Origin: Porticoccaceae bacterium
GTDB taxonomy: Bacteria; Pseudomonadota; Gammaproteobacteria; Pseudomonadales; Porticoccaceae
DNA: 37,465 nucleotides
Direction: 5' to 3'
Assembly: GCA_029246925.1 (NCBI GenBank)
Contig: JAQWMF010000022.1
Span: forward strand, 1 to 37,465
Positions 1 through 37,465 of this stretch are shown here, piece after piece; the first letter of the stretch is position 1; each line of letters opens with the position of its first letter. Below the pieces are notes generated by a model. The model was not told the DNA's origin, did not search any database, and worked only from the letters and a program-made list of their open reading frames with translations. A program made the translations under genes and the position numbers.

Positions 1-875
1 TTGATTCGCTGCTGGTTTCTTGACAGCAAAACGAGCACTACAACAGTTGCCACATAAGGCAGTGTCGCCAAAAGATTCGACGAAACAGAGAGACCAAAAC
101 TCTGTAATACCAAATGCATAATGCTCATAAATCCAAATAGGTAAGCCCCAAGAACAGCTCGCTCAACCCTCCAGCTAGCAAATACCACCAAGGCCAAGGC
201 AATCCAACCGCGACCCGCTGTCATATTTTCGGCCCACAGGGGTGTGTCGATTAAGGATAAATAACCCCCGGCCAAACCAGCCATAGAACCACCAAAAATA
301 ATTGCCAAATACCTAACCTTTAATACTGAAAGACCCAATGATTGTGCAGATTCTGGGGATTCACCTACAGCTTTCACAATCAACCCTGCTCTGGTGCTCT
401 TGAAAAACCAGTAAACTGCAATCGCCAGTGCAATTGAGATGTAAACCAGTAAATCATGGGAAAAAAGCACCTTGCCAAAAAAGGGGATACTGCTAAGAAG
501 AGGGATCTGAAACTCTACACTTGAGAGTGCTGCCCCTACATAGCCCCGCCCTATAAATCCACTTAACCCTACACCTAGTATAGTCAAAGCTAGACCCGTT
601 GCGACTTGATTTGCATAAAATTGCATAGTCACTACCGCAAACAGCAGTGACATAAGGGCTCCAGCAACAATTGCCGCGACAAATCCCATCGTCAGGCTAT
701 CGGTATGAAAGGCAATCATAAAGCCGACAACTGCACCCATTAGCATCATGCCCTCTTGGCCCAAATTAAGTACGCCAGATTTTTCGCAGACCAACTCACC
801 AATGGCAACAATTAACAGCGGTGTTCCCATCCGAATAGTAGCGAATAAAATATTTGCGATAAGATCCATATCCAT
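1..875 (-). CDS. ABC importer permease, nucleoside/purine type (partial, 3' end beyond window)
   Basis: Second membrane subunit of an ABC importer for nucleosides or purine-related compounds. The frame is open from ATG at 875 (an in-frame ATG at 869 is the alternative) to the window edge, giving 291 residues without a stop; related permeases are about 300-320 residues, so only the C-terminus is missing. It is strongly hydrophobic with many predicted helices. Near residues 30-45 it has the SGVLNLGQEGMMLMGA segment that is typical of the sugar/nucleoside branch (BPD_transp_2, YufQ/NupQ-like). It starts 3 bp after the stop of the upstream permease, so the two are surely co-transcribed. Neighbouring xanthine/guanine catabolism genes suggest a purine or purine nucleoside substrate; the exact substrate is inference. 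Confidence 0.88.
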   Translation of the reverse strand, partial: MDMDLIANILFATIRMGTPLLIVAIGELVCEKSGVLNLGQEGMMLMGAVVGFMIAFHTDSLTMGFVAAIVAGALMSLLFAVVTMQFYANQVATGLALTILGVGLSGFIGRGYVGAALSSVEFQIPLLSSIPFFGKVLFSHDLLVYISIALAIAVYWFFKSTRAGLIVKAVGESPESAQSLGLSVLKVRYLAIIFGGSMAGLAGGYLSLIDTPLWAENMTAGRGWIALALVVFASWRVERAVLGAYLFGFMSIMHLVLQSFGLSVSSNLLATLPYVATVVVLVLLSRNQQRI

Positions 876-878
876 AAC

Positions 879-2003
879 TTATTTACCCTCAATGGCAACA
901 GCCTGTGGTTCTATTGATAAAGCTGGCTCAGTGGTCTTGGAAATAGATTTTTCAATTACCAGACGATAAGCAATCAACACATCACAGATTAATAAAAACA
1001 ATAGCAACATCCCTTGAAATACACCGGTGATAGCCCGCGGCAAATCCAGTTGAATCTGAACCATCTCACCACCCATATAGAGCAATGCCATCAGCAGCCC
1101 AGCAAGCATAATGCCCAGCGGATGTAGGCGCCCTAAAAAAGCGACGATAATTGCCGCGTACCCATAACCAGGGGAGATATTCGGTACTAGCTGACCAATT
1201 GGGCCCGTTACCTCACCCACCCCTGCTAGGCCAGCAAGACCTCCGCAGATTAAAAGGCATAGCCATACCAATCGCTTTTCTTTAAAGCCTGCAAAATGCG
1301 CAGAGCGCTCATCGCCACCCAATACTTTTATTTGAAAGCCTACAAAGGTTCGACTCATTAACACCCAAATTGCAACCATGGCAAATAGAGCAAAGGTAAC
1401 GCCTAGATGGAGCCTAGTTCCCTCTAATATAACTGGCATGATCTGCCAGTCAGAGAACATCGCAGATTCAGGAAAGTTAAACCCATCGGGATCCTTCAGG
1501 GGCCCATGCACGCCATGTAACAAAATATTTAGGCTGATATAATTGAGCATAATGGTCGATAGAATTTCGTTGGTATTAAAATAATTTTTAAGAAAAGCCG
1601 GAATTGCGGCCCAAGCGGCACCGCCTAAAACACCAGCTATTAGCACAACAGGAAGTACCCATACACCCTCGGCATCTAATAGCCACAGCGCGGCACAGCT
1701 CCCCACTAAGCCACCCATCAATAGTTGACCCTCTGCACCAATATTCCACACATTGGCCCTAAAACAGATTGATAAACCGATGGCGCAGAGCACAATAGGC
1801 CCAGCTTTCACCAATAATTCGGCTATTCGGTATAGATCGCTGACCGGCATTACCAAAAAGGTATGTAAAGCCTGTAGAGGCGGCTTTCCCAAAAACCAAA
1901 ATAGCAATGCGCCGCAAATAAGCGTAAGCACTGCCGCCAAAACTGGCGATGCATAGGACATTAGCTTTGACTGCTGGCCTCGTGCCTCTAGTTTTATTCT
2001 CAT
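879..2003 (-). CDS. ABC importer permease, nucleoside/purine type
   Basis: First membrane subunit of the same importer (YufP/NupP-like, BPD_transp_2 family), 374 residues. The frame is open further upstream to 2099, which would overlap the ATPase gene by 68 bp. ATG at 2003 is chosen because AGGAG (complement of 2012-2016) lies 8 nt before it and because the protein then begins with a short basic segment (MRIKLEARGQQ) followed by a membrane helix. The conserved segment FRANVWNIGAEGQLLMGGL is visible, as expected for this family, and roughly eight to ten membrane helices follow. It lies 28 bp after the ATPase gene and 3 bp before the next permease. With them it should form a heterodimeric permease with one double ATPase; a lipoprotein binding protein (BmpA type) would be expected further left, outside the window. 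Confidence 0.9.
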   Translation of the reverse strand: MRIKLEARGQQSKLMSYASPVLAAVLTLICGALLFWFLGKPPLQALHTFLVMPVSDLYRIAELLVKAGPIVLCAIGLSICFRANVWNIGAEGQLLMGGLVGSCAALWLLDAEGVWVLPVVLIAGVLGGAAWAAIPAFLKNYFNTNEILSTIMLNYISLNILLHGVHGPLKDPDGFNFPESAMFSDWQIMPVILEGTRLHLGVTFALFAMVAIWVLMSRTFVGFQIKVLGGDERSAHFAGFKEKRLVWLCLLICGGLAGLAGVGEVTGPIGQLVPNISPGYGYAAIIVAFLGRLHPLGIMLAGLLMALLYMGGEMVQIQLDLPRAITGVFQGMLLLFLLICDVLIAYRLVIEKSISKTTEPALSIEPQAVAIEGK

Positions 2004-2031
2004 AAAAACAACTCCTGTAAGAAAAACATCC

Positions 2032-3570
2032 CTAGGCAACCTGCTGCCTTGCAAAAATACCCGCCATCCAACTACCCAACTCATCAATTGTGGTTTCATC
2101 GGTTGGCTTTATGGGAGATAACTCACCATCAAACAGCGCACAGATGCGGTCGCTGATGGTAAATAACTCATCAATATCCTCTGAGATAATCACAATTGAT
2201 GCACCCTGATCACGCAGGGCAATTAATGCTTTATGGATACTGGTTGCCGCTCCAATATCAACACCCCAAGTAGGGTGCGCCGCTATTAGGCATTTAGGGG
2301 TTTGAAGTACTTCTCGGCCTATGATGAACTTTTGTAAATTGCCGCCAGATAGACTTCTTGCCAAACTACTTTGACCACGGCACTTCACATCAAACTTATC
2401 GATAATTGATTGAGTAAAATTTTCTATCGCTCTATGTTTAAGAAAACCTCGGCTAATTAATCCCTGTAGAAACCCTGTTAACAGCGCGTTATCACGCAGA
2501 CTCATATCGGGAACTGCACCATGCCCTAGACGATCTTCGGGAACAAACCCCATACCCATTGCGCGACGCTGCATTGGGTTGCATTGGGTTAGATCAGACT
2601 CTGGAAATACAATCACATTGGCTTCATCTAGTTTTGTTTCCCCACTTAATGCAGCGAGCAATTCAGATTGACCATTGCCAGCAACGCCAGCAATACCTAA
2701 AATTTCGCCCTGTTTGGCACTAAAACTTATCTCTTTTAAGTCAATACCAAAAATATCATCGGTTTTTAGATTTAGGTGCTGAACGGATAGAAAATCAGGC
2801 TGCGAATCTGAAGCTTTCGGATATTCACTACTAATTTGCGTCTCATCACCAACCATCATTTTTGCCATGCTGGTTGTGCTTTCTTGGCGCGGATTACAGG
2901 CGCCTGAAACTCGCCCTGCTCGCAGCACTGTGGCAGAGTCACAAAGAGATTGAATCTCCTTTAACTTATGACTGATAAACAGAATACTGCTGCCCTCTGC
3001 TGCCAACTGACGCAATGTATCAAACAAAGAGGTCACTTCTTGAGGTGTTAGTACCGAGGTGGGTTCGTCGAGAATGAGTAATTTAATATCTTGGATAAGG
3101 CAGCGAACAATTTCCACACGCTGGCGCTCGCCCGTAGAAAGGGTATGAACCAAACGATGAGGCTCCAAAGGCATACCGTATTTAGTGGATACCTCAACTA
3201 TTCGCTCAGCTAACTTGTCTAGGTCACTGGCTGAATTTTGATCCAAACCCAAGGCTATATTTTCAACGACGGATAAAGTTTGAAATAGGGAGAAGTGTTG
3301 AAACACCATGCCAATACCTAATTTTCTAGCATCAACTGGCGCATTAATTTGAGCTTCTTGCCCTTCCCAATAAAGCTGTCCACTATCTGGCTTAATCACG
3401 CCATAGATAATTTTCATCAGGGTGCTTTTGCCAGCACCATTTTCGCCAAGAATAGCATGAATACTGCCGGGTTCTACCCTAATGCTTATGCCGTCATTGG
3501 CCAAACAGCCTGGATAACTCTTTGAAATACCGTCGAGAAATAATCGAGAATTTTTGGAACTCAGGTCCAT
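2032..3570 (-). CDS. ABC importer ATPase with two nucleotide-binding domains (RbsA/MglA/NupO-like)
   Basis: Energising subunit of the nucleoside/purine importer, 512 residues, about the normal length for fused double ATPases of the sugar/nucleoside class. Domain 1 has Walker A GENGAGKST (about residues 42-50), the signature LSTGERQR and Walker B LLILDEPTS. Domain 2 has a degenerate Walker A (GVAGNGQSE), signature LSGGNLQK and no acidic Walker B pair (CLIAAHPTWGVD), the usual asymmetry of this family. The longest frame begins at 3612, but ATG at 3570 is preferred: GGAGG (complement of 3580-3584) is 9 nt upstream and the protein then begins close to the first beta strand. It is the first gene of the leftward operon and is transcribed divergently from xdhA. 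A TGTCAGG half-site (3586-3592) lies in its leader. Confidence 0.93.
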   Translation of the reverse strand: MDLSSKNSRLFLDGISKSYPGCLANDGISIRVEPGSIHAILGENGAGKSTLMKIIYGVIKPDSGQLYWEGQEAQINAPVDARKLGIGMVFQHFSLFQTLSVVENIALGLDQNSASDLDKLAERIVEVSTKYGMPLEPHRLVHTLSTGERQRVEIVRCLIQDIKLLILDEPTSVLTPQEVTSLFDTLRQLAAEGSSILFISHKLKEIQSLCDSATVLRAGRVSGACNPRQESTTSMAKMMVGDETQISSEYPKASDSQPDFLSVQHLNLKTDDIFGIDLKEISFSAKQGEILGIAGVAGNGQSELLAALSGETKLDEANVIVFPESDLTQCNPMQRRAMGMGFVPEDRLGHGAVPDMSLRDNALLTGFLQGLISRGFLKHRAIENFTQSIIDKFDVKCRGQSSLARSLSGGNLQKFIIGREVLQTPKCLIAAHPTWGVDIGAATSIHKALIALRDQGASIVIISEDIDELFTISDRICALFDGELSPIKPTDETTIDELGSWMAGIFARQQVA

Positions 3571-3638
3571 CCCGCATAACCTCCATGTCAGGGTTAGATT
3601 TGTTAATTTCATCCAATGAAGTGGCTAAGATTCCAAAT

Positions 3639-3655
3639 CCTGACATGTTTGTCAA
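3639..3655 (-). promoter_or_regulatory. Operator-like palindrome at the transporter-operon promoter
   Basis: Read on the minus strand this is TTGACAAACATGTCAGG, an inverted repeat TGACA-N4-TGTCA. Its TTGACA can serve as a -35 element for the leftward operon; a weak -10 (GAATCT, complement of 3628-3633) lies 16 bp downstream. It differs at only three positions from the palindrome at 3738-3754, which faces the opposite way. The repressor or activator that would bind it is not identified. Confidence 0.65.
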
Positions 3656-3737
3656 GTGTTATTTTTTACGCCATAAATGATTTTTTAATCCATAATTTTA
3701 TAACTCATGACTTCAAACCCTTGCAAACACTAGACAG

Positions 3738-3765
3738 TTGACATATATGTCAGGTTTTGTAAAAT
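3738..3765 (+). promoter_or_regulatory. xdhA promoter with overlapping operator palindrome
   Basis: TTGACA at 3738-3743 and TAAAAT at 3760-3765 are separated by 16 bp, a good sigma-70 promoter about 70 bp before xdhA. The -35 hexamer is the left half of TTGACATATATGTCAGG (3738-3754), in which TGACATATATGTCA is a perfect palindrome. A protein bound here would cover the -35 and spacer, which fits repression by a dimer released by a purine-pathway metabolite (inference). Confidence 0.7.
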
Positions 3766-3835
3766 TACCAAATCAATTGAGTCAAAATTTTCGACCTCAA
3801 TGGTATTTTGGAAGTACTACTCAAAGGAATGAGGC

Positions 3836-5281
3836 ATGGTAAAGTTTTTACTCAACCAATCTGCAACGGTTATTGATCAGATTGACCCCAACACCACGGT
3901 TCTAGACTATCTTCGTGAACATCTCTATCGCACTGGCACTAAAGAGGGCTGTGCTTCGGGCGACTGTGGCGCCTGTACTGTCGTTATTGCTGAGGCCGAG
4001 GGCGATAAGTTGACCTATCGCTCTGCCAATGCCTGCATTACTGCCGTTGGAAGCCTTCATGGCAAACAATTAATCACCGCAGAAGATCTTAAACACAACA
4101 ATCAGTTACATCCGGTTCAGCAGACCATGGTGGACTGTGATGGCTCTCAGTGCGGTTTTTGCACGCCGGGATTTATTATGTCGATGTTTGCTTTGCGTAA
4201 AAACAGTCAGACATCTGATCCGCATAAAACTATTGAAAGTTTGGGTGGTAATCTGTGCAGATGCACCGGCTATCGACCCATAGTAGATGCGGCCGAAAAA
4301 ATGTACGAGGTTCCCTGCGAGGATCATTTTAGTCGCAGTGAAAAAAAGGTAGTGGAGGCTCTTAATACAATAAACAAAGAGCAACCAGAGGTGGCGCTGA
4401 GCAATGCTGGCAAGCATTTTTTCTCGCCCGCTTCGGTGGCTGATCTGGCCAATCTATTACTTGAGTATCCACAGGCCAAGTTGTTGGCGGGCGGAACAGA
4501 TTTATGCCTTGAGTTCACCCAATTCCTGCGCGATGCAGAGGTCTTAATCTACACTGGCCGAGTGCGCGATATGGCTCAGGTCAAACTCACTGACCAGTAT
4601 CTAGAACTGGGTGCCGCTGTCACTTACAGTCAGTCCAAAGACGCTCTGGTCGACCTCTATCCAGATCTACACGAGTTGATTGAAAGGCTGGGTTCACTAC
4701 AAATTCGCAATCAGGGAACCATCGCGGGCAATGTCGGCAATGCATCACCTATTGGTGATATGCCCCCAGTACTGATCGCCTTAAATGCTCAGTTGCTACT
4801 TCGCAAAGGTGAGCAAACTCGCTTGGTAGCAGTTGAGGATTATTTTGTTAAATATAAAGTGACTGTTCTGCAAACATCAGAGTTTATTGAAAAAATAATT
4901 ATCCCTCGACCAGAGGCGCAACAGTTATTCAGAACTTATAAAATCAGCAAGCGTTTGGAAGATGATATTTCTGCCACCTGCGGCGCCTTCAGCCTACAAA
5001 TTGATCAGGGCAAAGTATCTGATATACGCATCGCCTTTGGCGGTATGGCAGAAATCCCAAAACGAGCACAACATTGTGAGCGCGCGATACTCAATCAGCC
5101 ATGGAATAAACAAACCATAGAGCTCGCCGCCAGTGAGCTGGCAAAAGACTTTACGCCTATTACAGATTTCAGAGCCTCTGCAGAATATCGCCTCTCAGTC
5201 TCTCAAAATATGTTGCATCGTCTATTCTTAGAGTTAGAACAGCCCACTATTCAACCTGTGAGGATTACCCAGTATGCGTAA
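3836..5281 (+). CDS. xdhA: Xanthine dehydrogenase small subunit (2Fe-2S and FAD)
   Basis: Electron-transfer subunit of xanthine dehydrogenase, which oxidises hypoxanthine and xanthine to urate in the cytoplasm. In 481 residues it carries a plant-type ferredoxin domain (C39, C44, C47, C67), a second 2Fe-2S domain with SQCGFCTPGF (C106, C109) and NLCRCTGYRPI (C141, C143), then the CO-dehydrogenase-type FAD domain (LLAGGTDLCLEF near 216, GTIAGNVGNASPIGD near 294). This layout is the two-subunit bacterial form (XdhA/XdhB). It is the first gene of the rightward purine-degradation operon, has AAGGA upstream of its ATG, and overlaps xdhB by 8 bp. Confidence 0.96.
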   Translation: MVKFLLNQSATVIDQIDPNTTVLDYLREHLYRTGTKEGCASGDCGACTVVIAEAEGDKLTYRSANACITAVGSLHGKQLITAEDLKHNNQLHPVQQTMVDCDGSQCGFCTPGFIMSMFALRKNSQTSDPHKTIESLGGNLCRCTGYRPIVDAAEKMYEVPCEDHFSRSEKKVVEALNTINKEQPEVALSNAGKHFFSPASVADLANLLLEYPQAKLLAGGTDLCLEFTQFLRDAEVLIYTGRVRDMAQVKLTDQYLELGAAVTYSQSKDALVDLYPDLHELIERLGSLQIRNQGTIAGNVGNASPIGDMPPVLIALNAQLLLRKGEQTRLVAVEDYFVKYKVTVLQTSEFIEKIIIPRPEAQQLFRTYKISKRLEDDISATCGAFSLQIDQGKVSDIRIAFGGMAEIPKRAQHCERAILNQPWNKQTIELAASELAKDFTPITDFRASAEYRLSVSQNMLHRLFLELEQPTIQPVRITQYA

Positions 5282-7625
5282 CTTACCTAACCCACCAATG
5301 GGAGATGGCAATACTGCGGTAAATGGCACTGTTGGCACTGGGCAAAAACATGAAAGTGCTCACAAGCATGTTAGCGGCGAAGCGCTTTATGTTGATGACC
5401 AGCTACTCCCGATTGACGGACTGCATGCCTATGTGGGTCTGAGTACCGTTAGTCGAGGGTTGATAAAACGCCTTGATCTATCTGCAGTGCGAGCTGCAGA
5501 GGGTGTGGTCTCAATTTTAACGCTGGACGATATATCAGGTCACAGAGATATAGGCCCCGTGTTCCCCGGCGACCCAATTATGGTCAATGAGGGCGATGAA
5601 GTTCAATTCCACGGTCAGGTTCTATTTGCCGTTGCCGCCACTAGCTATAAGCTGGCACGCAAAGCCGCTGCACTTGCCGAGGTCGAGTATGAGTCCCTAG
5701 AGCCATCGGTCACCATTGAACAGGGTCTAGATCAACAAAATTTCGTAAGACCCAGTCATACACAACAACGCGGATCGGCACAGAAAGTCATTGATCAATC
5801 ACCACAGAGGCTCGAGGGTGATTTTAGGATTGGTGGTCAGGAACATATGTACTTAGAGGGACAGGCCTCTCTCTGTGTGCCAGCCGAAGATGGCGGGATG
5901 CTAGTTTACTGCTCTACACAAAACCCCACCGAGGGGCAAAAACTGGTGGCCGAGGTCCTCGATATACCCATGAACCTCGTCACTGTGGATACCCGCCGCA
6001 TGGGTGGTGGTTTTGGCGGCAAGGAGACCAATGCCAATCAGTGGGCCTGTTTAGCCGCTCTGTTAGCGCACAAAACTGGGCGCGCGGTAAAAATCCGCCT
6101 AGCGCGCGCAGACGATATGAAAGCTACCGGCAAGCGACATCATTTCCTCAGTCAATACAAGGTGGGATTTAATGACCACGGGGGTATTTTGGGACTGGAT
6201 ATGTCATTATCTGGAGGCTGCGGAAACTCCCCTGACCTCTCGGATGCAATCGTCGATCGCGCCATGTTTCATTCAGATAACGCCTACTATTTGCCAAATG
6301 TCCGAGTTATAGGTCACAGGGTTAAAACCAATACTGTATCGAATACTGCATTTAGAGGATTTGGCGGACCACAAGGCGTTTTGGCAATTGAGCATATCAT
6401 CGATCGTATTGCACGCGCTGTAGGCAGGGATCCTCTGGATGTCAGAAAAGAAAACTTTTACACCGATGAGGGCGAGCGCAACACCACCCATTATGGGCAA
6501 AAAATTGAACAACATATTATCGCCGATCTGGTCGAGCGATTGGAGAAAACATCCAATTACCGGCAGCGGCGCAAACAGATAGAAGCCTTTAATCAAACCA
6601 GCCCTATACTCAAAAAAGGGTTGGCGTTGACGCCGGTGAAATTTGGTATTTCATTTACGGTGCAACATCTCAATCAAGCCGGTGCATTAATTCATATTTA
6701 TACCGATGGCTCGATTCATCTTAACCATGGCGGAACTGAGATGGGACAGGGCCTATTTACCAAGGTGGCTCAGGTAGTTGCTTCAGAATTTCAGGTGCAT
6801 GTTGACAGTATACACTGCTCGGCAACACGCACTGACAAGGTCCCCAATACATCCCCTACTGCCGCTTCATCAGGCACCGATCTGAATGGTATGGCGGCTA
6901 AAGATGCTGCCATAAAAATAAAGCAGCGAATGGTCAATTTTGCCTGTGAGCACTTTTTAATCAAAAGCGATAAAGTTAAATTTTGTTCGGGCGAGGTTAT
7001 CGCTGGGGACCAGCATTTTAGTTTTTCTGAGTTTGTTCAATTAGCCTATATGAATCGCGTTAGCCTCTCGGCCACAGGCTACTACAAAACACCAAAGATT
7101 CACTATGACAGAGAGAAAGCCAAGGGCCAACCGTTTTTCTATTTCGCTAATGGTGCCGCCGTATCTGAAGTTTTGGTAGATACCTTAACCGGTGAGAATA
7201 AGTTGTTGCGCACCGATATCTGCCAAGATGTAGGAAAATCGCTGAATCCGGCCATAGACATAGGACAGATTGAAGGTGCCTTTATACAGGGCATGGGTTG
7301 GCTGACCACTGAGGAATTAGTTTGGGACGATCAGGGTCGTCTGTTAACCACTGGGCCAGCTAGCTACAAGATCCCTGCTATTGGCGATGCGCCTACAGAA
7401 TTTAATGTCGAGCTACTGCCGGACAGCCCCAATGCTGAAGCCACTATTTATCATTCAAAAGCGGTTGGCGAACCGCCGCTTATGCTCGGAATTTCTGTGT
7501 GGAGCGCCCTCTGTGATGCGGTTGCTAGCCTTAGAAATCATAAACTCAGTCCTTTGCTGGATGCCCCCGCTACCCCGGAGCGCATACTTAAAGCATGCAA
7601 TGAATTGCGTGCAAGGGCGATGTAG
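5274..7625 (+). CDS. xdhB: Xanthine dehydrogenase large subunit (molybdopterin-binding)
   Basis: Catalytic subunit of xanthine dehydrogenase, 783 residues, the usual length. Molybdenum-cofactor motifs are visible: GGGFGGKE (244-251), FRGFGGPQG, the GGTEMGQG segment, and VGEPPL with the catalytic glutamate (E733). The ATG lies inside the end of xdhA (8-bp overlap), suggesting translational coupling that would keep XdhA and XdhB in 1:1 ratio. xdhC for cofactor maturation follows after 8 bp. The enzyme links the products of guanine deamination (guaD, downstream in the same operon) to urate. Confidence 0.96.
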   Translation: MRNLPNPPMGDGNTAVNGTVGTGQKHESAHKHVSGEALYVDDQLLPIDGLHAYVGLSTVSRGLIKRLDLSAVRAAEGVVSILTLDDISGHRDIGPVFPGDPIMVNEGDEVQFHGQVLFAVAATSYKLARKAAALAEVEYESLEPSVTIEQGLDQQNFVRPSHTQQRGSAQKVIDQSPQRLEGDFRIGGQEHMYLEGQASLCVPAEDGGMLVYCSTQNPTEGQKLVAEVLDIPMNLVTVDTRRMGGGFGGKETNANQWACLAALLAHKTGRAVKIRLARADDMKATGKRHHFLSQYKVGFNDHGGILGLDMSLSGGCGNSPDLSDAIVDRAMFHSDNAYYLPNVRVIGHRVKTNTVSNTAFRGFGGPQGVLAIEHIIDRIARAVGRDPLDVRKENFYTDEGERNTTHYGQKIEQHIIADLVERLEKTSNYRQRRKQIEAFNQTSPILKKGLALTPVKFGISFTVQHLNQAGALIHIYTDGSIHLNHGGTEMGQGLFTKVAQVVASEFQVHVDSIHCSATRTDKVPNTSPTAASSGTDLNGMAAKDAAIKIKQRMVNFACEHFLIKSDKVKFCSGEVIAGDQHFSFSEFVQLAYMNRVSLSATGYYKTPKIHYDREKAKGQPFFYFANGAAVSEVLVDTLTGENKLLRTDICQDVGKSLNPAIDIGQIEGAFIQGMGWLTTEELVWDDQGRLLTTGPASYKIPAIGDAPTEFNVELLPDSPNAEATIYHSKAVGEPPLMLGISVWSALCDAVASLRNHKLSPLLDAPATPERILKACNELRARAM

Positions 7626-7633
7626 GTTATTCA

Positions 7634-8503
7634 ATGAAGTGGTTCGAGGCAGTGCTAAATTTGGAATCGAGAAATCAGGACTATGTACTGATAACTGTTT
7701 TGGGGACCAAGGGCTCTACACCAAGAAATTGTGGCACCAAAATGGTAGTTAGCCATTCAAAAAGCTACCAAACCATCGGTGGTGGTCATCTGGAGTACAA
7801 GGCCATTGAAAGAGCTAAAGAACTTCTTTTAAAACCTGATTCCCAACAAAAAATTGAGCAGTTCCCTTTAGGGGCGAAGCTTGGTCAGTGTTGTGGTGGT
7901 CATGCCACTCTAATGTTTGAAAGTTATATCAAGGCCAATATAAATCTTATGCTGTTTGGCGCTGGGCATGTAGGAAAAGCACTGGTATCCGTTCTTTCAC
8001 AACTACCTTGTCGAGTTCATTGGGTGGATAGCCGCGAAGAGGAATTCCCTGAAAGCCTTCCTCACAATGTAACCAAGGTTATCAGTGATTCCCCAAGTGA
8101 TGAGGTAGGATCAATGGCAGAAAACGCTTATTACGTGGTTATGACCCATAACCACCCACTAGATTTTAAAATTACTGAAGCAATTTTACTGCGAAATGAT
8201 TCGCGCTATGTAGGCTTGATCGGATCACAAACAAAATGGAAGCGCTTTCAAATGCGCTTCAAACACAAAGGCTATCAACCTGAATTTTACTCATCCATAC
8301 GCTGCCCTGTGGGGTTGAGTGACGTCCCTGGCAAGTTACCCGCAGAAGTAGCTGTAGCTGTAGCTGGAGAGATTATTTCCGAGTATCACCTCGAACACCC
8401 AGATCAGCCTCATCAACAGGGGGTAAATTGGCAACATTTAAAAAATAACCCTCTTCACGAAAATAAATTACCTAAAACTGATGCACAGGATGTATGTAGA
8501 TGA
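7634..8503 (+). CDS. xdhC: XdhC, molybdenum-cofactor sulfuration/insertion chaperone for xanthine dehydrogenase
   Basis: Accessory protein that binds the molybdenum cofactor, presents it for sulfuration and delivers it to XdhB. Its 289 residues show the XdhC/CoxI pattern: GTKGSTPRNCGTKMVV near residues 24-39, GGGHLEYKAI (49-58), GQCCGGHATL (84-93) and a Rossmann motif FGAGHVGKAL (108-117) opening the C-terminal XdhC domain, with GLIGSQTKWKRF further on. It follows xdhB by 8 bp and ends in an ATGA overlap (8500-8503) with allB. Confidence 0.94.
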   Translation: MKWFEAVLNLESRNQDYVLITVLGTKGSTPRNCGTKMVVSHSKSYQTIGGGHLEYKAIERAKELLLKPDSQQKIEQFPLGAKLGQCCGGHATLMFESYIKANINLMLFGAGHVGKALVSVLSQLPCRVHWVDSREEEFPESLPHNVTKVISDSPSDEVGSMAENAYYVVMTHNHPLDFKITEAILLRNDSRYVGLIGSQTKWKRFQMRFKHKGYQPEFYSSIRCPVGLSDVPGKLPAEVAVAVAGEIISEYHLEHPDQPHQQGVNWQHLKNNPLHENKLPKTDAQDVCR

Positions 8504-9873
8504 ACAAAGTGAATTCATCAATATTAGCCCTTAAAAGCACTCAGGTTGTTTTGAACGGAGAACTTAGACCCGCTCAAATTTTGGTAGAGGACGGGAAAAT
8601 TACTCAGATTGCTGATTTTAAAACAACATTATCGGTAAAAACTGAAGATCTTGGTGATCAGATTATTATGCCCGGCTTGGTGGACACTCATGTTCATATC
8701 AATGAACCTGGGCGCACTGAATGGGAGGGTTTTAATACGGGAACCCAGTCTGCTGCTGCCGGTGGCATTACCTGTGTAGTTGATATGCCTCTTAACTGTA
8801 GCCCAGTAACCACAAGCGCAGAGGCTCTTAAACAAAAACTCGATGCACTCGCTGGAAAATTATGGATTGATTGCGGATTTTGGGGTGGTGTTGTCCCTGA
8901 TAGCTTGGATGATCTCGATGAGCTTATTCAGGCTGGCGTGCTGGGAGTGAAGTCCTTTACCATACATTCTGGCATTGATGATTTTCCTAAAGTTGAGGAG
9001 CGCCACCTCTCTCAAGCTATAGATATTTTAGCTAAATACAATGTGCCCTATTTGATTCATGCTGAGTTAGATGGCGAAGAAAAAGACCCACCTCCAATTG
9101 GTGATAAATACCAAAGTTTTCTTAAGTCACGCCCTAAAAGCTGGGAAAACGATGCGATCCATATGATGATTGATTTAGCTGAGAAAGCCAAAGCAAAGGG
9201 CGTATCAGGTAAAATTCATATTGTGCATCTCTCCTCTGCAGAGGCCCTACCGGCTATCAAGTCTGCCCAACAACGGAATCTGAAATTAACGGCTGAATCC
9301 TGCCCCCATTATTTAACCTTATTTGCAGAAGATATTCCCGACGGCAAAACATTATTTAAATGCTGTCCGCCAATTCGTGAACAACACAATCGAGAACAGC
9401 TATGGCAGGGATTAAATGATGGGACTATTTCCTTTATTGTTTCTGACCACTCGCCCTGTACACCGACACTAAAACATATAGATAGCGGTGATATTGAAAA
9501 CGCTTGGGGTGGTATTTCTTCTCTACAATTTGGGCTATCTATTATTTGGAGCGAAGCACAAAAGCGAGGTTATAGCTTGCCTGAAGTAGTGAATTGGATG
9601 GCTACTGAGCCGGCAAATTTTTCTGGGCTAGGGCACAGAAAAGGGAAGATAGCCTGTGGTTATGACGCAGATTTAGTGGTATTTGATGAAAAGCAAAGCT
9701 ATTGCATCGACCCTGAAATGATCAAATATCGCCACAAAATAACACCCTATGAAGGGCGCGAAGTTTGCGGCGTTGTTAAGCGAACCTATGTGCGAGGCCA
9801 GATGGTCTACAAGGATAACCAATTATTAGGCAGCCCAAGGGGCATGCCTATTTTATCGAATAATAAATTATAA
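8500..9873 (+). CDS. allB: Allantoinase
   Basis: Cyclic amidohydrolase that opens (S)-allantoin to allantoate. Its 457 residues carry the binuclear metal centre of the dihydroorotase/allantoinase class: H64 and H66 in VDTHVHINEPGRTEWEGF, the carboxylated lysine K151 in GVKSF, H187, H243 and D316 in SDHSPC. The EPGRTEWEGF stretch is the allantoinase version rather than dihydroorotase, and the neighbours (alc, uraD, uraH) agree. It overlaps xdhC by 4 bp and precedes alc by 22 bp. Confidence 0.95.
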   Translation: MNKVNSSILALKSTQVVLNGELRPAQILVEDGKITQIADFKTTLSVKTEDLGDQIIMPGLVDTHVHINEPGRTEWEGFNTGTQSAAAGGITCVVDMPLNCSPVTTSAEALKQKLDALAGKLWIDCGFWGGVVPDSLDDLDELIQAGVLGVKSFTIHSGIDDFPKVEERHLSQAIDILAKYNVPYLIHAELDGEEKDPPPIGDKYQSFLKSRPKSWENDAIHMMIDLAEKAKAKGVSGKIHIVHLSSAEALPAIKSAQQRNLKLTAESCPHYLTLFAEDIPDGKTLFKCCPPIREQHNREQLWQGLNDGTISFIVSDHSPCTPTLKHIDSGDIENAWGGISSLQFGLSIIWSEAQKRGYSLPEVVNWMATEPANFSGLGHRKGKIACGYDADLVVFDEKQSYCIDPEMIKYRHKITPYEGREVCGVVKRTYVRGQMVYKDNQLLGSPRGMPILSNNKL

Positions 9874-9895
9874 GAAAATTAAGGGAAGGAACCCC

Positions 9896-10933
9896 ATGAA
9901 TAGTACTCAAGATTACAATGATAAATTTTCAAGTGAATATATCGATCTAGCGAGCGAGCGTGTAAGCGGACGAGCTATAGATTGCAGTGACGAATGGTTT
10001 GCCAACTGTTCGAATCTTGTCAAACCCGGCCGTGGCGTATTTAAAGAAGGTTATTTTGTCGATACCGGTCAGTGGATGGATGGATGGGAATCACGCCGAA
10101 GCTATCGCCGCAACTGGCGTGTTGATTACACTGAAGACTGTGATTGGTGTGAAATTCGCCTTGGCATACCGGGTGTAATTAAAGGCTTTGATATAGATAC
10201 AAACTTTTTCCGCGGCAATGCGCCAGAGACAGTTTCTGTAGAGGCTGCATACATCGATGATGAAGGAAGTGGAAATACACAATGGACTGAAATACTGAGC
10301 AACTCGGCCGTTCAGCCGCACAGCCAAAATTTATTTGATTGCCAAAGCTCTAAAGTATGGACCCATGTGCGCTTAAAAATATTCCCAGATGGCGGCGTTG
10401 CTAGATTTCGTGTTTACGGCGAAGCAAAACTTAACCGAGACCACTTTATTGAGCATGAATTAATCGATTTAGCCTCGGTAATTAACGGTGGTCGCGGTAT
10501 AAGTGCTAGCGATATGTTTTTTAGCTCTCCTAGCAACCTAATTATGCCTAATCGAGGCTTAAACATGGGTGATGGCTGGGAAACAAAACGCCGCCGTGAC
10601 AATAATAATGATTGGGCTATTATTAAATTAGGTTTAGCGGGAACGATTCGCAAAGTCGTTCTTGATACTGCCCATTTTAAAGGTAATTACCCTGATCAGT
10701 TTTCACTTCAAGCTGCTCACAGCAATAACGCCGATGGCAAAAATCTTAGCTGGAAAACCATTATCAAAAAAACCGCGCTACGCGCAGATCACGAACATTT
10801 ATTTATCCATCAGCTTCTGTGCTCAAAAGATGATGAATTTACCCATGTCAGAGTGAATATTTATCCTGATGGCGGCATTAGTCGCCTGCGTATTTTTGGT
10901 TTTCCAAACTGGGAGGCTGTAGAAAAAATATGA
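9896..10933 (+). CDS. alc: Allantoicase
   Basis: Hydrolyses allantoate to ureidoglycolate and urea. The 345-residue protein shows the internal duplication of the family: each half begins IDLAS, runs through a W-E-(S/T)-(R/K)-R segment (about 63 and 222) and a hydrophobic strand ending F(R/K)GN(A/Y)P, and ends with FTHVRVNIYPDGGISRLR or its equivalent. A good ribosome site (GGAAGGA) lies before the ATG at 9896. Using allantoicase (releasing urea) rather than allantoate amidohydrolase (releasing ammonia) means the pathway yields two ureas per allantoin; no urease lies in the window. It overlaps uraD by ATGA. Confidence 0.94.
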   Translation: MNSTQDYNDKFSSEYIDLASERVSGRAIDCSDEWFANCSNLVKPGRGVFKEGYFVDTGQWMDGWESRRSYRRNWRVDYTEDCDWCEIRLGIPGVIKGFDIDTNFFRGNAPETVSVEAAYIDDEGSGNTQWTEILSNSAVQPHSQNLFDCQSSKVWTHVRLKIFPDGGVARFRVYGEAKLNRDHFIEHELIDLASVINGGRGISASDMFFSSPSNLIMPNRGLNMGDGWETKRRRDNNNDWAIIKLGLAGTIRKVVLDTAHFKGNYPDQFSLQAAHSNNADGKNLSWKTIIKKTALRADHEHLFIHQLLCSKDDEFTHVRVNIYPDGGISRLRIFGFPNWEAVEKI

Positions 10934-11430
10934 GTTTACACGAAGTAAATACTGTTGATCGCGATAGTGCGACACATATTTTTATGCAGTGCTGTACCAG
11001 CAAGCATTGGGTAGAAAAAATGGTCGCTGACAGACCCTACAATGATTTTAATACCGTGCGAAAAGCCGCAGATCAGCACTGGGATCAAATGACTGAGCAT
11101 GATTATCTAGAGGCCTTTGAGGGTCACCCAAAGATTGGTGATGTCAGCTCACTAAAAGCCAAATATGCCAACACCAAAGCATTGGCTTCTGGAGAGCAAG
11201 CTGGCGCTAACCAAGCTAGCGATCAAATAATTATCGCTCTTGCCGATGAAAATCGGGCCTATGAAGAAAAATATGGGTTTATTTTTATTGTTTGCGCTAC
11301 AGGAAAGGGCGCTGAGGACATGCTCGATTTACTTCGTGCTCGTTTAAAAAACGATCGTCACAGGGAACTTGAAATTGCCAGTGAGGAACAACGAAAAATA
11401 TTTCATCTTCGCTTGGAGAAACTACTATGA
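10930..11430 (+). CDS. uraD: OHCU decarboxylase (2-oxo-4-hydroxy-4-carboxy-5-ureidoimidazoline decarboxylase)
   Basis: Stereospecific decarboxylation of OHCU to (S)-allantoin, the last step of uricolysis. It is 166 residues, the normal size, and all helical in the family. The catalytic region EGHPKIGD contains H66; the SGEQAG segment and the later YGFIFIVCATGKGAEDML strand/helix match the family. It is translationally coupled on both sides by 4-bp overlaps, with alc and uraH, so the two uricolysis enzymes that handle unstable intermediates are made side by side. Confidence 0.94.
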   Translation: MSLHEVNTVDRDSATHIFMQCCTSKHWVEKMVADRPYNDFNTVRKAADQHWDQMTEHDYLEAFEGHPKIGDVSSLKAKYANTKALASGEQAGANQASDQIIIALADENRAYEEKYGFIFIVCATGKGAEDMLDLLRARLKNDRHRELEIASEEQRKIFHLRLEKLL

Positions 11431-11768
11431 GTGGCATCACAACACATATTTTGGATACTGCGCGCGGCACTCCCGCTAGCAATGTTGCAATAACCCTATC
11501 TAAGTTGGAAAAAGATCAGTGGCAACCTATTGGCAGTGGCAACACCAATGATGATGGTCGAATTACCGATCTGTGTAAACAGCAAACTGTTTTATCGGTG
11601 GGAACCTACAAAATGCATTTTGCTACCAAACAGTATTTTTCGGCTGTTGGCGATGCAGTGTTCTACCCATATGCAGAGATAGTTTTCGTCATCGACAATA
11701 TTGACCAACACTATCATATTCCCCTTTTGCTCTCCCCCTTCGGATACTCAACCTACAGAGGTAGCTAA
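11427..11768 (+). CDS. uraH: 5-hydroxyisourate hydrolase (transthyretin-like)
   Basis: Hydrolyses 5-hydroxyisourate, the product of PuuD, to OHCU. At 113 residues it has the standard transthyretin-related hallmarks: N-terminal HILDTARGTPA with H7, an internal GRI segment, and the diagnostic C-terminal tetrapeptide YRGS. No signal peptide, so cytoplasmic. It overlaps uraD by 4 bp and allA by 1 bp (TAATG). Confidence 0.96.
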   Translation: MSGITTHILDTARGTPASNVAITLSKLEKDQWQPIGSGNTNDDGRITDLCKQQTVLSVGTYKMHFATKQYFSAVGDAVFYPYAEIVFVIDNIDQHYHIPLLLSPFGYSTYRGS

Positions 11769-12283
11769 TGACTGAAATCAAACTCCAAATCGAGCCACTG
11801 ACAAAACAAGGCTTTGCGCCCTATGGCGATGTTATTGAAGTCAACAGTGAAAACCAAATAATTTCTATTAATCACGGGTTGGCCGATCGTCATCACGATT
11901 TAATCAAGGTTGATGTGAACAATGAAAATGGTCATACCATCGTCAGTATTATAGATACACAAAAAGTTTGTCTGCCCTTCCGTGTCTGCGTTATGGAGAG
12001 ACATCCACTGGGTAGTCAGGCTTTTATGCCCATCGGCAACAACCCGTACATAGTGGTAGTCACCGAGCCCGGCGAATTTGATTACAACCAGTTAAAGGGT
12101 TTTCTAGTTCGACCTGATCAGGGTGTTAATTATGCCAAGGGAACCTGGCATCACTCCTGCATGAGTCTCTATGAGGCAAACCAATTTTTGGTGGTCGATC
12201 GCGGTGGTCAAGGAGCTAATTGCGATTTCGTGGCAGTTCCAGATAACGTTAGCATCACAATAGATGACGAAGATTGTCTATGA
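11768..12283 (+). CDS. allA: Ureidoglycolate lyase
   Basis: Splits ureidoglycolate into glyoxylate and urea. The 171-residue protein matches the cupin-fold AllA family: N-terminal PLTKQGFAPYGDVIE, VMERHPLGSQAFMPIG in the middle, and the G-V-NY-KGTWHH segment near residues 120-127. It connects the allantoin branch to gcl, hyi and glxR, which consume glyoxylate. It starts on the last base of uraH and shares ATGA (12280-12283) with guaD. Confidence 0.93.
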   Translation: MTEIKLQIEPLTKQGFAPYGDVIEVNSENQIISINHGLADRHHDLIKVDVNNENGHTIVSIIDTQKVCLPFRVCVMERHPLGSQAFMPIGNNPYIVVVTEPGEFDYNQLKGFLVRPDQGVNYAKGTWHHSCMSLYEANQFLVVDRGGQGANCDFVAVPDNVSITIDDEDCL

Positions 12284-13578
12284 TAGCTCACCGCGGCGAA
12301 ATTCTGCATTTCTTGGCTGATCCGGATCGAGTCCAAGAGCCGCTGTGCTATGAGTATTTCCCCGATGGTTTACTGGTGATTAAAGACGGCGTTGTACAGA
12401 GTCTTTCCGATGCTTCACAGGCAATCACAAAACTGGATCCAAAAACTGAAGTCATTGAGCATAAAAACAGTTTGATTATGCCCGGTTTTGTGGATACCCA
12501 TATTCACTTCCCTCAAACGGAAATCATTGCCGCCTATGGAGAGCAGCTTTTACAGTGGCTAGATAAATACACCTTCCCTACCGAAAGAAAATTTGAAGAT
12601 AAAGCCTATGCGCGCAATATAGCTGAAAAATTTCTTAATGAACTACTTAGAGCAGGGACTACCACGGCATTGGTATTTGGCACTGTTCACAAACAATCAG
12701 TAGAGGCTTTTTTTGAAGCCTGTGAACAACGCAATTTGCGCATGATTGCCGGCAAAGTGATGATGGACCGCAATGCGCCGGATTATCTGACGGACTGCCC
12801 AGAGTCATCCTATCAAGACAGCAAGTCTTTGATTGAGAAATGGCACAACCGCGGTCGTCTACGCTATGCAGTAACACCCAGATTCTCCCCCACCTCTAGC
12901 TATGAGCAGTTACAGAAAGCTGGGCAACTTATGCGTGAATATCCAGATATTTACATGCATACCCACCTTTCAGAAAACCTTGATGAGGTAGCTTGGGTCA
13001 AAGAGCTTTTCCCCGACTGTGATAACTATTTGGCTACCTATGATCGCGCAGGATTACTGGGACGCCGCAGTGTGTTTGCTCACTGCATACATCTTTGTGA
13101 CAGCGAGTGGCAACGGATGGTAGATACGCATTCAGGTATTGCTTTTTGCCCAACGTCTAATCTATTTCTCGGCAGTGGCTTGTTTAATCTAAGTCGCGCA
13201 GTAGAAAACAATATTAACGTAGGTATGGGGACTGATGTAGGCGGTGGAACGAGTTTTTCTATTCTTCAAACACTGAATGAAGCCTACAAAGTGGTGCAGT
13301 TGCGCGGCCAAACAGTCTCTATTCTTAAAATGTTTTATCTAGCTACCTTAGGTGGTGCTAAAACGCTTGATTTAGACGATAAGATTGGCAATTTTGAGGT
13401 TGGAAAAGAAGCCGACTTGGTAGTCTTAGATAAACATTCTACTCCATTGATGGAACTGCGCCTTAATGAACACAATGACCTTTTAGAGCAATTATTTGTA
13501 TTAAGTATGCTGGGCGATGATCGCACAGTAAAACAGACTTGGTCCGCAGGAACTAAAGTACACGATCGGGATCAGTAA
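12280..13578 (+). CDS. guaD: Guanine deaminase
   Basis: Deaminates guanine to xanthine, feeding xanthine dehydrogenase. It is 432 residues, an amidohydrolase with one zinc site: H74 and H76 in PGFVDTHIHFPQT, H229 with E232 in MHTHLSENLDE, H268 and D319 in GMGTDVGGG. PGFVDTHIHFPQ is characteristic of guanine deaminases. A TTG at 12274 would extend it by two residues, but ATG at 12280 is preferred because its ATGA overlaps the allA stop, the coupling style used throughout this operon. A 50-bp gap separates it from puuD. Confidence 0.94.
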   Translation: MIAHRGEILHFLADPDRVQEPLCYEYFPDGLLVIKDGVVQSLSDASQAITKLDPKTEVIEHKNSLIMPGFVDTHIHFPQTEIIAAYGEQLLQWLDKYTFPTERKFEDKAYARNIAEKFLNELLRAGTTTALVFGTVHKQSVEAFFEACEQRNLRMIAGKVMMDRNAPDYLTDCPESSYQDSKSLIEKWHNRGRLRYAVTPRFSPTSSYEQLQKAGQLMREYPDIYMHTHLSENLDEVAWVKELFPDCDNYLATYDRAGLLGRRSVFAHCIHLCDSEWQRMVDTHSGIAFCPTSNLFLGSGLFNLSRAVENNINVGMGTDVGGGTSFSILQTLNEAYKVVQLRGQTVSILKMFYLATLGGAKTLDLDDKIGNFEVGKEADLVVLDKHSTPLMELRLNEHNDLLEQLFVLSMLGDDRTVKQTWSAGTKVHDRDQ

Positions 13579-13628
13579 TCGAACAACTGACACCTATACT
13601 TCTAAATCATAGTTACAAGGAATGTTAG

Positions 13629-14837
13629 ATGGAAACTTATATTATTGAATGGCTAAGCTTAATTTTTCGCTGGTTACATGTCATCACTGGCGTGGCATGG
13701 ATCGGCGCTTCATTTTATTTTGTCTGGCTTGATAATAGCCTACAAAACCCTCCTCAATGGAAAAAAGATAAGGGTATCAAAGGCGATTTATGGGCAATAC
13801 ATGGTGGCGGTATCTATGAAGTTGCCAAGTATAGATTACAGCCTGAAAAAATGCCTGAGACCCTACACTGGTTTAAATGGGAAGCCTATACCACTTGGAT
13901 AACCGGCATGCTGTTGCTTGCCATCATCTACTATTTAGGTGCAGATTCTTACCTAATTGATAAGCGTGTAGCTGATTTAAGTCAACTTCAGGCAATCGCA
14001 CTAGGTTTGGGGATTATATTAGGCAGTTGGGTGATCTACGAGCTGCTCTGCTCCAGCCAGTTGGCCAAAAATGGCTTGGTTATTTCGGCCTTATTGATTT
14101 TATTTGCCACAACCATTGCCTTCTTGTTAACGCAGCTATTTAGCGGTCGCGGCGCCTATATTCACTTTGGTGCAGTTATTGGCACATTGATGGCGGGCAA
14201 CGTTTTTCGGGTGATTATTCCCGGACAAAAGGCCTTGGTAGCGGCGATTATTGAGGGTAAAGAACCCGAGGCTAAATGGGCCGAAAAAGCTAAGCTACAC
14301 TCTACACACAACACCTATTTGACCTTGCCATTGCTGTTTATAATGATCAGCAACCATTACCCTATAACCTATGATCATAATTTTAACTGGCTGATACTGT
14401 TAGCCATCACCGCAATTACAGCGATTGCTCGACAGTTTTTTATTCTTAAGCATAAGGGGCTACACAAGCCCTCAATTTTGATTGTTTCTGCAATGGCAAC
14501 ACTGGCATTGGCGATCCTTATTGCTCCAAAACAGATAATGCCTTCGGTAACTGTAAAAAATATTGATAAGTCTCAACTAACTGTCCAAGTTTTGTCTATT
14601 ATTAAAGAACGTTGCGCAACCTGTCATGCCAAAAGTCCGACTGATGAGGTGTTTTCAGTGGCTCCTGGCGGTGTGGCATTGGAGACTATGGATGATATCC
14701 ATCAATGGGCCCCGCAGATAAATGCTAGAAGTGTGCAATCACATAATATGCCATTTATGAATAAAACCGGTATGACTCAAGAAGAGAGAAATACTGTGGC
14801 TCGCTGGCTGGAATTAAAAGATCAGGCTGGCAACTAG
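13629..14837 (+). CDS. puuD: Membrane-bound cytochrome c urate oxidase (PuuD)
   Basis: Oxidises urate to 5-hydroxyisourate, passing electrons into the respiratory chain instead of making hydrogen peroxide. It has 402 residues: an N-terminal integral-membrane domain with about eight helices (residues 5-300, including WLHVITGVAWIGASFYFVW and HFGAVIGTLMAGNVFRVIIPGQ) and a C-terminal cytochrome c domain with the heme motif CATCH (C329, C332, H333) and M374 in NMPF as possible axial ligand. The operon has no soluble uricase, so PuuD fills the one gap between xdhAB and uraH. AAGGA lies 7 nt before the ATG. Confidence 0.93.
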   Translation: METYIIEWLSLIFRWLHVITGVAWIGASFYFVWLDNSLQNPPQWKKDKGIKGDLWAIHGGGIYEVAKYRLQPEKMPETLHWFKWEAYTTWITGMLLLAIIYYLGADSYLIDKRVADLSQLQAIALGLGIILGSWVIYELLCSSQLAKNGLVISALLILFATTIAFLLTQLFSGRGAYIHFGAVIGTLMAGNVFRVIIPGQKALVAAIIEGKEPEAKWAEKAKLHSTHNTYLTLPLLFIMISNHYPITYDHNFNWLILLAITAITAIARQFFILKHKGLHKPSILIVSAMATLALAILIAPKQIMPSVTVKNIDKSQLTVQVLSIIKERCATCHAKSPTDEVFSVAPGGVALETMDDIHQWAPQINARSVQSHNMPFMNKTGMTQEERNTVARWLELKDQAGN

Positions 14838-14874
14838 AACAGCAAATTGATAAATATTTAACCCGCAAATATCA

Positions 14875-14890
14875 ATCAATAATTATTGAT
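14875..14890. promoter_or_regulatory. Perfect 16-bp palindrome upstream of gcl
   Basis: ATCAATAATTATTGAT is its own reverse complement and sits in the 110-bp gap between puuD and gcl, the largest gap in the operon. It may be an operator for an internal promoter of gcl-hyi-glxR. No convincing -35/-10 pair could be fixed, and AT-rich palindromes arise easily by chance, so the assignment is tentative. Confidence 0.35.
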
Positions 14891-14947
14891 AACTGTGATG
14901 CTTTAACTAATCCCATACTTAGGGAATAAAACAAAAGGACTTGTACT

Positions 14948-16780
14948 GTGAGTAAAATGAGAGCTGTTGATGCTGCTGTTGCAGTGTTAAAGAAAGAAGG
15001 TGTCAAAGCGACATTTGGCGTGCCAGGGGCCGCTATCAATCCATTCTATTCAGCGATGAAAAAATCCAATGATGATACCGATCAATCCAATGATGGGTCT
15101 GATCGCATTGATCACTACCTTGCGCGCCATGTAGAAGGGGCATCCCATATGGCTGAGGGCTATACCAGAGCTAACCCTGGCAATATTGGTGTTTGTGTGG
15201 GTACCTCAGGGCCAGCGGGGACAGATATGATCACAGGATTGTATTCTGCGATTGCAGATTCAATTCCTATTCTTTGTATTACCGGTCAGGCGCCTCGCGC
15301 TAAACTTCACAAAGAGGACTTTCAAGCGGTTGATATTGAAACAATTGCTGAAGGCGTTACCAAGTGGTCGGTGACCGTGCGTGAACCTGCCCTAGTGCCA
15401 CGCGTTTTTCAAAAGGCATTTCATTTAATGCGCTCTTCAAGACCGGGTCCCGTTTTAATAGATTTACCCATTGATGTTCAGTTAGCTGAAATTGAATTTG
15501 ATATAGACAGCTATGAACCCATGCCGGCCTATAAACCAAAGGCTACTGAAGCGCAGATTGAAAAAGCACTTACTATGCTAAATGAGGCAGAGCGCCCCCT
15601 TATCGTAACTGGCGGTGGCGTTATCAATGCTAATGCGAGTGATAAATTACAGGAATTTGCCGAGATCACCGGCATACCCGTTGTACCGACATTGATGGGA
15701 TGGGGTACCATTCCAGATGATCATCCATTGATGGCTGGGATGGTGGGACTGCAAACATCTCACCGCTATGGAAATGCCACCATGCTTGCTTCTGATTTCG
15801 TGTTTGGCATAGGTAATCGCTGGGCAAACCGTCATACAGGCTCTACAGATATTTACACAAAGGGCCGCAAGTTTGTTCATATCGATATTGAGCCCACCCA
15901 GATTGGTCGTGTTTTTGAGCCTGATTACGGCATAGTTTCTGATGCTGGCGAAGCATTAGAGTTACTGGTGGAGAAAGCAAAAGATTGGAAACGCAAAGGT
16001 ATTTTAAAAGACCGCAGCAGCTGGGTATCCGATTGCCAGACTAGAAAAACTCAGTTATTACGCAAAACCAGTTTTGATGAGGCGCCTATCAAGCCACAAA
16101 AAGTGTATGCAGAGATGAACAAAGCCTTTGGTAAAGATGCCTGTTATGTAAGCACTATTGGCCTGTCACAGATTGCTGGCGCTCAGTTTTTACATGTGTA
16201 TAAACCTAGACATTGGATCAACTGTGGTCAGGCTGGCCCTCTAGGCTGGACTGTGCCCGCCGCTCTGGGTGTTTGCGTTGCAGACCCTGAGCGTCAGGTG
16301 GTAGCCCTATCGGGTGATTATGATTTTCAATTTATGATTGAAGAACTGGCTGTGGGCGCTCAATTCAAACTGCCCTATATTCACGTACTGGTTAATAACT
16401 CATATCTAGGTCTTATCAGACAGGCTCAACGCGGCTTTGATATGGACTATGGCGTGCAGTTGGCTTTTGACAATATTAATGCGCCGGAGCTTGAGGGCTA
16501 TGGCGTGGATCATATCGCAGTGATCGAAGGTCTCGGCTGTAAAGCAATAAGAGTAAGGGAGCCCGGAGATATTGCCGGCGCTTTCGAAGAAGCGCAGAGC
16601 CTAATGGAAAGGCATCATGTTCCTGTGGTAGTAGAAATTATCTTGGAAAGGATCACCAATATTGCTATGGGAACAGAAATTGACAACATTACTGAACATG
16701 AAGATCTAGCTGAATCAATAGCAGATGCTCCCACTGCTATTGCTTTTGATGAAACTTACATAGAACGAACAAAGGACTGA
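14948..16780 (+). CDS. gcl: Glyoxylate carboligase (tartronate-semialdehyde synthase)
   Basis: Thiamin-diphosphate and FAD enzyme joining two glyoxylates to tartronate semialdehyde and CO2. It is 610 residues. The GTG start at 14948 has AAAGGA 8 nt upstream, and the N-terminus [19 protein letters not shown] matches known Gcl starts. The family hallmark is visible: valine (V62, in [14 protein letters not shown]) stands where other ThDP enzymes carry the activating glutamate. The ThDP/Mg site appears as SGDYDFQF followed by [11 protein letters not shown]. Relative to the E. coli enzyme as remembered, about 11 acidic residues ([13 protein letters not shown] region, 40-52) are inserted before the ThDP-proximal segment. 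hyi follows after 3 bp. Confidence 0.96.
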
Positions 16781-16783
16781 TCG

Positions 16784-17560
16784 ATGCCAAAGATATGTGC
16801 CAATTTATCTATGCTATTTAATGAATATGATTTTCTCGATAAATTTGAACGAGCTGCTAGTGCCGGTTTTAAAGGCGTGGAATATTTATTTCCTTATCAA
16901 TATGCCTCTAATGCTATTAAACAGCGCTTAGATGACAATCAACTCACTCAAGTGTTATTTAATCTACCCGCTGGAGACTGGGCTAGTGGCGAACGCGGTA
17001 TTGCCTGTCACCCCGATCGGATAAGCGAGTTTCGCGACGGTGTTGAGCAGGCTATCGACTATGCAAAGGATCTTAATTGCGGACAATGCAATGCCTTAGC
17101 TGGCATTGTTCCGAATGATATTAGCCCTGAACAGGCGGAGGAAACTTTTATTGATAATTTGCGCTTTGCATCTGACACGTTAGAACAGCATGGCATTAAG
17201 CTATTAATTGAAGCTATCAACACCTACGATATTCCGAGATTTTTCCTAAATAACACCGCTCAGACGATGAAGATTTTGGATGAAGTGGGAAGTAACAACC
17301 TCTCATACCAATATGATATCTACCACATGCAACGCATGGAGGGAGAAGTATCATCTACTATTCAAAAAAATCTCGCGCGTATTGGGCATCTTCAGCTTGC
17401 AGATAACCCAGGCCGTCATGAACCGGGCACTGGAGAAATTAATTATGATTTTCTAATCAAATTTATTGATCAATTGGGTTACCAAGGTTGGATTGGAGCA
17501 GAGTATATTCCAGCAGACTCCACTGAGAAGGGTCTGGGTTGGATTAAACAATATATCTAA
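16784..17560 (+). CDS. hyi: Hydroxypyruvate isomerase
   Basis: TIM-barrel sugar-isomerase-fold protein of 258 residues that interconverts hydroxypyruvate and tartronate semialdehyde. Family features: N-terminal ANLSMLFNEYDFLDKFERAA, GFKGVEYLFPY, the LIEAINTYDIPRFFL metal-binding strand and IGHLQLADNPGRHEPGTGE near residue 205, ending in GWIGAEYIP. It sits between gcl and glxR as in other glyoxylate operons; AAGGA from the end of gcl is its ribosome site. Confidence 0.94.
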   Translation: MPKICANLSMLFNEYDFLDKFERAASAGFKGVEYLFPYQYASNAIKQRLDDNQLTQVLFNLPAGDWASGERGIACHPDRISEFRDGVEQAIDYAKDLNCGQCNALAGIVPNDISPEQAEETFIDNLRFASDTLEQHGIKLLIEAINTYDIPRFFLNNTAQTMKILDEVGSNNLSYQYDIYHMQRMEGEVSSTIQKNLARIGHLQLADNPGRHEPGTGEINYDFLIKFIDQLGYQGWIGAEYIPADSTEKGLGWIKQYI

Positions 17561-17602
17561 CTAACTAATATTTAAAATACAAAACATTTAAGGAGATTGA
17601 AT

Positions 17603-18502
17603 ATGGCCAAAATTGGTTTTATAGGGACTGGTATTATGGGATTGCCGATGGCGAAAAACTTGCAAAAGGCAGGCCATCATTTGTATTTTTCAGAACTACA
17701 TAAAGCAGTACCTGAGGAACTTTTAGGGAATAAAGGCACCTTACTTGATGACCCTAGAGAGGTTGCAAAAGCCACAGATTTTATTATTACTATGGTACCT
17801 AACACCCCTGATGTGGAAAAAGTACTGTTTGATGAAACTGGGGTAGCTAATGGACTATCTAAGGGAAAAACAGTGATTGATATGAGCTCAATATCGCCGA
17901 CGGCAACCAAGAAGTTTGCCAAGCGTATCAATATAAAGGAGTGTGATTACTTAGATGCCCCAGTATCTGGTGGTGAGGTGGGTGCAAAATCGGCTGCCTT
18001 AACTATTATGGTCGGTGGTCCACAGGATGCTTTTAATCGGGCAATGCCTCTGTTTGAAGCCATGGGTAAAAATATTACTCGTGTTGGTGAAAATGGCGAT
18101 GGCCAGACCTGCAAGGTTGCCAATCAGATTATCGTAGCGCTCAATATCGAAGCTGTATCCGAGGCACTAGTGTTTGCCTCTAAGGCTGGCGCAGACCCCG
18201 GTAAAGTACGTGAAGCGCTAATGGGAGGCTTTGCCGCTTCCAAAATTCTCGAGGTTCATGGAAAAAGAATGTTGGATCGTACCTTTGATCCTGGCTTTAG
18301 AATTTGCTTACATCAGAAAGATTTGAATTTAGCTTTAACGACTGGGCGCGAAATCAATGCTGCACTGCCTAATACAGCAACAGCACAGGAGTTATTTACC
18401 TGCTGTGCTGCCCGTGGTCTTCAAGACTCGGATCACTCTGCTATGGTACAAGCGCTAGAAGGCATGGCTAATCATCAACTAGTAGCAGACGAAACCCCCT
18501 GA
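17603..18502 (+). CDS. glxR: Tartronate semialdehyde reductase (2-hydroxy-3-oxopropionate reductase)
   Basis: NAD(P)H-dependent reduction of tartronate semialdehyde to D-glycerate, the last step of this pathway. Its 299 residues belong to the beta-hydroxyacid dehydrogenase family: Rossmann motif GFIGTGIMGLPMAKNL (5-20), substrate motif DAPVSGGEVGA (118-128) and catalytic K171 in KVANQIIVALN. A TTG two codons upstream (17597) is possible, but ATG at 17603 has AGGAG at ideal distance (7 nt). It lies 42 bp after hyi and is followed by a strong terminator. No glycerate kinase is present, so glycerate must be phosphorylated by an enzyme encoded elsewhere. It could equally be named garR. Confidence 0.93.
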   Translation: MAKIGFIGTGIMGLPMAKNLQKAGHHLYFSELHKAVPEELLGNKGTLLDDPREVAKATDFIITMVPNTPDVEKVLFDETGVANGLSKGKTVIDMSSISPTATKKFAKRINIKECDYLDAPVSGGEVGAKSAALTIMVGGPQDAFNRAMPLFEAMGKNITRVGENGDGQTCKVANQIIVALNIEAVSEALVFASKAGADPGKVREALMGGFAASKILEVHGKRMLDRTFDPGFRICLHQKDLNLALTTGREINAALPNTATAQELFTCCAARGLQDSDHSAMVQALEGMANHQLVADETP

Positions 18503-18524
18503 TCTTTTGCACATCCACTATTTT

Positions 18525-18557
18525 AAAGCCCTCTAAAACCATTAGAGGGCTTTTTTT
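18525..18557 (+). terminator. Rho-independent terminator of the purine operon
   Basis: Perfect 12-bp stem AAAGCCCTCTAA / TTAGAGGGCTTT around the 5-nt loop AACCA, followed by a run of T (18551-18557). It lies 22 bp after the glxR stop and ends the rightward purine transcript. Confidence 0.93.
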
Positions 18558-18627
18558 ATAGGTATTATTTTGCTTGGCTGTAGCGCCATAGTTTATGCTT
18601 TCATCTGAATTGTTGGAGAAATTTTTT

Positions 18628-18963
18628 ATGGAACTACTTTTTTCTTATGGCACCTTACAGCTGGAAAATGTTCAGCTGGCAAATTTTGGACGCAAATTAG
18701 TTGGCTTTAAGGATAGCTTACCTCTTTATTCGGTTGGACAGCTACGTATTACTGATCAACGAGTGCTTCGGGAGAGTGGTAAGGAGTTCCACCCTATTCT
18801 TCAATACACAGGAACGCCTAGCGATGAGGTAACTGGCACTGTATTTGAATTATCTAGCGAAGAGATTGCCCGAGCGGATGATTATGAGGTGGATGATTAT
18901 CAAAGGATAAGAGCAACGCTAAAATCGGGTCGCAGTTGCTGGATCTATGCTGCCGCTGATTAA
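18628..18963 (+). CDS. Gamma-glutamylcyclotransferase-like (AIG2 family) protein
   Basis: Small cytoplasmic protein of 111 residues. It opens with MELLFSYGTL, the Y-G-x-L loop that defines the GGCT/AIG2 fold, and has an acidic residue in ADDYEVDDYQRI at the expected place of the catalytic glutamate. Members cyclise gamma-glutamyl amines, but for stand-alone bacterial copies the substrate is usually unknown. An in-frame start at 18595 exists; ATG at 18628 is chosen because GGAGAA (18615-18620) precedes it by 7 nt and because YGTL is N-terminal in the family. It is a monocistronic gene between the purine terminator and the convergent DUF2288 gene. Confidence 0.8.
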   Translation: MELLFSYGTLQLENVQLANFGRKLVGFKDSLPLYSVGQLRITDQRVLRESGKEFHPILQYTGTPSDEVTGTVFELSSEEIARADDYEVDDYQRIRATLKSGRSCWIYAAAD

Positions 18964-18983
18964 TAAGCTTAGACTCGTAGATT

Positions 18984-19295
18984 TTAACTGGATTTTGTTT
19001 CTTGAACTAAAACAAAAGGCGGAATTACTAGCGCCCAAACAGCGGTATTTTGGTCATACCAACGCTGCGCCTGACTATCGGTTACCTCTGTTACTAATTC
19101 TTCGGCAAGCCATTGTTTAATTTGGGCGGTATCGTCTTGATGTAGCGCAATTGCGACTTTAATCAAATCAAAACCGGCGGCTACAGCAATAACACTGCCG
19201 GATGCATAGTGCTTTTGCAGTTGCTGCCATTCTATTTTTGCAGTTTCACCATTTAGGCGCGCGATTAACTCACTGGTATCTTCTGAAGTGGGCAT
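18984..19295 (-). CDS. DUF2288 family protein
   Basis: Small soluble protein of unknown function, 103 residues from ATG at 19295, or 109 from a GTG at 19313 that would overlap hisH by 11 bp. Recognisable DUF2288 pattern: LIARLNGETAKIEWQQLQKHYASGSVI followed by DLIKVAIALHQDD and WLAEELVTEVTDSQAQRW. It is last in the leftward hisB-hisH transcript. GGTGGAG before ATG 19295 sits rather far off (12 nt), so the start is uncertain. Confidence 0.75.
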   Translation of the reverse strand: MPTSEDTSELIARLNGETAKIEWQQLQKHYASGSVIAVAAGFDLIKVAIALHQDDTAQIKQWLAEELVTEVTDSQAQRWYDQNTAVWALVIPPFVLVQETKSS

Positions 19296-19302
19296 TTTGG
19301 TC

Positions 19303-19959
19303 TTAGACTCCACCCTGCCATTGGCAGAAATTACTTAATAACTGTAACCCTGCATCAGCACTTTTTTCTGGGTGGAATTGCACCGCAAATAGATTGCCCT
19401 GCTGGACAGATGCGGCAAATTGTTTGCCATAATCACAGGTGGCAAATACATTGGGATTGTTAACGGCTTCAACATAGTAGCTATGCACAAAATAGAAACG
19501 ACTATCTTGCTGAATATTGTGCCAAAGAGGATGGTCTTGGGACTGATTGACATTGTTCCAGCCCATATGGGGAACTTTAAGCTTGTTGCCCTGTTGATCT
19601 GTTAGGCTTTCACCAAAGTATTTAACCTGCCCTGGCATTATTTTGAGGCAGTCGATACCACCATTTTCTTCACTGCTTTCCATTAGCGCTTGCATGCCCA
19701 CGCAGATAGCTAATACAGGTTTGCTTTGGATGGCTTTTTTCACGACCTGACCAATATTAAGACGCTGTATTTCATGCATACAGTCGCGAATGGCACCCAC
19801 ACCCGGAAATACCACTCGATCGGCATTTTCTACCACCTTTGGATCGGATGTGACTGTCACCAAAGCACTGGGAGCCACATGCTCAAGTGCTTTGGCTACG
19901 GAATGAAGATTACCCATTCCATAATCAATAACGGCAATATGATCGCGAAAATCACTCAT
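19303..19959 (-). CDS. hisH: Imidazole glycerol phosphate synthase, glutaminase subunit
   Basis: Class I glutamine amidotransferase of histidine synthesis: it releases ammonia from glutamine for HisF. It is 218 residues with the triad C86 (in [11 protein letters not shown]), H196 and E198 (in [10 protein letters not shown]), and the N-terminal [11 protein letters not shown] motif. hisB lies 21 bp upstream on the same strand. The usual next genes hisA and hisF are not here; a DUF2288 gene follows instead. Confidence 0.95.
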
Positions 19960-19980
19960 AGTTGTACTATCGCTGTAGGT

Positions 19981-20574
19981 TTACAGTGTGCCCTTAGTGG
20001 AGGGCATAACACCGGACATGCGGGGATCTTCGCTGACTGCGACACGCAATGCACGACCAAAGGCTTTGAATATGGTTTCCACTTGATGGTGGGCGTTTGC
20101 GCCACGCAAATTATCTATATGCAGGGAAACAAGACCGTGGTTGACAAAACCTTGGAAGAATTCTGAAGTGAGATCAACATCGAAGGTGCCTACATGACTG
20201 CGAACAAAATCAACGTTCATAATCAACCCTGGACGACCTGAAAAATCCATAACCACACGAGACAGGGCTTCATCCAATGGCACATAGGCATGACCATAGC
20301 GAGTTAGACCCTTTTTATCGCCAACCGCTTTGGCAATTGCCATACCTAGAGTAATACCAATATCTTCAACCGTGTGATGATCATCAATTTCAGTATCGCC
20401 AGTAGCCTTGATATCAAGATCTACTAGCCCGTGGCGGGCAATCTGATCGAGCATATGATTCAAGAAAGGAACTGGTGTAACTAGGTTAGCTTTTCCGGTG
20501 CCATCAAGATTCACACTGATAGTAATCTGTGATTCTAACGTGTTGCGCGTAACTGTTGCCGTACGCTCGGTCAT
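19981..20574 (-). CDS. hisB: Imidazoleglycerol-phosphate dehydratase
   Basis: Manganese enzyme of histidine synthesis that dehydrates imidazole glycerol phosphate to imidazole acetol phosphate. It is 197 residues from ATG at 20574, with GGAG 6 nt before it; the longer frame begins at a TTG (20586) inside that ribosome site and is unlikely. Metal-binding duplicated motifs: [22 protein letters not shown] and near the end [19 protein letters not shown]. This is the single-domain form without the phosphatase domain fused in enterobacterial HisB. Its start is divergent from the gene at 20705. Confidence 0.95.
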
Positions 20575-20704
20575 GGGGTTCTCCAAGTCAGAACATTTAA
20601 GCCGATATTATAAGCGCAAACCGATGGGTTTTTACAGCTTACTGAATGATATAAACTGGTTAACATGTATTAATAATTGTTCAATATCGTTTATAATCAC
20701 AAAA

Positions 20705-20974
20705 ATGAGAATTACCAAAACAACAGTTGCTATTTTACTTAGTCTTTTATTAGGGCTAAGTACTACTGTTTCTGCCGCTCACAGCCATGATGGCCATCAT
20801 GTAAGTGACTGTGTATTTGCTGTTGTTCAATCCTCTGAGACATCACTGGCTCAGGAAAACTCCGTTATTTCTCTGCCAATCTGCAACCAAAAGCAGTCCA
20901 TTGCGGTTATTGGTGCGCAGATCGCGCAACAAAACACAGGCTTTTTTGCCAGAGCACCCCCTTCTAGCCTTTAA
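20705..20974 (+). CDS. Small secreted His-containing protein, possible periplasmic metal chaperone
   Basis: 89 residues: a signal peptide (MRITKTTVAILLSLLLGLS to about residue 24), then a short mature part opening AHSHDGHHVSDC, with four His and one Cys, a second Cys in LPICNQ, and a tail FFARAPPSSL. Short proteins of this look often precede outer-membrane metal receptors and are annotated as zinc chaperones; that role is inference here. TATAAT at 20692-20697 puts transcription start almost on the ATG and no ribosome site is visible, so the mRNA may be leaderless. The frame is open upstream to 20498, but the signal peptide fixes the start. A TonB receptor follows after 76 bp. Confidence 0.65.
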   Translation: MRITKTTVAILLSLLLGLSTTVSAAHSHDGHHVSDCVFAVVQSSETSLAQENSVISLPICNQKQSIAVIGAQIAQQNTGFFARAPPSSL

Positions 20975-21050
20975 AATTTCAACACATTTTTACGTTTTAT
21001 GCGTACTGTTTATTCAGTGGGCTTCGTTGTTTATTTTAGAGACACTAATT

Positions 21051-23219
21051 ATGAAAAAACTAATGTATATTGGGCTATCTGTTATAGCCTGTTCCGCTAT
21101 TGCTAACATCAGTATGGCGAATGAACTTGAAGAAGTGATTGTTACTTCTTCACTTATTGATGCTTCGGCAAATGAAATCTCAAATCCACTGCATATTGTT
21201 AATGGTGAATCCATTAGCCGCGATGCAGCCCAAAGCATCGGCAGTCTAATTGATGGGCTGGCGGGTGTTTCATCCAGTGATTTTGGTGCCGCTGTGGGTC
21301 AACCTGTTATTAGAGGATTAAGTGGAAGTCGAGTCAAAGTACTTAACAATGGCAAGGTAGTACGAGATATATCTTCACTGGGGCCAGATCATTCCAATGA
21401 AATTGATCTGGGGCACCTAGAGCAAATTGAAATTGTTCGAGGACCTTCCTCTTTGCTTTACGCCAATGGTGCTATCGGCGGTATTGTTAATATCGTTGAT
21501 AATACAATCGCTAAGCAAGATATTGAATCCTTTAAATTCAATGTGGGCGCTGGCTATGAAGATGGCAACAGCGGTAAAACTGGCAATGCGAGCTTTGCTG
21601 AAAATATTGGTGGCATTAATGTTTCATCAAGTGTTCAGTATTCCAATTTGGGTAACTATGCTATTCCAGAGGGTGCTGTGACTGAGGAGCATGAGGGAGA
21701 GGAGCATGAGGGAGAGGAGCATGACCATGATGCCAATACCCTTGAAAACTCTGATTTTGCCAAAACTGGATTTAAACTGGGTTTATCTAAGGTAGAAGAC
21801 TGGGGTTATGTAGGCTTATCTTATGCGGATTCTAGCTCAACCTATGGTATTCCATTTCATGGTGAACACCACGATCATTGTGAAGAGCATCCAGATGACT
21901 GTGAAGTTCCAGTAGGTGGTGGCGACCCTGTACTTAAAGAGGGTATTGAAGAAGAGGAAGAGGAAGAGGAAGAAAGAATATTTAGCACAACAGATTCAAA
22001 AACTGTGAATTTTGAAGGTAGCTATAATTTCAATAGTAGCTTTGTTAATAGTGCTGAATATTATATTCGCGATACTGAGTATGTTCTTGCTGAGCAGCAT
22101 GCAGAAGAAGAACATCCAGAAGAGGAAGAGGAGCACGATGAGGGCACTGTCTTTCGAAATGATTCTCTAGAGTTGGGGCTTAATCTTGATATTGGCAATG
22201 ACCAAAAAATTGCCTTTAACGTTAGCGAAGAAGAGTTCTCTATTGACGGCAAAGAAAAGTTCCTTGAACTTACTGTATCTGATGAGCTGATGTTAGGCTA
22301 TTTCTTAAGTCACGATCTATCGTTTGCACATTTTGATTTTGGTATTAGACATGATCAGATCGAACGAAAATCTGTTGCGGGAAACTATGATGATAATCTT
22401 ACTAGCTTCTCGACAGCGCTAAGTCGTGAATTATCTGATAATTTAAATGTTAACTTTGGCGTTTCGTCCGTGCAAAAAGCCCCTTCGGCAATGGAACTTT
22501 TTGTCAACGGGCCTCATTTGGCAACTCAGCGATTCGAGAAAGGCAATGCGACTTTAAGCCCTGAAAAGGCTAATAATATTGATCTATCTTTTAATACGGC
22601 TATTGCCGGTTTCGACGCTAATTTGAGCCTATACAAAAATAGTATTTCTAACTACATATACCAATACGATACTGAAGATAAAGATGAAGAGACAGGTCTT
22701 GTTATATCTGAATATCGTCAACAGGATGCAATTTTTAAAGGCTATGAATTAGAGATTTCTCGATCAATAGCGCTTAAGAATGGTAACCTTGCTGTATCTC
22801 TTGCTCGAGATTATGTAGATGCACAATTTAAACAGGGTGGCTATATACCTCGATCGGTACCTGCTCGAAATATTCTTAATTTAAACTACAAAGCCAACAA
22901 TGGTTTGGATTTGTTAGTGTCAATTAAAGATGTTCAAAAGCAATCAAAAGTTGCCGCTGATGAAGACGATCATGAAGATGATACTGGAACTGAAAATGAT
23001 GATCCCCATGATCATGGGGAAACACCAACGGATGGCTTCCAATGGGTAAATCTTTCTTTATCAAAAGAAATTAAAACCAGTGATACTGAAGTATTAAAAG
23101 TTTCATTCTTTGCTAAAAACCTATTGAACAAAGTAGCTAGAAACCATAGCTCTTTTGTGAAAGAGGAAGTGCCACTTCCAGGAAGAAATATTGGTATAAA
23201 GGCTAACTACAGCTTTTAA
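21051..23219 (+). CDS. TonB-dependent outer-membrane receptor, ZnuD-like (probable zinc uptake)
   Basis: 722 residues. Signal peptide 1-23, TonB-box-like EEVIVTSS (27-34), plug domain (about 40-150, including QPVIRGLSGSRVKVLNNG and IEIVRGPSSLLYANGAIGGIVNIV) and a beta barrel ending in the terminal aromatic residue of NYSF. Long extracellular loops are packed with His and acid: 212-228, 270-284 (with two Cys), a Glu run at 300-308, 349-364 and 637-657. Such loops are known from the zinc receptor ZnuD, so zinc or a similar metal is the likely cargo. The frame extends to 20805 but ATG 21051 gives the signal peptide. No clean Zur or Fur box was found upstream. Confidence 0.85.
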   Translation: MKKLMYIGLSVIACSAIANISMANELEEVIVTSSLIDASANEISNPLHIVNGESISRDAAQSIGSLIDGLAGVSSSDFGAAVGQPVIRGLSGSRVKVLNNGKVVRDISSLGPDHSNEIDLGHLEQIEIVRGPSSLLYANGAIGGIVNIVDNTIAKQDIESFKFNVGAGYEDGNSGKTGNASFAENIGGINVSSSVQYSNLGNYAIPEGAVTEEHEGEEHEGEEHDHDANTLENSDFAKTGFKLGLSKVEDWGYVGLSYADSSSTYGIPFHGEHHDHCEEHPDDCEVPVGGGDPVLKEGIEEEEEEEEERIFSTTDSKTVNFEGSYNFNSSFVNSAEYYIRDTEYVLAEQHAEEEHPEEEEEHDEGTVFRNDSLELGLNLDIGNDQKIAFNVSEEEFSIDGKEKFLELTVSDELMLGYFLSHDLSFAHFDFGIRHDQIERKSVAGNYDDNLTSFSTALSRELSDNLNVNFGVSSVQKAPSAMELFVNGPHLATQRFEKGNATLSPEKANNIDLSFNTAIAGFDANLSLYKNSISNYIYQYDTEDKDEETGLVISEYRQQDAIFKGYELEISRSIALKNGNLAVSLARDYVDAQFKQGGYIPRSVPARNILNLNYKANNGLDLLVSIKDVQKQSKVAADEDDHEDDTGTENDDPHDHGETPTDGFQWVNLSLSKEIKTSDTEVLKVSFFAKNLLNKVARNHSSFVKEEVPLPGRNIGIKANYSF
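21684..21728 (+). repeat. 15-bp tandem repeat in the TonB receptor gene
   Basis: GAGGAGCATGAGGGA occurs twice in tandem (21684-21698, 21699-21713), then a diverged third unit to 21728. It encodes E-E-H-E-G repeats in an extracellular His/acid loop. Unit length is a multiple of three, so copy changes would lengthen or shorten the metal-binding loop in frame. Confidence 0.85.
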
Positions 23220-23242
23220 TATAAATATGTAACAAAACTAAG

Positions 23243-23283
23243 GCTTAAAACGATGTGATTAGGGACTATCCATCGTTTTAAGC
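23243..23283. repeat. Inverted repeat between TonB receptor and AsmA genes
   Basis: Arms GCTTAAAACGATG and CATCGTTTTAAGC (13 bp, perfect) around a 15-nt loop. It may end the receptor transcript, but no T run follows on the plus strand, so it is not called as a classic terminator. Confidence 0.6.
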
Positions 23284-23340
23284 ACTAGCAGTTTAAGGTA
23301 GAATATTATTTGTAAGTAAAGGCATACTACAGGTAATGAT

Positions 23341-25074
23341 TTGAATACATTCTTAAAACGGCTGATGATCGGCCTGCTCTCCTTCATCCTATTAATCGCT
23401 TTAGGTATTTTTGTTGTTACCTTTGTTATCGACCCCAATCGATTTAAGTCCGATATTGAGTCAATTGCTACGAATGCAGGGGTTGAGCTTAGCATTGATG
23501 GCGATTTAGCATGGCAGCTTTTCCCTCTTGGTATAAGCATTGAAAAGGTCAATTTTGTTCTTAGCGATCAATCAATGGCTGGTAGTGCAGATCAACTTAG
23601 TCTTGGTGTAGATATTTCAACATTATTTTCCTTGCTGAGTCAGCGCACTCAATTTCCATTGAATCAGTTTTTAATAGCCAATGGTCGAGTGCTTTATGCC
23701 TTACCTAATAGCTTACCTGTGCAGTTTAGTCAGATTAACATATCAATTAATGATCTGAATTCTACTGGCAAAAAATTCCCAATATCACTGAGCTTAGTCA
23801 CCCCTAAAGGCATCAAAGTATCACTGGACTCCGAGATTGGTATAAAATTTTCTGATCAAAAAATGACAGATTTATCCATCGCTGACCTACAGTTAAATGT
23901 TAATAAATTATCTATTAACGGTTACTTTGACGCATCAAATAATCTGACTAAGATGCAGGGTCAAATTAACTCTGAGGCTTTTGATCTTATCCAGCAATTC
24001 AAATTAGCCAAACGATTTGTGCCCGATTTGATAGTGCCGAAAATGGCCGATGCAAATGCATTAAAAAACATTTCTTTTGATAGTTTTTTTGATATTGAAG
24101 TTGACGGTTTATCTAAGATTCAAACGACTCTTTTAATCGATGGCCAAGCAATTGATATTGATGTGGATATAGATCAACCACAGTATAAGCTCAATACGGT
24201 GGTTTCTGGAAAAACACTGAATTTGAATGCCTATCAAACTAAAGCAACGAGCAACTCGAACAATTCAATACTACTTGCGCCCCTAGCTATTCCAATGGCT
24301 GTCTGGCATGGACAAAGCCAATTTGAGTTGAATTTTATGGGCATTGAATTGGGTGATATCAAGTTATCTAATCTCTATGCCAATCTATTTGGCAATCAAA
24401 ATATCTTCAGATTGACCTCGCTTAATGGCGATATTTTTGACGGCCATTTAAACGCAACGGCATCTCTAAATTTACAGGGCGCAATACCAACATTCTCCTT
24501 TAAATCATCAATAAGAAATATTGATTTAAGCGCTGCTACAGAATCTATGGACAGGGTGAATATTGGCGGAAGATTCAACCTTGAAACTGATTTCAAAGGC
24601 TCTGGAGACACTGCTGAATCAATTCTTCAGTCTCTTGACGGCAGCGGCAGTATTACCATTGATGAGCCGACCTATAAAGGTATCAATCTCGAACAGACAC
24701 TGTGTAACGCTGCGGCAATTTTTGGCGGCAAACCAATCCCTAAAACAACTTGGCCAGAACATACTGCGCTAGATGATTTAACGGGAAAGTTGCGCTTTAA
24801 AAAAAATCGTTTATTAATTAGCGAATATCAAACCAAATTGGCTAACATTGATATCTATGGCAATGCCAAATTGAACTTGTCGACATTGCGATATGAACTT
24901 AATACAACGGCATTGGCAGCCCAATCAAGGAGTAGCGCCAATGGTTGCAAAATTAATCCAATGATTGTGAAACGCAAGATACCTTTCAGATGCAAAGGGG
25001 CATTGGGCGATAAATTTAAATGTAAACCAGATAATAATCTAATTCAGACGTTACTTTTATCACCCAAGCTTTAG
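23341..25074 (+). CDS. AsmA family protein
   Basis: Inner-membrane protein of 577 residues with one N-terminal helix (about 8-30) and a large periplasmic part. The start FLKRLMIGLLSFILLIALG, then DPNRFKSDIESIATNAGVELSIDGDLAWQLFPLGISI, is the AsmA N-terminal pattern; the C-terminal AsmA_2 part has LDGSGSITIDEPTYKGINLEQTLCNAAAIFGG. AsmA-like proteins help move phospholipid toward, or organise, the outer membrane. The start is TTG at 23341 with AGG about 8 nt before; an ATG at 23365 would cut into the membrane helix. mutY begins 7 bp after the stop. Confidence 0.87.
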   Translation: MNTFLKRLMIGLLSFILLIALGIFVVTFVIDPNRFKSDIESIATNAGVELSIDGDLAWQLFPLGISIEKVNFVLSDQSMAGSADQLSLGVDISTLFSLLSQRTQFPLNQFLIANGRVLYALPNSLPVQFSQINISINDLNSTGKKFPISLSLVTPKGIKVSLDSEIGIKFSDQKMTDLSIADLQLNVNKLSINGYFDASNNLTKMQGQINSEAFDLIQQFKLAKRFVPDLIVPKMADANALKNISFDSFFDIEVDGLSKIQTTLLIDGQAIDIDVDIDQPQYKLNTVVSGKTLNLNAYQTKATSNSNNSILLAPLAIPMAVWHGQSQFELNFMGIELGDIKLSNLYANLFGNQNIFRLTSLNGDIFDGHLNATASLNLQGAIPTFSFKSSIRNIDLSAATESMDRVNIGGRFNLETDFKGSGDTAESILQSLDGSGSITIDEPTYKGINLEQTLCNAAAIFGGKPIPKTTWPEHTALDDLTGKLRFKKNRLLISEYQTKLANIDIYGNAKLNLSTLRYELNTTALAAQSRSSANGCKINPMIVKRKIPFRCKGALGDKFKCKPDNNLIQTLLLSPKL

Positions 25075-25081
25075 CATTGCT

Positions 25082-26119
25082 ATGAAACCGCGAGATTTTC
25101 AGCAAGCAGTTTTAGATTGGTATAAGCATCAGGGACGCACTGACTTGCCTTGGCAAAACCCTATAACGCCCTATCGAGTTTGGGTATCTGAAATTATGCT
25201 TCAGCAAACTCAAGTATCTACAGTTATCCCCTATTTCGAACGCTTTCTGACAAGCTTTCCACACATTGAGGTTCTAGCAAAGGCGAGTATTGATAATGTG
25301 CTTCATCACTGGACTGGCCTTGGCTACTACGCACGTGCACGCAACCTGCATAAAACCGCTCAGCTAGTTGCATTTGAAATGAACCAACAGTTTCCAGATA
25401 CGGTTGAAGAATTAAGTGCACTACCCGGTATTGGACGTTCTACTGCCGGTGCTATTCGCTCTATAGGCTTTAACAAACCCGCCGCTATATTGGATGGTAA
25501 TGTTAAACGTGTACTGGCACGATTTGCTGCAGTCGATGGTTGGCCGGGAAAAACTGCGGTGCATAATCAGCTATGGGATATCGCAGAACGTTATAATCCA
25601 GATCAACAAACTCAACAATATACGCAAGCCATGATGGACCTCGGCGCTTTACTTTGTACAAAAAAATCACCTGATTGCAACCACTGCCCAATCGCAAGTA
25701 ACTGCAAGGCTTTAGCAGAGGGTAATCAAACACTGTATCCTGGCAAAAAACCCAAAAAGGCAATACCTATTCGGGAATCTATTTTTTTGATGCTACGCAA
25801 TTCTAGGGGCGATATATTGCTACAAAAAAATCCACCCGCTGGGTTATGGGGTGGACTTTGGGTTTTACCACAGATTCAGCAATACTCAGAACTCAAAATT
25901 ACCTGCCAGACATTAGGACTAACCATAAAATCTGAATCTTATTTAGAACAGCAACGTCACACTTTTAGTCACTTTCATTTAGACTATCAACCATTACAGG
26001 TCAGGGTTGAAGAAACTTGTAACATTATTAGCGAAAATAGTGACTGGGTCTGGTATAACGCACAAAATCCTCTATCATTGGGGATGCCTGCGCCCATTAA
26101 GGCGCTTTTAAACACTTAA
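25082..26119 (+). CDS. mutY: Adenine DNA glycosylase MutY
   Basis: Removes adenine mispaired with 8-oxoguanine. 345 residues: glycosylase domain with catalytic E37 (SEIMLQQTQV), helix-hairpin-helix LPGIGRSTAGAI (114-125), catalytic D138 (AILDGNVKRV), a 4Fe-4S cluster with C192, C199, C202, C208, and a C-terminal Nudix-like 8-oxoG recognition domain (GLWGGLWVLPQ). yggX follows 12 bp later as in many gammaproteobacteria. Confidence 0.96.
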   Translation: MKPRDFQQAVLDWYKHQGRTDLPWQNPITPYRVWVSEIMLQQTQVSTVIPYFERFLTSFPHIEVLAKASIDNVLHHWTGLGYYARARNLHKTAQLVAFEMNQQFPDTVEELSALPGIGRSTAGAIRSIGFNKPAAILDGNVKRVLARFAAVDGWPGKTAVHNQLWDIAERYNPDQQTQQYTQAMMDLGALLCTKKSPDCNHCPIASNCKALAEGNQTLYPGKKPKKAIPIRESIFLMLRNSRGDILLQKNPPAGLWGGLWVLPQIQQYSELKITCQTLGLTIKSESYLEQQRHTFSHFHLDYQPLQVRVEETCNIISENSDWVWYNAQNPLSLGMPAPIKALLNT

Positions 26120-26131
26120 AAAGAGGTCTCT

Positions 26132-26404
26132 ATGGCTCGCATGGTACTTTGTAAAAAGCTTAAAAAAGAATTACCTGGCTTAGATATGCCACCATTTCCC
26201 GGTCCAAAGGGAGAGGAAATCTATAAAAATGTGTCCAAAGAAGCATGGCAAGAATGGATGGAGCATCAAACGACCTTAATCAATGAAATGCGTTTAAATA
26301 TGATGGACTTAACCGCTAGACATTACCTCGCAGAACAACGAGAAAAGTTCTTTGACGGTGAAGATGTGGATCAAGCAGAAGGATATGTTCCACCTAGCCA
26401 ATAA
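26132..26404 (+). CDS. yggX: Probable Fe(II)-trafficking / oxidative-damage protection protein
   Basis: 90 residues, the full family length. [35 protein letters not shown] with the single conserved Cys7, then [38 protein letters not shown], match YggX closely. It protects iron-sulfur proteins and limits free iron damage, which suits its pairing with the FeS glycosylase MutY. AGAGG lies before the ATG. Confidence 0.96.
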
Positions 26405-26407
26405 TCC

Positions 26408-26436
26408 TTGACGAATGGCGCGGCAAACGGTTTAAT
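26408..26436 (+). promoter_or_regulatory. tRNA-Phe promoter
   Basis: TTGACG (26408-26413) and TTTAAT (26431-26436) with exactly 17 bp between them, followed by a GC-rich discriminator (acgcgacc), the type seen at stringently controlled stable-RNA promoters. The -35 lies just past the yggX stop. Confidence 0.75.
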
Positions 26437-26454
26437 ACGCGACCTCGCAGTAAT

Positions 26455-26530
26455 GCCCAAGTAGCTCAGTTGGTAGAGCAGTGGATTGAAAATCCTCGTG
26501 TCGGTGGTTCGATTCCGCCCTTGGGCACCA
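26455..26530 (+). tRNA. tRNA-Phe (anticodon GAA)
   Basis: 76 nt with encoded CCA. Acceptor GCCCAAG/CTTGGGC, D stem GCTC/GAGC, anticodon GAA at 26488-26490 in loop TTGAAAA, T arm GGTGG-TTCGATT-CCGCC. The anticodon stem GTGGA/TCCTC has a U-U mismatch at positions 28-42 (26482 and 26496), where a pair would be expected. The last 14 nt belong to the attachment site of the element that follows, and its natural terminator now lies about 3.2 kb downstream. Confidence 0.95.
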
Positions 26531-26580
26531 TATCTTAAAGTTTCCAAAAGTAACCCTTTGATGTTCCAGCAGTTTTCTTA
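26517..26580 (+). repeat. Left 64-bp inverted repeat, includes attL core
   Basis: Begins with the last 14 nt of tRNA-Phe and runs to just before the integrase start region. It matches the reverse complement of 28928-28991 at 60 of 64 positions. Its first 20 bp are also repeated directly at 29684-29703. Confidence 0.9.
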
Positions 26581-26602
26581 AACATGATTGCTGGGGGACA
26601 GT

Positions 26603-27738
26603 ATGGGGGACAAAAATTGCCCTTCTTATCTCTATCTTAAAGGTAAAACGTTTTACTTTAATCGACACGTGCCTTTGGATCTTAAAGGCCACTATAAAAC
26701 CAGACGTATTCGCCTGTTTTTAAAGACAGCTTCACCCTTTGAAGCAGCCAAAGCAGCCCGATCAATTGCCCAGCGATTAGATGATTATTGGATGGCCTTG
26801 CGTTTATCTTCCATGGATATTCCTGCTCTTCATCTGTTAAGACAAAAACCGCTTGAACCATCCAATGCCCCTACCCTCTCTGAGGCCTTATCAACATACC
26901 TAAGACTAAAAGGAAACAATAAATCAGATACATTTTTTAGGGGTGCTAGGCGCAATATCCAAGCAGTGATTGATGTACTTGAGGATAGACCCATAGACCA
27001 ATATCTGTCTTCAGATGCAGCCGCCTTTCGAGATTACTCATTAGATAGAGGATTAACGGTTGCCTCTGTTAAACGCAACTTCACCACTATTCGGTCTATT
27101 ATTAACTTAACCATTTCAGAGCAGGGTTTGGATTGCAAAAACCCCTTCTCTAAAGTGTTCTTTCCTGACTTGGATGATGTAAACCAACGCAAACCCTTCC
27201 CTACTGATTTACTAAAACTATTGCAGTCTAAATGCAGAGCTGAGAATGATAGTAAACGCTGGTTAATCGCCTTGATATCCGATACAGGCATGCGCCTTGC
27301 TGAGGCGGTAGGTCTTGCTGTTGATGATATTAAACTGGATAAGGAAATACCTTATATAGATATCAAACCACACCCTTGGCGGTCTTTAAAAACTAAAGGT
27401 AGCCAAAGAAAAATCCCACTGGTGAGTGAAGCTCTGTGGGCAGCTAGACAAATAAAGCATCTAATAAGACCAAGTTTGCTTTTCCTGATTACACCAATGC
27501 TCAGCTTTGTAATGCCAATTCAGCTAGTGCCGCATTAAACAGATGGGTACAGACAAATATCTCGAAAGATTATGTGATTCATTCACTCAGGCATAGTATG
27601 CGAGATCGATTAAGGGAGGTGCAATGCCCTGCTGAGATCATTGATCAGATTGGTGGGTGGAGTTCTAGGTCGATTGGGGAGAGTTATGGGGAGGGGTATC
27701 GCCTAAGAATGCTTCAGCGATGGTTGAGGAAATATTAA
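26603..27738 (+). pseudogene. Tyrosine recombinase (integrase), one frameshift
   Basis: XerC/phage-type integrase. Frame 1 runs from ATG 26603 (GGGGG just upstream) through an N-terminal domain (SYLYLKGKTFYFNRHVP), SAM-like core-binding domain and the first catalytic Arg (DTGMRLAEAVGL) and Lys (LKTKGSQRK). At about 27454-27460 the reading shifts; the remaining catalytic part continues in another frame to TAA at 27738 with HSLRHSMRD, QIGGWSS and the nucleophile region GESYGEGY. Adding one A to the AAA at 27454-27456 would restore a 378-residue enzyme with all catalytic residues. Frame 1 alone stops at 27538 and lacks H-x-x-R and Tyr. It is either a recent inactivation or a sequence error. It ends 16 bp from the convergent cargo gene. 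Confidence 0.88.
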
Positions 27739-27754
27739 CTTATCATCAATATAA

Positions 27755-28900
27755 TTAATGCTCCATTACCCTCAAAGCGTATGGATTTTTTATTTCGATT
27801 CGAAGAGTATCTTTATATTTGTTTATAACACCACTCGCGCACACGGTTTGAGATACAATGCCATCAATAGTCCCTATCCTTTCCTCAACCCCTTTTATTT
27901 TATTTTTCCATATCACAACAGTTAGCGGGCTATTAGGATATTTATCATAGAGATTTAAAAAGACATTCTTTGATGTGCGTTTTATTTGAACAATAGGCCC
28001 ACAAGCAACTGTAGACTTATTAGTGCAATAATGAGCATTACGAGCATCAATCTTGCTGCAATCAAAAGATTTGGAATTTAATCCAACTTTTTTCTCAAAA
28101 TTATTTATCGGAGCTTGAGAACTTCCAACAAATGAATTCTGACCTAACATAAAAATCAAACCTGTAACGGCTATGACTGCTATTATCATAACAAACCTAT
28201 TCATAATCTCATTCTCTAATTTTAAACCTTCCAATTCAGTTTGTGTTTCCGCTAAAGCATCATCAATCTTTTTTTGAAAATCATGCTGCAACCGAATTAC
28301 CAATTGGTCATGCTCTTTCTGAGCTCTTCTATACTCAGATTCTTTTTTTGATAATTCTGACTGGAGCGCTTTTATTGGCTTTTCTGACTGCCCTGCAGAT
28401 TGAGATTCTTTAATTTTGTTTTCCAAGAAATCAAGCTCAGCTTGATGCCTACTTAAGTCCTTCTCAAGTTTTGTTTTTTCTTCTGTATTTTTTCTCCTAA
28501 TTTGCGCATCAATTCTTTGCTTATCAAGGGTTTTTTCAATGCGTCTTATAACTCTAATTGGATCGTCAAAAAATTGTTTGTTACTAAACCTTAGTAAAGG
28601 ACCAACAGCCTCAAGAAGATCATTCTGACGCTCCAAAAATGCAGCCCAGTCTTTATGCGTCCTATCTTTATTAGTACCATCTAATTCAATAGCGAGTAAA
28701 AATCCTTTACTTTTATTTCTTATGAGAAAATCAATACGTCGATTTTTATTTAAACTGTCTTTAAACGAGTACTGTGTGATGATGTCAATTGGTTCAATTC
28801 CATTGATTTTGGCTAGTACTTCACTGGCAAATTCTTTCTCATAGCCCTGATTAAGACTTTCTTTATTAGTTTCTAACCAGTCACTCCAAATTTTTTTCAT
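27755..28900 (-). CDS. Predicted membrane protein: PD-(D/E)XK-like nuclease domain, coiled coil, membrane helix, OB-fold
   Basis: 381 residues, not a family I can name. Residues about 20-118 resemble the DUF2726-type restriction-nuclease fold: an early helix (EKEFASEVLAKI), then RRIDFLI with D57, then GFLLAIELDG with E72 and D74, and a helix-strand ending AVGPLLRFS. Residues 118-232 are charged and heptad-like (coiled coil). A membrane helix covers about 237-254. The C-terminal part (297-378) resembles an OB-fold: ACGPIVQIKRTSKNVFLNL, then PLTVVIWK, then QTVCASGVINKYKDTLRIEI. Four Cys lie after the membrane helix (281, 292, 300, 354). It is the only intact cargo gene of the tRNA-Phe element, convergent to the integrase, and its -35 (TTGATG) lies inside the right inverted repeat. 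A role in defence against foreign DNA is inference. Confidence 0.75.
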   Translation of the reverse strand: MKKIWSDWLETNKESLNQGYEKEFASEVLAKINGIEPIDIITQYSFKDSLNKNRRIDFLIRNKSKGFLLAIELDGTNKDRTHKDWAAFLERQNDLLEAVGPLLRFSNKQFFDDPIRVIRRIEKTLDKQRIDAQIRRKNTEEKTKLEKDLSRHQAELDFLENKIKESQSAGQSEKPIKALQSELSKKESEYRRAQKEHDQLVIRLQHDFQKKIDDALAETQTELEGLKLENEIMNRFVMIIAVIAVTGLIFMLGQNSFVGSSQAPINNFEKKVGLNSKSFDCSKIDARNAHYCTNKSTVACGPIVQIKRTSKNVFLNLYDKYPNSPLTVVIWKNKIKGVEERIGTIDGIVSQTVCASGVINKYKDTLRIEIKNPYALRVMEH

Positions 28901-28927
28901 ATGCCCATATTATCTTGTTATATAAAA

Positions 28928-28991
28928 TAAGGAAACTACTGGGACATCAAAGGGTTACTTTTGGAATCTTTAAGATATGGTGCCCAAGGGC
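28928..28991 (-). repeat. Right 64-bp inverted repeat, inverted att copy
   Basis: Reverse complement matches 26517-26580 at 60/64 positions, starting with the same tRNA 3'-end core. It sits just upstream of the cargo gene. Together the two repeats bracket a 2475-bp unit. On the minus strand TTGATG near the inner end, followed 17 bp later by TTTTAT, could be the cargo promoter. Confidence 0.9.
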
Positions 28992-29216
28992 AGTCAATAG
29001 TCCCACTTAAGGCACCAAAAGAACCCTATACAGTAGCGTATAAGCTACTTTAACCTCTTCCCATAGTCTGTCAATAGGCACATTTTGTCCCCTCTAGTGT
29101 CCCCTCAGGATCGTTTAACGATACTTTTGAACCCTTAAGGCAACCCAGAGGGGGAGTTTTGGAATGGTTTAGGTACGTTTAGGGGGCTGAGATTTTTGTG
29201 GGATGTTTGGATAGAC
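28992..29216. other. Non-coding stretch inside the element
   Basis: 225 bp between the right inverted repeat and the gene fragment. No credible gene. Around 29085-29107, read on the minus strand, GAGGGGACA and a second GGGGACA recall the GGGGGACA repeats directly before the integrase start at 26590-26610, so this may be the eroded leader of a second, related integrase. A short perfect palindrome (ATCGTTTAACGAT, about 29112) has no assigned role. Confidence 0.4.
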
Positions 29217-29593
29217 CTAGAACAGCTCTGCCTCTTTATAACCCAACCATTTGAGAAAAAGGTGCCTCATGCGCTGGCAAGGTATCCAAACAGTCATGGG
29301 CTCACCATTGCGAATACAACCCCTAAATATCCACTGAATCATTTGCGATAGTGCAAAGACATCATTATCTATATCAACACCCTTACCCTGAAGAAAGCTA
29401 GAAATACTTCCATGAAGATGAGTATTACTGATGTAGCACATCACTTTTTTATGAGACCACATATTAGTACCCCTAAGAGTTTGGGGTAAAAAGGTTATAT
29501 TTCTAATATCATTCTCTGACATATTGTGTCTATTGCTGTCATCCCAGAACTTAGTTATATCCCTTAATACTCCGACATGACTACATCGTATAT
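29217..29593 (-). pseudogene. Protein fragment, probable C-terminal remnant of a mobile-element protein
   Basis: About 110-125 residues of plausible protein (FWDDSNRHNMSENDIRN... to GYKEAELF), ending at the stop at 29217. ATG at 29522 could open a 101-residue product, but coherent sequence continues upstream of it, and further upstream the frame passes into the hairpin-dense att region, where it is not protein-like. The SNTHLHGSISSFLQGKG and RNGEPMTVWIPCQRMR segments recall the tails of replication or helicase proteins on mobile elements; this is from memory only. Best read as a 5'-truncated relic of an older insertion. Confidence 0.5.
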
Positions 29594-29679
29594 CCTTATG
29601 TCGGTGGATCGATGGACTCGCATCTGAAGATGCTCGGTCCTGCGGACCGCCTTCGGCGCCCAAATAGCTAGGCTATTTG
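29572..29679. repeat. Cluster of five short hairpins at the right end of the element
   Basis: Consecutive inverted repeats: CCGACAT/ATGTCGG (29572-29604), GCATCT/AGATGC (29620-29633), CGGTCC/GGACCG (29635-29649), CGCC/GGCG (29648-29658) and CAAATAGC/GCTATTTG (29661-29679). All arms are perfect. A stretch resembling tRNA-Phe (29592-29613) lies within the first arm region. Confidence 0.75.
29592..29613 (+). other. tRNA-Phe remnant (anticodon stem 3' side to T loop)
   Basis: 19 of 22 positions match tRNA-Phe positions at 26492-26513, in the same orientation. In the intact tRNA the 3' end core follows after 2 nt; here it follows after 69 nt (29683 onward). This suggests that the right junction once held a longer tRNA 3' copy that was split by the hairpin-rich insert. 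Confidence 0.55.
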
Positions 29680-29682
29680 TCA

Positions 29683-29703
29683 CGCCCTTGGGCACCATAT
29701 CTT
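29683..29703 (+). repeat. attR: direct copy of the tRNA-Phe 3' end
   Basis: C plus GCCCTTGGGCACCATATCTT, identical to 26516-26536. After it the sequence continues directly into the stem of the tRNA terminator, whereas after the left copy it continues into integrase leader sequence. Confidence 0.88.
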
Positions 29704-29704
29704 T

Positions 29705-29732
29705 AAAAGCCTCGATTATTCGGGGCTTTTTT
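29705..29732 (+). terminator. Original tRNA-Phe terminator, now displaced
   Basis: Stem AAAAGCCTCGA / TCGGGGCTTTT (11 pairs, one G-U) with loop TTAT and a T run (29727-29732). It lies 1 bp after the attR copy, about 3.2 kb from the tRNA it presumably served. Confidence 0.85.
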
Positions 29733-30161
29733 GTATCTTTTTACATTGTCTAAATGATTCAATTAAGAACAACATAAAATGTCAAAAATAGAACAAGCGG
29801 TGCTGCTGCTAGATGCTTATGACCCTTATGTCCAATATTTTTTATGACCGACTGGTACTGGATTATATGAAATCGAACCCTGTAAAACCCTTGCAAACCA
29901 GCCACAGCACTACAATCCATATAAATTTATATAAAATTACAGCATTACACCTAATACTTTAGCACTATGGACTGTTAGCAAATAGATAGGTTATTGTCAA
30001 CTGCTAAGCTAAAATTTTAATGACCCTTACCTGATCAATGGAAAGTACATTTAATTAATGCTCTGGAGCTGGACAGGTGGTATCGGTTTTTTTAACTACA
30101 GCTTTTTGAATGTTTTAAATCATTAACAGGAGAATGTTTTGTAACTAAAGAGGGCCTTATT
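29733..30161. other. Intergenic region without a recognised gene
   Basis: About 430 AT-rich bp. A 22-codon frame (29779-29847) is too short to support. A perfect AT palindrome ATATAAATTTATAT lies at 29919-29932. The promoter for the gene at 30162 should be in the right part, but no clear -35/-10 pair can be fixed. Confidence 0.5.
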
Positions 30162-31682
30162 ATGAAGATACTTATCTCTCAGGTGAGTTATTCGGTTCAA
30201 GCGACTTTATGCCTCTTTTGGATTCTTTTAAGCTCAATTATCTCTGCAAACACCCTAGAACCAACTACCGCCGTCACTCTGATCGACGAAAATGGTCATG
30301 CTGAAATACCCAGCACCTATACCCGCATTGACAATGGAGCCTTTCGAGATACCCATCTCATATCGGTCGCTATCCCTAACTCTGTCACCAGTATTGGTGA
30401 ATATGCTTTTCAAAATACACAGTTCGTATCAGTTATTATTAGTGGTCCTGTAACCACTATTGACCGGCGGGCTTTTAAATACCTAAATGGCGAAATATTT
30501 TTTATCAAACCTACTGAACAGGAATTTAGTATTTATGACTTCCCGGCCACTGTGGCTATTTATGCATGTGACGGTATTGATGAGGCGGGCAATTTGCTGA
30601 ACTGCGATAATGCTTACCCTAAGGACGAAAATAGTCATAATACTTTCGCGGTTAATAATGGTGGCGCTGGTCAGGTGATCTATACTGCTGCCACAGGTGC
30701 TCGCGACGGTGTCACTTACAGCCTGTCGGTAAATTCAGCATTTCATTCGCAGACTAGAGCTATTGAACAACGGTTTGTCGATAATGCCGATGGCTCAATA
30801 ACGTTGCAATTATTGGTTAACGCTTCCATGGCGTATAACTATTCGGATGGTATTGAGAATCTTGATTTGGTTGTCAGCTACAACCTTGATGAGATTGAAT
30901 ATATTACGGCTGACCACATTTCTACACCATCAAATCCATTTGCATCTTTCTTTAATACTGAGTATTCAGCTGGTGATATTTTGCTTGCTCAGGTGTACTT
31001 CCCTACGGCATTAAATTTGGCGAGTGAAATACCCATATTAGAGGTGGACTTTACTCTTAAACCTTGGGTTACATCTGCTCAATTTGAGATATCAGGTGTA
31101 ATGCTCAACAATGATGATTTGACCGACATGGTATCTGGGTCTAGGTATCTTGGAGACGATGGATTAAGTATTGATGTGGTTACTGGCGCAGTTACTTTAT
31201 TCACAAACCCTAACTATGAGTCGCAACCTCAGTACAGCTTTACTGTAACAACAACTAATGATTCCAATATATCTAGTCAGCAAGCGGTCGTTGTAACTGT
31301 AGTCGATAGTGCGGAACAGGCTATCTACAGAACGACATGGGACTTTGATGGCAATGGACAGGGGGATGCATTGACTGACGGTATGCTCTTAGTGCGCTAT
31401 GAGTTTGATCTTAGAGACAGTGTGCTGGTTGAGGGTGCTGTCGCTGAAAATTCCCCGCTTTCTCACACCGAGATTCAGTTAAATCTGGATGAGGCAAAAG
31501 ATATTGCAGATATTAATGGCGATGGGCAAGTAAGGGCTCTTTCCGATGGCCTGTTACTACTGCGCCATCTATTCGGTCTCGGTGGCAATAGGCTGGTTAA
31601 AGACGCTGTTTATTCTCAGGGTTCACGTCAGACGCCAGAAGATATTGCGGCTTATATTAATAGCTATATGCCAGTTCAGTAG
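30162..31682 (+). CDS. Secreted protein: BspA-type LRR, cohesin-like domain nested in a cadherin-like domain, dockerin-like C-terminus
   Basis: 506 residues with an N-terminal signal peptide (hydrophobic about 11-28). Residues 52-107 form BspA-type leucine-rich repeats (IDNGAFRDTHLISVAIPNSVTSIGEYAF). Cadherin-like strands (GAGQVIYTAATGARDGVTYSLSV, about 168-190) resume much later with LSIDVVTGAVTL and QYSFTVTTT (335-365). Between them (about 196-333) sits a beta domain with IENLDLVVSYNLDEIEYI, similar to cohesin. The C-terminus (391-506) holds two calcium-loop repeats, WDFDGNGQGDALTDGMLL and ADINGDGQVRALSDGLLL, and the tail AYINSYMPVQ. It is convergent to the gene at 31748 with a shared terminator. 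The second loop has Arg where Asp is usual. Likely displayed outside the cell. Confidence 0.8.
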   Translation: MKILISQVSYSVQATLCLFWILLSSIISANTLEPTTAVTLIDENGHAEIPSTYTRIDNGAFRDTHLISVAIPNSVTSIGEYAFQNTQFVSVIISGPVTTIDRRAFKYLNGEIFFIKPTEQEFSIYDFPATVAIYACDGIDEAGNLLNCDNAYPKDENSHNTFAVNNGGAGQVIYTAATGARDGVTYSLSVNSAFHSQTRAIEQRFVDNADGSITLQLLVNASMAYNYSDGIENLDLVVSYNLDEIEYITADHISTPSNPFASFFNTEYSAGDILLAQVYFPTALNLASEIPILEVDFTLKPWVTSAQFEISGVMLNNDDLTDMVSGSRYLGDDGLSIDVVTGAVTLFTNPNYESQPQYSFTVTTTNDSNISSQQAVVVTVVDSAEQAIYRTTWDFDGNGQGDALTDGMLLVRYEFDLRDSVLVEGAVAENSPLSHTEIQLNLDEAKDIADINGDGQVRALSDGLLLLRHLFGLGGNRLVKDAVYSQGSRQTPEDIAAYINSYMPVQ

Positions 31683-31698
31683 AGAATTTGTAGCCAAA

Positions 31699-31731
31699 AA
31701 AAAAGCTCTCTAGAAACTAGAGAGCTTTTTT
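31699..31731. terminator. Bidirectional terminator between convergent surface-protein genes
   Basis: AAAAAGCTCTCTAG / CTAGAGAGCTTTTT, a 14-bp perfect stem with loop AAA, flanked by an A run on one side and a T run on the other, so it can stop both the rightward gene at 30162 and the leftward gene at 33388. Confidence 0.93.
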
Positions 31732-31747
31732 ATCTCGAAATTGTCAA

Positions 31748-33388
31748 CTATCGAGGTAAATACTTTGTAATGTAGTCAAAGACTTCATCCGCTGAAGATC
31801 TTTCTGCGCCATAGGCTGTAACACCCTGCACTAGAGGCTCTCCATCTAAGCCAAATAGATAGCGAAGCAACAATAGACCATCGGTTAGTGCATCTACATC
31901 GCCATTGGCATCAATATCAGCAATGACCAAGGCATTGACTACCTCAGACTCAACTTGGCTTGATGTTAGTGGTGAATTAGTTGCCATAACATCCTGAGTG
32001 AGAGTATCTCCTCGCAGGCCAAAGGTATATCTCAACAATATTAGACCGTCAGTGAGAGCATCTACCTCGCCATTACCATCAAAGTCCCAAGTAGCTGCTA
32101 AAACGTCCATATCAAAGCTTGTTGAATCAAAATCATAGCCTGCAGAGACACTGATAGCGGAGAATGCAACTGTGGTTGCTGTGGCCGTATCCGTTTCAAT
32201 AGCTTCTGACACATTAAAGTCTACTGACAGTAATTTTGCCGGCAAGTCAGTATTTGGCCAGTTGCCAGCCACTGAGGCCCAAGCTAGGGTTATATATTGA
32301 TCGGTAGCAGCATTACCATCGTAGTTTTCTTCATCGAAGAACGGTCCTTCTGCATCTACAATAAGGTCTTGGTCTATATGCACCAATGTGTCATTAATGC
32401 TCAGGAATGAACTATCAAAATGAATACGGAACCCCAAACCTGGCAGCTGATTTTGATCATCTGTGGTGCTGTAACCAATATCCACTGTGGTTGTGGTACC
32501 TATAACACCTAGAGGCTCACCCATCACCGATATATTTTGGGTATGGCGACCAATCGTTGGATCTAATGGGTCTCGGTCTTCCTCATCGGGAACACCGTCA
32601 TTATCATCATCGATATCGGCATTGTTACCTATGCCATCGCCGTCGGTATCTTCCCATTCTGTTGAGTCAAAGGGGAAGGCATCTTCATCATCATTTCTTA
32701 TATCATTATCATCGTTGGGATCTGCATTATCACCTATACCATCACCATCATTGTCGTAACATTCTGTTGGGTCATAGGGAAATATATCCACACTATCAGG
32801 GCAACCATCACCATCAGAATCATTTGTGATTGGTAATACATAATTGATCCCAGCAAACGCATAACCAGCGGCAGTACTTGATGCGCTAAAGTTGATCGGC
32901 GTGGAATCATTATCAGGAATCTCACCTTCGGGCTCTTGAATAGTAAATTGTACAGTGAACAGATCCGTCGAATTAGATCCCGGCCAAACACCAAATAGTG
33001 ATGCCCAGTTTGCGATAAAGTAGGCATCCGTTGTGCTGTCATTATCATAATCTTGATCATCACTGAATGATGTAGTGCTTGGCAATGTAATTGCGTCGCT
33101 TGTGAACACATCTTCAAATCCATCTAGTGTAATAACTGAACTATCATAATGAACTCGCAACCCAAGACCGGTGAGATTGGATTGAGTAGCTTCGTAGGAA
33201 ATGGTAATGCTATTACCCTCTCCATAGGAAGCAATGGGATCATCTTTGATAGAAATAGCCTGCTCATTAGCATTGGCGGCAGAACCTACAGTAAATAAAG
33301 CACTAAAGACTGTCCAGAATATGAGGACTTTTAACCCTGCAAAAGGGCTAAAGGATTTTTTATAATTATTGGATGTTAAATTAAACAT
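31748..33388 (-). CDS. Secreted protein with two cohesin-like domains, thrombospondin-type-3 repeats and a dockerin-like C-terminus
   Basis: 546 residues from ATG 33388 (GGAGAGAGAG upstream); the frame is open to 33448 but the signal peptide (about 1-40, ...FTVGSAANA) starts here. Cohesin-like domain 1 covers 44-186 with GLGLRVHYDSS and ANWASLFGVWP. Acidic TSP3-type calcium repeats (189-279, DNDGDGIGDNAD and the like) form a stiff spacer. Cohesin-like domain 2 covers 283-430 with GLGFRIHFDSS and LAWASVAGNWP. The dockerin-like module is at 433-546: WDFDGNGEVDALTDGLILLRY, then ADIDANGDVDALTDGLLLLRY 56 residues later, ending DYITKYLPR. Having both kinds of module in one chain would allow head-to-tail assembly, if the modules do pair (inference). 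Confidence 0.82.
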   Translation of the reverse strand: MFNLTSNNYKKSFSPFAGLKVLIFWTVFSALFTVGSAANANEQAISIKDDPIASYGEGNSITISYEATQSNLTGLGLRVHYDSSVITLDGFEDVFTSDAITLPSTTSFSDDQDYDNDSTTDAYFIANWASLFGVWPGSNSTDLFTVQFTIQEPEGEIPDNDSTPINFSASSTAAGYAFAGINYVLPITNDSDGDGCPDSVDIFPYDPTECYDNDGDGIGDNADPNDDNDIRNDDEDAFPFDSTEWEDTDGDGIGNNADIDDDNDGVPDEEDRDPLDPTIGRHTQNISVMGEPLGVIGTTTTVDIGYSTTDDQNQLPGLGFRIHFDSSFLSINDTLVHIDQDLIVDAEGPFFDEENYDGNAATDQYITLAWASVAGNWPNTDLPAKLLSVDFNVSEAIETDTATATTVAFSAISVSAGYDFDSTSFDMDVLAATWDFDGNGEVDALTDGLILLRYTFGLRGDTLTQDVMATNSPLTSSQVESEVVNALVIADIDANGDVDALTDGLLLLRYLFGLDGEPLVQGVTAYGAERSSADEVFDYITKYLPR

Positions 33389-33615
33389 TACTCTCTCTCC
33401 AAAATTTATTTTTTTTATTAATTTACTTTCTATAACGTCATTGCGCATACTAACCCACCAATTTTTGGAACGCCAATATTAAAGGGATTTTGAAATTAAA
33501 ATACGACAGGGCCACCCTAAAATAGGTTAAAAATTTGATGCTACTTTTATAACTTTAAATCCTGATGTATAGTCGTAAAAAGGGTTCACATAACAAAATA
33601 AGAGCGGAGTATTCA

Positions 33616-34629
33616 ATGAAAGTATTAATTTCAGCCATGATTATCACAATAGGTTTTCTAGTTTTCTTTATTGCGGGAAACGACACAGATACACCGATTG
33701 ACACTCCCATTTCGCAGCAACAATCGCTAGATGCTCATACTACAAATGATCATGAGCATACAATTAGCGAGGATACTAAAACCTCATCGAGTAAAGATGG
33801 CGCCCAATCTGGAACTCCAAACACGCTTTATGCCCAGAAGGAATCCAATAATAGCGACGATAATAGCACCTCCTATAGTCAGAATAATTCAAGCTATGCG
33901 GCTAGCGGCTCATCCTATAATCAGGATAATTCAAACTATGGGAATGCTGGCTCATCCTATAATCAGGATGATTCAGGCTACGAAAATTCTAATGCATCAT
34001 ACAGCCAAAATAATACAGGCTACGGGAATGCTGGCACCTCAAATAGTCAAAATAGTTCAAGCTATGGCAGTACTAGCTCCACTGGCAGTCTAAGTCAGTC
34101 AACCAGTACTAATAGCACTACAAACACTGATGCTGCAAATAATGATCAAGATGATGTTAACTCTGAAAATGCAGAAGCAGCTGAGGAAACAGATACAGCC
34201 GAAGAACAAAAAGATATCGATAATATAAAGTATCAAAGACTCTATGATAACGGCATTATGTGGTACGGAAATACAGGTACATTGATGGTTGAATACCAAT
34301 CCTCAGATGCACAAACCACTGGCATTGGCTTTCGCGTCCATTATGATAGCTCCGCAATAAAGCCCGTTAGCGTCGAACAATTCCCTGTAGATGCCATCAT
34401 AACTACTTCGCCTAAAACGGTAATGGCTGATACTGATAACCGCGACAACGATACTAATACCGACCAATTTCTACCCTTTGCCTGGGCTTCTATATACGGT
34501 CAGTGGCCTCAAACTAATCAAATCAATCTTGCGACCATTGAATTTGAGAAAGTTGACGGCGGCTCAACAAATTACACTGTTAATTACTCAGCCGTTAGTG
34601 TTCCCGCAGGGTTTCGCTTAATTAAGTAG
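33616..34629 (+). CDS. Membrane-anchored low-complexity protein with one C-terminal cohesin-like domain
   Basis: 337 residues from ATG 33616 (GGAG 6 nt upstream; the frame is open to 33565). A hydrophobic N-terminal segment (4-20) without a clear cleavage site suggests a membrane anchor. Residues 86-155 are five 14-residue repeats rich in Ser, Asn, Tyr and Gly (S-Y-(S/N)-Q-(N/D)...), followed by an acidic linker (about 176-203). Residues 212-337 form a cohesin-like domain with GIGFRVHYDSS (236-246) and FAWASIYGQWP, the same signatures as in the 31748 protein. No dockerin-like module. The layout, anchor then flexible stalk then binding domain, would fit a cell-surface receptor for the dockerin-like tags of its neighbours; this is inference. 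Confidence 0.75.
   Translation: MKVLISAMIITIGFLVFFIAGNDTDTPIDTPISQQQSLDAHTTNDHEHTISEDTKTSSSKDGAQSGTPNTLYAQKESNNSDDNSTSYSQNNSSYAASGSSYNQDNSNYGNAGSSYNQDDSGYENSNASYSQNNTGYGNAGTSNSQNSSSYGSTSSTGSLSQSTSTNSTTNTDAANNDQDDVNSENAEAAEETDTAEEQKDIDNIKYQRLYDNGIMWYGNTGTLMVEYQSSDAQTTGIGFRVHYDSSAIKPVSVEQFPVDAIITTSPKTVMADTDNRDNDTNTDQFLPFAWASIYGQWPQTNQINLATIEFEKVDGGSTNYTVNYSAVSVPAGFRLIK
33871..34080 (+). repeat. Five 42-bp tandem repeats (14-residue stalk repeat)
   Basis: In-frame units of 42 bp starting SYSQNNSSY, SYNQDNSNY, SYNQDDSGY, SYSQNNTGY and SNSQNSSSY. Protein and DNA are both clearly periodic; such repeats can gain or lose units and so change stalk length. Confidence 0.85.
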
Positions 34630-34664
34630 TGCTTATTAATGGGTTTTATCACGCATAGATAGTT

Positions 34665-34693
34665 AAAAAGGGCTCCCAGTGGGGGCCCTTTTT
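34665..34693 (+). terminator. Terminator after the anchored cohesin-like gene
   Basis: AAAAAGGGCTCCC / GGGGGCCCTTTTT, a 13-pair stem (one G-U) around loop AGT, 35 bp after the stop at 34629. Symmetric enough to act in both directions, also for the decayed gene on the other strand. Confidence 0.9.
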
Positions 34694-34720
34694 AGTACTA
34701 CATACAATCAGCCATTCAGT

Positions 34721-35200
34721 TTATGGCCTATGCTTTTCAAGATGGGCTTTTAACTCATCTAAATTTATTCGACTGGCAGTTTGAGAAAATATTCCTGCTG
34801 TTAGCAAACTATCATCAATACCAAACAGATCTCACAATAGAATCAACCCATCTGTATCTGAAATATTTCTCGCTTGTTCAAAATTAGACCCAATTTCACT
34901 GTACGATAAGACTGATCCAGCCGCGACTAAACTATCAATCTATTAGCTCTTACCATAGGCGTAACGCACGAGGCGTATACCACCTGCCAATACAGAGGCA
35001 GACCCATTGCCAGAAGTACCACTAATTAATGCCAAGCTGACAGTTGTAGTTATCTATTACCTTTGTAGCAGTATTGAAGTTACTAGTTAATAAGGCCGCC
35101 GTTAATTTAACAGACCCACTACCAAATAATGACGTTCAGCCTACGGTTACGTACTCATCTATTGATTGATCTTTATTAAAATATTCCTCATCAATCCGTC
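34721..35200 (-). pseudogene. Decayed cohesin-like/dockerin-like protein gene
   Basis: On the minus strand, broken frames still read as the C-terminal half of the neighbouring proteins. From 5' to 3': DEYVTVG-stop-TSLFGSG (cf. TDQYITLAWASVAG), then RLVRYAYGK (cf. LLLVRYAFG) with the first calcium loop eroded to TSGNGSASVLAGG, then SLVAAGSVLSYSEIG, NISDTDG, LILL-stop-DLFGIDDSLL (cf. LLLLRHLFGL), and the tail ELKAHLEKHRP before a final stop at 34721. Several in-frame stops and shifts rule out an intact product. No start is preserved; the upstream limit is approximate. It has terminators on both sides, as an independent gene would. Confidence 0.75.
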
Positions 35201-35268
35201 AAGGTATCTGATACTTAAACGACTCAGTACAGTCGTATTTATTGAATGCAATGAGTATTGAGTAGACA

Positions 35269-35301
35269 AAAAAAAGCCCCGATAAAAATCAGGGCTTTTT
35301 T
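35269..35301. terminator. Terminator downstream of the large surface-protein gene
   Basis: A run, GCCC-c-GAT, loop AAAA, ATC-a-GGGC, T run: a stem with one mismatch, flanked by A and T runs so that it works for leftward transcripts from the gene ending at 35345. Confidence 0.85.
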
Positions 35302-35344
35302 CTGAATCTAGATTCGTCAATCAAATCTAGATCAATTTTGCATA

Positions 35345-37465
35345 CTACTGAGGCATATGCCCATTGATGTAGTCTACAATTTCTGCTGCTGTTGTACGCG
35401 TACCATCTGGGTGAACAACACCACCAACTAGGTCATCGCCCTCTAATGCAAATAGATGACGTAGTAACAACAGACCATCTGACAGTGGATCAACCGAACC
35501 ATTACCATCGATATCAGAGATATCATGGGCTTTGGTTAATCTATCTTCAACTTCAGCCGCTGATAGCGTTGAATCAAGAGCCGTTGAACCATCAGATAGC
35601 ATTTCACCACGCAGTCCAAATGCATAACGAACAAGCAGTAGACCATCAGTTAACGCATCCACATGACCATTACCATCAAAGTCCCAGTTAGCACCGTGAG
35701 CAGTTACTTTCACATTACTGATAGTAACGGGTAGATCACGCTCTACCAAGTACAGTAGGAACGAGCTATGTGTGTTCGAACCCTGTGCTGGTAGATTAAT
35801 ACTGTAGTCAGCTGAACCAGCAGCAACAGTTACAGTATCTGAAGCAAATGACGGCTCTGTATCTGGGTAAGGTGCAGCTTCAAACTTGAAGTACACATTT
35901 ACATCAGCATCCGCTGAACCAGTAAAGGTCAACGTACCACCATTCTCTAAGCTAAATGGATACAAGTCAGCATTGTTATTAGCAACACCTGCCCATCCCT
36001 CAGCACCTGCTGGGAATGTAAAGGTTTCACCGTCAACTACAACACCACCAAATGCACCACTAAATACGGCAACTGATGGATCTGGTGAAGCAGTTACACG
36101 CACATCCTTAACAACCACTGGAAGATCACGATCAACAATGTACAGCAAGAACGAGCTGAACGTGTCCTCACCTCGCGATGGGATCTCTAAAGTGTAAGTT
36201 GCTTCTTCAGTACCAGTAACAGTTACCGTCGCAGTATCATACGCTGGATCAACATCTGGCCAAGGCATACGCTCAAATCTAAAGCGTACATTCACATCAC
36301 CTGAAGGCGCTGCACCAGTAAAGGTCACAGTACCACCGTGCGGGAATGAGAATGGATATAGAACAGTATTGTCGTTCGCAACACCAGCCCAACCCTCAGC
36401 ATAACTTGGGAAAGTAAATGTAGAACCATTCGCTTCAACACCACCAAATGCACCAGTAAATACTGCAACTGTAAGATCTTGCTCAGTTACTGCAGGATCA
36501 TTTGGCGCATAATCAGCATTGTCGCCAACACCGTCGCCATCTGAATCAACAGTCTCAGTCGGATCATTCGGGAAGGCATCAGCATTATCACCAGCACCAT
36601 CACCATCTGAATCTACAGTTTCAGTCGCATCATTCGGGAACGCATCTGATTCATCAGCAACACCGTCGCCATCTGAATCTACAGGCGCTGGAGTACCACC
36701 GAAGTAAATGTTATTGAATGCAACAGCACCGTTACCATCTACTTTGAACTGGAACACATCTGCTAAATTAACATTGTCATAGTGGCTTAATGGAATCTGA
36801 ACGCTATTCCACTGATCCGCTACAGAAACATCAAGCGCATAAGCCTTCTCTGCTCCTGGGCTAATGACGAAGAAGTTAACCGCTGATGACTCAGTTACAT
36901 AGTAATCAACATTGAGATACTCGTAACCAGATACATCTGAGTTAGCAAACTGCGTACCCTGATAGTTCAAGTTAGTGTAAGCAAGGTTATCACCTACTTC
37001 TACCTGTGTAGATTGACCCCAGTTAGGATTGAAGTCAGTGCCATCTAGGTTACCGTATGTAGTACCAAATACAGAAAGAACTGAATCAGCCGCCTCTGTT
37101 GGTACTGGTGCAGCCGGAAGCGTTGGCGCTTCTGGAGCAACATAAGGTGTTGTATCACAGCTACCGTAGGCTACAACATCCAATGTGATGTCGGCTTCTG
37201 CCACATCAACAAAGCGATCATTGTAAGCACCGATATTACAGCCACCTTCAATTAAGCCAACAGGATCTTCAAAACCGTCCCATGTGCCATATGAAGGCTG
37301 GTTACGGAATTTATACATGTACTGAGCATTAAACGCTAGATCAAGTGTTACTGACCATACGTCGCTGCCATTATCAGTCAATGCATGACCGTCCTGACCA
37401 AAGCCGCCGCCAGCAATATAAACGCCATCAGCGTTAGTATCTACTGCAGACATATCAACTTGGAA
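35345..37465 (-). CDS. Large secreted multidomain protein with dockerin-like C-terminus (partial, 5' end beyond window)
   Basis: The frame is open to the window edge; an ATG at 37453 exists, but FQVD before it continues a typical strand (FQVDMSAVDTNADGVYIAGG), so the true start lies outside. Numbering from that Met: residues 1-100 resemble a carbohydrate-binding or E-set domain of marine secreted enzymes; 126-253 is a second beta domain (SVFGTTYGNLDGTDFNPNWG... LADVFQFKVDGNG); 258-320 are TSP3-type calcium repeats; 329-455 and 461-585 are two copies of one beta domain (GAFGGV, GWAGVAN, SSFLLYIVDRDLPV); 590-702 is the dockerin-like module with loops D591-D593-N595-D599 and D647-D649-N651-D655, ending DYINGHMPQ. 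No catalytic domain is visible; one may lie upstream. Polysaccharide binding is a reasonable guess. Confidence 0.8.
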   Translation of the reverse strand, partial: FQVDMSAVDTNADGVYIAGGGFGQDGHALTDNGSDVWSVTLDLAFNAQYMYKFRNQPSYGTWDGFEDPVGLIEGGCNIGAYNDRFVDVAEADITLDVVAYGSCDTTPYVAPEAPTLPAAPVPTEAADSVLSVFGTTYGNLDGTDFNPNWGQSTQVEVGDNLAYTNLNYQGTQFANSDVSGYEYLNVDYYVTESSAVNFFVISPGAEKAYALDVSVADQWNSVQIPLSHYDNVNLADVFQFKVDGNGAVAFNNIYFGGTPAPVDSDGDGVADESDAFPNDATETVDSDGDGAGDNADAFPNDPTETVDSDGDGVGDNADYAPNDPAVTEQDLTVAVFTGAFGGVEANGSTFTFPSYAEGWAGVANDNTVLYPFSFPHGGTVTFTGAAPSGDVNVRFRFERMPWPDVDPAYDTATVTVTGTEEATYTLEIPSRGEDTFSSFLLYIVDRDLPVVVKDVRVTASPDPSVAVFSGAFGGVVVDGETFTFPAGAEGWAGVANNNADLYPFSLENGGTLTFTGSADADVNVYFKFEAAPYPDTEPSFASDTVTVAAGSADYSINLPAQGSNTHSSFLLYLVERDLPVTISNVKVTAHGANWDFDGNGHVDALTDGLLLVRYAFGLRGEMLSDGSTALDSTLSAAEVEDRLTKAHDISDIDGNGSVDPLSDGLLLLRHLFALEGDDLVGGVVHPDGTRTTAAEIVDYINGHMPQ
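35699..36073 (-). repeat. Second copy of a duplicated ~125-residue beta domain
   Basis: Pairs with 36089-36469. The shared framework is VAVF(T/S)GAFGGV, TFTFP, EGWAGVAN, LYPFS, GGT(V/L)TFTG, DVNV, SSFLLY(I/L)V and RDLPV. Copies are diverged at many positions, so the duplication is old. Five residues link the two. Confidence 0.8.
36089..36469 (-). repeat. First copy of a duplicated ~125-residue beta domain
   Basis: N-terminal partner of the copy at 35699-36073, directly following the TSP3-type calcium repeats (36494-36682). It keeps the same order of strands and the same aromatic positions (W in GWAGVAN, the MPWPD/APYPD acidic turn). Confidence 0.8.

Follow-up and report, generated by a model that had tools for sequence, protein, structure and literature searches.

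Genes and domains at the locus

The window, a stretch of 37,465 nucleotides from a Porticoccaceae genome, carries four neighbouring genes towards its end. P0001 (30162-31682, forward strand; 506 amino acids) combines LRR_5 repeats (E 1.7e-12) with a beta domain that we call type B (30711-31172; E 9.6e-76 with its own profile, of which it is a seed member) and a C-terminal dockerin-like double calcium-loop module (31332-31673; seed, profile E 6.9e-62). P0002 (31748-33448, reverse strand; 566 amino acids) has a layout like that of an adaptor scaffoldin: a cohesin-like domain 1 (32828-33256; seed, profile E 1.7e-69), TSP3-like acidic repeats (32558-32824), a cohesin-like domain 2 (32102-32533) and a dockerin-like module (31751-32095). 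The acidic stretch between both cohesin-like domains was matched by NF047638 (E 1.3e-6; 27.6 bits, far under the cut-off of 350) and by Pfam TSP_3 (E 0.32).

P0003 (33565-34629, forward strand; 354 amino acids) consists of an N-terminal hydrophobic segment, a long Ser/Asn-rich linker and a C-terminal cohesin-like domain (34234-34626; seed, profile E 2.6e-63), and is devoid of a dockerin-like module. It is followed on the reverse strand by the remnant of a further dockerin-like module (34724-35014; E 6.1e-11), broken by three in-frame stops, and by P0004 (35345-37465), whose N-terminus lies beyond the window. The visible part of P0004, at least 706 amino acids, has beta-sandwich-like stretches, acidic repeats and a C-terminal dockerin-like module (35348-35692; seed, profile E 9.0e-62), and a Pfam scan of it gave no family over cut-off. 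For the module and beta domains of the four window proteins, neither Pfam nor NCBIfam gave a family over cut-off. OmpX matched P0002 domain 2 weakly, with 20 bits where its cut-off is 176.

The first-pass annotation had described four beta domains with a shared strand motif. Three of them, two in P0002 and one in P0003, do align (alignment A3), while the fourth, the type-B domain of P0001, had been likened to cohesins by eye only and finds no support as a cohesin: profile-profile comparison with the cohesin set, with three rows on the type-B side, gave a probability of 0.6%. The type-B domain recurs as a separate domain type, with further copies on contigs C65 and C36. A distant relative of it (G041) showed a weak Pfam Cohesin match (E 0.015).

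A dockerin-related module and a cohesin fold

The same module closes P0001, P0002 and P0004, as had been proposed, with 72% mean column identity over 115 residues (alignment A1), loops 56 residues apart in all three and a common tail (AYINSYMP, DYITKYLP and DYINGHMP). Searched with a profile of these three copies at E<=0.1, the whole genome gave 14 places: the broken module and 13 that are free of stops (E 6.9e-62 to 8.9e-36), among them one cut by the end of contig C26. The wide spacing is general, being 56-60 in 69 of 76 modules; of the wider alignments, A7 comprises 74 of 79 domains (five removed by hand) plus two window copies, and A8 all 37 domains plus one window copy. Loop positions 1, 3, 5, 9 and 13 are conserved as D, D, N/D, D and D. 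In the first loop L11 and G14, positions that need not be metal ligands, are invariant in all 44 modules of alignment A5 (44 of 47, near-duplicates dropped). The structure model of the P0002 module (pLDDT 97.4, pTM 0.89) is a compact two-repeat fold of six helices, of which H13-24 comes after the first loop and H69-80 after the second. As modelled, the module thus has two repeated calcium loop-helix units, with metal binding predicted.

The dockerin likeness put forward in the first-pass annotation was borne out by Pfam and PDB profile searches. Dockerin_1 (PF00404) matched 32 of the 44 A5 modules at E<=1 (best 4.5e-5), and one copy in the window's own genome reached 23 bits against a cut-off of 22.9 when in-frame neighbours were added; this family is a poor discriminator, with E<=1 matches in 9 of 14 control genomes and matches over cut-off in two. 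Among PDB sequences, the module profile came closest to the dockerin of the Clostridium thermocellum type I pair (1ohz, E 0.004), with calmodulins close behind. Foldseek with the module model recovered no dockerin fold among PDB structures at E<=0.001; its best match was a calcium-binding domain (E 0.16), and 1ohz_B stood at rank 25 (E 1.9, TM-score 0.56 by target length). Instead of the 12-residue loops and roughly 60 residues of PF00404, the module has 13-residue loops, the extra residue of each being visible against 1ohz_B in the profile alignment, within 115 residues, and extra helices after each loop-helix. The module is therefore dockerin-related, yet no canonical dockerin.

The cohesin likeness of the beta domains held up in Foldseek, Pfam and PDB profile searches. 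P0002 domain 2 gave a confident all-beta model (pLDDT 94.3, pTM 0.89), for which the PDB matches ranked 1-29 by Foldseek were all cohesin or scaffoldin entries, 14 of them at E<=0.001, with query TM-scores mostly 0.5-0.66. The best match was the Ruminococcus flavefaciens ScaC cohesin (5lxv_A, E 6.2e-5), which differs in host and cargo and shares 15% identity in the fold alignment; a ScaC cohesin was also the sole match of the cohesin profile among PDB sequences up to E 10 (E 0.16). Type I cohesins were among the best fold matches as well. None of the three cohesin-like domains in the window matched Pfam Cohesin (PF00963) at E<=1. In alignment A4 (38 of 39 domains, near-duplicates dropped), PF00963 matched 17 of the 38 at that threshold (best 2.6e-6) and other families at most one member each. 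It was over cut-off at C39:13005 and C31:13947 in the own genome and in 5 of 50 genomes of the genus; the same search of the control genomes gave matches in 2 of 14, over cut-off in one. Judged by the modelled fold, the beta domain is a cohesin. The three-domain profile found it at 12 places in the own genome at E<=1, the weakest being a partial copy at a contig end.

Carriers and co-occurrence

All 13 module carriers were scanned, and four have glycoside hydrolase (GH) domains: two GH16, a GH81 and a GH3. The other nine bear CotH, DHOR, beta-propeller or LRR domains, or no recognised family. No cohesin is present in the chain, as assembled, of nine of the 13, including a GH16, the GH81 and the GH3, whereas P0002, a protein on C1 and two on C31 carry cohesin and module in tandem with short linkers. 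Cohesins also occur on two cadherin-repeat proteins, one of them at least 3014 residues long, on a probable lipoprotein and on P0003. NCBIfam models for sorting and type I secretion all stayed below cut-off in seven own-genome cohesin-side sequences or parts; in relatives, 4 of 10 scanned cohesin proteins end in JDVT-CTERM (HTCC2207, L183, L178) or IPTL-CTERM (L169), over cut-off. A division into cohesin scaffold and dockerin enzyme is not strict, because some proteins have both parts, or a cohesin with an enzyme-like part (C31:11169; L164). Nor is this a cellulosome in the sense of cellulase and hemicellulase dockerins on a multi-cohesin scaffoldin, given these 13 carriers and chains that, as assembled, hold two cohesins at most.

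Among 50 genomes of the genus, cohesin was found in 22 and the module in 32, with both in 21 of the 22 cohesin genomes (Fisher p 2.7e-5, kinship ignored); the cohesin of the single exception has two stops. The module occurred without cohesin in 11 of the 32, including G003 (98% complete, six modules) and G016 (99%, two modules). A search for divergent cohesins in 14 module-flanking stretches of G003 (6 of 6), G015 (5 of 9) and G024 (3 of 3) found none, only three frames scoring at all (E 0.12 to 1.4). In 368 evenly drawn Gammaproteobacteria, own genome excluded, with scoring of the top 12 or 11 candidates in each, the module was found in three and cohesin in two, both within those three (p 4.4e-5; one genome of this sample overlaps one row of A7). 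In both cohesin genomes a single contig holds the two parts, at distances of 2.3 and 8.6 kb.

A module accompanies the cohesin at 37 of 58 named cohesin loci (within one frame at 26, in separate frames only at 11) and is missing from 21; of 22 genomes hand-picked from those with these loci, five are without a module of the window kind. Four genomes have exactly one cohesin and one module, in adjacent genes in three and 8.6 kb apart in one. At L147, L151 and L157 cohesin and module alternate along chains, and elsewhere adjacent separate genes encode a cohesin protein and a protease-like protein. Trypsin-like matches were below cut-off. Taken together, these patterns lend strong circumstantial support to a putative pairing of module and cohesin. 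The marine origin suggested at first reading was corroborated by HTCC2207, a culture that is titled a marine gamma proteobacterium and falls in the window's genus, because its genome G094 shares module and cohesin coordinates with G039 of the same genus.

A candidate docking system at the cell surface

The most probable explanation, to which we give a probability of about 60%, is a non-cellulosomal cohesin-dockerin system in a marine gammaproteobacterium of the SAR92 clade, in which glucanases and binding proteins are held at the surface through an enlarged dockerin. Secreted proteins, the four glycoside hydrolases among them, would bear this dockerin with its two calcium loop-helix repeats, and surface-type proteins (the cadherin-repeat giants, the probable lipoprotein and P0003) would present the cohesins. 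Calcium-dependent plugging of dockerins into cohesins would then retain the glucanases, along with the binding proteins, on the outside of the cell, and a protein that has both modules, P0002 for instance, could lengthen or branch the assembly. This reading builds on the cohesin fold, the dockerin relationship, the carriers, the co-occurrence and the gene neighbourhood, and adds binding, its calcium dependence and a surface location in the own genome, which we infer.

It is possible, though rather unlikely, that large secreted proteins use module and beta domain simply as structural units stabilised by calcium, which do not bind each other and co-occur through use in the same kind of large surface protein. 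Both parts often share a chain with TSP3-like, cadherin or Ig-like repeats, and the cohesin-free modules of 11 genus genomes and a module fold without a confident dockerin match would fit such a role. Against it, two families independently indicate both partners of one known pair, the single copies of the two occupy adjacent separate genes in three of the four genomes that have just one of either, and the invariant L11 and G14 would fit a recognition surface. Slightly less probable still is that the two parts do pair, yet largely inside a single chain or from one copy of an adaptor protein to the next, giving a surface polymer or adhesive layer and no enzyme complex. The short-linker tandems, the 26 loci with both parts in one frame, the alternating chains and the prevalence of carriers that are not glycoside hydrolases (9 of 13) speak for this; against it stand the nine carriers whose chains, as assembled, lack a cohesin, three glycoside hydrolases included, and the adjacent separate genes for a cohesin and a protease-like protein. 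A role of the module in sorting or secretion, as a signal, had been raised earlier as an alternative and fits its C-terminal position in the three window proteins, but is very improbable: only five of the 13 copies are C-terminal, whereas six lie near the N-terminus, which counts against a C-terminal signal, one is internal and one is cut by a contig end, and the module is confidently modelled as a compact two-repeat fold.

Cohesin-dockerin assembly is known chiefly from anaerobic cellulose degraders. The proposed docking system resembles the C. thermocellum type I pair in its beta-sandwich cohesin and twice-repeated calcium loop-helix dockerin, and differs in its carriers (GH16, GH81, GH3 and others) and in its Gram-negative marine genome. 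Cohesins outside cellulosomes are represented among the best fold matches by Clostridium perfringens (2jh2, 2vo8, 2w1n), two of them, by title, on glycoside hydrolases (GH33 and GH84C). That host is an animal-associated Gram-positive, and the partner module of its cohesin-like modules differs from that of the window. A 2009 survey of non-cellulosomal modules reportedly exists. Closest in setting is Saccharophagus degradans, a marine gammaproteobacterium without a classical cellulosome, for which two ORFs with dockerin-like and six with distant cohesin-like modules were described and binding was left open (PMC2386152); no cargo or anchors are given in those passages. The SAR92 system would open this question of 2008, binding between the dockerin-like and the cohesin-like modules of marine gammaproteobacteria, to testing (PMC2386152).

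In the open-licence literature we found no published account of a cohesin-dockerin system in SAR92. Enzyme docking by plug and socket modules at the surface of a small-genome SAR92 group bacterium would resemble cellulosomes, and a new calcium-dependent pair, if real, would be a useful protein-assembly part. We raise more tentatively the wider proposal that this planktonic Gram-negative, whose genome measures 1.5 Mb, assembles glucanases at its surface into a complex that would be to laminarin what the cellulosome is to cellulose. The dockerins would then form a new class, in which a 115-residue fold holds two 13-residue calcium loops at a spacing of 56, recognised by a matching cohesin class and with related pairs in other phyla, genomes titled Prochlorococcus included.

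The GH16, GH81 and GH3 carriers fit beta-1,3-glucan, with laminarin as the probable substrate. Surface-docked glucanases, if confirmed, would keep their products near the cell in open water, which bears on models of laminarin turnover. During a bloom in the North Sea the relative abundance of SAR92 rose to about 12%, and laminarin-type loci were present in four of the six SAR92 MAGs that were highly expressed (PMC10108472). A glucan-binding region described in a Vibrio GH17 (PMC9026390) stands without link to the window. GH16 and GH81, together with Glyco_hydro_cc, recur among the module frames of genome G043, which has 17 modules by profile count and 13 frames in the stretches examined, nine of which were scanned.

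Gene cluster at 30162-37465

The region 30162-37465 is occupied by four protein genes. P0001 (30162..31682, plus strand) encodes an LRR_5 domain, a beta domain and a C-terminal module; P0002 (31748..33448, minus strand) a cohesin-like domain, TSP3-like repeats, a second cohesin-like domain and the module; P0003 (33565..34629, plus strand) a hydrophobic N-terminus, a long Ser/Asn-rich linker and a cohesin-like domain; and P0004 (35345..37465, minus strand, extending beyond the window) beta-sandwich-like stretches, acidic repeats and the module. The first-pass annotation had three of these proteins ending in the same double calcium-loop module, which the alignment bears out: the modules of P0001, P0002 and P0004 align over 116 columns with a mean column identity of 72%, and their loops lie 56 residues apart in each. 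A module profile search added a fourth, broken copy at 34724-35014, between P0003 and P0004 and beside intact copies.

The window lies on contig C22 of a 1.55 Mb assembly (90.8% complete). The genome-wide module count, proposed as a check by the same annotation, came to 13 copies without stops (profile of the three window modules, E 6.9e-62 to 8.9e-36), including the three seeds and one copy cut by a contig end. A profile of the three cohesin-like beta domains of P0002 and P0003 gave 12 cohesin matches, seeds again included (three); the weakest (contig C76, E 6.4e-6) is partial and looks like an overlapping end of contig C65.

At 26455-27538 a tRNA-Phe precedes an integrase gene of phage type (Phage_integrase, 28.1 bits vs. 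a cut-off of 27.1), and the cluster begins about 2.6 kb past the integrase gene. The cluster could be part of an island; a clear G+C step was not seen there. An ORF at 27755-28900 has a weak restriction-endonuclease-like match (MTES_1575, 34.7 bits vs. a cut-off of 38.2). The type-B beta domain of P0001 (30711-31172), to which no family could be assigned, also occurs in cadherin-repeat proteins of contigs C65 and C36 and is present in 4/50 genus genomes. The linker of P0003 is very regular, with SSYNQDNSNYGNAG-like repeats, and highly regular DDST repeats occur in a protein of contig C31 (5895-7289).

Identity of the beta domain and the module

No Pfam or NCBIfam family scored above cut-off for either the module or the beta domain when the window proteins were scanned. 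Among 38 cohesins of the genus, Pfam Cohesin matches 17 (best E 2.6e-6) and is the sole family matching more than one member. In a six-frame search, which also gave matches in 2/14 control genomes, it exceeds its curated cut-off in five of the 50 genus genomes, including the present one (C39:13005 and C31:13947). The cohesin profile had a single match among PDB sequences up to E 10, a ScaC cohesin (E 0.16). For a model of 32102-32533 in P0002 (76 rows; pLDDT 94.3, pTM 0.89), Foldseek ranks 1-29 are all cohesin or scaffoldin entries, with 14 matches at E<=0.001. The predicted fold identifies the beta domain of P0002 and P0003 as a cohesin, and for these domains the cohesin-like reading proposed at first pass is upheld by the Pfam matches and Foldseek ranks alike.

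The best PDB sequence match of the module profile is the 1ohz dockerin (E 0.004), closely followed by calmodulins (from E 0.0088). Dockerin_1, a poor discriminator with matches in 9/14 control genomes at E<=1, matches 32 of the 44 genus modules (best 4.5e-5), and EF-hand_1 matches 16. The module model (38 rows, pLDDT 97.4) consists of two repeats, each comprising a loop, a helix, a short helix and a helix, and the 26-residue halves are on average 70% identical. Positions 1, 3, 9, 11, 12, 13 and 14 of the first loop are D, D, D, L, T, D and G in 44/44 genus modules, and positions 1, 11 and 13 of the second are invariant in the same set. The two loops lie 56-60 residues apart in 69 of the 76 distinct modules; the other seven fell outside the pattern used. 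In contrast to the dockerin loop, as aligned with 1ohz, the module loop is longer by one residue. Foldseek gave no confident fold match for the module model, with 1ohz_B only at rank 25. The dockerin-like reading is upheld by the sequence matches (Dockerin_1 and 1ohz). The module is related to dockerins and shares their repeat logic but departs from the family in some defining features; the best name for it is an enlarged dockerin variant.

Carriers of the two domains

All 13 module carriers of the genome were scanned. Four have glycoside hydrolase domains (GH16 with CBM6 twice, GH81, and GH3 with CBM6), others have CotH with LTD, a PF09826 beta-propeller, a di-haem oxidoreductase or LRR, and five showed no family above cut-off. 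In genome G043, where 9 of the 13 module frames found were scanned, carriers comprise GH16 with CBM6 and CotH, GH81, Glyco_hydro_cc, CotH with LTD, a beta-propeller, a di-haem oxidoreductase and LRR, the remaining frames having a weak cadherin match in one case and no family in the other. The GH16, GH81, GH3 and Glyco_hydro_cc carriers are consistent with beta-1,3-glucan as a putative substrate. A stretch with a WAGFAN-like motif occurs twice in P0004, twice in the GH81 protein, in both GH16 proteins and in a C43 protein (P0004 aside, on contigs C3, C26, C31 and C43); it has no Pfam family above cut-off and is a candidate glucan-binding domain.

Five of the genome's cohesins are on four module-bearing chains, namely P0002 (two copies), a C1 protein and two C31 proteins. 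The others are in P0003, a C65 frame at least 3014 residues long with cadherin repeats (18 stretches) and two cohesin copies, a second cadherin protein (C36), C39:12543, which has a lipoprotein-like start, and a C43 frame cut by the contig end. We infer a surface location for these proteins, in which no sorting model scored above cut-off. Among ten cohesin proteins of relatives scanned, those of HTCC2207 (locus L167), L183 and L178 have JDVT-CTERM ends and that of L169 an IPTL-CTERM end, all above cut-off, so surface location is better supported in relatives than in the present genome. A cohesin shares a chain with an enzyme-like part in locus L164 and in C31:11169 of the present genome.

Co-occurrence and a proposed docking system

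The module occurs in 32 of the 50 genus genomes and the cohesin in 22 of them; 21 of the 22 cohesin genomes have both (Fisher p 2.7e-5, kinship ignored). The lone genome with a cohesin and no module is G028, whose cohesin copy contains two stops. G002, G038 and G046 have just one module match each, and a weak one (E about 1e-9 to 4e-11). Forty-four genomes from the same family and order but other genera gave no match to either domain at E<=1e-8. Among 369 evenly drawn Gammaproteobacteria, counting the present genome, three have the cohesin and four the module. With the present genome left out, the two genomes with a cohesin are both among the three with a module (p 4.4e-5), and each has its cohesin and module on a single contig, at distances of about 2.3 and 8.6 kb. 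For one of these two, G353, the cohesin match (not the module match) arises by construction, since G353 has the same coordinates as G095, and locus L148 of G095 contributes a row to the cohesin alignment.

Cohesin loci close to those of the window have titles including Porticoccaceae, SAR92 and marine gamma proteobacterium HTCC2207; the latter belongs to the genus, since its genome (G094) and the same-genus G039 share module and cohesin coordinates. Named cohesin loci number 58, of which 37 contain a module (sharing the frame in 26, in separate frames only in 11) and 21 do not. Of 22 genomes from which these loci come, 17 have the module, and the other five lack one of the present kind. By hand count, 16 of the 17 have a cohesin and a module that share a frame or lie no more than 9 kb apart; G114 is the exception. 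The genome of Thiothrix eikelboomii (L175) has one cohesin and one module, in adjacent genes, a layout that recurs in L173, L174 and L176; the module protein of L173-L176 shows a trypsin-like match that falls just or somewhat short of Pfam cut-offs (E 2e-5 to 4.8e-4). In HTCC2207 (L167) a 950-residue module frame is followed 315 bases on, on the same strand, by the cohesin frame.

Eleven module-bearing genus genomes had no detected cohesin, including the near-complete G003 (98%, 6 modules), G016 (99%, 2), G024 (97%, 3) and G011 (94%, 1). Poor assembly of large repetitive genes, other cohesin types or a different module ligand may account for them; no divergent cohesin was found in 14 stretches fetched around modules of G003, G015 and G024.

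The two families, of cohesin and dockerin identity, occur on separate proteins and in tandem, and we read the separate proteins as having putative secretion-type starts. That dockerin-type modules dock secreted proteins on cohesin surface proteins is, as a whole mechanism, somewhat probable (about 0.6). Calcium would fold the module, and a cohesin face would be bound by a single repeat or by either of the two, which are nearly symmetric; enzymes and glucan-binding proteins would thereby be held on surface proteins, with P0002-type chains contributing extra sockets.

Non-cellulosomal cohesin- and dockerin-like modules are already known as a kind. Two dockerin-like and six cohesin-like ORFs were noted in Saccharophagus degradans in 2008, binding being left open in the relevant passage (PMC2386152). 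The words marine, Proteobacteria, Gram-negative and Pseudomonadota do not occur in the main text of a 2024 survey of the genomes of cellulosome bacteria (PMC11557425), nor cohesin and dockerin in that of a North Sea bloom study on SAR92 laminarin-type loci (PMC10108472), which treats isolate X_MB111, a name also borne by locus L164. As such modules are known and no published account of a cohesin-dockerin system in SAR92 was found in the open-licence literature, we take the proposed SAR92 system as a variant of them.

In L161 and L173-L176, from Thiotrichaceae-type and other gammaproteobacterial genomes, the gene after the cohesin gene encodes a module protein. The Prochlorococcus-titled loci (L163, L177, L184, L185, L187-L189) include some partial matches and several cases of both domains in one chain; the single-cell-type genomes AG-412-J13 and AG-402-L23 have 11 and 9 cohesin and 11 and 9 module matches, which is unexpected for a phototroph and may reflect contamination. 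Loci L140, L141, L147, L151 and L157 (titled Planctomycetaceae, Pirellulaceae or bacterium) encode single chains of about 1970-2810 residues with cohesins as well as modules, in several cases in alternation.
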